From contig CALIBQ010000020.1 in the NCBI GenBank assembly GCA_938049385.1, positions 1 through 46,266 on the forward strand: a stretch of DNA of 46,266 nt, written 5' to 3'. This document shows positions 1-46,266 of the stretch, piece after piece. The notes beneath the pieces are model-generated. The model made no database searches and was not told where the DNA came from. It saw only the letters and a program-made list of their open reading frames with translations. The first letter of the stretch is position 1. Each line of letters opens with the position of its first letter. A program made the translations under genes and the position numbers. The DNA is from an uncultured Anaerolineae bacterium. GTDB taxonomy: Bacteria > Chloroflexota > Anaerolineae > JACIWP01.

Positions 1-69
1 GACCAGCTCAAGCAGACGTGATCGTTGTTCCCCGGTCAGCTCGACTGCGTACACCTTGGGCCTGGGCAT
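1..69 (-). CDS. IS630-type transposase, N-terminal fragment (runs off window)
   Basis: Only the first 23 codons lie in the window. They read MPRPKVYAVELTGEQRSRLL and onward, which matches the usual N-terminus of IS630-family transposases (M-R-P-K, then V-L-T-x-E-R-x-x-L, leading into a helix-turn-helix). The ATG at 67-69 on the reverse strand is preceded by a purine-rich GGAGGGAAGG ribosome binding site. The catalytic DDE domain would lie outside the window. The call rests on a short N-terminal pattern and is therefore moderate. The gene points away from the hydrolase remnant beside it, which fits the end of an insertion element. Confidence 0.6.
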   Translation of the reverse strand, partial: MPRPKVYAVELTGEQRSRLLELV

Positions 70-138
70 GATTCCTTCCCTCCACATGAATGTCATGGAG
101 AGAAGGATACCGTATGAAACCAACGTGGTCAAGTACTA
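1..138 (-). mobile_element. Right-hand end of a probable IS630-like insertion sequence
   Basis: The transposase start at 69 is followed by about 70 bases without coding potential, and hydrolase homology begins abruptly at about 139. IS630 elements insert at TA dinucleotides; TA occurs at 134-135 and 137-138, exactly where the homology starts. No second end or terminal inverted repeat can be matched because the other end is outside the window, so the boundary is inferred. Confidence 0.45.
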
Positions 139-822
139 GCGGTCCACGCCGGCTGGGCGGAGCGCCGCCGGCTGATCGCCCCCGACCGGCGCGGCTACGG
201 CCGCTCCACCCATCTGGCATCCCAGCCGGAAGACCCCTACGGTGTGCACGCGGAGGATATGGCTGTCCTGCTGGAGCGTCTGGGCATACCGCAGGTGGAT
301 GTCCTCGGCTTCAGCGGCGGCGGCATCGTCGCTCTGCGCCTGGCGTTGGCGCGTCCGGAGATGGCGCGCTCGCTAGTGCTGGAATGCACCCATTACTCCG
401 CCGATATGCCGCCGCCGGCGCGCGACTGGTTCCGCCGGCTGGTGGAAGACCCAGAAAGCCTCCCGCCGGCGACGGTTCAGTCCCTCATCACCTGCCATGG
501 GGAGGATTACTGGCGCGAGTTACTGCGCGTGTTCGCGGAATCCTGTCTGCGCATTTTCTTTCGCGGCGGCGACCTGTACGACGGCCGGCTGAGCGAGGTA
601 ACCTGCCCTACCCTGATCCTCCACGGCAGTCGAGATCCATTTATCACCGATGCGCATGCCCTTGCGCTGGCGGAGCAGATACCGCATGCGCAACTGCATA
701 TTTTTTCGGAGGGCCGGCACGGGCTCTTCGACCGCTCAGGCCAGGCGATCGCGGCGGAATGCCGCCGGCTGGTCGAGGCGTTCTGGCAGTCCCTGGGTGC
801 AGGAGGTCCTTCTCCATCATGA
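139..822 (+). pseudogene. Alpha/beta hydrolase, 5'-truncated
   Basis: The reading frame carries the alpha/beta-hydrolase core: PDRRGYGRS (the strand-4/oxyanion region), the nucleophile elbow GFSGGG, the acid loop with Asp in SRDPF, and the C-terminal catalytic His in GRHGLF. So the Ser-Asp-His triad is present. The first part of the fold (strands 1-3, roughly 40-60 residues) is missing: an in-frame stop lies at 115-117 and homology begins near 139, beside the probable IS630 end. Translation could restart at GTG 244 or ATG 259, but that product would lack the core strands. Its stop overlaps the start of the NHL gene (ATGA at 819-822), so the two were probably an operon. Substrate unknown. Confidence 0.7.
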
Positions 823-2867
823 CGTCTCGCATTGGGAAGGTCTTTCTCCGCGCCGGCCTCCCGGTGCTGGCGCTGGCTCTCCTTGCGTTCATAATCCCTA
901 CGCACGTCCGGGCCGAATCCCCATTTCCGGACAAACTGCTCTTCGTCATCACGGCGCAGAGCGACATCGGCCGTTTCAATTTCCCCTGCGGCATCGCTGT
1001 AGGTCCCGACGGCCTGGTCTACGTGATGGACTCCTACAACCACCGGGTGCAGGTCTTCCGCCCAGACGGGAGCTTCGTCCGAACCTGGGGCTCTTCCGGC
1101 GGGGCCGAGGGCCAGTTCAGCGCGCCGTACATGCTGGATGCGGCCGGCGACGGCACTATCTACGTCGCGGATACCGGCAACCACCGCATCCAGCGCTTCT
1201 CACCAGCCGGCCGATACCTGGGAAGCTGGGGCAAATGGGGCATCGGGAAAGGGACCTTCAAACACCCCTCTGGCATCGCCGTCGCGCCAGACGGCACCGT
1301 ATATGTCTCCGATGCCGGCAACTGCCTGATCCAACACTTTTCCGCCGATGGCAGGTTTCTCGGGCAGTGGGGAGGGTGCGGCTCTGAACCCGGCCAGTTC
1401 CGATTCCCGCACGGGCTGGCAGTCGCTCCGGACAACACCATCTACGTCGTGGATCGTGACAATAACCGGATTCAGCACCTGGCACTCGACGGCACGGTCC
1501 TGCATCTCTGGGGCGGCGCTGGCAAGGGTGCCGGCCAGTTCGACCACCCGTACGATGTCGCGGTGACCACAAACGGCACCGTGTACGTGGTGGACACCTG
1601 GAACCACCGCATCCAGTACTTCACCGCCGACGGCCGGTTCCTCGGCCAATGGGGCGGCGAAGGTCATGAGGACGGCCGCTTCCGGTACCCACGCAGTATC
1701 GCCATCGCTCCCGACGGCACCCTGTTCGTGGCCGATCGGGACAACCACCGCATCCAGCGCTTCACTGCGGAGGGCCGATTCCTGAATGCCTGGGGCGTGT
1801 CCGGTGCCGGCACCGGCCCTAACTTCCGCTATCCGCGCGGTATGGCTGTGGCACCCGATGGAACGATATACGTGGCGGACACGGAACAGCACCGCATTCA
1901 GCACTTCGCCGCCGATGGAAGCTTCGTCGAGGAGTGGGGCACCTGGGGAGAAGACCCCGGCCGCTTCCGCTTTCCGCGCGGTGCGGCGGTCGCCGGCGAC
2001 GGCACCGTCTTCGTCCTGGACACGGACAACAATCGGGTTCAGCACTTCACCGCCCACGGCTCACTGCTCGGGGTGTGGGGTTCGGCTGGCAGCGGCCCCG
2101 GGCAGTTCAACCGCCCGGGCGGCATCGCCATCGCGCCCAGTGGACAGCTATATATTGCGGATACCTACAATCACCGCATCCAGTACTTCCAGCCTGACGG
2201 GACATTCCTGGGGATGTGGGGGAAAGGGGGAAACGCCGCCGGCGAATTCCATCTGCCCTTCGGTGTCGCCATCGGCCCCGATGGGAACGTGTACGTCGCC
2301 GACACGGAGAACCACCGCGTTCAGCGCTTCAGCCCGACAGGAGAATACCTTGGAAGCTGGGGGCACTTCGGGGGAAATGCCGGCCAGATGAATTCTCCTT
2401 ACGGCATCGCCGTGGGGCCGGATAACATGGTCTATGTCGCGGACAGCGACAACCACCGCATCCAGATTTTCTCCATAACAGGAGAGTTCATTGGCCAGAT
2501 AGGTCAAGCAGGAGGCGGGGGGCGATACGGCATTTTTCGCTATCCGCAGGCTGTCGCAATGCGTGAGGCCGGCCGGCTGTACGTGGTAGATACCTACAAC
2601 CAGCGGGTCCAGGCATTCGGCATGTCATACATGCCTGACTGGCGGGCGGAATTGTTCGGCAATAGCTGGTTGGCCGGCCGAGCGACCAAAGTGGAGCAAA
2701 TTGCCCCGGACAACGGTCTAACACTCTCCCCGGGTTCGCCCTCCCTGCCAGCGGAAGGGGGTTCTGCGCGCTATACAGTTATGTCATGTTCTCGGGCGGC
2801 CGCGCGATATTCATTCTACAGACAGCCGGCGGCGGTGCGCGCCTCTGGTTGGACGATCGGCTCTTAG
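819..2867 (+). CDS. Secreted NHL-repeat beta-propeller protein (C-terminus frameshifted)
   Basis: The 682-residue product begins with a signal peptide (basic start, hydrophobic core about 12-27, probable cleavage after VRA at residue 32). Twelve NHL repeats follow, each ending in a (I/V)YVxDxxNHR(I/V)QxF block and spaced about 47 residues apart, enough for two six-bladed propellers. Such proteins are usually extracellular binding scaffolds; the ligand cannot be told. The start at 819 has AGGAGGT at 801-807 and overlaps the hydrolase stop. After about residue 645 the frame degenerates into low-complexity sequence and stops at 2867, while a PA14-like domain continues in another frame to 3043. 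The intact ancestor therefore probably ran from 819 to 3043. Confidence 0.85.
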   Translation: MTSRIGKVFLRAGLPVLALALLAFIIPTHVRAESPFPDKLLFVITAQSDIGRFNFPCGIAVGPDGLVYVMDSYNHRVQVFRPDGSFVRTWGSSGGAEGQFSAPYMLDAAGDGTIYVADTGNHRIQRFSPAGRYLGSWGKWGIGKGTFKHPSGIAVAPDGTVYVSDAGNCLIQHFSADGRFLGQWGGCGSEPGQFRFPHGLAVAPDNTIYVVDRDNNRIQHLALDGTVLHLWGGAGKGAGQFDHPYDVAVTTNGTVYVVDTWNHRIQYFTADGRFLGQWGGEGHEDGRFRYPRSIAIAPDGTLFVADRDNHRIQRFTAEGRFLNAWGVSGAGTGPNFRYPRGMAVAPDGTIYVADTEQHRIQHFAADGSFVEEWGTWGEDPGRFRFPRGAAVAGDGTVFVLDTDNNRVQHFTAHGSLLGVWGSAGSGPGQFNRPGGIAIAPSGQLYIADTYNHRIQYFQPDGTFLGMWGKGGNAAGEFHLPFGVAIGPDGNVYVADTENHRVQRFSPTGEYLGSWGHFGGNAGQMNSPYGIAVGPDNMVYVADSDNHRIQIFSITGEFIGQIGQAGGGGRYGIFRYPQAVAMREAGRLYVVDTYNQRVQAFGMSYMPDWRAELFGNSWLAGRATKVEQIAPDNGLTLSPGSPSLPAEGGSARYTVMSCSRAAARYSFYRQPAAVRASGWTIGS

Positions 2868-3043
2868 TCGACAACTGGAACCAAAACGAGGGGACCTTCT
2901 GGCGATCGGTGGTCATACCTGCCGGCCCGCATCTCGTTCGGCTGGAATATGTGCACCGCATTGGTCTCGCATTCCTTCATGTGAGATGGGAGCCGGCTGA
3001 CTATCTCCCGGCGGTCTACTTCCCTCTCCTGCTGAAAAGATAA
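2786..3043 (+). pseudogene. PA14-like C-terminal domain of the NHL protein, shifted frame
   Basis: This frame encodes GGARLWLDDRLLVDNW, then VVIPAGPHLVRLEY and LAFLHVRWEP. That is the order of conserved blocks in PA14/GLEYA-like carbohydrate-binding domains (DDGxRLWVDGxLVxDxW ... LxAGxHxIxVEY ... LxW). It lies one base back from the NHL frame, and both frames read sensibly around 2753-2785, where a GGGGG run sits at 2757-2761. A single missing base there would fuse the two. No independent ribosome binding site precedes the internal ATG. It is best read as the broken end of the upstream gene, or as a sequencing or assembly indel. Confidence 0.6.
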
Positions 3044-3087
3044 ACAGCCCTCCCGCAATCGGTCTCGATGACTGCGAGAGGGCTGTT
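3043..3087. terminator. Bidirectional hairpin terminator between the NHL gene and valS
   Basis: AACAGCCCTC at 3043-3052 pairs with GAGGGCTGTT at 3078-3087. After one mismatch the stem extends through 3054-3057 with 3073-3076, leaving a loop of about 15 bases. It starts on the last base of the stop codon at 3041-3043 and sits two bases before the valS stop, so it can serve both convergent genes. Confidence 0.7.
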
Positions 3088-3089
3088 AC

Positions 3090-5786
3090 TTATCCGAGGA
3101 TCTCCAGCCGCCGGCGGAGCTTTTCCAGATTCTCCTGGAACTGCGTCCGCTTCTCCCGCTCGCGCTCCACGACCTCTGCCGGCGCCTTGTTCAGGAAGCC
3201 GGGGTTGGAGAGCAGTTTCTCCACGCGAGCGATCTCGGCCTCTACCTGGGCAATTTCCTTGAGCACGCGCTGGCGTTCAGCCTCGATATCCACCATGCCG
3301 GCCAGCGGCACATACACCTCAACGCCCCCAATCACCATCCCGACCGCCTGGGTCGGCTTGGCCGGCAGTTTCTCCGCCAGCGTCAGCTTCTCGGGGTCCA
3401 GCCTGGCCTGTTCGACAATGATATCGCGATGTTCGCTCAGCATGGGGAAGCGGGTGTCCGCCTCGATGATGGCGGTGATGCGCCGGCCCGGCTCTACGTT
3501 GTACTCTGCCCGCACGTTGCGGATGCCGCGGATGATGTCAATCAGCAGGGACATTTCCTCCTCGGCGGTTTCATCCACCTCGCCGGCCTCCGGCCACGGT
3601 GCAATCATGATGGAAGGATAATGCTTGCCGGCGATGGTGATCCCGCCGTCGGTGAGATGCTGCCAGATGGCCTCGGTGACGAAGGGCATGTATGGATGCA
3701 GAAGCCGCAGGGTGCGCTCCAGCACGTACACCAGCACCTGCTGGGCCTGCCGCTTCGCCTGTGCGCTTCCCCGATACAGGTCGGCCTTGGCGATCTCAAT
3801 GAACCAGTCGCAGTATTCCGACCAGAGGAAGTCGTACATCTGCCGGCCGGCCTCCCCAAACTGATAATCCTCGATAAGGCGGGTGACCTCCCGGATGAGC
3901 CGATGCAGGCGGCTGATGATCCAGCGATGGGGCAGGTTGAAGCGCGACCAATCGGAGGGGTCAAACTCCGCCAGCAGTTCGGCACCGGAGATATCCTCCA
4001 GGTTCATCACCACGAAGCGGGCCGCGTTCCATATCTTGTTGGCGAAGTTGCGGTTGGCCTCCACGCGCTCCAGGTCCAGCTTCATGTCGTTGCCGGGGGT
4101 CGAGCCGGTCAGCAGAGTGAAGCGCAGGGCATCGGTGCCGTACTGGTCCATGACCTCGATAGGATCAATGGCGTTGCCGGCGGATTTGCTCATCTTCCGG
4201 CCGTACTTGTCGCGGATCAGGCCGTGGAGATAGACCGTATGGAACGGGATATTACCGGTCATCTCCAGCCCCATCATAATCATGCGCGCCACCCAGAAGA
4301 AGAGGATGTCATAGCCCGTCTCCAGCACCGAGGTGGGATAGAAGGTCCGGAAATCCTCGGTATCATCCGGCCAGCCCAGGATGGAGAAGGGCCACAGGCC
4401 GGAGGAGAACCAGGTATCCAGCACATCGGGATCCTGGTGGATGCGGGCACTCCCGCAGTGCGCACAGGCAGAAGGGGTCTCGGTGGCCGCCGTCTCTCTG
4501 CCGCAGTCATCGCAGTACCAGACCGGAATCTGATGTCCCCACCAAAGCTGGCGGGAGATGCACCAGTCGCGGATGTTCTCCATCCAGTTGAAATAGACTT
4601 TGGTGAAACGCTCCGGGATAATGCGGATGCGGCCGTCCCGCACCACCTCGATGGCCGGCTCAGCCAGCGGTTTGATCTTCACGAACCACTGCGTGGACAG
4701 CCGCGGCTCGATGACCGTGTCACAGCGCTGGCAGTGGCCGACCGCATGGCGATGCGGTTCGATTTTCACCAGCAGGCCGGCGCGCTCCAGCTCCTGGACC
4801 AGGTTCTTGCGGCATTCGTAGCGGTCCTGGCCAGCAAACGGGCCGGCCAGCTCGTTCATCCGGCCGCGCTCATCCATGACGTTGATCTGCTCCAGCCCAT
4901 GGCGCAGGCCGATCTCATAGTCGGTGGGGTCATGCGCCGGCGTCACTTTCACCGCACCGGTACCGAAAGACGGGTCCACCACGGCGTCGGCAATGATGGG
5001 GATACGCCGGCCGAGCACCGGCAGGATGGCACAGCGCCCCACCAGATGGCGGTAGCGCTCATCCTCGGGATGCACCGCCACGGCTGTATCACCCAGGATG
5101 GTCTCCGGCCGCGTGGTCGCCACAGTGATGTATTCCGCCGGCGCCCCCTCTTCCACTGGCTCCAGCGGATAGCGCACGTACCAGAGGTTAGTATCTTCCT
5201 CCTGGTGAATCACCTCCAGGTCGGAGATGGCAGTCTCACAGCGCGGGCACCAGTTCACCAGATAGGTGCCGCGATAGATGAGCCCCTTGCGGTACAGGCG
5301 CACGAAGGCCTCGCGCACCGCGCGCGAGAGGCCGGGGTCCATCGTGAAGCGCTCGCGCTCCCAATCGCAGGAGACACCCAGCCGGCGGTGCTGTTCGGTG
5401 ATGCGCCGGCCGTGCTCCTCTTTCCACTGCCATGCCCGTTCGAGGAACTTTTCGCGTCCCAGGTCATGCCGCGTCAGACCCTCTTTCGCCAGCGCTCGCT
5501 CCACCACGTTCTGCGTTGCGATGCCGGCGTGATCCGTCCCAGGTATCCATAACGTAGGATACCCCTGCATGCGGTGATAGCGGATCATCAGGTCTTCCAG
5601 CGACGCGGTGATGGCATGGCCCAGATGCAGGACGCCCGTCACATTGGGCGGCGGCATGGCAATCACAAAGGGCTCTTTGTCCGATTCCATGTTTGGCTTG
5701 AAGTAGCCCTGCGCCTCCCACCAGTCGTACAGCTTTTTCTCGTAGGCGTTCGGGTCGTATGTCTTGGGCATCTCTTTCGGTGCCAT
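3090..5786 (-). CDS. valS: Valine--tRNA ligase
   Basis: Class I aminoacyl-tRNA synthetase charging tRNA-Val with valine in the cytoplasm. The 898-residue product has the ATP-binding HLGH motif at 54-57 within PPPNVTGVLHLGH, and KMSKS at 531-535. Between them lies a CP1 editing domain with the TTRPETILGDTAVAV motif, and the C-terminus is a charged coiled-coil arm (about 830-895) as in bacterial ValRS. The ATG at 5784-5786 is preferred because GGAAAGGGG lies about 9 bases upstream; a TTG at 5795 would add three residues but sits on that site. The gene follows a T-box leader and stands alone in its transcription unit. Confidence 0.97.
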   Translation of the reverse strand: MAPKEMPKTYDPNAYEKKLYDWWEAQGYFKPNMESDKEPFVIAMPPPNVTGVLHLGHAITASLEDLMIRYHRMQGYPTLWIPGTDHAGIATQNVVERALAKEGLTRHDLGREKFLERAWQWKEEHGRRITEQHRRLGVSCDWERERFTMDPGLSRAVREAFVRLYRKGLIYRGTYLVNWCPRCETAISDLEVIHQEEDTNLWYVRYPLEPVEEGAPAEYITVATTRPETILGDTAVAVHPEDERYRHLVGRCAILPVLGRRIPIIADAVVDPSFGTGAVKVTPAHDPTDYEIGLRHGLEQINVMDERGRMNELAGPFAGQDRYECRKNLVQELERAGLLVKIEPHRHAVGHCQRCDTVIEPRLSTQWFVKIKPLAEPAIEVVRDGRIRIIPERFTKVYFNWMENIRDWCISRQLWWGHQIPVWYCDDCGRETAATETPSACAHCGSARIHQDPDVLDTWFSSGLWPFSILGWPDDTEDFRTFYPTSVLETGYDILFFWVARMIMMGLEMTGNIPFHTVYLHGLIRDKYGRKMSKSAGNAIDPIEVMDQYGTDALRFTLLTGSTPGNDMKLDLERVEANRNFANKIWNAARFVVMNLEDISGAELLAEFDPSDWSRFNLPHRWIISRLHRLIREVTRLIEDYQFGEAGRQMYDFLWSEYCDWFIEIAKADLYRGSAQAKRQAQQVLVYVLERTLRLLHPYMPFVTEAIWQHLTDGGITIAGKHYPSIMIAPWPEAGEVDETAEEEMSLLIDIIRGIRNVRAEYNVEPGRRITAIIEADTRFPMLSEHRDIIVEQARLDPEKLTLAEKLPAKPTQAVGMVIGGVEVYVPLAGMVDIEAERQRVLKEIAQVEAEIARVEKLLSNPGFLNKAPAEVVEREREKRTQFQENLEKLRRRLEILG

Positions 5787-5824
5787 GGTCAGCAACCCCT
5801 TTCCCGGAAATGATATCCATCATC

Positions 5825-5857
5825 AAAAAAGCCCTTTCGTCACAAGGACGAAAGGGC
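5825..5857 (-). terminator. T-box-controlled intrinsic terminator
   Basis: On the reverse strand an 11-bp stem, GCCCTTTCGTC with GACGAAAGGGC (complement of 5847-5857 and 5831-5841), has a five-base loop and is followed by six U residues (5825-5830). It ends 38 bases before the valS start. Confidence 0.9.
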
Positions 5858-6099
5858 CACCCTTCCGCGGTACCACCTCGCTTCCAGCGCCGGCGGAAAT
5901 GGGCGCTGGCTCTCATCGCGCTAACGGGCGAACCCGGACAGGCTTAAGGCCGGCGATATGCTGGCGTTCGGCCTGCCAACTCCCAGGCGACCTTCGGCGG
6001 CTCGTGTTGCGGAAGGCTTCCAGCCGGCGACCTTCCTTCTCTATCAACCGGCGACCGCCTACTCCTCCTGTTCAGCGTCGTTCCGCTGTGCAGTTGACA
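5825..6099 (-). promoter_or_regulatory. T-box riboswitch leader of valS
   Basis: The reverse strand carries the T-box core AGGTGGTACCGCGG at 5865-5878, whose UGGU bulge can pair with the ACCA end of uncharged tRNA (discriminator A). It is followed at once by a strong terminator at 5825-5857 that a T-box antiterminator would disrupt. Upstream, a long structured leader of about 200 nt contains an AGTA-type motif and a plausible valine specifier, GUC (complement of 5989-5991, in the context GAAG-GUC-GCC). T-box leaders raise readthrough when the cognate tRNA is uncharged, so low valyl-tRNA should increase valS expression. The specifier choice is inferred; the T-box core and terminator are directly visible. 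Confidence 0.9.
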
Positions 6100-6105
6100 C
6101 TCATT

Positions 6106-6134
6106 ATTATAATGCCATCTGGCCGGTATGTCAA
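6106..6134 (-). promoter_or_regulatory. Consensus sigma-A promoter for valS
   Basis: A perfect TTGACA (complement of 6129-6134) is separated by 17 bases from a perfect TATAAT (complement of 6106-6111). Transcription would start near 6099, at the 5' end of the T-box leader. The first two bases of the -35 box lie in the U-tract of the upstream terminator. Confidence 0.9.
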
Positions 6135-6162
6135 AAAGACCCGACCATCATTGGTCGGGTCT
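6133..6162 (-). terminator. Intrinsic terminator of the DUF438/hemerythrin gene
   Basis: An 11-bp perfect stem (6137-6147 with 6152-6162), four-base loop and a run of five T on the reverse strand (6133-6137, partly in the stem) lie 37 bases past the stop of the 6200-7486 gene. It separates that gene from the valS promoter, which begins inside the U-tract. Confidence 0.85.
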
Positions 6163-6199
6163 GGCGGAAGGGAAGGAGGGAGCACGGCAAAGAGCCGTA

Positions 6200-7486
6200 T
6201 TATGCGGTCGTCGCGGCCGCCGGCGTTTCCTCCGACAACAGCCGGCGCTCGCCTTCCAGCTCACGGATGTGCGTGATATCCTGGGTCATTTCCAGCGTGC
6301 CCATATATGCCCCATGCTCATCCCGCACGGCGAAATAGCGGATGTGCACGAAGCGCCCCTGGAACTGGATCCAGAACTCGGCGCTGTCGCGCCGGCCGGC
6401 TTTGAAATCGTCCAAGATGCGGTTGACCACATGCACGCTGGCCGGCGGATGGCAGTTCTGCACCTTGCGCCCAATCACTGCCGGCGTGCGCACGAAAATG
6501 CGGTCCGGGCCGGCGGAAAAGTAGCGCACTACGTCATCCTTGTCCACAAAAGTGATGTCAATCGGCAAATGCAGGAGCAAGCGGTTCAGCTCATGCAGGC
6601 TCAAGGCGCCAGTATCGAGCGGCAATTGCTTGCCGTCGCCGGCATAGGCCTCGGGTGTCAGCGCCGGCGCTTTCTCCTGTTCGGCCACGAACTTCTCCAA
6701 GCGCACCGGCCACTCATCCCCCGGGGTAATGTAGGCAAAGCCGATCTCGCCGCTCTGCTTCTTGATGGCCAGCCATTCATCTTCTGTCAGATGCTCCAGC
6801 GACATGGGGAACAGGATGTTGTCCTCCTTGTAGAACATGCTTCGGATGGTCTCGAAGAGCGGGCGCGCTTGAGCGGCAATCTCCTCTGCCGCTCTTTGCG
6901 GATCCTGTACATCCATCTGCCCCAGGAGCTGGCGCAGGCGCTTGATACCGGCCCGGATGTCATCATGCAGTGCCCACATCACGCTGGACGGCCCCTTGAT
7001 GCCGTATTTCTCCAGGTACGGGAAGAGCAGGTGCTCTTTGCGCAGGTAGTGCTTGTCCAGCTCCCACAGCCGGCCCGCCAGCTCCTGAAGCTGGGCCAGC
7101 GCCGCGCCGGCGGCCACTGCATCGCCGGCCTTCTGGAGCGATGCCAGCGCGGCCTCGAACTGCCGCAGGACCTCCTCCGCGGCCGTGTTCTCGGCGCGGA
7201 AGGTGTGCACCGGGTGGCCGGGCAGGGTCTCCGGTTTCGCCTGCGCTTCCAGAGCCTCCTCGAACAGGGCTACGTGCACATCGCACAGGCGCTTGACCTC
7301 TTCCTCGGGAACGCCGGCGGCGATCAATTCGCTCTCCAAATGGGCAATCTCCGTTGCTCCGACCGAATCCAGCAAATGCCGGAACTGCTGTTTGACAGCA
7401 TTGACATCTGCGCCGGCATGCAACTGCATGAGGATTTCCTGCAGTTTGGCTCGACGGAACTCGCGGTTATTGATCAACTCACTCAT
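6200..7486 (-). CDS. DUF438 - hemerythrin-like - PAS domain protein
   Basis: The 428-residue soluble protein has three parts: an N-terminal DUF438 helix bundle (about 10-80, ending GVPEEEVKRLCDVH), a hemerythrin-like HHE bundle (about 90-235) and a C-terminal PAS domain (about 305-412). The bundle has the His/Glu pattern HPVHTF, LDKHYLRKEHLLFPYLE, LHDDI and FYKEDNILFP, which would bind a diiron site. The architecture is known as a DUF438 family and is thought to sense oxygen, redox state or a bound ligand; no output domain is present. The ATG at 7484-7486 has GGGAGG about 11 bases upstream. The gene is monocistronic, ends at a clear terminator and diverges from the chromate-type transporter. 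Confidence 0.85.
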   Translation of the reverse strand: MSELINNREFRRAKLQEILMQLHAGADVNAVKQQFRHLLDSVGATEIAHLESELIAAGVPEEEVKRLCDVHVALFEEALEAQAKPETLPGHPVHTFRAENTAAEEVLRQFEAALASLQKAGDAVAAGAALAQLQELAGRLWELDKHYLRKEHLLFPYLEKYGIKGPSSVMWALHDDIRAGIKRLRQLLGQMDVQDPQRAAEEIAAQARPLFETIRSMFYKEDNILFPMSLEHLTEDEWLAIKKQSGEIGFAYITPGDEWPVRLEKFVAEQEKAPALTPEAYAGDGKQLPLDTGALSLHELNRLLLHLPIDITFVDKDDVVRYFSAGPDRIFVRTPAVIGRKVQNCHPPASVHVVNRILDDFKAGRRDSAEFWIQFQGRFVHIRYFAVRDEHGAYMGTLEMTQDITHIRELEGERRLLSEETPAAATTA

Positions 7487-7600
7487 GATATGTGGGTCCT
7501 CCCATCTGATAATGATTTACTATTGTACTTATATATTAGCTCAACTGCCCATCCAGGTCTGTGACAAAAGTCGCACCGGCAAGGATTCTTTCAGATCTCT

Positions 7601-7628
7601 CACAGATTGTATGCTTGGACTTTTTCAA
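7601..7628 (+). repeat. Upstream element shared with the hpf promoter (copy 1)
   Basis: CACAGATTGTATGCTT (7601-7616) is followed by GGACTTTTTCAA. The same 16 bases, then AGCTTTTTCAA, occur at 19319-19345. In both places the element ends 17-18 bases before a TTGACA -35 box. This suggests a shared activator or UP-type site. Confidence 0.6.
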
Positions 7629-7645
7629 CACCTTAAGACATCCTT

Positions 7646-7674
7646 TTGACATGCGTGTCCTGGGGTGCTATCAT
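7646..7674 (+). promoter_or_regulatory. Sigma-A promoter of the chromate-type transporter gene
   Basis: TTGACA at 7646-7651, a 17-base spacer and TATCAT at 7669-7674. The start codon at 7739 lies about 60 bases beyond the expected transcription start. This promoter means any start codon placed at 7646 or in the -10 region is unlikely. Confidence 0.8.
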
Positions 7675-7738
7675 GGCGTGCGTTCGCCGGCACTGCCATA
7701 GATGTCAGACCAGATGGGATATCGTGGGGCATTTTCCC

Positions 7739-8905
7739 ATGCAATTGTCCACTGCGGGGAAATGGCATAACACAGGCCAGGTAGTAGGCCTGTTTTTGAA
7801 AATCGGGCTTATCAGCTTCGGAGGCCCGGCGGCCAGCATTGCGCTGATGGAGCAGGAAGTGGTCGGGAAAAGGCGGTGGCTGTCGCGCGAGCATTTCCTG
7901 GACCTGATGGCGGTTACCAACCTGGTGCCCGGTCCCAATGCGGTCGAAATGGCCAGTCATATCGGCTTTGTCCATGCCGGCTGGCCGGGTCTGCTCGCCG
8001 GCGGTGCATCATTCATCCTGCCCGGCTTTCTCGCCAGCCTCGCCCTCGGCTGGCTCTACGTGCGGTTCGGGAATTTGCCCCAGACCGACGCGCTCTTCTA
8101 CGGCATCAACCCGGCCGTAGTGGGCATTATCCTGGTCGCCACCTACCGTCTCGGAAGGGCGGCTATCCAGGACTGGCCGGCACTGGTCCTGTTCTTGCTC
8201 TGCTTCACCGCGAGTATGCTGGGAATAAACGAGGTACTGCTCCTGCTGATCGCGGGCGCGGCCGGTGCATGGATATACGCACGCCCCCGCCTGTCGGGGA
8301 AGCTGAGAGTTCTACTGGTGACTGGCGGCTCCTGGGCCGGCCTCTCCGCCGCCCTGCCGGCCTGGCTGGATCACCGCCTGGTCAAGCTGGCTCTTTTCTC
8401 CCTGAAGGTCGGCTCCCTGCTGTTCGGGAGCGGCATGGTGCTCTTCGCATTCATCCAGCGGGATGTGGTGGAGCGCTTCGGCTGGCTGACCCAGAGACAG
8501 CTCGTGGATGCCATTGCCGTAGGACAAATGACGCCAGGGCCTGTACTGTCCTCCGCCACCTTTATCGGCTATGTGGTCGCCGGCCTGCCCGGCGCACTGA
8601 TAGCCACCTGCGGTGTCTTCCTCCCGTCATTTGTCATCATAGCCCTGATCGGGCCATGGATGTCCCACCTGCGGCGCTCCGCCGTCGCGCAGGCATTCTT
8701 GCGGGGGGTAAACGCGGCCGTCGTGGCGCTCATCCTCTCGGTAGCCCTTGCCCTCCTACGCGCCGCGGTCGTGGACATCCCCACCGCGCTGATCGCGGCC
8801 GGCTCCACCCTGATTCTCTGGCGCTTTCAACCCGAGACCTTCTGGCTGGTGCTGGCCGGCGCGCTGGTCGGCCTGGCGCGTTATTTCATCCTGCGCGGCT
8901 TCTGA
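7739..8905 (+). CDS. chrA: Chromate transporter (CHR) family protein, two-domain
   Basis: A 388-residue inner-membrane protein with about ten to twelve hydrophobic segments and two homologous CHR halves. The first half has ISFGGP (about 25-30) and LVPGPNAVEMASHIG; the second repeats the pattern as LLFGSGMVLFAF and MTPGPVLSSATFIGY. This is the long-chain bidomain ChrA form, which exports chromate by proton-driven antiport in characterised members; many homologues have unproven substrates. The ATG at 7739 is chosen because the frame upstream runs back through the promoter; the ribosome binding site (GTGGGG) is weak. The gene is convergent with herA, with six bases between their stops and no visible terminator. 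Confidence 0.88.
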   Translation: MQLSTAGKWHNTGQVVGLFLKIGLISFGGPAASIALMEQEVVGKRRWLSREHFLDLMAVTNLVPGPNAVEMASHIGFVHAGWPGLLAGGASFILPGFLASLALGWLYVRFGNLPQTDALFYGINPAVVGIILVATYRLGRAAIQDWPALVLFLLCFTASMLGINEVLLLLIAGAAGAWIYARPRLSGKLRVLLVTGGSWAGLSAALPAWLDHRLVKLALFSLKVGSLLFGSGMVLFAFIQRDVVERFGWLTQRQLVDAIAVGQMTPGPVLSSATFIGYVVAGLPGALIATCGVFLPSFVIIALIGPWMSHLRRSAVAQAFLRGVNAAVVALILSVALALLRAAVVDIPTALIAAGSTLILWRFQPETFWLVLAGALVGLARYFILRGF

Positions 8906-8911
8906 ACGCGC

Positions 8912-10606
8912 TCATTCGTCATCATCAAGCATCAGGGAGCGCAGTGATTTGGGCGGCTGTACCAGGTCCGCCGGCAGGGCATGATCGCGCTCCCGCCGCT
9001 TGCGTGTCCCCTCCGACGCATACTGCACCCAGATAGCGGGCGCGTCCTTGCTCTCCGCCCCATGCGTGGTGTGCCGCCGGCGTACCCGACAGATGACCGG
9101 CGTGTTCACCGCTGAACCGGCGATAATAACCTGGCCTTTGCTGAGCGCCGGCAGTTCCAGCAAAAGGTCCCGCCCCACGCTCTCGATGCTCTCCGCCACC
9201 CGCGCCTGGTCCACCGGATTGACGATGCGCAAGATGCACTGTGTCATGCATTGGGACAGCACATCGGCATCCAGCTTGCCCGGCCGCTGACTGATGAGGC
9301 CCACTGCGACGCCGAATTTGCGCCCCTCGGCCAGGATTTGCCGCAGGATGTGCGTCGTCACCACCTCCCCAGACGCCGGCGCGAAATGGTGCGCTTCCTC
9401 AATCAAGGTGAAGGTAGGATAGGGAATGTAATCCTCTGACCGCTCATCCGTCTTGCCGCGCTCCGCATCGACGCGGGCTTGCAGGAGCCGGCGCAGGATG
9501 GTGGCGACGATGACCTGCTGTTCACGCGCATCAATTTCGTTGAGCTGAAGCACGGTACAACGGCCGGGCGCATACAGTGCCTGGAGCGGCAACTGCTGAT
9601 AATCGTTGAAGGACGAGGAGTGCCTCAGCACAGCATCTAGCCGCCACAGCACCGCCTCGACGGAGTCGGCATATTTGGTGGGCTTCTCTTCGGCGGCCTC
9701 GTCCATCTCTTCCGCCGGCTTGTAGCCCTGCTCCCGCACCGCCAGCATCAGATCGTCAAAGCCGTATTTGTCGCCCCGCTCCCGCCGCAGGGCGCTCAGC
9801 GCGTTGCGCAGGATGTATTCTTGACGCTCCGTAAGGTTGGGCAGGAGCGCGCGATAGTCCCCCACGTTCAGGGAGCTGATGCGCACCTTGACCTCTTGGG
9901 GGCGCAGAATGCGCACTTCCGGGCGGTAGCCATCCTCGCCCTGGAACTCTGGCCGATTGGCCATCTCCTGCAGGGTGTCATATTCGCCGTGCGGGTCAAT
10001 GACCAGCACACAGCCGCGGTTGTAGGGTTTGAGCAGTTCCTCGATGAGCACACCGGCCAGGTAGCTCTTGCCGGCACCGGTGCTGGCGATGATGGCCAGA
10101 TGGGTGCTGGTGAAGGCGCCGGCATCAATCACGATGGGCACCGCATCCGGCTCGCGGCTGAGCAAAGAACCGATCCAGGCACTGCCGGGGTTCCCACGCG
10201 CCCGCGTGCTGAGGATTTGCGACAGCATATCGTTATCACAGAGGAAAATGGGCCGGCCGGCGCGCGGCGGCAGGCGGGGATTGATAAAATCCTTCAGCCC
10301 CAGGTCGTAATACCCGATGATGCGCACCGTGATCTCAAACAGCTCGTGCTGGCCCTGCCCGTGCCCCAGCATCTGCGCGATGTGCGCCGGCGGTACCGCC
10401 GGATTGGCCATAAACACATCGGGATAGGTGCGCAGAGGCCGGCGGTCGGTGATACGCCCCACTACTTGCCGCACCTGCCCGTCCACCACCGCCTCATAAT
10501 AGACAAACTCCCCGTGCCGCACCCGTTCTTCAACATCGGGAGTCACAAACGTGTATTCATGCGGGCTTTCACCCGGGCCCTTGGTGGTGCCAACCGGTTC
10601 ATGCAT
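8912..10606 (-). CDS. herA: HerA-type hexameric DNA translocase/helicase
   Basis: The 564-residue ATPase of the HerA/FtsK superfamily works with the NurA nuclease to resect DNA ends. It has a beta-rich N-terminal region that looks like a HAS-barrel (about 18-110), Walker A STGAGKS at 175-181, Walker B CVLVIDPHGE at 199-208, a mid-section ending in FTLIEEAHHF, and the arginine/sensor region GLISQRPGKLDADVLSQC typical of HerA. It is the last gene of the hutH-ansA-mre11-rad50-nurA-10631 run, 24 bases after the previous stop. The start has GGAGGGG five bases upstream. Confidence 0.93.
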   Translation of the reverse strand: MHEPVGTTKGPGESPHEYTFVTPDVEERVRHGEFVYYEAVVDGQVRQVVGRITDRRPLRTYPDVFMANPAVPPAHIAQMLGHGQGQHELFEITVRIIGYYDLGLKDFINPRLPPRAGRPIFLCDNDMLSQILSTRARGNPGSAWIGSLLSREPDAVPIVIDAGAFTSTHLAIIASTGAGKSYLAGVLIEELLKPYNRGCVLVIDPHGEYDTLQEMANRPEFQGEDGYRPEVRILRPQEVKVRISSLNVGDYRALLPNLTERQEYILRNALSALRRERGDKYGFDDLMLAVREQGYKPAEEMDEAAEEKPTKYADSVEAVLWRLDAVLRHSSSFNDYQQLPLQALYAPGRCTVLQLNEIDAREQQVIVATILRRLLQARVDAERGKTDERSEDYIPYPTFTLIEEAHHFAPASGEVVTTHILRQILAEGRKFGVAVGLISQRPGKLDADVLSQCMTQCILRIVNPVDQARVAESIESVGRDLLLELPALSKGQVIIAGSAVNTPVICRVRRRHTTHGAESKDAPAIWVQYASEGTRKRRERDHALPADLVQPPKSLRSLMLDDDE

Positions 10607-10630
10607 GGAAACCCCTCCTCCCTCGCCAGA

Positions 10631-11230
10631 TTATCCCATGGGCTGGACGTAGGTCTGCCAGGCCAGGCCCTCCCGCAGGACAGTGATTTGCTCGCGATGC
10701 TCAGGGAACAGCTCCATCACCTGATCCAGGATGTGGAGCAGAAGGTGGGGGATCAGCGGATGTGTCAGGGAGCGCAGATGCGGGATGTACACCAGGCGCG
10801 GGCCGGCCTCTCCTTCATGGAACCGGCGAAGCTCCTCGCCGTTTAGCGGCACTACCAGCGCATCTACCGGCGCAGAGAACGGGGGAATTCCCTGAAACGC
10901 CGGCCCTTCCCCCGCCGGCGGCATGCTCCCCACCACCAAGATGCCCACCAGCGTCGCCTTCTCGCTCAGGTAATCGGGTGAGAAAATCTCCAGCTCCGGC
11001 GCGGACGACAGGCGCGGCCCCAGCGTCCCGAACTCCGGGTTCATCAGGATGGTGTTGTAAATCACGCCGATGAGGTCGGGCTGGCCGGCCTGCGCCGCCT
11101 GCACTCGCACGAAGCGGCCGAAGGCGTAGTCGGCCGGCGTCGGCACTTCCGCCCGCTCGCCCGGGTTGTACACCTGACAGACGTACTCGATATGTGAATT
11201 GGACTTCACGATCTTGCCGATGACCACCAT
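10631..11230 (-). CDS. Uncharacterised HerA/NurA-linked protein, possible HAS-barrel subunit
   Basis: A 199-residue soluble protein with no signal or membrane segment, placed 18 bases after nurA and 24 bases before herA. I do not recognise a named family. The N-terminal half is beta-rich (IGKIVKSNSHIEYVCQVY, then FGRFVRVQ and LIGVIYNTILMNPEF) and resembles the small HAS-barrel found at the N-terminus of HerA. The second half contains a LVVGSM strand, an FHEG segment and an alpha-helical tail (HPLIPHLLLHILDQVMELFP). Its fixed position suggests an adaptor or accessory subunit of the HerA-NurA complex. That role is inferred from context and from a weak pattern only. Confidence 0.75.
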   Translation of the reverse strand: MVVIGKIVKSNSHIEYVCQVYNPGERAEVPTPADYAFGRFVRVQAAQAGQPDLIGVIYNTILMNPEFGTLGPRLSSAPELEIFSPDYLSEKATLVGILVVGSMPPAGEGPAFQGIPPFSAPVDALVVPLNGEELRRFHEGEAGPRLVYIPHLRSLTHPLIPHLLLHILDQVMELFPEHREQITVLREGLAWQTYVQPMG

Positions 11231-11248
11231 TGGTATTCCTCTCTTGAC

Positions 11249-12445
11249 TCAAACGCGGCGTTGCTGTTTGCTCAGCAGTTTGCGGGAAACCCGCAGGGGC
11301 AGGTCATGGCGCTGGGCAAACTGGCGAAACAGCTCGTAAAACCGCTCGCGGTCTTCCATGGTCAGCACCGCAACCGCGTCGGCGGTCTCCAGTGGGTACG
11401 GGTAGCCGTTGCCGACGACAGTTTCGGCGCGCACGATGTCCATGACCTCATCCAGCCGGCCGGCCTCCAGCATCCACAGCGGGAACTCGATACGCGCCGG
11501 CGGATGGTCCGCGGTCGTCTTGAGATAAGTGAAGCAGATGCGCCGGCGGAAATCCCGCCCGCTGGCCTCATCCACATAACTGTTCAGCACGGCATCGTCG
11601 CGCGCGCAGATATAGGCCGGCGTGCGGTCCCCCCAGTGCATCAGCGGGGCATACAGGATGGGATCGGATAGATGGCCGGCACAGGCACCGCCGGCCGCCC
11701 TCAGCATTTCCACCATATCTCGTGCATAGCTGGTGTCAATATAGCCGACCAGCGGCACACCGGTGTCCTCAGAGGTCATGACCATGCGCATGGTATGGGA
11801 GGCGTAGGCGTTCTGCACCTCCAGGGAAAGCCGGCTGGCAAACGAAGCGATGAGCGAGCCGTCGAAGAACACGACCGGCGGCGGTTCTTCGCCGGCATGC
11901 GCCTGCATATAGGCGATGACCCGCTCGACCTCGCGGATATAGCGGCGCAAGCTGAGGCGCTCATCCCAGCCCTGCTCCAGATCGGCACCACCGCCGGCGC
12001 CCAACTCCGACGGCGGCAGTACCTCTACCATGACATCTTTCTCATAGACCCCACCGGGCAAATGCCGGTTCTCGTACCAACCGATTTGAATGAGGGCCAC
12101 CGGGATGGACATGGTGCGCTGGGGCGGGATATGGGAACCGTCCACCGCGAACGTGGTGCGTCCCATCAGCACCTGCATCGCCCACTGGCGCGCCTGTTCG
12201 TGGTTGCTCCATTTTGTTCGGAAAGAGAGCACGGGACCGCCGGCCGCGTCATGTTCCGCCGTCGGCAGGGCGCCTGACGCCGGCATGCCGGCCAGGGGCT
12301 CGGCCAGACGCTGTGAGGGCCAGCCAGCAACTTCAATGAGAAACTGCCGGCACTGGTCCAGGTCATGGTGCTGGGCCAACTGATAGCCGCGGAAACTGCC
12401 GGCCTGTCGTTCCAGCGCTTGAATCACCCGTTCGCGCACCAGCAT
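11249..12445 (-). CDS. nurA: NurA-type 5'-3' nuclease
   Basis: The 398-residue protein shows the two conserved acidic motifs of the NurA fold: FAVDGSHI (Asp 102) and VVFFDGSLIA (Asp 195), which bind catalytic manganese in archaeal NurA. A later RRICFTYLKTT segment and the C-terminal helix (about 350-398) match the usual NurA layout. NurA degrades the 5' strand at a break while HerA pumps DNA to it. The gene lies 39 bases after rad50, and the ATG at 12445 has AAAGGG seven bases upstream. Homologues occur in archaea and scattered bacteria such as Thermus relatives and Chloroflexota. Confidence 0.9.
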   Translation of the reverse strand: MLVRERVIQALERQAGSFRGYQLAQHHDLDQCRQFLIEVAGWPSQRLAEPLAGMPASGALPTAEHDAAGGPVLSFRTKWSNHEQARQWAMQVLMGRTTFAVDGSHIPPQRTMSIPVALIQIGWYENRHLPGGVYEKDVMVEVLPPSELGAGGGADLEQGWDERLSLRRYIREVERVIAYMQAHAGEEPPPVVFFDGSLIASFASRLSLEVQNAYASHTMRMVMTSEDTGVPLVGYIDTSYARDMVEMLRAAGGACAGHLSDPILYAPLMHWGDRTPAYICARDDAVLNSYVDEASGRDFRRRICFTYLKTTADHPPARIEFPLWMLEAGRLDEVMDIVRAETVVGNGYPYPLETADAVAVLTMEDRERFYELFRQFAQRHDLPLRVSRKLLSKQQRRV

Positions 12446-12484
12446 AGCCTAACCCTTTCGTGAGGGCTGTCCAATCGAACGATC

Positions 12485-15166
12485 TTATTCCGTGTAGACG
12501 CGGCTGACGCCGTTCTCCTTGACCACCCGGATGCGGTTCTCGGTAACGCGTTCGAAGGTATCGTCGTGACTGATGACAAAAAGCTGGGAAAATCCCCGCA
12601 GGTTGAGGATATGGTCCGCCAGGCTCTCGCGCCGGCTCTCATCCAGATTGGCCGTCGGCTCATCGAAAAAGGCGATGTCCAGCTCCGACAGCTCTTTCAG
12701 GAGCGCCAGCCGGACGGCTAGGGCGGCGCTCATCTGCTCGCCGCCGGAAAGCTGTTGGAAGGTGCGGACATGGCCGGCCTTCTCCACCAGAATCTCGTAA
12801 TCCTCGCTCCATTCCAGATGCATGGTATAGTCGTTCATCAATTGGGAGAAGATCGCCGCGGCCTCGCGCGAGATGGCCTGCACCAGCATGCGGGTGATGT
12901 GCGGGCCGGCGTCCCGGATAACCGCTCTGGCGGTCTTCACCACCTCCAGGAGGGTCTTTTCCTGCTCCATCTCCCGGAGCACTGCTGCGAGCCGGCACCT
13001 CTGTTCGTTCAGCGATGCTATCTCCTCCTGCACCGCACGCCGGCGCTCTTCCTTCAGCCGCAGACGTTCTGCCAGGGAAGAAAGGCTCGCGCGGCACATT
13101 TCCAGTTCCTTCTGAACCTGGGCATGGGTGTCGGCGTCGTAATGCCGGCGGGCCTCCGCGAGCTGTTCCTGCAACTCGGCGAGCTGGGCCGCTAACTCTT
13201 GTCGGATACCCCGCAGTTTCTCCACTTGTGCCTGAATTTCCGGAAGCTTGGCGGCAGTGATCTCACTGCGGAGATACTCGTGATACGCGTCCGCACTGCC
13301 TTCCTTCCGCCGGCGCTCCTCTGCAATGCGTTCGTCCAGATCAGCAAAGCCCGCGAGGGCGGACTGGAGTTCCGCCTGCCGCCGTCGCAGTTCCTCAACC
13401 CGTGCACCCACTTCCTGCCATTCCGATTCCACCGCTGGCCGATCCGCGGCGAGCGCTTCCAGCCGACGGTACTCGGCCGGCAGGTGTTCCATCTCCTGCG
13501 TCTGCGTTTCCAGCGTCCGCAGTCGCTCCGGCGCGCCGGTCAGGGATGCGGCCTCGCGCTCCAGCGCCTCGCGCCGGCTCGACAGTGCTGTTATTTGCGC
13601 TTCCACATCGAGCAGATTTTTCTTCAGAAGGTCGCGGTTAGCCAAGCGCTCCGCCGCACTTCGCGCCACCCCCAATTTCTTCTGCAGTTCGGCCTGCGAT
13701 GCCGCCAGGGCCTGTAGCTCTGCCTCCAGCGCCGCGATCTGGGCGTCGAAATAATCCGCCAGGCTCAAGCCCTCCTGCATATTGCGGCAGGGCTCTTGCA
13801 GATAGGGGCACAGCCCGCCGGCCACCGCCTGCCGCGCTTGTCGGGCCTGGTCGAGCTGGGTGATGAGCCGGCCGTGCTCCTGCTGGGCCTCAGCGAACTG
13901 CTGTTCCAGCAGGGGCAGTTCCTGCACCAGGGGAATGTATTCCTGCAGTCCCGTCAGCTCATCCTGGATCGCCTGGCGCTGAGATTCCAGCCGGGACAGA
14001 TCGGCAGAGACCTGCTCCAGGGACTGCCGGCACTGCTCCAGCCTGGAAAGGTTCTGGCGTTCGGCCTGAAGCTCCTGCTCTAACTGCCGATACGCTTCCA
14101 CCGCCGGCGCCAGCTCCGCCATGCGCGCCGCCGCCTGGTCAATCTTCACCAACTGCTCCTGGAGCGCCCCCAGGCGCGCTTCCAGGCCGGCCAGCGTTGT
14201 CTCGACTTGCCCCAGCTCCTGCCGGATGGCGTCGCGGCGCGCTCGTTCGTCATCCAGCCGGCGCAGGGCTTCCTCTGCCTCCTGGTAGGCCTGATAGGCA
14301 GGGGCCAGCCGGCGGCACGCCTCCGCCGCCTCCTGCGCTTCCTGCAGACGCCGCCCGACATCGGCGAGCTGTTCGTCCAGGCCCTGCGACTGCTGGGTAA
14401 GCAGGGCGATGGAATGCTCCAGCGAATCTACCAGGCCTTTCTGGCGCTGGAATTCTTCCGCTCTGTCCTCCAGGCCGGCCAATTCCTCCTGAAGCTGGTC
14501 GCGCTGGCGGCGGGTTTCGTCCAGCTCTGCCTCCAGTTCGCCGGCCTCCTGCTCCAGCAGGGGCAGTCGCGCAAGCTGGCCCTCCAAGCCGGCGGATTCC
14601 TTCTCCAGCTCATTGACATGGTCCCTCAGCGCACTTTCCACCTCGCGCAGACCTTCATAGGCGCGCTGATATTCCTCCACCCTCAGCAGACGGTCGAATT
14701 TGTCCCGCCGCGCCGAGGCGTCTTCGAGAAATGCGGCGGTCAGCAGGCCCTGCGGGACGCCGATGGCATTGCTGAAGAGGTGCGCCAGGTTGGTGTCGGG
14801 GGGAACGCCGAACTGCTGGCACAGCCATTCCTGCACGCCGGCCTTGCCCTCCCGCAGGCGAAGCCGCAGCTCGGGGTCATAGACATAATACTCGGAGGAT
14901 TTCCCACAGACGCGCACAACCTCATACTCGCGGTCATCGGACGCGACAAAGGCGACCGTGATGGTGCCCTTGGCGGCGCCTTCCCGTATTATCTGGGCCT
15001 GCCGGCGAAAGGGGCTGAAATCGAACAGGGCGAAGCCGATGGCTTCCAAGATGGTGGATTTGCCGGCGCCGTTCTCTCCGCAGATGGCGGTAACACCCTG
15101 CCCCAGCTCGATACTGGCGTGCTCGTAGCTCTTGATATTTTCCAGCTCAACCCGCGTGATGTACAT
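12485..15166 (-). CDS. rad50: Rad50/SbcC-type SMC ATPase
   Basis: An 893-residue SMC-like ATPase that partners Mre11 at DNA ends. The N-terminal lobe has Walker A GENGAGKST (30-38) and the Q-loop region. Two long coiled-coil arms (about 180-440 and 475-720) flank a central hook, and the C-terminal lobe has the ABC signature LSGGEQMSAAL, Walker B LDIAFFDEPTANLD and the switch His in VISHDD. The hook is unusual: cysteines 453 and 460 are six residues apart (CPYLQEPC) instead of the usual CxxC. Length matches archaeal Rad50 rather than the longer E. coli SbcC. It overlaps mre11 by 20 bases, implying translational coupling. Confidence 0.93.
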   Translation of the reverse strand: MYITRVELENIKSYEHASIELGQGVTAICGENGAGKSTILEAIGFALFDFSPFRRQAQIIREGAAKGTITVAFVASDDREYEVVRVCGKSSEYYVYDPELRLRLREGKAGVQEWLCQQFGVPPDTNLAHLFSNAIGVPQGLLTAAFLEDASARRDKFDRLLRVEEYQRAYEGLREVESALRDHVNELEKESAGLEGQLARLPLLEQEAGELEAELDETRRQRDQLQEELAGLEDRAEEFQRQKGLVDSLEHSIALLTQQSQGLDEQLADVGRRLQEAQEAAEACRRLAPAYQAYQEAEEALRRLDDERARRDAIRQELGQVETTLAGLEARLGALQEQLVKIDQAAARMAELAPAVEAYRQLEQELQAERQNLSRLEQCRQSLEQVSADLSRLESQRQAIQDELTGLQEYIPLVQELPLLEQQFAEAQQEHGRLITQLDQARQARQAVAGGLCPYLQEPCRNMQEGLSLADYFDAQIAALEAELQALAASQAELQKKLGVARSAAERLANRDLLKKNLLDVEAQITALSSRREALEREAASLTGAPERLRTLETQTQEMEHLPAEYRRLEALAADRPAVESEWQEVGARVEELRRRQAELQSALAGFADLDERIAEERRRKEGSADAYHEYLRSEITAAKLPEIQAQVEKLRGIRQELAAQLAELQEQLAEARRHYDADTHAQVQKELEMCRASLSSLAERLRLKEERRRAVQEEIASLNEQRCRLAAVLREMEQEKTLLEVVKTARAVIRDAGPHITRMLVQAISREAAAIFSQLMNDYTMHLEWSEDYEILVEKAGHVRTFQQLSGGEQMSAALAVRLALLKELSELDIAFFDEPTANLDESRRESLADHILNLRGFSQLFVISHDDTFERVTENRIRVVKENGVSRVYTE

Positions 15167-16442
15167 CTTCCGCTAACCCCGTATTCAGCAGTGAAGACGC
15201 ACTGCGCCGCAGTTGCTGGACGATCTCTTCGGCGCTTTGGCGCTCCAGTATCTGTTCCTTCAACTCGCGAAATATCCCCGCCCACTGTTCAGCATTTCTT
15301 TGGAAACGCCCATCGCGCTGTAGTAATTCCTGGATGACCTGCTGTTCCATCTCCGCGCGGGAGAGATGCTCGGCCGGCGCATGGACCACATACTCCGCCG
15401 GCATCGCCCGCAGATGAACCTGGCTGACCAGCGGCTGGTAGTGCTGTTGGATCAATTCCGTCACGATATCCATCTGGAGCGCCGAGGATGGGAAATGCAG
15501 CAGGCCGTCCAGAGAGTATTCCACCGCCGGCGGCATGGGGAACTGCTCGGCATCAGCCTGAAGCTGGCGTCGAAGGGCCTCGTACAGCTCCTCTGGCGTT
15601 TGGAAAGGTGTAACATCCAGCCGGCGGCGGACGAAAGGCCGGCGGGCATAGCGGCGGTGTTCGGCGCGGACGGCATGCGGCCGGCCAATCTCCACCTCGA
15701 CAAAGAACACCCCGCCCGGATGCTGAGATTCATCAAAGCTGTTGGGCTCCAATGCGCCTGGGTTAAACAGCCAATCATCTTGTTGGACCGGCTTATGAAC
15801 GTGCCCCAGGGCCAGATAGTCAATATGAGGGCGCAGAGGCGCAAGCTGATAATGGGTCAGGCTGACACGCGTGCCGGCCCCTCGCACCAGCATCCCCTCC
15901 ACCTCTGCATGGGCCAGCAGGACAGTGAAGGGCGGCCGGCGCTCCGCATGAAGCTCTTCCAGCCGGCCAACCAGGTCAGCGAACACCCTGGGCGCCGCCG
16001 CGCCGTGATAGCCGGTGCCGTAGATGCGCACATCCCCCAGGTCCACATATCCCCCGAGACCTTCCTGGTAATGCTGGAGGACCAGTTTCTCATCCTGATA
16101 ATGGGGGCGCAGGAGGATGAGCAGGTCCTGAGCGGCCAGGAAATCGAGCCAAGAATGGTCCTGGCGGTAGTGCGGCTGTTCGTGATTGCCCATCACGCCC
16201 ACTACGGGGATGCCGGCCTCCTTCAGGCGTTGTAGTTCCCTCTGCGCCAGGATAAGCGTCATCGGGGAAATGACGCGCTGGTGAAAGAGGTCGCCGGCGA
16301 TCAGCACGAAATCCACCCGCTCCTTCAGGATATCGCTCACCGCCCGGTGAAAGGTTTGAAAGAAATCCCTATAGCGCTCAGGGCTGTGATACTGTTCATA
16401 TCCCAGATGCAGGTCGGCCAGATGGGCAAAGCGCACTCGCAT
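15147..16442 (-). CDS. mre11: Mre11/SbcD-type DNA repair exonuclease
   Basis: A 431-residue calcineurin-like phosphoesterase. The metal-binding motifs are in order: DLHLG (Asp 10, His 12), AGDLFH (Asp 51), GNHE (85-88), LLAHAEVEG and LGHVHKP. With Rad50 it forms the complex that nicks and trims broken or blocked DNA ends. A cap domain follows the nuclease core, and the C-terminal 90 residues are helical and charged, suiting Rad50 coiled-coil binding. AGGGGGAG lies just upstream of the ATG at 16442. It begins 32 bases after ansA and overlaps rad50, so the repair genes are co-transcribed and probably share the upstream hutH-ansA message. Confidence 0.94.
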   Translation of the reverse strand: MRVRFAHLADLHLGYEQYHSPERYRDFFQTFHRAVSDILKERVDFVLIAGDLFHQRVISPMTLILAQRELQRLKEAGIPVVGVMGNHEQPHYRQDHSWLDFLAAQDLLILLRPHYQDEKLVLQHYQEGLGGYVDLGDVRIYGTGYHGAAAPRVFADLVGRLEELHAERRPPFTVLLAHAEVEGMLVRGAGTRVSLTHYQLAPLRPHIDYLALGHVHKPVQQDDWLFNPGALEPNSFDESQHPGGVFFVEVEIGRPHAVRAEHRRYARRPFVRRRLDVTPFQTPEELYEALRRQLQADAEQFPMPPAVEYSLDGLLHFPSSALQMDIVTELIQQHYQPLVSQVHLRAMPAEYVVHAPAEHLSRAEMEQQVIQELLQRDGRFQRNAEQWAGIFRELKEQILERQSAEEIVQQLRRSASSLLNTGLAEDVHHAG

Positions 16443-16474
16443 TCCACTCCCCCTATCCGACTTTTACAGGGCGG

Positions 16475-17440
16475 CTAGACCGTTTCCCACCAACGACGGA
16501 TAGATTCTGCATCGCCGGCCTGACCAAGGATGGTCATCAGCTTGATGCGGCACTTGGTGCTGTCAATGCCATCGGAAAAGAGACAGCCGGCGGCGGCCAG
16601 GTCGCGATACGCGCCGGTGTAACCGTACTTATCATACAGCGGGCCGCGGCTCCGGCTGGAGATGACGACGGTCATGCCCTGGGCGATGGCCTGGCGGATG
16701 GGCTCCAGCCACGCCGGCGGGACATGGCCGGCGCCCGTGCCTTCGATGACCACGCCGCGTGTGCCGTTGGCGGCCAAATGCTGGAGGAGGGTCGGCGAGC
16801 TGTCCAGGCCGGCGGGCAGAATGGGCACATCTTCAGCCAGGTCTCCTGCCGGCAGGACCGGGCGGTGCGGCGGACACGCAAAGAACATAACTTGCTTGTC
16901 CACGATGCGCCCGATGGGGTCGTGGTCGGGTGAGGAAAAGGCGTTCACCGCCGCGGTATGGGATTTGGTGGCCCAGCGCGCCAAATGAATCTCATCGTTC
17001 ATGACGATCAGCGCGCCCAGGCCGGTCGCCTCATCGCATGCGGCCAGACGCACCGCCGCCGTCAGGTTTGCCAGACCGTCGTAGCCAGCCTCCGATGCGC
17101 TGCGCATGGCGCCCGTGAGCACGATGGGCACTTTCGGCTTCACCGTCATGTCCAGGTAAAAGGCGGTTTCCTCCATCGTATCGGTGCCGTGGGTAATCAC
17201 CACGCCGGCCGCTCCTTGGAGAAAGACCAGGTCCACCACCCGGGCGCGCAGGGTCTGCAGGTGGTGCTTGGTCAGGTGTGGACTGGGCAGGTTGCAGATG
17301 TCCTCAAAGGTCCAGTTCGCGATATCCCCGGGGAGGGCCTGGGTCAATTCCCTGGCGCTCAACGCCGGCAGTACGCCGGCGTCCCCCTGCTGTTTCATGG
17401 CGATAGTGCCGCCCGTAGTAAGGATGGCGATGGTCTTCAT
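16475..17440 (-). CDS. ansA: L-asparaginase
   Basis: A 321-residue cytoplasmic asparaginase hydrolysing L-asparagine to aspartate and ammonia. The two signature triads are present: TTGGTIAM with nucleophile Thr 12, and THGTDTMEE with Thr 86-Asp 87. The general-base region NDEIHLARWATKSHT is also intact. There is no signal peptide, which favours the cytoplasmic type, and no N-terminal extension of the kind found in archaeal GatD. It lies between hutH (49 bases upstream) and mre11 (32 bases downstream). Pairing with histidine ammonia-lyase suggests an amino-acid deamination pair; linkage to the repair genes may be only transcriptional. Confidence 0.93.
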   Translation of the reverse strand: MKTIAILTTGGTIAMKQQGDAGVLPALSARELTQALPGDIANWTFEDICNLPSPHLTKHHLQTLRARVVDLVFLQGAAGVVITHGTDTMEETAFYLDMTVKPKVPIVLTGAMRSASEAGYDGLANLTAAVRLAACDEATGLGALIVMNDEIHLARWATKSHTAAVNAFSSPDHDPIGRIVDKQVMFFACPPHRPVLPAGDLAEDVPILPAGLDSSPTLLQHLAANGTRGVVIEGTGAGHVPPAWLEPIRQAIAQGMTVVISSRSRGPLYDKYGYTGAYRDLAAAGCLFSDGIDSTKCRIKLMTILGQAGDAESIRRWWETV

Positions 17441-17489
17441 CGACGCGGATTTATGCCTCCTTGCATATCATATTCAGTTTAGTTGGCGC

Positions 17490-19061
17490 TTATGCATCAC
17501 CGAGCGCGCGGTTCACCTCCCGCACCAGCGTGCCATCCACAACCAACTGGTGCACCGCCTGGATATGGGGATACATCACATCGTCGTTCTCCAGGAAGGG
17601 CACGCGCTGTCGGATCAGGTCATATGCCACCGCGGTGCCGCGCCCCAACTTGGCGGACGGGCCCAGGCGTTCGCGGCGAAAATCAATGCCCTGCGCCGCG
17701 GCCAGCAGTTCCATCGCCAAGATATACTCGACATTGTCGAGAATCTGGATTGCTTTGCGAGCAGCCGCCGGCCCCATGCTGACATGGTCCTCCGTGTTGG
17801 CGGAGGTGGGGATAGTGTCCACGCTGGCGGGGTGAGCCAGGACCTTGTTCTCCGAGGCCAGGGCCGCGGCGGTGTACTGCACCAGCATGAAGCCGGAGTT
17901 CAACCCACCGTGCTTAATGAGGAACGCCGGCAGGACATTGGCATTGCTTGCCTCGTCCGTCAAGCGGGTGAGCCGGCGCTCCGACATGTTGCCCAGCTCC
18001 GCCAGTGCCACGCTCAGGTAATCCATAGCAATCGCCACCGGCTCGCCGTGGAAGTTGCCGCCGGATATCCAGCGCGGCGTGCCGTCCTCCTCGAAGAACA
18101 GCAGGGGGTTATCGGTGACGCTGTTCAGCTCGATGTTCAGCACCCAGCGGGCATACAGGATGGCATCGCGCGCCGCGCCGTGCACCTGGGGGATACAGCG
18201 CAGGGTATAGGCGTCCTGGACATTCAGCGGGTCATAGGAGCGGGTGAAGGTACTGCCCTCGATGAGCCGGCGGAAATAGGCCGCCGCCTCCACCTGGCGG
18301 GGATGGGGGCGCACCGCGTGAATGCGGGGGTCAAAGGCATCCGGCGTGCCGTGCAATGCCTCCAGAGACAGGGCGCCGGCGATATCCGCCACTTGCGCCG
18401 CGTTCTCCGCCCGCAGTGTGGCCAGGACGCCGTGCGCGCACATGAAGGCGGTGCCGTTGGTGAGCGCCAGTCCCTCCTTTGCCCCCAAATCCACCGGCTG
18501 AAGGCCGGCCCGTGCCAGCGCCTCCGCGCCCGGCAGGCGCTCGCCGGCGTACTCCGCTTCCCCCAACCCGATCAGCACCAGCGCCATATGTGCCAGCGGT
18601 GCCAGGTCGCCGCTGGCACCCAGGGACCCCTTCTCTGGGACGATGGGATGCACCCCGCGCTCCAGCATGCGCAGGAGAAGTTCGAGCGTTTGGAGCTGGA
18701 TGCCTGAATGTCCTTTGGCAAGGGTATTGGCGCGGATGAGCATCATGGCCCGCGTGAGCGGCGTGCTGATGGGTTTCCCCACCCCCACCGCATGGCTCAT
18801 GATGATATTGCGCTGAAGCTGACGTGTCTGGGCCGGCGAGATGATGCGGTCCTTGAAAGCGCCAAAACCGGTCGTGATGCCGTACACTACCTCTCCGCGT
18901 GCAATAGCCTCATCCACTGCTTGGCGGGCCCGTTCCACTTTCTGGACAGCTTGTCCGGTAAGGAGGATGGCAATCGAATTGGGGGCGGCATGCGCGACTT
19001 TGGAGACATCTTCCAGGGTCAGGTGATCACCGTCCAGATACAGCGTTTCCATAACCTCCAC
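17490..19061 (-). CDS. hutH: Histidine ammonia-lyase
   Basis: A 523-residue lyase of the aromatic-amino-acid ammonia-lyase family that turns histidine into urocanate and ammonia. The MIO cofactor forms from Ala 149-Ser 150-Gly 151 in GSLGASGDLAPLAHM. Other family blocks are seen: YGITTGFG (60-67), LTNGTAFM, GNFHGEPVAIAMD and QYTAAALASENK. The rest of the hut pathway (hutU, hutI, hutG) is not in this window. The predicted start is a GTG at 19061 with AGGAG a few bases upstream; ATG 19052 (three codons later, next to GGTGGAGG) is an alternative. It heads the long reverse-strand run that ends with herA. Confidence 0.93.
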   Translation of the reverse strand: MEVMETLYLDGDHLTLEDVSKVAHAAPNSIAILLTGQAVQKVERARQAVDEAIARGEVVYGITTGFGAFKDRIISPAQTRQLQRNIIMSHAVGVGKPISTPLTRAMMLIRANTLAKGHSGIQLQTLELLLRMLERGVHPIVPEKGSLGASGDLAPLAHMALVLIGLGEAEYAGERLPGAEALARAGLQPVDLGAKEGLALTNGTAFMCAHGVLATLRAENAAQVADIAGALSLEALHGTPDAFDPRIHAVRPHPRQVEAAAYFRRLIEGSTFTRSYDPLNVQDAYTLRCIPQVHGAARDAILYARWVLNIELNSVTDNPLLFFEEDGTPRWISGGNFHGEPVAIAMDYLSVALAELGNMSERRLTRLTDEASNANVLPAFLIKHGGLNSGFMLVQYTAAALASENKVLAHPASVDTIPTSANTEDHVSMGPAAARKAIQILDNVEYILAMELLAAAQGIDFRRERLGPSAKLGRGTAVAYDLIRQRVPFLENDDVMYPHIQAVHQLVVDGTLVREVNRALGDA

Positions 19062-19096
19062 CTTGCTCCTGTCCGCAGGGATAGATCACGAGAATG

Positions 19097-19126
19097 AGTA
19101 TACCGGATGGGGCACTTTCTGTCCAA
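19097..19126 (-). promoter_or_regulatory. Promoter of the hutH-to-herA run
   Basis: TTGGAC (complement of 19121-19126), 18 bases, then TATACT (complement of 19097-19102). It lies 35 bases before the hutH start. It is the only good promoter I see on this strand upstream of the run. Confidence 0.65.
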
Positions 19127-19205
19127 TGGAGCGCGCCGGCAGGCCCCCACAATCTTCCGCATTTTTCGCGCGTATCCCATCCTTCGATTTGCGGGTATTG
19201 GCTCA

Positions 19206-19311
19206 TCGCCTGGCAGTTGAAACTGCGCCTGTGCCTGCGAAGTCGGCCTGAGCCGACTTCGCGAAGCCTGCGCAGGCTTCGCAGTTGTTGCCGAGGCTTC
19301 AGCCGCCAGGC
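19206..19311. repeat. Composite intergenic palindrome (REP/BIME-like)
   Basis: Two perfect inverted repeats sit side by side: an 11-bp stem with a four-base loop at 19237-19262, and a 22-bp loopless palindrome at 19261-19282. GCCTGGC near 19208 and GCCAGGC near 19305 frame the set, so the whole 105 bases can fold as a branched structure. It fills the gap between the divergent hutH and hpf promoters. It differs in sequence from the REP units near 32 and 33.8 kb. Confidence 0.7.
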
Positions 19312-19318
19312 CATTTTC

Positions 19319-19345
19319 CACAGATTGTATGCTTAGCTTTTTCAA
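19319..19345 (+). repeat. Upstream element shared with the chrA promoter (copy 2)
   Basis: CACAGATTGTATGCTT followed by AGCTTTTTCAA repeats the 7601-7628 element with one base deleted and two changed after the 16-base core. It ends 18 bases before the hpf -35 box. Confidence 0.6.
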
Positions 19346-19363
19346 TGCCCTCCTTGCAAGCGG

Positions 19364-19391
19364 TTGACATTCCCACAAAATGCGCTACAAT
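19364..19391 (+). promoter_or_regulatory. Promoter of hpf
   Basis: TTGACA at 19364-19369, a 16-base spacer and TACAAT at 19386-19391, about 60 bases before the hpf start codon. Confidence 0.8.
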
Positions 19392-19459
19392 TTAACTACC
19401 TCCCCATATGGGGGAACCACGGCACCACAATCACAACACGTCCAGAAAGGAGATCACCT

Positions 19460-20017
19460 ATGCAAATGTATATCCATACCCGCAACCTGGAACTGACGGA
19501 TTGGCTGGAATCGTACGTGCAGAAGAAACTGGGCAAATTGGATCGTTATCTCCCCACGATTGAAGAAACCCGGGTCGAGCTAACCTCCGAACCGACGAAG
19601 AACTCCCAGCACAGCCAGGTGTGCGAAGTCACAGTCCGCACCAAGGGTTCCATCCTGCGGGCGGAGGAGCGCGCCGGCGACATGCGGGACGCTATTGATC
19701 GCGTGGTCGAGAAGATGTACAAGCAGATCGCCCGCTACAAGGGCAAACGCGAGCGCAACAAAGGGCGCGGGCCGGCGGAACCCATGGGTGAGACCCTACC
19801 CATTGCCATCGAGGAAGTTGAGGAGACCGAGGCACCCCAGATCGTGCGCCGCAAGCGCTTCCCCGTCGTCCCTATGGATGAACAGGAAGCCATCGAGCAA
19901 ATGGAACTGCTCGGGCACGACTTCTTCCTGTTCTATAACGTGGATACCTCGCAGATCAACGTCGTCTACCGCCGCAAGGACGGCAATTACGGTCTGCTCG
20001 AGCCAGAGGTTATGTAA
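19460..20017 (+). CDS. hpf: Long-form ribosome hibernation promoting factor
   Basis: A 185-residue protein that joins 70S ribosomes into inactive dimers in starved or stationary cells. The N-terminal S30AE domain (about 1-100) starts MYIHTRNLELTDWLESYVQKKL and carries the basic stretch KMYKQIARYKGKRERNK. After a linker, the C-terminal dimerisation domain (about 130-185) shows the conserved block EAIEQMELLGHDFFLFYN then INVVYRRKDGNYGLLEP. This two-domain length marks the long HPF form of most bacteria rather than E. coli short HPF. AAAGGAG lies eight bases before the ATG. The gene has its own promoter and terminator and is monocistronic. Confidence 0.96.
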   Translation: MQMYIHTRNLELTDWLESYVQKKLGKLDRYLPTIEETRVELTSEPTKNSQHSQVCEVTVRTKGSILRAEERAGDMRDAIDRVVEKMYKQIARYKGKRERNKGRGPAEPMGETLPIAIEEVEETEAPQIVRRKRFPVVPMDEQEAIEQMELLGHDFFLFYNVDTSQINVVYRRKDGNYGLLEPEVM

Positions 20018-20040
20018 AATTTTTGAGAGGAGACTATTCA

Positions 20041-20074
20041 GGGGCGAACGCGACTGCGCTTCGCCCCTGTTTTG
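20041..20074 (+). terminator. Intrinsic terminator of hpf
   Basis: GGGGCGAA at 20041-20048 pairs with TTCGCCCC at 20060-20067, followed by TGTTTT. It lies 24 bases past the hpf stop and 16 bases before the next start codon. Confidence 0.8.
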
Positions 20075-20089
20075 CTAACGAGGAAATCC

Positions 20090-21220
20090 ATGGGTCCCAT
20101 TTTTGACACCGCCGGCGGCATAACCTTGCTCATCATGCTGGGGGACGCCGGTTCCGCCTTTCCCGAGCAACTGCTGGGCGCGGTACGCGAGGCGGTCGCC
20201 ATGGACCTGGTCACACTGGGGCTTTCGCTCGCCGGCATCCAGCAGGTCATCGTCAGCACCAATCGCGCCTCCTTCATGGAGCGCCTGGCCACCCAGCCCG
20301 TCCAGGTCATTCCCGATGAACAGAGCGAAGGTTTTCACTTCGGCCGGCACCTCCAGCGAGTACTGCGAGCCGCCGGCATCACAGGGGACCAGCGCGTGCT
20401 CTACATGGGCGGCGGAGCCGCTCCGCTCATCACCCAGGCCAAATTCCAGATGCTGGTAGATACCCTGCGCGACAATCCTCACGCTCTGGTCACCAACAAC
20501 CTGTACTCATCCGACTTCGTGGGCTTCACCGCCGGCTGGCTGGACGAGGTAGAGCCGCCGGCACGCGACAACGATCTGGCATGGAAGCTTGCCGAAATGG
20601 GTAAGCACGAGGTATTACAGCCTCCGCGCAGTGCCGGCACCTCCTTCGACATCGACACCATTACCGACGTACTCATCCTGAAACTGTGCCGCGACCGCCT
20701 ACATCCCCATACCCGGACAGCCCTGGATGCCGTATCGCTGAATACCTCCATGATTACCAAAGTTCTGGAGGTATTGAAAGAGCCGGCCAAGACGTTACTG
20801 CTGGTGGGAAGGGTTTCAGCGGATGTGTGGCAAACACTGCGCCGGCGTGCCGCCTGTCAGGTACGCGTCATCTCCGAAGAACGCGGTATGCGTGCCAGCG
20901 GCCGGCTTTCTCGAGGAGAAGTGCGCTCCCTCGTGGGATATTACGCCGATACGCGCGGGTTCGCCGGCCTGTTTGAGTATCTCGGTCAGATTGCGGATGC
21001 GGTCATCCTGGACAGCCGGGTGTTGTTCGCCCATCTGGGGCATTGGCCATCGGATGCCGACCGCTGTTACGCGGACCTGGGACAGCCGGCGCATATCGAA
21101 GACAGCGTCATCCGGGAGCTGATCGCGGCGGCGCTTGAGGCACCGATGCCGGTGGCCATGGGGGGGCATTCCCTGCTGTCCGGTGGCCTGCTGGCCCTGC
21201 TGGAGAGCATGGGCCTTTAG
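20090..21220 (+). CDS. Predicted nucleotidyltransferase-fold (GT-A-like) protein, function unknown
   Basis: A 376-residue soluble protein not assignable to a named family. The N-terminal 200 residues look like a MobA/CofC-type nucleotidyltransferase fold: a first-strand/helix unit, QQVIVSTN, a VLYMGGGAAPLI strand, VTNNLYSSDFV, and SFDIDTITDVLIL, which resembles the closing DxDTxxD motif of CofC/MobA proteins. The usual N-terminal LAGGxSxRxGxxK loop is absent; GITLLIMLGDAG stands in its place. The C-terminal 170 residues, with VRVISEERGMRASGRLSRGE and a GGHSLLSGG tail, have no match I know. The ATG at 20090 follows AGGAAATCC. Its stop overlaps the convergent glycosyltransferase stop by four bases. 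Confidence 0.7.
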   Translation: MGPIFDTAGGITLLIMLGDAGSAFPEQLLGAVREAVAMDLVTLGLSLAGIQQVIVSTNRASFMERLATQPVQVIPDEQSEGFHFGRHLQRVLRAAGITGDQRVLYMGGGAAPLITQAKFQMLVDTLRDNPHALVTNNLYSSDFVGFTAGWLDEVEPPARDNDLAWKLAEMGKHEVLQPPRSAGTSFDIDTITDVLILKLCRDRLHPHTRTALDAVSLNTSMITKVLEVLKEPAKTLLLVGRVSADVWQTLRRRAACQVRVISEERGMRASGRLSRGEVRSLVGYYADTRGFAGLFEYLGQIADAVILDSRVLFAHLGHWPSDADRCYADLGQPAHIEDSVIRELIAAALEAPMPVAMGGHSLLSGGLLALLESMGL

Positions 21221-21972
21221 CCGGCGCGCAGGATGCGCCGCACCTCCAGCGTCGTGCGGAAGGCTGTATATGCCATCAGCAGGCTGAGCACCAGCCCGTG
21301 CCAGCCGTCGCGGTATCCCTGCCAAGTGATGTAGCGCCGGCGGAATTCCCGCAGTGGCTGGAGGAAATAGGTCCAGGGACGCGGCCGCACGCCCCGCTCC
21401 ACCTGCATGCGGGCGTCCAGCCGGGCATACTTCAACTGCTTCTCGATAAACTCCCCCCAGCTATCGTAATTATAGTGAATCAGGGGATTCTGCAGACAGC
21501 CGGCTTCGCCCTGCAGGAGCACCACCTCATGCACCACACGCTGTGGGTCGTAGCGTCCACGGTCCACCAGGAAAAGCCGAAGCTGATAGTCCGGGTACCA
21601 GCCGGCGTGCTGAATCCATTTGCCCACGATGAAGTTCCGCCGGGGCACCCACCAGCCGGCTTCCTCCCGCACCAGGACCCTGCGGATTTCCTCCGCCAGC
21701 TCCGCCGGCACCCGTTCATCCGCATCCAGGAAAAAGACCCAGGGGGTCTGCACATGCGCCAGCGCGGCGTTGCGCTGTTGGGCGAAATTCTCAAAAGGAT
21801 GCTGGAGGACCTCAGCGCCGTGCCGACGCGCCTGTTCGACCGTATCGTCGGTGCTGAAAGAATCGAACACCAGCACTGCGTCCGCCCAGGCAAGGCTTTT
21901 CAGGCACTCCGCAATATGCCGGCTCTCATTATATGTCAACACCACCCCCGTAACGCTGGGCCTTGTGCTCAT
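21217..21972 (-). CDS. Family 2 glycosyltransferase, WaaE/KdtX-like
   Basis: A 251-residue GT-A enzyme transferring a sugar from a nucleotide-sugar donor. The N-terminus VTGVVLTYNESRHIAECLKSL and the metal-binding FFLDADERVP are the usual GT2 motifs. FAQQRNAAL and YPDYQLRLF match the WaaE/KdtX-like branch, which decorates cell-surface glycans. A hydrophobic, basic C-terminus (about 225-245) could dock at the membrane. Its ATG overlaps the stop of the upstream glycosyltransferase (ATGA at 21969-21972), so the two are coupled. Donor and acceptor cannot be told from sequence. Confidence 0.9.
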   Translation of the reverse strand: MSTRPSVTGVVLTYNESRHIAECLKSLAWADAVLVFDSFSTDDTVEQARRHGAEVLQHPFENFAQQRNAALAHVQTPWVFFLDADERVPAELAEEIRRVLVREEAGWWVPRRNFIVGKWIQHAGWYPDYQLRLFLVDRGRYDPQRVVHEVVLLQGEAGCLQNPLIHYNYDSWGEFIEKQLKYARLDARMQVERGVRPRPWTYFLQPLREFRRRYITWQGYRDGWHGLVLSLLMAYTAFRTTLEVRRILRAG

Positions 21973-22982
21973 CGGAACCGCTCCGGAGGAAGATAGCTCA
22001 GCCGGCGCACCTCTTCCAGCGCGGAAACGCGCCGCATACAGCCGGCATCATCTAACCAGCCGGCCTGGCGGGCGCGCAGTGCCTCGCCAGCCAGCCGGCG
22101 CAGTCCCAGCCGCACCAGCGGCCGCACCAGGGTATTAAACAAGGGGCTGTAGTGCAGGGCGAACAGCCGGAAGCGGCTCCGCCAGAGATGCACGAACATC
22201 TCCTCGCGGAACTGCCGCGTGCTCTGCGCCTCGTGATGAATCACGCATGCGGCCGGCACGCACCACCGCTCCCACCCTTTCGCCCGCATGCGCAAGCACC
22301 AATCCACTTCCTCAGCGTAGATGAAATATCCCTCATCCAGCAGGCCGGCTTCCTGCACTGCCTCACCGCGGGCCAGCATGGCCGCGCCCAGCGGATGGCC
22401 GATGGGGAAGGGCCGGCCGGCCGCATACCAGCGCCGCGGATACCTCCCGTTCAGCCTTGACTCCACCAGCCTGTGGTGCAGAGGGAAAAAGTCGAAGAAC
22501 ACCTGCCAAAGGGTGGGAAAGGCAAAGGCAGAATGCTGGAACCGGCCGTCCGGGTAGCGCAGAGAGGGACCTAGGATGCCGGCACGCGGCAGGGCCTCTG
22601 CCGCGGCCAGCCATGTGGCCAGCGCGCCGGCCTCCAAAGTGGTGTCCGGGTTGAGCAGGAGCACAAAGCGCGGAAGGGAATCAGAAATGGTTCCCTCTCC
22701 ACCGAAGCCTAGGGCGCGCAGGGCTTGATTGTTGGCCGCCGCGAACCCCCGATTGGTCTCATTAGCAATCAGATGTACTTCTGGGAATTCCGCCCGGACC
22801 ATACCCGCGCTGCCGTCGTGCGAGGCGTTATCCACCACCCACACGGCACTGCGCAGGCCGTTCTGCCGGCCGATCTCATCCTGCACGGAGCGCAGGCACC
22901 TGCGCAGAAGCTCCCGCACGTTGAAGCTGACGACCACTACCGCCAGGTCGGGGCCGGCCAATGTCACTGCTCCCACACGCAC
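21969..22982 (-). CDS. Family 2 glycosyltransferase, rhamnosyltransferase-like
   Basis: A 337-residue GT2 enzyme of the WbbL/rhamnosyltransferase type. Motifs are VVVVSFNVRELLRRCL, WVVDNASHDGS, NRGFAAANNQAL, LLLNPDTTL (the metal-binding DxD equivalent) and FIYAEEVDWCLRMRAKGW, the acceptor-side block typical of this branch. The start is a GTG at 22982 with GGAGG about nine bases upstream; a GTG six codons later is also possible. It lies 15 bases after the lipoprotein gene and overlaps the second glycosyltransferase, forming a three-gene cell-surface operon. Confidence 0.9.
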   Translation of the reverse strand: MRVGAVTLAGPDLAVVVVSFNVRELLRRCLRSVQDEIGRQNGLRSAVWVVDNASHDGSAGMVRAEFPEVHLIANETNRGFAAANNQALRALGFGGEGTISDSLPRFVLLLNPDTTLEAGALATWLAAAEALPRAGILGPSLRYPDGRFQHSAFAFPTLWQVFFDFFPLHHRLVESRLNGRYPRRWYAAGRPFPIGHPLGAAMLARGEAVQEAGLLDEGYFIYAEEVDWCLRMRAKGWERWCVPAACVIHHEAQSTRQFREEMFVHLWRSRFRLFALHYSPLFNTLVRPLVRLGLRRLAGEALRARQAGWLDDAGCMRRVSALEEVRRLSYLPPERFR

Positions 22983-22997
22983 ACCGCGCTTCCTCCA

Positions 22998-24299
22998 TCA
23001 GAACCCGATGGAAATCTGCTGAGGGTCCACATGGTCGTTGAACGATTCGATGCGGACCTCTTCGTGGATCAGGCCGCCCCAGAAGTAAATGGGGTTGCGC
23101 GGTGGCTTATGCACGATTTGGATACTGCCGGTGATGAGTGCGCGTGCGCCCGGCATGAGGTAGCGGTATTCCTTGCCGTCAATGACGCGCACCGTCAGCA
23201 CGCTCTCGTCGCCCACCGCCCAGCGGTAGGGGTAGGGCCGGCCGGTGGAATTCGTCTCAAAATCAATGCCGAACCGCCAGACACCCGGCTCCTCATACCA
23301 CTCCAAGGTATTGAAATTCTGGTCACTGCGGTACTGCGTCCCCGGCGGAGGCCCGGAGGTGCGGATGGGCACCTTGCCGAAATTCTCCACGGTGGCGGTG
23401 AAATACAGCGTCCCGCCCAGCGGCAGGATGGTCGGCGAAAACGTCACCTCGGCATCAACGATATCGGCGCGCGGCACCCCTCCCTCCTTGATGGTCAGGG
23501 TACTCTCCACCACCACCATATTGCCGACCTTATCCTCGGCCTCGGCAACCACCTTATACGTGCCGTCGGGAGGCGGCTGTGCCTGCCGGTCCACCCCACC
23601 CTCATAATCGTAGAGATGAACCCCCACTGCGCCTGGCTTGACATCCCGCTCCTTCTCGGCCACCGGGTACTTCTGCGGCTCGGGGCTTCCCTCTGGCCCC
23701 AGCAGATAGACCACCACGTTGGCCTCTTTGGTCAGGTAATAGGTGATGGCCACGCGGTCGTCAATGCCGTCCTGGTTGGGGGTGAACTCGCGCGGGGAGA
23801 CAGAGAAATTGCGCAGTTCGGGCAAAGTGGTATCGGCATTCACGATTTCCAGCCGGCCCGATGCCACCTGCTTATGCCCCTGATCATCCACTGCCTCGAC
23901 GTACCAGGTATACATACCGTCGGGTAGGACCCGCCGGCGTACAATCTGCTGGGTATACTCGTTCTCGTACGTCGCCTCTCCTTCGATCACGCCGCCCCAA
24001 TACACCCGGTACGTGCCCGGCGATCGCCGGCGGTCCTGACGGAAGTAAAAGCGCTCTCCCTGCTGGTTCTCGAAGTAGATGGACAGGTTGGCGCTTCTCC
24101 CCAGTGAATAGGTGATGAGCGTCACGTCATCATGCCCATCCGCGTTGGGGGAAATGCGCGCCGGCGCTACGCTGACGTTGTACAGCAGTGGGCGCAGACT
24201 GCACCCGCTCAGCGAAAGCACCAGGAAAAAGGCGGCGCCGAGCAGCGCCACCAGCGCCGGCCGCAGCCAGCCTCTTTTCCCAACCCACGTGTTTGCCAT
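22998..24299 (-). CDS. Lipoprotein with FlgD-type Ig-like domains
   Basis: A 433-residue secreted lipoprotein: basic N-terminus, hydrophobic core and the lipobox LSGC with Cys 33. At least two FlgD-type Ig-like domains follow. Each opens with ISPNADGHDDVTLITYSL or FTPNQDGIDDRVAITYYL and closes with a W or Y-rich strand (PDGMYTWYVEAVDDQGH, PDGTYKVVAEAEDKVGN). A third beta domain fills 270-433. This form usually serves as a surface spacer or binding module. The ATG at 24299 is preferred, with AGGAG seven bases upstream; an ATG at 24320 would lie ahead of that site. It is the first gene of the glycosyltransferase operon. Confidence 0.82.
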   Translation of the reverse strand: MANTWVGKRGWLRPALVALLGAAFFLVLSLSGCSLRPLLYNVSVAPARISPNADGHDDVTLITYSLGRSANLSIYFENQQGERFYFRQDRRRSPGTYRVYWGGVIEGEATYENEYTQQIVRRRVLPDGMYTWYVEAVDDQGHKQVASGRLEIVNADTTLPELRNFSVSPREFTPNQDGIDDRVAITYYLTKEANVVVYLLGPEGSPEPQKYPVAEKERDVKPGAVGVHLYDYEGGVDRQAQPPPDGTYKVVAEAEDKVGNMVVVESTLTIKEGGVPRADIVDAEVTFSPTILPLGGTLYFTATVENFGKVPIRTSGPPPGTQYRSDQNFNTLEWYEEPGVWRFGIDFETNSTGRPYPYRWAVGDESVLTVRVIDGKEYRYLMPGARALITGSIQIVHKPPRNPIYFWGGLIHEEVRIESFNDHVDPQQISIGF

Positions 24300-24329
24300 G
24301 CAGTAGCTCCTGTTACCCATGTAGCACGC

Positions 24330-24358
24330 AGTTTACCCGAATCCCCAGGAAACGTCAA
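24330..24358 (-). promoter_or_regulatory. Promoter of the lipoprotein-glycosyltransferase operon
   Basis: TTGACG (complement of 24353-24358), 17 bases, TAAACT (complement of 24330-24335), ending 30 bases before the start codon at 24299. Confidence 0.65.
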
Positions 24359-24401
24359 AGCCCACCAGCACTTGCGCGCCGCATTGACCGGGATACAATA
24401 A

Positions 24402-24478
24402 GGACGATAGACCACAGACCATGGAAGATAGGCCATGGTCCATCGTCTATGGCCCATTGTCTATGGTCCATCGTCCGT
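24402..24478. repeat. Degenerate 7-bp tandem repeat array, 11 units, with mirror symmetry
   Basis: Eleven consecutive heptamers can be read, nine of them ending in AT: GGACGAT, AGACCAC, AGACCAT, GGAAGAT, AGGCCAT, GGTCCAT, CGTCTAT, GGCCCAT, TGTCTAT, GGTCCAT, CGTCCGT. The first half is roughly the reverse complement of the second, so the array can also fold back. It ends 22 bases before the M24 peptidase start. Heptamer arrays of this general kind are known from cyanobacteria. Confidence 0.75.
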
Positions 24479-24500
24479 TATCATCTCCCTGGAGGCATCT

Positions 24501-25664
24501 ATGGAGCTTGCACCCTTTCTGACCGCCCGCCGGCAGGCCCTGCGCCAAGAGTTGGACCGCCGCAAGCTCGCCGGCGCTGTCATTACCGACCCCAATCACT
24601 TCTTTTACCTGACCGGCCTGCTTCCGAACCCCAACTTTCCCTCCCTGCTTGTGCTGAATGACGTGCGCGCCATTGCTGTTGTTCCCCAGTACGGGGTAGA
24701 TACCTCCGCTCTGCCAGCCGCCTCCGATCCACTGACGGTCACAGCGTATCCCAATCTCACTCTGGCCGACCTGTCGCGCTTTGTGGATGAATATGCGGAG
24801 CGCGAGCGCGCCTTCCTGACGGCCATCCACGAACTGGGGTTGGCTGGCCGGCCTGTCGGTGTGGATGCGCTGTACTTCCCCGTCGGGCTGGCCAAAGCCG
24901 CCGGCTTTGCGCCCGAACATCTGCACGACGTCGGGGCGTTCCTCTATCACCAGAGGGTCATCAAGGATGCCTGGGAACAGGAACAGCTTGCCTTCGCCGC
25001 GCGCCTGAACGACACGGGGTTCGCGGCGGCACAGGCCATCCTGCGCCCCGGTATCAGCGATTACGAGGCCTTCAGCGCGGCCTGGCGTGCCATGGCGGAG
25101 CATCTGGGCGGAGCCTTCGACCTGCACGGGGAGTTCTCGGGCGGGCCGGCCATCACCGGCCAGGGCGGTTGCGCGCCGGTGGGCTACACCTTGCAGGCCG
25201 GCGACCTGCTCATCGCGGACATATATCCCGTCATCCGCGGCTACCAGGCGGACACAACCAGGACGTTTGTGGTGGGTGAGCCGGCTCCCTGGCAAAAGGA
25301 GTGGCATGCCGTCCTGGAGGAAGCCTTGGCACGGGGGGAAGAGGCCATCCGCCCCGGACTGCCGGCCGCGGAGTTGGACCGCATCGTGCGCGGACACGTC
25401 GAACGCCATATGCCGGCCGGCGGCAGTATGTTCCACCATGCCGGCCACGGCATCGGCATCGCCGTGGGCAAAGGGGCGCATTATCCGCCCTTTATCGTCC
25501 CCCACAGCCCGGATATCCTCCAGGAAGGCATGGTGCTGACCCTGGAGCCAGGCCTCTATGTCCCGGGGAAAGGCGGCATGCGCCTGGAGGACAATTACGT
25601 CGTGACCGCGAACGGATGCCGGCCGCTGGACACTTTCCCGAAAACTCTGGTGGTATGCGCCTGA
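24501..25664 (+). CDS. pepQ: M24 family Xaa-Pro peptidase
   Basis: A 387-residue two-domain metallopeptidase cleaving next to proline. The N-terminal creatinase-like domain covers about 1-135 and the pita-bread catalytic domain about 140-387. All five metal ligands of the family are visible: Asp in IADIYPV and in YQADTTRTF (about 240 and 250), His in FHHAGHGIGI (about 312), Glu in TLEPGLY and Glu in GGMRLEDNYVV. It may be an Xaa-Pro dipeptidase or an aminopeptidase P; the sequence does not decide. The ATG at 24501 has GGAGG about five bases upstream, directly after the heptamer array. Its stop is seven bases from the convergent nagA stop. Confidence 0.9.
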   Translation: MELAPFLTARRQALRQELDRRKLAGAVITDPNHFFYLTGLLPNPNFPSLLVLNDVRAIAVVPQYGVDTSALPAASDPLTVTAYPNLTLADLSRFVDEYAERERAFLTAIHELGLAGRPVGVDALYFPVGLAKAAGFAPEHLHDVGAFLYHQRVIKDAWEQEQLAFAARLNDTGFAAAQAILRPGISDYEAFSAAWRAMAEHLGGAFDLHGEFSGGPAITGQGGCAPVGYTLQAGDLLIADIYPVIRGYQADTTRTFVVGEPAPWQKEWHAVLEEALARGEEAIRPGLPAAELDRIVRGHVERHMPAGGSMFHHAGHGIGIAVGKGAHYPPFIVPHSPDILQEGMVLTLEPGLYVPGKGGMRLEDNYVVTANGCRPLDTFPKTLVVCA

Positions 25665-25671
25665 AAGCCTG

Positions 25672-26838
25672 TTACTGATGTAAGCGATCTGGCTCGCCGG
25701 CCCAATAGACCAGCTCGCCGGCAATGATCGTCCCCACGACGCGCAATTCCGGCGTCAGCAGGACGATGTCGGCGTCATAGCCGCGTTTGAGCCAGCCCTT
25801 GCGGCCTCCCCACCCGACCACAGCCGCCGGCGTGGTGCTGACGCACTGCAGAGCCTCCGAGGGAGCGCATTCGGTCATCTGCACCAGGTTGCACAGTGCT
25901 TGGTCCATGGTCAGGATGGAGCCGGCCAGCGTGCCGTCCGGCAGTCGAGCGGCGCCGGTCTGCTGATCCACCACGACCGCGCCGTAGCGTTCCGTAGGGT
26001 GGGTATCGCCGGCAGCCGCCATCGCATCGGTTACCAGTGCAATGAGCTTGGGAGGCTTCAGGTTCCAGGCCATGCGCACCGCCGCCGGGTGCAGGTGCAC
26101 GCCGTCCACAATGAGGCTAACGCGCACACGCGGATCCTCCAGCGCCGCGCCGGCCAGGCCCGGTTCTCGATGATGCAAGGGCCGCATGGCGTTGAACAAA
26201 TGGGTAATAAAGCGCGCGCCGGCGTCAAAAGCAGCTTTCGCCTCCGCGTACGCCGCCTGAGTATGGCCCAGCGCCACCGTCACGCCGGCCCTCTGCAGTC
26301 TGCCGATGAGCTCCAGCGCGCCGGGCAGTTCCGGTGCCAGGGTCACCATGCGCACTCGTTCCAGCGGCTCCCACTCCAAGATGATGCGCGCATCCGGGAG
26401 AAGCAGATACTGCCGGTCGTGCGCGCCGGCCCGCTCCGGGTTCAGGAACGGCCCTTCGAAATGCAGTCCCAGCGGCTGTGCGCCGTTGGCCGGCGCCCTG
26501 ATAACTTCCAGCGCGCGTTTGTACGTTTCCAGGGGCGCGGAGATAATAGTGGGGAGAAAAGCGGTCACGCCGAACTGCGGGAGCCTAGCCGCCACCGCCG
26601 GGATGGACTCCGGCGCTTGGGTGAAGTCATGCCCGAAGCCGCCGTTGATCTGCAGGTCCACGAAGCCCGGCGCGACGAGCAGGCCTTCGGCGTTGAGGAT
26701 CATGTCAGCGCCGGCAGTTGGCGCGGCCGGCATATCAGAAACGCGCGCAATGCGCCCATCTTCGACCAGGACACTGCCTGTCCGCAGAACCGTGATGGGT
26801 GTGAAGATTCGCCCACCAGTGATGAGCAAGCGCCTCAT
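25672..26838 (-). CDS. nagA: N-acetylglucosamine-6-phosphate deacetylase
   Basis: A 388-residue amidohydrolase removing acetate from GlcNAc-6-phosphate in amino-sugar and cell-wall recycling. Motifs in order: GFVDLQINGGFGHDF (58-72), the metal Glu in GLHFEGPFLNPERAGAH (124-140), ALGHTQA (His about 196), ITHLFNAM (His about 217), IVDGVHLHP, and the catalytic Asp in LVTDAMAAAG. The ATG at 26838 is chosen because AGGAGGT lies seven bases upstream; the open frame runs 33 codons further into intergenic sequence without one. No nagB or transporter is adjacent. It diverges from the carbamoyltransferase gene across 75 bases. Confidence 0.93.
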   Translation of the reverse strand: MRRLLITGGRIFTPITVLRTGSVLVEDGRIARVSDMPAAPTAGADMILNAEGLLVAPGFVDLQINGGFGHDFTQAPESIPAVAARLPQFGVTAFLPTIISAPLETYKRALEVIRAPANGAQPLGLHFEGPFLNPERAGAHDRQYLLLPDARIILEWEPLERVRMVTLAPELPGALELIGRLQRAGVTVALGHTQAAYAEAKAAFDAGARFITHLFNAMRPLHHREPGLAGAALEDPRVRVSLIVDGVHLHPAAVRMAWNLKPPKLIALVTDAMAAAGDTHPTERYGAVVVDQQTGAARLPDGTLAGSILTMDQALCNLVQMTECAPSEALQCVSTTPAAVVGWGGRKGWLKRGYDADIVLLTPELRVVGTIIAGELVYWAGEPDRLHQ

Positions 26839-26913
26839 GATCCTACCTCCTGTGATAATGCGCGATGCTCTGGGTACATTATACAACGATATACAGTGGA
26901 AGGAGACATCAAT

Positions 26914-27963
26914 ATGGGCATCGTCGAACGTCTGCACGGCAAGGACCTATTGTGTACGCAGGATTGGAGCATCGAGGAAATCGAAACGGTGCTAGCACTG
27001 GCCGGCCGCATGAAGCAGGACCGCTTCGCGCCGGCGTTCACCTCCCTCCTCAAACACCGCACCTTCTCCATGCTGTTCTACAGCCCTTCCCTGCGCACCC
27101 GACAGAGCTTCGAATGCGCCGCCACTGAGCTGGGAGGGCATGCGCAGTACCTGGAGCCGCGCATGATGCGGCTGAAATCCGGCGGGAGCGCCGGCGAAAC
27201 CATCGAGGACGCCGCCCAAGTCATGAGCCGGTATGCCTGCGGGTTGGGCATCCGCATCTTAGAGGACCAGATCGGTGCATACGGCGAAGGAGCCGCTCTC
27301 ATCCGAGAGTACGCGCGCTGGGCCAGCGTGCCCGTTATCTCCATGGCCGATGACCGCTTTCACCCCTGTCAGGGACTGGCCGATATCATGGGTCTGCGAG
27401 AGCATCTCGGAGATTTGCGCGGCAAGAAACTGCTCATCACCTGGGCCAGCGGGGCGCTGGCGCGCTCCTGGTGCTCCGTCCAAGAGACGCTTCTGCTTGC
27501 CTCCCGCATGGGCATGCACATCACCCTGGCTTATCCCGAAGGTTATGATCTGGACCCGGAGGTCATCGCCTGGGCGGAGGACAACTGTCTTGCTTCTGCC
27601 GGCTCCTTGGACATCATCCACGACCCGTACAGCGGCTATGCCGGCGCGCATGTTGTCTATTCCCGCAACTGGATGAGCCCACAGGCATATGCCGGCGGCC
27701 AGTTCCAGAAACAGCGGGAGATCGAGCGCTCGCTGGCCCTGCCCGAATGGATTTGCGACGCCGAGCGTATGGCCCGCACCGAGAACGCCCTTTTCATCCA
27801 CCCCATGCCGGTCGATCGCGGCTACGAGGTTACGGACGAAGTCGCCAGCGGACAGCGCTCCATCATCTACGACATCGCCGAGAACCGTCTGCATGTCCAA
27901 AAAGCGGTGATGGCGCTCACTATGGCGGAACTGCCGGCCCGCCCTGAAGCATTTCAGGGATAA
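26914..27963 (+). CDS. Ornithine/N-acetylornithine-type carbamoyltransferase of uncertain substrate
   Basis: A 349-residue ATCase/OTCase superfamily enzyme. The carbamoyl-phosphate motif is YSPSLRTRQSFE in place of S-T-R-T-R, and the second motif is HPCQGLADI. The segment GKKLLITWASG...GMHITLAYPEGYDLDPEV resembles YgeW and N-acetylornithine carbamoyltransferases, as does ENRLHVQKAVMA near the C-terminus. In place of the HCLP motif of ornithine and acetylornithine enzymes it has FIHPMPVDRG, closer to the HPxPxxRG of aspartate enzymes. So the reaction is carbamoyl transfer to an amine, but the acceptor is open. AAGGAG lies seven bases before the ATG. No arginine-pathway gene is adjacent. Confidence 0.85.
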   Translation: MGIVERLHGKDLLCTQDWSIEEIETVLALAGRMKQDRFAPAFTSLLKHRTFSMLFYSPSLRTRQSFECAATELGGHAQYLEPRMMRLKSGGSAGETIEDAAQVMSRYACGLGIRILEDQIGAYGEGAALIREYARWASVPVISMADDRFHPCQGLADIMGLREHLGDLRGKKLLITWASGALARSWCSVQETLLLASRMGMHITLAYPEGYDLDPEVIAWAEDNCLASAGSLDIIHDPYSGYAGAHVVYSRNWMSPQAYAGGQFQKQREIERSLALPEWICDAERMARTENALFIHPMPVDRGYEVTDEVASGQRSIIYDIAENRLHVQKAVMALTMAELPARPEAFQG

Positions 27964-28055
27964 CTCCCGCCAGACAATTTGCCAAGCTGTCCATTTTGAT
28001 ATATGATTTACGCAATCTGATACATCAACTATCGAGAGCAGTATACCAATGTGCT

Positions 28056-28085
28056 TTGGCAACTTTCCGCATGTTCCTGTATACT
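28056..28085 (+). promoter_or_regulatory. Promoter of the aminotransferase-PrpD-panB operon
   Basis: TTGGCA at 28056-28061, 18 bases, TATACT at 28080-28085. The start codon lies 43 bases downstream. The rest of 27964-28128 shows no other feature. Confidence 0.65.
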
Positions 28086-28128
28086 GTATTGGTCGAGAGA
28101 GACAGACGCCACCATAGGAGACAGGGTT

Positions 28129-29301
28129 ATGAACCTCGAAGACTTCGCCGAACGTGTCCGCCCACTGAAAGCTGAAGGAGCCTATGCGGTGCTGGCGCGC
28201 GCCAAAGCGCTGGAAGCCCAGGGACGCAGCATTATCCATCTTGAGATCGGCCAGCCGGACTTCCCTACCCCTGCGCACATCGCTGAAGCCGGCATCCAGG
28301 CCATCCGGGCCGGCAGGACCCGCTATACCCCGCCGGCCGGCACCGCTGACCTGCGCGCCGCCATCGCTGAGGTCGCCGGCAAATGGCGCGGCATGACCTT
28401 CTTCCCAGAAGAGGTCATTGTGGGGCCGGGTGCCAAGCCGGCGATTTATTTCGCTGCCCTCGCCCTGGTGGAACCCGGCGAAGAGGTCATTATCCCGGAC
28501 CCCGGCTTCCCCTCGTACGCTTCCATCGTGCGCCTGGTAGGCGGCGTACCCGTTCCTGTCCGACTGGACCCCGATGAGCTGTACAATTTCGACATGCAGG
28601 ACTTCCGCCAGAAAATCAGCCACCGCACCAAACTGGTCATCATGAACTCTCCCTCTAACCCCACCGGCGGCGTCACGCCCCTGCATGTCCTGGAGCAGAT
28701 CGCCACAGAGGTTCAGCGGGTAGACGCATGGGTCATCTCCGATGAGATTTACTGCCAGCTCGTCTATGAAGGGGAGGCTCCCTCTATCGCCACCCTGCCG
28801 GGGATGCGGGAGCGCACCATCATCGTGGACGGCTTCTCCAAGACATATTCCATGACCGGGTGGCGCCTGGGCTTCGGCATTATGCCGCCGGCCCTGGCCG
28901 AGCGCGTCGGCCTGCTCGTCACGCACACCATCGGCTGTACAGCCGACTTCACCCAGGCCGCCGGCGTGGCCGCCCTGCGCGGCGACTTCTCCACCGTCGA
29001 GGAGATGCGGCAGTCCTTCCGCCAGCGGCGCGATCTCACCGTGGCGGCACTCAACGCCCTGCCGGGCGTGCGCTGTGCCATGCCTAAGGGCGCGTTCTAT
29101 GTCTTCCCGGACATCCGCAGTTACGGCCGCTCGTCGCGCGAGATGGCCGATTATCTCCTGGAAAGGGCCGGCGTGGCCCTGCTGGCCGGCTCTGACTTCG
29201 GTCCTGGCGGAGAGGGTTTCCTGCGCATCTCCTACGCCACCGCCTGGGAGCAAATCCGTGAGGGCATCGAGCGCATGCGCCAGGCCCTGGCCCAATTGTG
29301 A
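28129..29301 (+). CDS. Class I/II pyridoxal-phosphate aminotransferase
   Basis: A 390-residue fold-type I enzyme of the aspartate-aminotransferase superfamily. It has the N-terminal IHLEIGQPDFPTP, the cofactor-phosphate region VGPGAKPAI, NSPSNPTGG, the SDEIYCQL aspartate, and the Schiff-base Lys 238 in VDGFSKTYSMTGWRLGF. The conserved C-terminal Arg is in GEGFLRISYA. Substrates are not decidable. AGGAG lies ten bases before the ATG. It is followed by the MmgE/PrpD gene (47 bases) and panB (28 bases), so it may supply or remove the amino group of a keto acid used by them. Confidence 0.92.
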   Translation: MNLEDFAERVRPLKAEGAYAVLARAKALEAQGRSIIHLEIGQPDFPTPAHIAEAGIQAIRAGRTRYTPPAGTADLRAAIAEVAGKWRGMTFFPEEVIVGPGAKPAIYFAALALVEPGEEVIIPDPGFPSYASIVRLVGGVPVPVRLDPDELYNFDMQDFRQKISHRTKLVIMNSPSNPTGGVTPLHVLEQIATEVQRVDAWVISDEIYCQLVYEGEAPSIATLPGMRERTIIVDGFSKTYSMTGWRLGFGIMPPALAERVGLLVTHTIGCTADFTQAAGVAALRGDFSTVEEMRQSFRQRRDLTVAALNALPGVRCAMPKGAFYVFPDIRSYGRSSREMADYLLERAGVALLAGSDFGPGGEGFLRISYATAWEQIREGIERMRQALAQL

Positions 29302-29348
29302 GCATCAGCGTCCGCTTGGATGGTCCAGTATGTAAGAAGGGGGCGAGT

Positions 29349-30731
29349 ATGTGTGCACAAAGGATGAATGGCAATGAGCTGGCAGTTCGCTTCATCACCA
29401 CCCTGACGTGGAACAAGATTCCGGAAGCCGCTCAGCGCAAAGCGCGCATGGCACTGCTAGATGTGCTGGGGGCCACTATGGCCGGCACATTGACCGCCAT
29501 CGCCGACATCACCGCCGGCTTTGCGGCGGATGTATGGCCGGGCACTGAGGCGACCATCCTGTGGCGCGGCCGGCGCGCCTCCGCCATCGGCGCCGCCTTC
29601 GCCAACGGCTATGCCGCCAACGGCATTGACATTGATGACTGCGGCTGGTACACGAAAGGTCATCCAGGTGTCCAGGTTTTCCCCACTTCCCTGGCCTTGT
29701 GCGAGGCACACAACCTCAGCGGCGCCGACCTGCTGACCGGCATGGTGATCGGCTACGAGATCGCCCACCGCGCGGCCCGTATCTGGCACGCCACCCACGA
29801 GATTTACCAGGCCTGCGGTTCCTGGGGTTCGGTAGCCTGCGCCGCCATCGCCGGCCACCTGCTCCGCCTGCGCCCCGAACAGGTGCATCACGCCCTGGGC
29901 ATTGCTGAATACCATGCCCCCAACCTGCCCATGATGCGCGATATTGACCACCCCACCATGGTCAAGCACGGCATTGGCTGGGGCACCATGACCGGCATCA
30001 CCGCCGCTATGCTCGCCCGCCGGGGCTTCACCGGCATCCCCAGTCTCTTTGGCTTCGACGAATATTACGATTGGGTGGCCGATCTGGGCGAGAACTACAT
30101 CATGGTGGATGGCGTCGGCTTCAAAATTTACGCCTCGTGTGCCTGGAGCCATCCGCCCATCAACGTCACCAAGCGCCTCATGGAAGAGCATCATATCACC
30201 GTGGACAACATCGCCCGCATCAAAATCATCGGTCCGCACGAGACGGTGCGGTTGGGCAACAAACTCCCCACCACCACCGAGGAGGCACAGTTCAACACCG
30301 CTTGGCCGCTGGCCGTATATCTCCTGGACGGCGAGCTGGGCCCGCGCCAAATTCTGGAATACCGCCTGCAGGACCCCAAGGTGCGCGAACTGGCCTCGCG
30401 CATCGAGCTGGAGGAATCGCCGGAGCTGAGCGAACTGCACAACCGCGGCATGGCCGGCGACCCCAAAGGCGGCTTCTTCGCTATCGCCGAAATCACCCTC
30501 AAAGATGGGCGCGTCTTGCGCTCCGTCCCGGCCGACGCCGGCGTCAAATACGCCGGCTGGACCGAGGAAGAGGTCGAGCGCAAGTTCCGCTGGCTCCTCA
30601 AGGATATCGTCGAGCCAGAACGCATTGACCGCCTGGTTGATCTCGTCTGGCATTTCGACAAGGCATCGGATGTTCACGAGCTAGTGCGCCTGGCCACGAT
30701 ACATCAGGTGCCGGCTTGGCTACATGCATAA
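29349..30731 (+). CDS. MmgE/PrpD family protein
   Basis: A 460-residue enzyme of the family that includes 2-methylcitrate dehydratase, cis-aconitate decarboxylase and iminodisuccinate epimerase. Family blocks are ALLDVLGATMAG, FANGYAANGIDIDDCG with the active-site Asp pair, KGHPGVQVFPTSLA, GYEIAHRAA, and KIYASCAWSHPPINV, where family members bind the substrate carboxylates. GAAGGGGG precedes the ATG at 29349; an ATG 15 bases later is also possible. No citrate-synthase-like or methylisocitrate-lyase gene is near, so the methylcitrate cycle is not supported and the substrate is open. Confidence 0.88.
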   Translation: MCAQRMNGNELAVRFITTLTWNKIPEAAQRKARMALLDVLGATMAGTLTAIADITAGFAADVWPGTEATILWRGRRASAIGAAFANGYAANGIDIDDCGWYTKGHPGVQVFPTSLALCEAHNLSGADLLTGMVIGYEIAHRAARIWHATHEIYQACGSWGSVACAAIAGHLLRLRPEQVHHALGIAEYHAPNLPMMRDIDHPTMVKHGIGWGTMTGITAAMLARRGFTGIPSLFGFDEYYDWVADLGENYIMVDGVGFKIYASCAWSHPPINVTKRLMEEHHITVDNIARIKIIGPHETVRLGNKLPTTTEEAQFNTAWPLAVYLLDGELGPRQILEYRLQDPKVRELASRIELEESPELSELHNRGMAGDPKGGFFAIAEITLKDGRVLRSVPADAGVKYAGWTEEEVERKFRWLLKDIVEPERIDRLVDLVWHFDKASDVHELVRLATIHQVPAWLHA

Positions 30732-30759
30732 CCATTCTTTTTCCCAAGGAGGAATCCCT

Positions 30760-31599
30760 ATGCCCAAGAAAAAATCGATCCTGGACTTCTATGAGATGAA
30801 GAAGCGCGGCGAAAAGGTGGTCTGGATCACCGCCTATGACGCGCCCACCGCCGCCTGCGCCGAAGCCGCCGGCGTGGACATGCTCCTGGTCGGCGACTCG
30901 CTCGGCATGTGCGTCTACGGCTATCCGAGCACCATCCCGGTAACCATGGAGATGTGCATCCGCCATACCGAGGCGGTGCGCCGCGCCGCGCCCAACACGT
31001 TCGTCATCGGTGACATGCCCTTCATGTCCTATCAGACCACTACGGCGGACGCGGTGTACAACGCCGGCCGCTTCCTGAAAGAAGCCGGCGCCGACGCCAT
31101 CAAGCTGGAGGGCGGGGTGCGCGTGGCGGACAAGATCAAAGCCATCGTCGAGGCCGGCATCGTCGTCTTCGGCCACATCGGCCTGACGCCGCAGTCCTCC
31201 GGCCAGCTCGGCGGGTTCAAGGCCCAGGGGCGCACCCTGGAGACCGCCAAGCTCATGCTTCAGGACGCGCTGGCGGTCCAGGAAGCCGGCGCCCATGCCC
31301 TGCTGGTCGAGGCAGTGGCACCGGAAGTGACCAAGCTCATCCATGAGCGCCTGCGCATCCCGGTGTACGGCATTGGCGCCGGCCCGCACTGCGACGGCCA
31401 GCTCCTCATCGTCTCCGACCTGCTGGGCATCTTCGAAGCCTTCACACCCAAGTTCGTCAAGAAGTACGCCAACCTGGCAGAAGAGATGAAGAAAGCCTTT
31501 GCCCAGTATGCCGAGGAGGTGCGCAACGGCACATTCCCCGGTCCCGAGCACGTCTATCCCATGCTCCCCGGCGAGGCCGAGAAGCTCAGCGAGCTGTAA
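30760..31599 (+). CDS. panB: 3-methyl-2-oxobutanoate hydroxymethyltransferase
   Basis: A 279-residue TIM-barrel enzyme making ketopantoate from 2-oxoisovalerate and methylene-tetrahydrofolate, the first committed step to pantothenate and CoA. The family motifs are VVWITAYDAPTAACAEAAGVDMLLVGDSLG with the metal Asp, TTADAVYNAGRFLKEAGADAIKLEGG, GHIGLTPQ, and the catalytic Glu in LLVEAVAP followed by GIGAGPHCDGQLLI. CAAGGAGGAA lies a few bases before the ATG at 30760. No panC or panD is adjacent. It closes the operon with a clear terminator. The neighbours leave room for a related oxo-acid substrate, but the family match is good. Confidence 0.92.
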   Translation: MPKKKSILDFYEMKKRGEKVVWITAYDAPTAACAEAAGVDMLLVGDSLGMCVYGYPSTIPVTMEMCIRHTEAVRRAAPNTFVIGDMPFMSYQTTTADAVYNAGRFLKEAGADAIKLEGGVRVADKIKAIVEAGIVVFGHIGLTPQSSGQLGGFKAQGRTLETAKLMLQDALAVQEAGAHALLVEAVAPEVTKLIHERLRIPVYGIGAGPHCDGQLLIVSDLLGIFEAFTPKFVKKYANLAEEMKKAFAQYAEEVRNGTFPGPEHVYPMLPGEAEKLSEL

Positions 31600-31621
31600 T
31601 ATCCCTTCCACGTGATGGCAG

Positions 31622-31654
31622 AGGGGCGGTAGTGATGCCGCCCCTTTTGTTTTC
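31622..31654 (+). terminator. Intrinsic terminator after panB
   Basis: AGGGGCGG (31622-31629) pairs with CCGCCCCT (31638-31645), an eight-base stem and loop, followed by TTTTGTTTT. Confidence 0.88.
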
Positions 31655-31670
31655 TTGCCGGCCTCTCGAA

Positions 31671-31698
31671 TTGCCTCGTCAAATGGAACGGGTATAAT
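31671..31698 (+). promoter_or_regulatory. Promoter of the REP-associated transposase
   Basis: TTGCCT at 31671-31676, 16 bases and a perfect TATAAT at 31693-31698, about 48 bases before the start codon. Confidence 0.65.
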
Positions 31699-31745
31699 GG
31701 GTGTTATCTGCCGGCTGTCCCATAATACCAGGAGGAATGCAGGAC

Positions 31746-32408
31746 ATGCCGAATGATTCAGACGCCCGTCATCGGCGTTCCATCCGTCTGTCGGGATATG
31801 ATTATTCCCTGGCCGGCTGGTACTTCGTCACCATTGTGACACAGGGACGTGCCTGTTTATTCGGCAGCGTCGTGAGCGGCGAGATGATGCTCAATGACAT
31901 TGGTCATCTCATTGAACTCTATTGGAACAACATTCCAGCCCATTCCCCCAACGTGCGGTTGGACGCATTCGTCATCATGCCCAACCATATCCACGGCATC
32001 ATCATTATCACAAACCCCAATAACGTAGGGGCAGGCCTTGTGCCTGCCCAACCCAATTTGGCAGGCCTTGTGCCTGCCCGGGGCGATCCAGGGGCAACCA
32101 CAAGGGTTGCCCCAACAGGAGGTGTCCCAACAGGGGGTGCCTCAACAGGGAATGTCCCAAAGAGCGTTGCCCCTACGTTGGGGGATATTGTCGGGGCATT
32201 CAAATCGGTTACGACCGTGGAATATATTCGCGGTGTGCAACAGGGGCTGTGGATGTCGTTCCACAAACGGTTATGGCAGCGCAATTATTACGAACGCATC
32301 ATCCGCAGTGAACGAGGACTGACCGCCGTTCGGCAGTACATTCATGACAATCCAACCAACTGGGAATCGGATGCCGAACGTCCTGCCTCGCATCCAATGA
32401 CTACCTGA
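31746..32408 (+). CDS. REP-associated tyrosine transposase (RAYT, Y1/IS200-like)
   Basis: A 220-residue HUH endonuclease of the TnpA_REP type, which handles single-stranded REP hairpins. It has RRSIRLSGYDYSLAGWYFVTIVT at the start, VIMPNHIHGIIII with the HUH histidines, and the C-terminal LWQRNYYERIIRSE...YIHDNPTNW typical of RAYTs. Between the HUH motif and the C-terminal helix lies a Gly/Pro/Ala/Thr-rich insert of about 55 residues (roughly 95-150), coded by REP-like palindromes. AGGAGG precedes ATG 31746 by ten bases; ATG 31737 is nearer and less likely. The gene is followed after 32 bases by deoA/pdp, which may share its message. Confidence 0.9.
   Translation: MPNDSDARHRRSIRLSGYDYSLAGWYFVTIVTQGRACLFGSVVSGEMMLNDIGHLIELYWNNIPAHSPNVRLDAFVIMPNHIHGIIIITNPNNVGAGLVPAQPNLAGLVPARGDPGATTRVAPTGGVPTGGASTGNVPKSVAPTLGDIVGAFKSVTTVEYIRGVQQGLWMSFHKRLWQRNYYERIIRSERGLTAVRQYIHDNPTNWESDAERPASHPMTT
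32028..32113 (+). repeat. REP-like palindromes inside the RAYT coding sequence
   Basis: A 20-base sequence, GGCAGGCCTTGTGCCTGCCC, occurs exactly twice (32030-32049 and 32060-32079); each copy is a hairpin. A third hairpin pairs GGGGCAACC (32091-32099) with GGTTGCCCC (32105-32113) and has the same layout as units downstream at 33.8 kb. Similar broken units continue to about 32180. All keep the reading frame open. Confidence 0.85.
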
Positions 32409-32440
32409 ACTGCATCATCCTGCCGAAGGAGGCAACCGCC

Positions 32441-33745
32441 ATGCGTGCCGTCGATATCATCGCCAAAAAACGAGATGGGCTGGAACTTTCCCCCGAGGAA
32501 ATCCACTGGTTCATCCAGAGTTATGTTAAGGATGAGATTCCTGACTATCAAACTGCCGCGCTCCTGATGGCCATCTACTTACGGGGCATGAACACCCAGG
32601 AGACGATTGCCCTGACCATGGCGATGGCGCACTCGGGCGAGACACTTTCATTCAAGGAAATCCTCCCCTTCACGGTAGACAAGCACTCCACGGGCGGCGT
32701 CGGGGATAAGACGACATTGGCACTGACGCCGGCCGTCTCAGCCCTCGGCCTGCCTGTCGCCAAGATGTCCGGCCGCGCCCTCGGCCATACCGGCGGCACC
32801 CTCGATAAGCTGGAATCCATCCCCGGTTTTCGCGCCGACCTGACGCCCGAGCAGTTCCGCCGGCAGGCCCGCGAGGTAGGCCTCGTGGTCGCCAGCCAGA
32901 CCGCCCAGCTCGCGCCGGCCGACGGCAAGCTCTATGCCCTGCGCGACGCCACCGCCACGGTGGGAAGCCTGCCCCTCATTGCCAGCTCCATCATGAGCAA
33001 AAAGCTCGCCGGCGGCGCGGATGCTATCCTCCTGGACGTGAAGGTCGGCCACGGTTCCTTTATGAAGACCCTGGATGAGGCAGTGGCGCTTGCGGAGCTG
33101 ATGGTGGATATCGGCAGAAGCCAAGGCCGGCGTATGGCCGCCGTGCTGACCGACATGCACCAGCCCTTGGGCAGAGCGGTGGGGAACGCGCTGGAACTGC
33201 GCGAGGCGTTGGAAACCCTGCACGGCGCCGGCCCGGAGGACTTCCGCACCCTGGTCATCACCCTGGCCGGCCATATGCTGACGCTGGCCGGCATCACTGC
33301 AACGGTAGATGAAGGCAAGGAGAAAACCGCCCAGGTCCTGTGGGACGGCTCTGCGCTGAACAAATTCCGCCAGTTCATTATCGCCCAGGGCGGCGATCCG
33401 GCCTATGTGGACGAGCCGGACCGTCTGCCGAAAGCGCAGTATATCGAGACTGTCCCTGCGCCGCGTGATGGCTATATCGCGGAGCTGAACGCTATGGAAG
33501 TGGGGCTGACTTCTGCAGTGCTGGGCGCCGGCCGCGCCAAGAAAGGAGACCCGGTAGACCACGCAGTGGGCATCGTCCTACACGCCAAAATCGGCGATAA
33601 GGTTCATGCCGGCGATCCCCTCTTCGCCATTCACGCATCGCGCCCGGAACATATTCCAATGGCACGCGAGCGTATGCTAGCGGCGTACAAGTGGTCCGAG
33701 GTTCCGGCGACGCCCCCGCCGTTGATTTATCGTTCCATCACGTAA
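32441..33745 (+). CDS. deoA: Pyrimidine-nucleoside / thymidine phosphorylase
   Basis: A 434-residue homologue of DeoA/Pdp that splits pyrimidine (deoxy)nucleosides with phosphate into free base and (deoxy)ribose-1-phosphate. The phosphate loop KHSTGGVGDKTT lies at 81-92, followed by KMSGRALGHTGGTLDKLESI and LYALRDATATV with the substrate Arg, and SKKLAGGADAILLDVKVGHGSFMK. The C-terminal beta domain (about 340-434) is complete. The sequence does not separate a strict thymidine phosphorylase from the broader Pdp. AAGGAGG precedes the ATG. It stands between the RAYT gene and the external REP cluster. Confidence 0.93.
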   Translation: MRAVDIIAKKRDGLELSPEEIHWFIQSYVKDEIPDYQTAALLMAIYLRGMNTQETIALTMAMAHSGETLSFKEILPFTVDKHSTGGVGDKTTLALTPAVSALGLPVAKMSGRALGHTGGTLDKLESIPGFRADLTPEQFRRQAREVGLVVASQTAQLAPADGKLYALRDATATVGSLPLIASSIMSKKLAGGADAILLDVKVGHGSFMKTLDEAVALAELMVDIGRSQGRRMAAVLTDMHQPLGRAVGNALELREALETLHGAGPEDFRTLVITLAGHMLTLAGITATVDEGKEKTAQVLWDGSALNKFRQFIIAQGGDPAYVDEPDRLPKAQYIETVPAPRDGYIAELNAMEVGLTSAVLGAGRAKKGDPVDHAVGIVLHAKIGDKVHAGDPLFAIHASRPEHIPMARERMLAAYKWSEVPATPPPLIYRSIT

Positions 33746-33754
33746 TGGGAAATA

Positions 33755-33835
33755 GGGGTATCCACAAATAAAACGGGGCATCCACAAGGGATGCCCCTAC
33801 CTGGAAAAACGGGGCAATCGCAGGGGTGCCCCTGC
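33755..33835. repeat. REP unit cluster between deoA and the family 4 glycosyltransferase
   Basis: Three units are visible: a half unit GGGGTATCCACAA at 33755, a full hairpin pairing GGGGCATCC (33775-33783) with GGATGCCCC (33789-33797), and GGGGCA...TGCCCC at 33811-33832. The full unit shares the layout GGGGCAnCCACAAGGGnTGCCCC with the hairpin inside the RAYT gene 1.7 kb away. The cluster fills the convergent intergenic gap and may also stop transcription. Confidence 0.88.
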
Positions 33836-33838
33836 AAA

Positions 33839-35038
33839 TCACCAATCGGTGATGCGCCGGCGTTCCTCCACCACCCGTTGGTACACGCCGATGGTCAGGC
33901 CGGCGATGCGCGGCCAATTGTACTCTTCCAGCACCTTGCGGTAGGCATTCTCCACCCGCTGACGCGTCCACTCCGGATGCTGAAGGGCGTGCAGGATGCC
34001 CCAGGCCACCGACTCCGGGTTCCCCGGATACACCGTGATACCGGTCTCCGCGTGCTGGACGACTTCTTTCAATCCCCCGACCTCCGAGACCACCACCGGG
34101 CACTTGGCCGCCATGGCCTCCAATGCGACGATGCCGAAGGGTTCGTACAGGCTGGGGAAGACGGCACAGTCCGCCACCTTGAACAGGCGGTTGCGGTCGT
34201 CGTCGGAAACACGGCCAGCAAAGAGCACCTTATGCCCGACCCCCAGCTCCCAGGCCAATTTCTGCGCCGGCTCCAGATGCGGCCCCGTGCCGGCGATGAC
34301 AAATTTGGCCAGCGGAAAATCCCTCAGCACCAGCGGCACTGCCCGCACCAGCGTCTCGATGCCCTTTTCATACACAATACGTCCCACGTAGAAGACGATC
34401 TTTTCCTCCGGCAGGGCGTACATAGCGCGGAAGGCGGACAAATCCACGCCTTCCCAGCGCTGGAAAATGGTCGGGTCCACGCCGTTGGGAATCACGTCAA
34501 TCTTATCTGCCGGCGTTCCGAAATAATTCCGCACCTCTTCCGCCATGTAGTGACTGCAGCAGATGACGCGCCATGCCTCGTAGGTCAGCCACCATTCGAC
34601 GTCGTTGATGGCACGCGATTGGTCGCCGTGCAGTTCCCCCCGGCCGCGGCCCCGCTCAGTCGCATGGATAGTTGCTACCAGCGGCGTATGGTACACCCGT
34701 TTCAGGGCGCAGGCCGAGAATGCCACCAGCCAGTCATGGGCATGGATGATATCGAACCCGCCGGCCTCTGACCACAGCCGGCTGGCGTATTCCTCCAACA
34801 TGAGATTCGTCTGCCAGGCATATGTATAGAAGCTAGCCTCGCTCTGCGGCGCCGGCTCGACCCGATGCACCACCGCCGGCCCGATGCGTTCTATCGGCTC
34901 CCCGCCGGCCAGCCGCGGGGTCACCAGGTGCACCTCCTGCCCCAGGCCGGCCTGCGCCGGCAACAGCTCTGCCACATGCTTGCCCAGCCCCCCGATCACG
35001 TGGGGCGGGTATTCCCAGGAAAGCATCAGCACTCGCAT
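33839..35038 (-). CDS. Family 4 glycosyltransferase, glycogen-synthase-like
   Basis: A 399-residue GT-B enzyme. The N-terminal domain starts MRVLMLSWEYPPHVIGGLGKHVAEL, as in glycogen/starch-synthase-like GT4 proteins, and has FDIIHAHDWL. The C-terminal domain carries the donor-site motifs FYVGRIVYEKGIETLVRA, FAGRVSDDDRNRLF and the retaining Glu pair in SLYEPFGIVALEAMA. It lacks a signal peptide and membrane span. It may build an alpha-glucan or another cytoplasmic or surface glycan. It is the last gene of the alaS operon, 13 bases after the substrate-binding lipoprotein, and is stopped or bounded by the REP cluster. Confidence 0.87.
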   Translation of the reverse strand: MRVLMLSWEYPPHVIGGLGKHVAELLPAQAGLGQEVHLVTPRLAGGEPIERIGPAVVHRVEPAPQSEASFYTYAWQTNLMLEEYASRLWSEAGGFDIIHAHDWLVAFSACALKRVYHTPLVATIHATERGRGRGELHGDQSRAINDVEWWLTYEAWRVICCSHYMAEEVRNYFGTPADKIDVIPNGVDPTIFQRWEGVDLSAFRAMYALPEEKIVFYVGRIVYEKGIETLVRAVPLVLRDFPLAKFVIAGTGPHLEPAQKLAWELGVGHKVLFAGRVSDDDRNRLFKVADCAVFPSLYEPFGIVALEAMAAKCPVVVSEVGGLKEVVQHAETGITVYPGNPESVAWGILHALQHPEWTRQRVENAYRKVLEEYNWPRIAGLTIGVYQRVVEERRRITDW

Positions 35039-35051
35039 TGGCAGTCCCCCT

Positions 35052-36167
35052 TTATGGAAGCTCGCTCAGCGGCACCCATTCCACCGTTGCGCCGGCACAC
35101 CAATCCATGCCCACGGCGCCCTGTCCTTCTGTCTGGTCGTTACTAAACGCTTTCAGGGCCGCACGCATCCGGTAGCGCGTGAGCTCCGGCCGGACTGCGT
35201 CCATTGCCTGGAAGAGCAGACGCGCCGCGCCGTATCCCTGCACCGCCGGCGCCAGCGGCGCCTGCCCCGTCTTGCGCACATACTGCTGGGCAAACTGCCG
35301 ATATCTTTCCCCTTGGCACACATACCGCCATACATATACCGCCGGCCAGCGCTCCCTCGAGAGCATGCGGCGCAAAAGCGGCGCATACGGCCCATACAGC
35401 ACCAGCACGCGCGCGTACCGCCCGTCCTGCAGCACTGTGTCGTCCTGGAAGTCCTCCTGGCCCAGCACGGCAATCAGCGAGATACCGACCGGCGGGGAAG
35501 CTGTCTCTGCGCCCTCAACGACCCGCAGTCCTTTTTCAACAAAAGCCTCTTGCATTTTCTTGCGCAGTTCTTCATCCTCGATGCGCGTCTCGAAGGCGAC
35601 ATCGGGTGTGCTTCCAAACTGCATCTGTGCCGCCTGGGCGAAGGCAGAGGGGGAAGGGGCAAGGACAAATATATTTTCCGACAGCCAACCCGCATAAGGG
35701 ACAGCCAGCATCACCGGCAGGCCATATTTGCCAGTGAAAGGTACTGCATGATACGCCGTTCCCGGTGACCAGGGGCCGATAACCCCCAACACCGCATCAT
35801 CCATCCCAAGCTTTTCCATCTGAACGGAGGCCGTATATGGGTCCATCTCGTCATTGAGCGCCACCAGCTCAATGGGGCGGCCGGCAATGCCGCCGGCGGC
35901 ATTGCGCTCTCGGATGGCCACTTGCACCGCCGCCAGCACCGCGTACCCCAATTCCCGGCCGGCCCCCTCAAAGGGCGCCACCAGGCCGATCTTCACCGCA
36001 TCCGTCGAGGTTACCGGCCGGCATCCGCTCCCCACCACACTGCTGAGGATGAACAGAACGCATATCAGGGCAGGAAAACGCGCCCGTCGGTGCCGGCCCT
36101 TACCGCTGGTACAGCTCCTGGTTGCGCAGATGTTCCTCATACGTGCTGGCAAAGGCGTGCGTGCCAT
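35052..36167 (-). CDS. Branched-chain-amino-acid-type substrate-binding lipoprotein
   Basis: A 371-residue periplasmic-binding-fold type I protein (LivJ/Leu-Ile-Val class). The mature part begins after the lipobox VGSGC (Cys 49) and reads VKIGLVAPFEGAGRELGYAVLAAVQVAIRERNAAGGIAGRPIELVALNDEMDP, the standard family opening. The later VLGVIGPWSPGTAYHAVP loop binds the ligand in relatives. No permease or ATPase gene of an ABC system is adjacent, so it may act as a sensor or pair with a distant transporter. The start is uncertain: ATG 36167 overlaps mltG by 68 bases and has a tight GAAGGGGG; ATG 36140 would give a shorter leader. Confidence 0.82.
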   Translation of the reverse strand: MARTPLPARMRNICATRSCTSGKGRHRRARFPALICVLFILSSVVGSGCRPVTSTDAVKIGLVAPFEGAGRELGYAVLAAVQVAIRERNAAGGIAGRPIELVALNDEMDPYTASVQMEKLGMDDAVLGVIGPWSPGTAYHAVPFTGKYGLPVMLAVPYAGWLSENIFVLAPSPSAFAQAAQMQFGSTPDVAFETRIEDEELRKKMQEAFVEKGLRVVEGAETASPPVGISLIAVLGQEDFQDDTVLQDGRYARVLVLYGPYAPLLRRMLSRERWPAVYVWRYVCQGERYRQFAQQYVRKTGQAPLAPAVQGYGAARLLFQAMDAVRPELTRYRMRAALKAFSNDQTEGQGAVGMDWCAGATVEWVPLSELP

Positions 36168-37263
36168 CCCCCTTCGAGTAGAAGAACAGGTAATCGGTCG
36201 GCGCCGGATTCAGCACAGCATCTATAGAAGCCAGGCCGGGGTTGCAGATGGGGCCAGGCGGCAGTCCGGGGTGGAGATAGGTGTTATATATGGATTCTGT
36301 GCCCGTCAGCGCCTCCATGGGCAGGGGAGTCAGCCACCACTGGCCGGTGTGCGGCTGATAGCCCAGCGCGTACTGGACGGTGGGGTCAGCCTGCAGGTAC
36401 ATGCCCTTCGCCAGACGGTTGAGGTAGACGCTGGCGATGATGGGGCGTTCCTCTTCCACCACGGTCTCGCGCTCCACAATGGAAGCGAGGGTGACCACCT
36501 GGTGGATGGTCATGCCGGCGGCCTGGGCCTGTGTCCTGCGAGCTGGGTCGAAGCGCTCTTCGAAATTCGCCACCATGCGCTCCACAATCTGTTCCGGCGT
36601 GGCATTGACTGCCAGGCGGTAGGTGTCGGGGAAAAGATAGCCTTCCAGGGAGGCGCCGGCGGGGCGATCGGCCAGGGATGGGTAGGGCAGTTGAAGCGTA
36701 CGCACGACGTTCATGAAAGCGGCCGCGGTAGTGAGCCCCTCTTTCTCCAGCATCTCGGCGATCTGCTCGGCCCGCCAGCCCTCAATCACCCGCACCACCA
36801 CCTCGTTGATGCGCGCATGCTGGAGCATCTTGGCAATCTGCTCCATGGTCATGTTCCGAGCGAGCTGATAATCGCCGGCCTCCAGCCCAATGTCGAGACC
36901 GTAGAAACGCATATAGCGCCGGAACAGCTCCGCGTCCGTGATCAGCCCTTCCTCCGCCAGCCGCTGTGCCACCTCAGCGGCAGTCTCTCCCGGCAGGACG
37001 GTGAATTCTACCGGGGTAGGGTCATCGCTCGCCGGCTTCTGCAGGTCAGCCGCCCGAACCTTGAGATAAAGGCCCAAGATCAACTCCTCCGGCGATGCCA
37101 GGTTGATCTGCCGCTCCGTCTCCTGGCCGGCCTCTGCCGCCGGCGCCGGCGGCGGACGCAACTGCCCCATGATGAACTCGGCGCCGATCAGCGCCACAAC
37201 CACCAGCGCCGCGATAGTTACCAGGAAAAAGAGCACTCGCGCGATCGAACGAAGTGTGTCCAA
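36100..37263 (-). CDS. mltG: Endolytic murein transglycosylase
   Basis: A 387-residue single-span membrane protein (YceG family) that cuts nascent glycan strands and so ends peptidoglycan polymerisation. One N-terminal membrane helix (about 8-30) is followed by a LysM-like region (EFTVLPGETAAEVAQRLAEEGLI), the YceG core with LEGYLFPDTYRL, the catalytic Glu in VTLASIVERET, and the closing NPGLASIDAVLNP and YLFFYSKGDGTHAFASTYEEH blocks. The start is a TTG at 37263 with GGAG about nine bases upstream. It follows ruvX by 42 bases, an order (alaS-ruvX-mltG) kept in many Gram-positive bacteria. Confidence 0.94.
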   Translation of the reverse strand: MDTLRSIARVLFFLVTIAALVVVALIGAEFIMGQLRPPPAPAAEAGQETERQINLASPEELILGLYLKVRAADLQKPASDDPTPVEFTVLPGETAAEVAQRLAEEGLITDAELFRRYMRFYGLDIGLEAGDYQLARNMTMEQIAKMLQHARINEVVVRVIEGWRAEQIAEMLEKEGLTTAAAFMNVVRTLQLPYPSLADRPAGASLEGYLFPDTYRLAVNATPEQIVERMVANFEERFDPARRTQAQAAGMTIHQVVTLASIVERETVVEEERPIIASVYLNRLAKGMYLQADPTVQYALGYQPHTGQWWLTPLPMEALTGTESIYNTYLHPGLPPGPICNPGLASIDAVLNPAPTDYLFFYSKGDGTHAFASTYEEHLRNQELYQR

Positions 37264-37305
37264 TGTCCCGCTCTCCGCAATGCTGGATTACCCTTGTGAA
37301 GATGA

Positions 37306-37725
37306 CTACCGGCAGTGTATATCCAGATATGACTGCAGGATGACCGCGGCGGCAACATCATCATGATGGCGGCGCCGGCGGCGGGATGATTTCCCCCGCT
37401 CTGTCAGCAAGTCCCGCGCCTCAATACTGCTCAAGCTCTCATCCCACAGAATGATGGGGCACTCGCCGACCATCTCCTGCAGGAGCGACGCAAAGCGGCG
37501 CACCCGCCGCGCCTGGAAGCCTTCCGAGCCATCCGCGTTGAGGGGCAGTCCGACCACCACAGCCTCGGCATTCCAGTCCTGCACCAGACGAGCGATATGC
37601 TCGGCCGCCTGCTGGTCAGAACGGCGCTCGATAATGCCGGCGGTGCGGGCAATCAGTCCCGTCGGGTCGCTGACCGCGATGCCCACCCGACGCTCGCCGA
37701 AATCCACCCCTACAATGCGGCTCAT
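37306..37725 (-). CDS. ruvX: RuvX/YqgF family RNase H-fold nuclease
   Basis: A 139-residue YqgF protein, a putative Holliday-junction resolvase also linked to pre-16S rRNA processing. The RNase H-fold motifs are IVGVDFGERRVGIAVSD with the first catalytic Asp, VVVGLPLNADGSEG, ILWDESLSSIEA and the closing DDVAAAVILQSYL. The ATG at 37725 is preferred: it overlaps the previous stop in ATGA and has GGAG five bases upstream, whereas the longer open frame runs 21 codons into the neighbour. Second-to-last of the core conserved alaS-ruvX-mltG set. Confidence 0.93.
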   Translation of the reverse strand: MSRIVGVDFGERRVGIAVSDPTGLIARTAGIIERRSDQQAAEHIARLVQDWNAEAVVVGLPLNADGSEGFQARRVRRFASLLQEMVGECPIILWDESLSSIEARDLLTERGKSSRRRRRHHDDVAAAVILQSYLDIHCR

Positions 37726-39320
37726 TCCAGCTCCGTGACCACGACAAACGCGATGCGGAAGGGCAGATAGGGCATCTGCCCGAACCACGCCGGCCGCACC
37801 TCGATCTCCGGCGGCCGGCGCAGCAGCAGGCGGTCAGCCACCAGCGCCTGAGCCTCCGCCACAGGAAGTCCCTGCACCAGCTCCCGCAGGCCGCGCGTCT
37901 CTACACGCGCCACTGCCGTACCGGAAGCCGTCATAATGAAGCTCACCCGGCGTTCCTCGTCTATCTGCACCACTGGCCCGCGCTCGAAGGACAAGCCCTG
38001 TGCGGCGAGATAATACCGTGAGGGCACCATGCGCTGTAGCGCGTCCAACGCCACGGCATTGGCATCCTGGCCAGCGATGACCACGCCGTTGGCCGCCGCC
38101 TTCAGTTCCAGGGTCAGGGCGTCGGCCGGCTCGTCCACAAATTTATCATACACCTCGCTGATCACAAATACCTGCACGGTCTCCGGTGGGACAAACTCCT
38201 GTGGGTCTAACTGCTCCTGCATGCGCGCCAGCGCCTCCTGGCGCAGTCGCTGAAGAAGCAGGTCCTTCAGCCTCTGTTTATCCGCCTGGGTAACCACCCC
38301 GACCTGTTTGACATCGCCGCCGGTGGTCGCTCGCTCGTTCACCACCGCCACGCGCAGGGCCAATGCCCCTTCCACCGTCGTGATGAGATACGGCGCCACG
38401 TTGCCGCTGGGACCGGGCAGTTCGGCGACAATGTCCGCCTCCATACGACTGCCGCGCCCCGCCGGCACGGTCACATCGTTCACCGTGGTAAAGCGCACAT
38501 TGGTGCCGGTGGATGTCCGCACCACTGTGCCGGCCGGTATCTTCACCTCTTCGTCCGTCTTGTTCACGAACACCACCCGGCCGGCGGCCCGGTTATTGGG
38601 CGCATCCCGCTTTTCCGTGGTCGGGGTGGTGGCAGTGCCCTCCACCCGCACCTCCACCACCCGCGCCGGGATGACATGCCGGGTGAAGTCTATCTCATAC
38701 GCGTTCAGGTCCGCTGTCACGGTGAGGCTGGTGGAAACGCGCTCCACCGCCGGCACCACGGTCACCGTCGCCTCCGGCACCAGCATAAGGAGCATATACA
38801 CCACGCCTACCGCCAGCGTAATGAGAAAAAGCACGGCCGCGATTTGCGTCGGCAGACTGCGCTTCGGGCGCGCCGAATAGACGCGGTACTTCTCCGCCGG
38901 CAATTTCCTGCGCCGACTGCGGGCCGTCTCGACCATTTCCAGCACCTGCGGCTTCAGCGCATCCCGCACGACGGCGCGACGCGGCGTACCATCCCGGCGC
39001 TGGAGCCGGCGCAGTGCCGCCATGCCGGCGCGCTGACTGCCGTACACATGCAGGCCAACCACGCGCCCCAGCCGGCGGGTCAATCCATCCTTGGCAACCA
39101 GCACCACATCGAGCCGAAGCGCCTCCGCTCGACGCTTCAGCAGTCGCAGGTCTACCTCGCGGGCCAGCAGAGGCTCACTGCCCGGCACGATGATGAGGAC
39201 ATGCCGGCCTTCCACACGTTCCAGACGCTGAAGCAGTGTCCCGATATCATCGGAGCGGTCCAGGTAGATGATCTCATCCGGGCCTTCACTCGTCCCCTTC
39301 CCCGTCCCGCTCCGCACCAT
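37722..39320 (-). CDS. Membrane-anchored baseplate-J-like protein
   Basis: A 532-residue protein with a cytoplasmic N-terminus (about 1-145), one membrane helix (about 158-182, QIAAVLFLITLAVGVVYMLLMLV) and a large outer part. That part contains the segment AAGRVVFVNKTDEEVKIPAGTVVRTSTGTNVRFTT and later VPAGRGSRMEADIVAELPGPSGNV, which follow the pattern of phage baseplate J / gp47 domains (AGTxVxT..GxxFxT...VPA). There is no other phage gene nearby. The ATG at 39320 has AGGAG four bases upstream; an ATG at 39335 lies inside the previous gene. It probably acts in the cell envelope; its partners may be the FtsA-like gene just upstream. Function unknown. Confidence 0.75.
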   Translation of the reverse strand: MVRSGTGKGTSEGPDEIIYLDRSDDIGTLLQRLERVEGRHVLIIVPGSEPLLAREVDLRLLKRRAEALRLDVVLVAKDGLTRRLGRVVGLHVYGSQRAGMAALRRLQRRDGTPRRAVVRDALKPQVLEMVETARSRRRKLPAEKYRVYSARPKRSLPTQIAAVLFLITLAVGVVYMLLMLVPEATVTVVPAVERVSTSLTVTADLNAYEIDFTRHVIPARVVEVRVEGTATTPTTEKRDAPNNRAAGRVVFVNKTDEEVKIPAGTVVRTSTGTNVRFTTVNDVTVPAGRGSRMEADIVAELPGPSGNVAPYLITTVEGALALRVAVVNERATTGGDVKQVGVVTQADKQRLKDLLLQRLRQEALARMQEQLDPQEFVPPETVQVFVISEVYDKFVDEPADALTLELKAAANGVVIAGQDANAVALDALQRMVPSRYYLAAQGLSFERGPVVQIDEERRVSFIMTASGTAVARVETRGLRELVQGLPVAEAQALVADRLLLRRPPEIEVRPAWFGQMPYLPFRIAFVVVTELE

Positions 39321-39327
39321 TTCGCTC

Positions 39328-40677
39328 CTACTCATTGCCCACAATCCAGATATCAAGATGTTCCGATCGACATGCCGCCGCAGTTGCCTGCTGTAGGGCC
39401 ATCAGGCGGCTTTCCCCCGCCTGTCGGGAAAAGGCCACTGCCATGGCATAGCTGTTACAGGCCAGCGCATCCATCTCGCCGGCCAGGCGCAGGCTCCGCA
39501 GGCCGGCAAAATCCATCAACCGCACTTGCGGGTAGCCGTCGAATGTGAGACGCGGGTCGCTCAACGCAGCGCGTACCGCCTCGACGGAGCCGCTCAACCG
39601 CGCTCCCCCACCCCACATCCAGAAATGTCCAGGTAGAGAACCGTTTGCCTGCAAGTCCAGCAGGCTTTCTATCAGCCGATCCTTCCAATGCTCCCAGGGC
39701 AAACGCAGAACTTCCTGGACTCCTTCGCGGTGATCAGGGGAAAGCCGGCCCTCTCCGTACCAGCACTTCAGCCGCTCCGCGCGCTCCCCATCCAGATGAT
39801 AGGCACGCTGAAGGGCCAAGGTAAAGTCCTGGCCTCCATAAGGGATGGAAGCCCAGCCCTGGACCATCCCCTGCCGCCAGCACACCACCACAGTGCGCCG
39901 GCCGCCGATGTCTATCCCCACGCCGTCCAAAGACAGCGCCTGCCCCAAGGTATGCACCACGGCCTGTACCGGCACCAGAAAGCCCGCAACCGTGAGCTGG
40001 AGCCCCTCCGCCAGCCGGCCCAGCGCCCGCAGGAGAGCACGCGAGGCGGCTACGTTAAACAACGAAAGGGTGATATTCTCCCCGCGCAGTCCCTGGGGGT
40101 CATCCGCAGGATGTCCATCTACCGCCACCTGGACCTGGGTGCTCGAGGCCAAGATGACAGCATCGGAGAAGGGCAAGTCACTGCGCCGCAGTTCCTCCAG
40201 GGCAGTGCGCTGGCCGATGTAGAGGATTCGCTCCAGCTCGGCATCATCCAGCGGCTGAGAGGGATCCCGCCGGCGGTATGCGACCTTGGAAGTACGCACC
40301 ACCACTGTGGATGCCGGCACTCCGATAACTACATCATCGGGGACAAGCCGGCGTCCCCCCAGCACCGCGCTGTTGTCCTCCGCCTGGGTCAGGGCACGGT
40401 TGCACAGCTCCACCATCCCGCCTGGCGCCTGCTCCTGGATACCGTAGGGCAGAACGCACTGCCCCAGCACCTCGACAGTGGGGCCGTCGCGCCGGCACAC
40501 CAGCGCCTTCAGGTGTGTTGTTCCCAGGTCCAGCACGCTGAACGCTTCGGGGAGGCCGGCCGGGCGCCGGCGCGCTACAACTCCCGCCTGGGTATGCGCT
40601 CGGCGAACGTCCAGGACGGAGAGGATATGCTCCACGCCAAATGTGCGCCAGGGGAAACGCCGCCCGCGGCTCTTCAT
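39328..40677 (-). CDS. FtsA/PilM-like actin-fold protein
   Basis: A 449-residue protein with the SHS2/actin-fold plan of FtsA and PilM. Visible blocks are FSVLDLGTTHLKALVCRRDG (phosphate 1), VVIGVPAST (an FtsA-like strand), GVGIDIGGRRTVVVCWRQG (phosphate 2) and FWMWGGGARLSG (adenosine motif). A basic N-terminal extension (1-45) precedes the fold. The typical C-terminal FtsA membrane helix is not obvious. It begins four bases after the alaS stop and is followed directly by the baseplate-J-like membrane protein, which could anchor it. FtsA and PilM act in division and type IV pili; which applies here is unknown. Confidence 0.8.
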   Translation of the reverse strand: MKSRGRRFPWRTFGVEHILSVLDVRRAHTQAGVVARRRPAGLPEAFSVLDLGTTHLKALVCRRDGPTVEVLGQCVLPYGIQEQAPGGMVELCNRALTQAEDNSAVLGGRRLVPDDVVIGVPASTVVVRTSKVAYRRRDPSQPLDDAELERILYIGQRTALEELRRSDLPFSDAVILASSTQVQVAVDGHPADDPQGLRGENITLSLFNVAASRALLRALGRLAEGLQLTVAGFLVPVQAVVHTLGQALSLDGVGIDIGGRRTVVVCWRQGMVQGWASIPYGGQDFTLALQRAYHLDGERAERLKCWYGEGRLSPDHREGVQEVLRLPWEHWKDRLIESLLDLQANGSLPGHFWMWGGGARLSGSVEAVRAALSDPRLTFDGYPQVRLMDFAGLRSLRLAGEMDALACNSYAMAVAFSRQAGESRLMALQQATAAACRSEHLDIWIVGNE

Positions 40678-40681
40678 GAGG

Positions 40682-43411
40682 CTATCTTTCGTTCAGGGCT
40701 TGTTCCACCCAGGAATAGACCGATGCCAGCGCCTCCGGCAGGCGGGAGGGATCGCTTCCGCCGGCTTGTGCCAGGGTCGGACGACCGCCGCCGCCCCCGC
40801 GCACGTGCCGCGCCACCGATTTCACCAGTTCGCCGGCGTGGAATCCCCGCTCCACCAGGTCCGGCGTGATGGCCGCTACCAGGTTCGGCCGGTTATTGAT
40901 GATCGCCCCCAGCACCACCACCGCCGACCCGAGCCGATCCCTCAGCCAGTCGGTCATCTCCCGCAGTGTCTCCATCTGAGAAGCGGACTTCACCTCCGCA
41001 GAGACCACGCGGATGCCGCGAATCTCGCGCGCCTGCCGCACCAGTGCATCCACCTCTTCCTTTGCCAGTTCCCGCCGCAGGTTCTCGATCTCCTTAGCGA
41101 GCCGATGGTTCTCCTCCATCAGTTCGAGCACCTTGCGATCAACCTCCTCGGGGAGGCATCCAAGGTACGCGGCCGCATCTTCGAGCAGGGACATGCGCTT
41201 CCAGGCAAGCTGATACGCGGCACGCCCGGTCACGGCCTCAATGCGGCGTTTGCCGGCCCCAATGCTTTCCTCCGACACAATATGGAAGAAGCCGATCTGG
41301 CTGGTGCGCTGGACATGGGTGCCGCCGCACAGCTCCTGGCTCACCAGCCGGTCGCCGGCGCTCACCTTGATGACCCGCACCCGTTCCCCATACTTCTCAT
41401 CAAACAGGGCGATAGCCCCCTGCTTCAGGGCCGATTGATAATCCGTCCACTCCGCCTGGACCGGATAATCCGCCAGGATGGCTTCGTTGACGCGGCGCTC
41501 GACCTCCTCCAGCTCCCGCTTGGTCAGCATTCCGGGATGCGTGAAATCAAAGCGCAGGCGGTCCGGGGTGACCAGCGAGCCGGCCTGCTGGACATGCTTG
41601 CCCAGCACCTCGCGCAGAGCGCTCTGAAGCAGATGGGTAGCCGTGTGGTTGCGCGCCGCCGACATGCGCCAGTCGGGATCCACGCCGGCCCATACGCTGT
41701 CGCCCAGATGCGGCGAGCCGGATTCCACCTGCCCGATGTGCACGATGAGGCCAGAGAGCGGCCGGCGGACATCTTTCACGCGGATCACCCAGGATGGCTG
41801 GCTGGAACCCTCGCAAAAGTGCACGACGGTGCCCACATCGCTGACCTGGCCGCCGCTTTCGACATAGAAGGGAGTGATGGGCAGGACGACTTCCACCTCG
41901 TCGCCGGCGCCGGCCTGGCTGACCATCTGGCCATCTTTCAGCAAGGCGACCAGCCGGGTCTCCACCGAAGTGGTAACGTCATACACATGCTGGACGCCTT
42001 CCGCATCGAGCTGTCCCTGCTGACGCAGATGGTCCAACAGGTTGGAATACCGCTCCGCCTCGCCGGCCTCCAACCCGCCGAATTTCTGTGCGGCGCGGGC
42101 GCGCTCCCGCTGTTCTTCCATCGCCGCCGCAAAGCCAGCTTCATCCACTGTGAAACCGTGCTCGCGCGCCACGTCACGCGTCAGGTCCAGCGGGAAGCCG
42201 TAGGTGTCGTACAGCTTGAACGCTTCACTGCCGGGGATAACCTTCAGACCCTTGGCCTGCAGGCCGGCGATCAGCTCCTCCAGCAGGTTGAGCCCGATGG
42301 TCAGGGTCTGCAGGAAGCGCGCCTCCTCGGTCTCGATCACCCGCAGGATGAAATCCTGGCGCGCCCGCAGTTCGGTGTAATGCTCACCCATTATGTCAAT
42401 GACGGTTCGGGCAATCTCTGTCAGGAAAGGCCCTTCGAACCCCAGCTTGCGGCCGAAGCGGGCCGCCCTCCGCAGGATGAGGCGCAGGACGTAGCCGCGC
42501 CCTTCGTTGCTGGGCAAGACCCCATCCCCTACCAAGAAAGTAATGGCGCGCCCATGGTCGGCGATGACGCGATAAGCGACAATGTGGCGCTCGCGCTCCT
42601 CATCGTTGTGCCCCAGCAGTTCCTGCGTGCGGCGGATGATGGGGAGGAACAGGTCCGTCTGGTAATTGGAATCACACTCCTGCAGTACTGCCGTGATGCG
42701 CTCCAGCCCCATACCGGTGTCAATACTGGGCCGCGGCAGAGGGGTCATACTGCCGTCAGGGTGCAGTTCGTACTGCATGAAGACCAGGTTCCAAAGCTCC
42801 CACCAGCGTTCGCAGTCGCTCGCCGGCCCACAATTCGGCGAGCCGCAGGTGCATTTCTCCGGTCCCCGGTCATAGACGATCTCCGAACAAGGCCCGCACG
42901 GCCCCACATCGCCCATGCTCCAGAAATTGTCCTTCTTGCCCAGCCGGGCGATCTTCTCCGCCGGCACGCCGGCGATCTCCTGCCAGAGCGCAAACGCCTC
43001 TTCATCATCCTGGTAGATGGTCGGATACAGCCGGGCGGGGTCCAGTCCCAAGCGCTTGGTCAAGAACTCCCAGGCGTACGTGATGGCCTCTCGCTTAAAG
43101 TAATCGCCGAAGGAGAAATTGCCCAGCATTTCGAAAAAGGTGTGGTGCCGCGGCGAAGGCCCAACCGTCTCCAGGTCGTTGTGCTTGCCGCTGACGCGCA
43201 TGCACTTCTGGGAGGAGGTAGCGCGAGTATAGGGGCGCTTCTCGATGCCCAGGAAGACGTCTTTGAACTGTACCATGCCGGCGTTGGTAAAGAGGAGCGT
43301 CGGGTCATTGGCCGGCACCAATGACGAGCTGGGAACGATGGTATGTCCCTGTTCGGCGAAATATTCCAGGAATGCCCTGCGAATTTCGGCGCTGGTCCAC
43401 GCCTTCTTCAT
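40682..43411 (-). CDS. alaS: Alanine--tRNA ligase
   Basis: A 909-residue class II synthetase. The catalytic domain (about 1-270) has the usual VPSSSLVPANDPTLLFTNAGMVQFKDVFLG and HTFFEMLGNFSFGDYFK motifs. The editing domain keeps the zinc set His 589, His 593 (RNHTATHLL), Cys 695 and His 699 (CGGTH), and the C-terminal DHHA1 domain ends with the Gly-rich RGGGGGRPTLAQAGG. The ATG at 43411 follows GGAGG by eight bases; the longer open frame to 43501 overlaps the promoter and is rejected. First gene of a seven-gene operon ending with the family 4 glycosyltransferase. Confidence 0.97.
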   Translation of the reverse strand: MKKAWTSAEIRRAFLEYFAEQGHTIVPSSSLVPANDPTLLFTNAGMVQFKDVFLGIEKRPYTRATSSQKCMRVSGKHNDLETVGPSPRHHTFFEMLGNFSFGDYFKREAITYAWEFLTKRLGLDPARLYPTIYQDDEEAFALWQEIAGVPAEKIARLGKKDNFWSMGDVGPCGPCSEIVYDRGPEKCTCGSPNCGPASDCERWWELWNLVFMQYELHPDGSMTPLPRPSIDTGMGLERITAVLQECDSNYQTDLFLPIIRRTQELLGHNDEERERHIVAYRVIADHGRAITFLVGDGVLPSNEGRGYVLRLILRRAARFGRKLGFEGPFLTEIARTVIDIMGEHYTELRARQDFILRVIETEEARFLQTLTIGLNLLEELIAGLQAKGLKVIPGSEAFKLYDTYGFPLDLTRDVAREHGFTVDEAGFAAAMEEQRERARAAQKFGGLEAGEAERYSNLLDHLRQQGQLDAEGVQHVYDVTTSVETRLVALLKDGQMVSQAGAGDEVEVVLPITPFYVESGGQVSDVGTVVHFCEGSSQPSWVIRVKDVRRPLSGLIVHIGQVESGSPHLGDSVWAGVDPDWRMSAARNHTATHLLQSALREVLGKHVQQAGSLVTPDRLRFDFTHPGMLTKRELEEVERRVNEAILADYPVQAEWTDYQSALKQGAIALFDEKYGERVRVIKVSAGDRLVSQELCGGTHVQRTSQIGFFHIVSEESIGAGKRRIEAVTGRAAYQLAWKRMSLLEDAAAYLGCLPEEVDRKVLELMEENHRLAKEIENLRRELAKEEVDALVRQAREIRGIRVVSAEVKSASQMETLREMTDWLRDRLGSAVVVLGAIINNRPNLVAAITPDLVERGFHAGELVKSVARHVRGGGGGRPTLAQAGGSDPSRLPEALASVYSWVEQALNER

Positions 43412-43472
43412 ACATCCAGCCTCCAGGCACACCAGATATGTGCGGTGTTTGTCTCCGCGATAACGGAACGAT

Positions 43473-43501
43473 ATTCTAACACAGCGCGGCAGGGATGTCA
43501 A
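43473..43501 (-). promoter_or_regulatory. Promoter of the alaS operon
   Basis: A perfect TTGACA (complement of 43496-43501), 17 bases, then TAGAAT (complement of 43473-43478). The leader to the alaS start is about 55 bases and shows no T-box. Confidence 0.85.
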
Positions 43502-43597
43502 TCATTTGCAGTACTTGCGCCAGCAGATCGTTACCAGGTAATAGAGGTGATCTTGACAAAAGGCGGCGCTCCTTATCCCGCCCGTAATAATAGAAAA

Positions 43598-43630
43598 CGC
43601 CCTCGCGACGCAGAAGCGATCGCGAGGGCG
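43598..43630. terminator. Terminator of the zinc-ribbon gene
   Basis: An 11-bp perfect stem (43598-43608 with 43620-43630) and 11-base loop lie 17 bases past the stop at 43647. On the reverse strand it is followed by TTTTC, so it ends the zinc-ribbon transcript ahead of the alaS promoter. Confidence 0.8.
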
Positions 43631-43646
43631 TAAAATAACTATACGA

Positions 43647-43841
43647 TCAGTAGCACCCGCGATGGTACGGCGTTCGGGTGCGGCGGGCCCGACCGCGCTC
43701 ATCCAGCGCCATCTGCTCGACCATCAGCAGTTCGCCAACGGTGATTTCCCGACCGCACTTGGCACACAAGTGCCCGGAATTGCGCGAGCGGCGAGCCTCT
43801 CGCGTTGCCACATCTGCTCCCATTTTTGCTGCCTGCGCCAC
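43647..43841 (-). CDS. Small zinc-ribbon-like protein, function unknown
   Basis: A 64-residue protein with a possible metal site: CAKC in HLCAKCGREITVGE and HRGC in the last four residues before Tyr, about 34 residues apart. Between them is a hydrophobic strand and a basic segment (ERGRARRTRTPYH). The start is taken as the GTG at 43841 because AGGAGG lies seven bases upstream; the longer frame to 43922 runs through the 31-bp palindrome and the transcription start. An ATG at 43823 is a second alternative. It is monocistronic with its own promoter and terminator. DNA, RNA or ribosome binding would be typical for such a fold, but nothing here proves it. Confidence 0.7.
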   Translation of the reverse strand: MAQAAKMGADVATREARRSRNSGHLCAKCGREITVGELLMVEQMALDERGRARRTRTPYHRGCY

Positions 43842-43891
43842 GGTACATCCTCCTGATGATTGGAATGAGTCATAGGTGTGCTGCACACACA

Positions 43892-43922
43892 GTGCACGCC
43901 TGCTGGGCCAGCAGGCGTGCAC
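43892..43922. repeat. 31-bp perfect palindrome at the transcription start of the zinc-ribbon gene
   Basis: GTGCACGCCTGCTGG (43892-43906) and CCAGCAGGCGTGCAC (43908-43922) are perfect inverse complements around a single G. The predicted promoter ends at 43931, so the palindrome begins at about +1 and runs to about +32. It could be an operator, or a hairpin at the mRNA 5' end. Confidence 0.85.
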
Positions 43923-43930
43923 GAGGTACT

Positions 43931-43958
43931 ATTTTACCGGGAACGAAATTTTTGTCAA
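43931..43958 (-). promoter_or_regulatory. Promoter of the zinc-ribbon gene
   Basis: A perfect TTGACA (complement of 43953-43958), 16 bases and TAAAAT (complement of 43931-43936). The surrounding sequence is AT-rich, unlike the rest of the window. Confidence 0.75.
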
Positions 43959-43988
43959 TTTTTCCTGGGCGCGATTTCCAGGGGATGT

Positions 43989-45038
43989 TTACCAGCGCGC
44001 GTGGTGCTCCTCCACCCAGCCGATGAGGCCCTGTACAGGTATGGTTTCCCCCTCATCGGTCACGACCCGGCCCTCATAATGACCGAACATCTGGTGCACC
44101 TCCGATGCGATGATAAGCAGGTTGGTGCGCGCCACGCGCTCCATGAACGGGGTGAACTCCAGGGACAGCCGGCCGTCAGGCGAGGTCATGCGCCAGGGGT
44201 GCATGAAATTGCGCTGATCATATGCGAAATCTACCTGCCCCAGCTTGTGGATGCGGCCGTTCAACAGCAGGGTGTTTTCGGTGGCGGCGGAGGTGTCGCC
44301 GAAGCCAAACCCCAGGTTCAGCCCGAGGGTGCGGCCGTCGGGCAGGAGGCCGGAGGCACTGGCCCAGACCCAGAAGGAGCGGTACTCCCAGACCCCGCGC
44401 CCCCAGTCCAGGTTGCCCAGACAGTGCTGGGGGTCGAGATCGAGGCGGATTTCCCCCCACTGGATGCGGCCGGCGGCCGGCATGCAGTTCACCTTGCGGT
44501 TGTAATAGAAGCGCTTATGCCCGATGGGAATGACGATGACGGTGGACTCATGTCCCTCCAGCATATGGAGGGTAATGTCGGCGTTCAGATCGGCGCCGGC
44601 GAAACTCGGCCATTCCACGAATAGGTGTCGGGAATCCGATCCGGCTTGGAAGCGCAGTTCCACCCGGCCGTTGTCGAAGCGGCTTTCCCCCTCCGTACTC
44701 CTGGGGGCGAGGTGAATGCCTCGGGCGAGCGGGATGGTCAGTGTCTGTTCGCGGCAGGTACGCTGTGCGAAGTCGATGATGTAGACGAAGGCCTGGCCGG
44801 CGTACCCCAGGTGCGCCAGCGTGGCGGAGAAGAAATGGGTGGACGTGGTGATCCCGTAGTAGTCCCAGCATTTGACACGGAAACGCTGTAGCGGCCGCAG
44901 TATTGCGGGATAGAAGCGGACATGTTCCAAGTTGGCATCCAGGATGGGCTGACGCGCCCAGCCGACCTGGGTAAGATTGCCGTGAGCATCGAGAAGGGGA
45001 CCAGGTTGGGAAAGTTCGCGCTGGTGTGATGGGTTCAT
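43989..45038 (-). CDS. DUF2804 family protein
   Basis: A 349-residue protein of the uncharacterised DUF2804 family, known from bacteria and fungi. It has the family pattern of a beta-rich protein: KCWDYYGITTSTHFFSATLAHLGYAGQAFVYIIDF near the start, FYYNRKVNCMPAAGRI, LDWGRGVWEYRSFWVWASASG in the middle and LGLNLGFGFGDTSAATEN near the end. No catalytic residue set is established. There is no signal peptide or membrane span. The ATG at 45038 has GGAGG six bases upstream; the frame continues 52 codons further without a ribosome binding site. It is 152 bases from the methyltransferase stop and its own promoter is not obvious. Confidence 0.85.
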   Translation of the reverse strand: MNPSHQRELSQPGPLLDAHGNLTQVGWARQPILDANLEHVRFYPAILRPLQRFRVKCWDYYGITTSTHFFSATLAHLGYAGQAFVYIIDFAQRTCREQTLTIPLARGIHLAPRSTEGESRFDNGRVELRFQAGSDSRHLFVEWPSFAGADLNADITLHMLEGHESTVIVIPIGHKRFYYNRKVNCMPAAGRIQWGEIRLDLDPQHCLGNLDWGRGVWEYRSFWVWASASGLLPDGRTLGLNLGFGFGDTSAATENTLLLNGRIHKLGQVDFAYDQRNFMHPWRMTSPDGRLSLEFTPFMERVARTNLLIIASEVHQMFGHYEGRVVTDEGETIPVQGLIGWVEEHHARW

Positions 45039-45190
45039 CTGCTTCCTCCAGATGGTAAAGCACTTGAGAGCGGCCGGCGGTTCATTATTATTCGGCTCAA
45101 ATCCGACCAGTTTCTTCCTCCCCCTTGGCGCAGGCTGTGCGCTTTGCGCCGCTCGGCTATGCCCGGCCGCTGGTTGGGCGGCCAATGTGT

Positions 45191-46266
45191 TCAACCTTCT
45201 ACCGCTTTCTCAACGGCCAGTGGGGGCAAGTCCAGAGACTCCAGGATTTCTCGCGCGATCCGTTCGGCCTGCTGGTAATCTCGGGTCGCCTCCAATGCTC
45301 GCTGGACCAATTGCTCCCCTATCTCACGTAAGTAATGTTCATAACCCTGGATCGCCTTGCCGACTACAATCGGGTCGATAGGCACCTCTACCATATACTC
45401 TCCTGCCTTAACCCCGTAAACCACATAGCGGGCTTGTTTTTCATCCCCTATCAACTTCCCCACCTCGTTTCCCGCCTTATCAAGCAGGGTGAACTCGGTC
45501 AGGAAAGGCTGCCAAGTGACCGGCCGGCCGGTTAACGAGACGGTCATCATCAGAGCCTTAGGGCCGAGCGGGAGAAAAGCCGTGATCGGCTTCAGGCCGG
45601 CAGGGAGTACATCTTGTCGGACATGCTCCTTCACCTGGGCAACGCTCAGATGTTTTTCTTGCTTTTTACGGGTAGTGCGCATCTTGGGCAGTGCCAGACG
45701 CTCCTCTACCATTTCTACCAGCCCTTGGTAAATCTTTGGCAGGTATATGTCTGGGTCCAAACCCAGCGCTTCCAGCACGGCCGCGTCCAGCGTCTGGCGG
45801 TCCTTTTGCTTCACCTCTTGAGCAATAGGCTTAACAGGGCATTTCTTGATCCCATCATAAACATCCAGAATTTTCTGTTGCGAGTGAACAGAGAAACTAT
45901 TCACGTCCGGGATCAACGTTGCATTTATATCAGGCCCATAGAAAGTGAGCAACCCATCACCAAGGTTAACTCGCCCTTTGAGTTCTATCTCCATGGCATA
46001 GAGGAAAGAGTTCAGCAATGCTATCAAAATCTTGGCGGTTTCAGGTTCTCTTGCTTCCCCAACGAAGAATGTGTCTGCTACCTCAAACCCTTCTGCGAAA
46101 GGGATGAAAAACCGCTTATCTACAAACCGGCTAATCAGGAAATCAACCCGTGTGGATGAACCAAGTAGCCACCAAGCCTTTCTTCCCTGCACGCTGGGCA
46201 CTTGGGGCCAGGGTTGGCCGGCAGGGGTGCGCTGTTGTTCTCCCCATTTCACGTACTGATAGGCCA
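45191..46266 (-). CDS. C-terminal part of a probable N6-adenine DNA methyltransferase (runs off window)
   Basis: The last 357 residues of a gene whose 5' part, with any catalytic NPPY motif, is outside the window. The segment WWLLG...FVDKRFFIPFAEGFEVADTFFVGEA, then ALLNSFLYAMEIELKGRVNLGDGLLTFYGPDI, is the typical target-recognition tail of Eco57I-like and other N6 methylases, where a short-length insert decides DNA recognition. The following RQTLDAAVLEALGL...IYQGLVEMVEERLALPKMR ends the domain. The last 110 residues are of uncertain role. The local sequence has lower GC and fewer GCCGGC than the rest. Whether it is a lone methylase, a restriction fusion or part of a defence locus cannot be told here. 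Confidence 0.6.
   Translation of the reverse strand, partial: AYQYVKWGEQQRTPAGQPWPQVPSVQGRKAWWLLGSSTRVDFLISRFVDKRFFIPFAEGFEVADTFFVGEAREPETAKILIALLNSFLYAMEIELKGRVNLGDGLLTFYGPDINATLIPDVNSFSVHSQQKILDVYDGIKKCPVKPIAQEVKQKDRQTLDAAVLEALGLDPDIYLPKIYQGLVEMVEERLALPKMRTTRKKQEKHLSVAQVKEHVRQDVLPAGLKPITAFLPLGPKALMMTVSLTGRPVTWQPFLTEFTLLDKAGNEVGKLIGDEKQARYVVYGVKAGEYMVEVPIDPIVVGKAIQGYEHYLREIGEQLVQRALEATRDYQQAERIAREILESLDLPPLAVEKAVEG

Follow-up and report, generated by a model that had tools for sequence, protein, structure and literature searches.

An in-frame inverted pair of GTAG-tagged REPs in the linker of a RAYT transposase gene

Inside the reading frame of the only RAYT (TnpA_REP) gene in the window, by which we mean the whole stretch of 46,266 nt analysed here, lies an inverted pair of GTAG-tagged REPs, and to judge from the sequences of this gene and its relatives, it very probably carries the putative substrate of its own enzyme. 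The arrangement as such is already published: Quentin et al. 2018 (PMC6006769) described tnpA_REP genes of subclass 2.4 that hold REPs in frame, generally between the HuH and Y motifs, noted that in-gene REP insertion is predominant in, and unique to, this subclass, and considered that the in-frame REPs may affect the protein little. The window gene adds one more case. What is new here is the prevalence of the arrangement, its inverted-pair architecture, the covariation at the DNA level and the match to each genome’s own repeats; in the limited collection of literature searched, no paper was found that tests covariation, cognate match or function of the embedded copy. That the insert is a REP pair, constrained at the level of DNA, we hold with high confidence, and for the fuller statement, which joins to this identity and constraint a seed or linkage role for the embedded copy, we put the chances at about even. 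The features on which the argument draws are as follows.

31730..31735, + strand: Shine-Dalgarno-like AGGAGG, by direct reading of the sequence
31746..32408, + strand: RAYT / TnpA_REP gene (HuH Y1 transposase), from its open reading frame, motifs and profile matches
about 32022..32179, + strand: insert lying in frame in the beta3-alphaC linker, an inverted REP pair of REPIN-like layout, with a 12-nt perfect inverted repeat at its ends
32025..32049, + strand: REP 1, GTAG plus the hairpin GGGCAGGC-CTTGT-GCCTGCCC (fold -10.6 kcal/mol, z -4.6)
32060..32079, + strand: the hairpin again in an exact copy, lacking the GTAG tag (z -3.3)
32091..32113, - strand: inverted REP hairpin GGGGCAACC-ACAAG-GGTTGCCCC = GGGGCAACCACAAGGGTTGCCCC (z -4.0)
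32100..32160, + strand: tandem array of a 15-nt unit (4.1 copies) that goes back to the 3′ arm of the inverted REP
32169..32176, - strand: GCCCCTAC, the inverted GTAG tag that ends the insert
33775..33797, - strand: external REP of the same family, GTAGGGGCATCC-CTTGT-GGATGCCC (33776-33800), found as a layout match (z -5.0)

By its sequence the gene is a RAYT, as the initial annotation had it. The reading frame runs from an ATG at 31746 to a TGA stop at 32408 and encodes 220 aa, in which the HUH motif (H81-I-H83), W177, Q178, R187, the catalytic Tyr Y198 and N202 all fall in invariant columns of an alignment of 41 sequences, with a W-Q-R-Y-N spacing equal to that of W94-Q95-R104-Y115-N119 in 4er8. 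A PDB search with the single window sequence gave no match, and it took a profile of the window RAYT’s relatives to reach the 4er8 TnpArep structure (E 3.1e-6). The NCBIfam model NF047646 (REP_Tyr_transpos) matches in two stretches with E 1.4e-15, its 57.4 bits lying below the curated cut-off of 80 because the insert splits the match, and Pfam Y1_Tnp, at 22.6 bits, stays just short of its cut-off of 23. The insert is located 3′ of MPNHIHGIIII, which holds the HUH motif, and 5′ of the C-terminal W-Q-R...Y...N block, and the frame indeed stays open through the hairpins.

The sequence had originally drawn attention through a 20-base palindrome said to occur twice exactly and a third hairpin said to resemble an external REP, and both statements were borne out: GGCAGGCCTTGTGCCTGCCC stands at 32030-32049 and again at 32060-32079, with a chance expectation of 0.03, and the hairpin at 32091-32113 has its external layout match, GGGGCATCCACAAGGGATGCCCC, at 33775-33797, for which 100 shuffles yielded 0 matches. 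These are not three loose hairpins, however. The insert is an inverted REP pair of REPIN/BIME layout, with its GTAG tags outward, because GTAG (32025-32028) directly precedes the first hairpin and because a 12-nt perfect inverted repeat, AACGTAGGGGCA at 32022-32033 and TGCCCCTACGTT at 32168-32179, bounds the insert. Read in reverse complement, the hairpin at 32091-32113 shows the same CTTGT loop as REP 1, and the tandem repeat separates this 3′ hairpin of the insert from its CTAC end. The foot of the embedded REP, in which GTAG stands directly before GGGC...GCCC and which has three consecutive G-C pairs, is of the type of subclass 2.4. As single-stranded DNA, the region 32015-32190 folds at -45.6 kcal/mol, compared with a shuffled mean of -33.8 (z -3.7), a value equalled by 0 of 200 shuffles.

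The genome from which the window comes (3.37 Mb in 85 contigs) holds a small population of REPs with GTAGGGGC, a paired stem and a CTTGT or CTCGT loop (on C14, C15, C20:33776, C24, C40 and C44), and since they have the tag, stem layout and loop of the embedded hairpin, that hairpin belongs to a family present elsewhere, which upholds the earlier suggestion that the insert is made of REPs. A 23-mer formulated for such a count occurs exactly at 4 places in the genome (C14, C20 twice, C44), and there are further relaxed forms; similar units are thus present beyond the gene. The external REP at 33775-33797, the one whose coding context was assessed, sits between convergent open reading frames ending at 33745 and 33839. 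The nearest external copy lies 1.4 kb from the window RAYT, and within 1 kb of the gene the embedded copy is the only GTAGGGGC. A second RAYT in the same genome (L002, on C79) has GTAG hairpins of its own, with another stem, at this linker position. At another locus, G000:C24:40283-40338 (L012/L016), an external REP pair directly adjoins a possible frame end, where the TAG of GTAG would be the stop codon (...GGCTGGTGAAG-TAG-GGGC).

In its features, the gene is like those of subclass 2.4, to which RAYT group 4 of Bertels et al. 2017 maps according to PMC6006769: REPs in frame between HuH and Tyr, a variable beta3-alphaC insertion, GTAG-tagged long or double-foot REPs, and a spread over many phyla. 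In these features we see no categorical difference from subclass 2.4. REPINs and BIMEs (PMC3116915) likewise consist of two GTAG-tagged hairpins in inverted orientation, but they lie between genes, and the window pair lies inside the reading frame of a transposase. Palindromic repeats in frame in coding genes are also familiar from the Rickettsia palindromic elements and from the intragenic GTAG/CGTC REPs of Di Nocera et al. 2013 (PMC3733652), who described GTAG REPs together with intragenic copies in other genes; those elements enter unrelated host genes, whereas here the host gene is that of the REP-processing enzyme. The E. coli TnpA_REP, or REPtron (4ER8; PMC8266576), aligns at the HUH, W, Q, R, Tyr and Asn residues and also has GTAG-tagged REPs, but it is without the long beta3-alphaC insert and its REPs flank the gene.

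Prevalence was estimated from 149 distinct genes whose linker could be read, drawn from 80 relatives in about 20 phyla and from further relatives in the same class. In these genes GTAGGGGC/GCCCCTAC has a density of 7.1 per kb of linker, while their N-halves have 0.08 per kb. The query for this sample included the insert and could have biased it; a second sample, drawn by similarity to the N-terminal 85 aa only, with the linker unused, gave the same result (tag in 29 of 43 linkers; 8.0 per kb of linker and 0 in the N-half). Two linker architectures stand out, the inverted pair GTAG...CTAC in 64 genes, so that the architecture of the window insert recurs in 63 others, and a double-foot single palindrome in 22. 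One linker, in a Leptospiraceae MAG (L067), has in place of the GTAGGGGC type an 18-bp perfect palindrome around CGTTGGGCACGCAGATCTGCGTGCCCAACG; the tag of this RAYT may have changed (GTTG). The window gene and L024, L025, L029 and L106, which are named as Binatia, Proteobacteria, FCPU426 and a relative from the window’s class, have embedded stems that resemble one another, with the AGGC type first and the AACC type last, although their proteins are only about 50% identical.

In a covariation test of the embedded stems, anchored on GTAGGGGC and the next GCCC only, the inner four stem positions were paired in 94.6% of cases, versus 36.9% (maximum 46.7%) over 2000 swaps of the 3′ arms between genes, a control that accounts for relatedness among the genes only partly; the inner arms are diverse, with 33 different ones among 69 genes. 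The longest perfect stem averages 9.2 bp, compared with 6.2 bp both in synonymous-codon shuffles and in the N-half. Moreover, GTAGGGGC is read in both of its stop-free frames (89 and 15), giving wholly different peptides (VGAG... and RRGE...), and was never seen among the surveyed linkers in the third frame, where TAG would be a stop. Between two species of the window’s genus (L104/L105), GTAGGGGCGCAGCGACGCTGCGTCCCTAC and GTAGGGGCACAGCGGCGCTGTGCCCCTAC differ by a paired G-C to A-T change. Close relatives within one genus (L188/L204) have entirely different stems, which look like a whole replacement. Counts of paired versus single changes in close gene pairs were discarded, since perfect stems alone had been selected and single changes were impossible by construction.

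Embedded hairpins also match the REPs of their own genomes. The embedded 12-mer, consisting of the tag and eight stem bases, is found again in the flanks of the same locus in 26 of 79 cases (33%), as against 0.8% (maximum 5.1%) with swapped arms. The clearest single example is the GCAA stem, with 51 matches in a genome whose RAYT carries it (G131) and 0-2 in ten others; the GACC and AGGT stems are abundant where RAYTs carry them, yet common to several genomes. Loop identity with the nearest relative by RAYT core sequence is 0.23, where the permutation maximum is 0.15, and loop class changes 9 times on the tree as compared with at least 12 in shuffles; hairpin length and loop track the core sequence more than by chance. 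From tag placement, stem pairing and flank recurrence it therefore follows that the constraint is on DNA structure and not on the peptide. In the family the hairpin is preserved or renewed at the DNA level, which may reflect selection on the embedded copy or else repeated replacement from genomic REPs. In one further genome (G039), the search met no REP of the GCAA-stem form besides the embedded hairpin at C20:9949-9977 (L176), so that the RAYT there is a substrate-carrying gene without an external population.

The reading that would best account for these results is that a RAYT of the subclass 2.4 / group 4 type carries its cognate GTAG-tagged REPs in frame as an inverted pair, placed in the loop that joins the HUH strand to helix alphaC, which would be exposed according to PMC6006769. 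TnpA_REP recognises and cleaves single-stranded REP, with GTAG as the recognition or guide element (PMC8266576); from this family biochemistry we infer that the gene bears its enzyme’s single-stranded substrate on both strands and would be physically linked to it. It had been suggested that the enzyme could cut or copy its own message strand, so that its activity might be coupled to self-interruption, and because TnpA_REP acts on single-stranded DNA (PMC8266576), this strand can only mean the coding DNA strand. As a master or seed that moves with the gene, the embedded copy may hold the enzyme and its substrate together when they are transferred horizontally, and it could found a new REP population. 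Such a seed or linkage function, useful on transfer, would be the likeliest consequence, a tentative proposal whose chances we set a little short of even. A stronger form, in which the reading frame serves as the REP master copy and selection keeps the cognate hairpin in the gene so that the enzyme travels with its substrate, seems to us doubtful; if it were true, a new repeat population would be seeded after horizontal transfer, and a coding sequence would be a cis-acting transposition substrate.

The main rival, to which we give a considerable chance, though short of even, is tolerated insertion: REPs would land preferentially near the RAYT gene, only those in the disordered HUH-alphaC loop would survive, without any function, and the hairpins would look perfect because they are renewed, by new insertions or by gene conversion from genomic REPs. 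Published opinion (PMC6006769, PMC3733652) comes near to this reading. It fits with the steep drop of REP density with distance, from 3.35 per kb in the first 150 bp upstream (2.68 downstream) down to some 0.1 per kb at a distance of 2-3 kb, with the absence of GTAGGGGC from the last 150 bp of the conserved N-half (0 of 149 RAYT genes), and with the entirely different stems of the closely related L188 and L204. Other tolerant sites also receive REPs in some RAYTs (L194/L200, L035, L124), for example 3′ of the WQRNYYEHIIR block or at the C-terminus. L194 and L200, the same RAYT, have a REP inserted in the HUH-alphaC linker and another, with a different stem (GAAC...GTTC), after WQRNYYEHIIRDERAR.

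Tolerance is favoured, too, by the RAYTs that do without the insert, about a quarter to a third of those sampled. Short hairpin-free linkers are found in all sampled RAYTs of two same-class genera and in several cyanobacterial ones, and the flanks of insert-free RAYTs carry GTAGGGGC at 0.76 per kb, a frequency like that of other RAYTs. Some relatives are palindrome-free, but these have short linkers without the insert; no relative combining the same linker with palindrome-free DNA was found. At least 15 gains or losses of the insert are required, which leaves a single ancient insertion unsupported, although the resolution of the tree is poor (130 columns, with 82 of its 146 inner branches open). 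A RAYT gene can therefore exist without the insert, and because of this dispensability and the patchy gain and loss, tolerated insertion gains in weight. Against it, the linker carries GTAGGGGC in 107 of 149 genes (72%), about twice as often as the immediate 150-bp flanks, which should be at least equally tolerant (52/142 upstream, 37%; 40/145 downstream, 28%). Moreover, 41 of 108 genes, among them the window gene, have no GTAGGGGC within 1 kb besides the embedded one. It is for these 2 reasons that we favour linkage over pure tolerance.

Autoregulation, in which the hairpins in DNA or mRNA would serve as a binding site for the enzyme or impede transcription or translation, and so limit the level of RAYT, could be argued from the strength of hairpins in a transcribed region and their recurrent position within the gene; it is improbable, given that hairpin position, number and sequence are highly variable, that many relatives have no hairpins and that TnpA_REP is known as an enzyme of single-stranded DNA (PMC8266576). 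Selection of a Gly/Pro/Thr-rich linker for flexibility or binding, with the palindromes as a codon by-product, would suit the open frame and the VGA...AP(T/L) common to many linkers, but it is rejected by the loss of stems in synonymous shuffles, the unrelated peptides from two frames and the covariation of the stems.

What keeps a domesticated transposase matched to its scattered substrate repeats over long periods is an open question in the REP/RAYT field, and a gene with its own substrate in the reading frame would be a simple physical link between the two. The RAYT family offers a natural experiment in this respect, with genes that have an embedded hairpin, that lack one or that have recently changed it. 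The linkers show one further peculiarity. Single arms of the embedded hairpins are often tandemly amplified in frame, in units of roughly 15-27 nt, as in the window (32100-32160) and in L026, L031, L035, L073, L076, L090, L130, L185 and L325, the last with more than ten copies of VGAKN, and it looks as if the hairpins provoke slipped replication within the linker.
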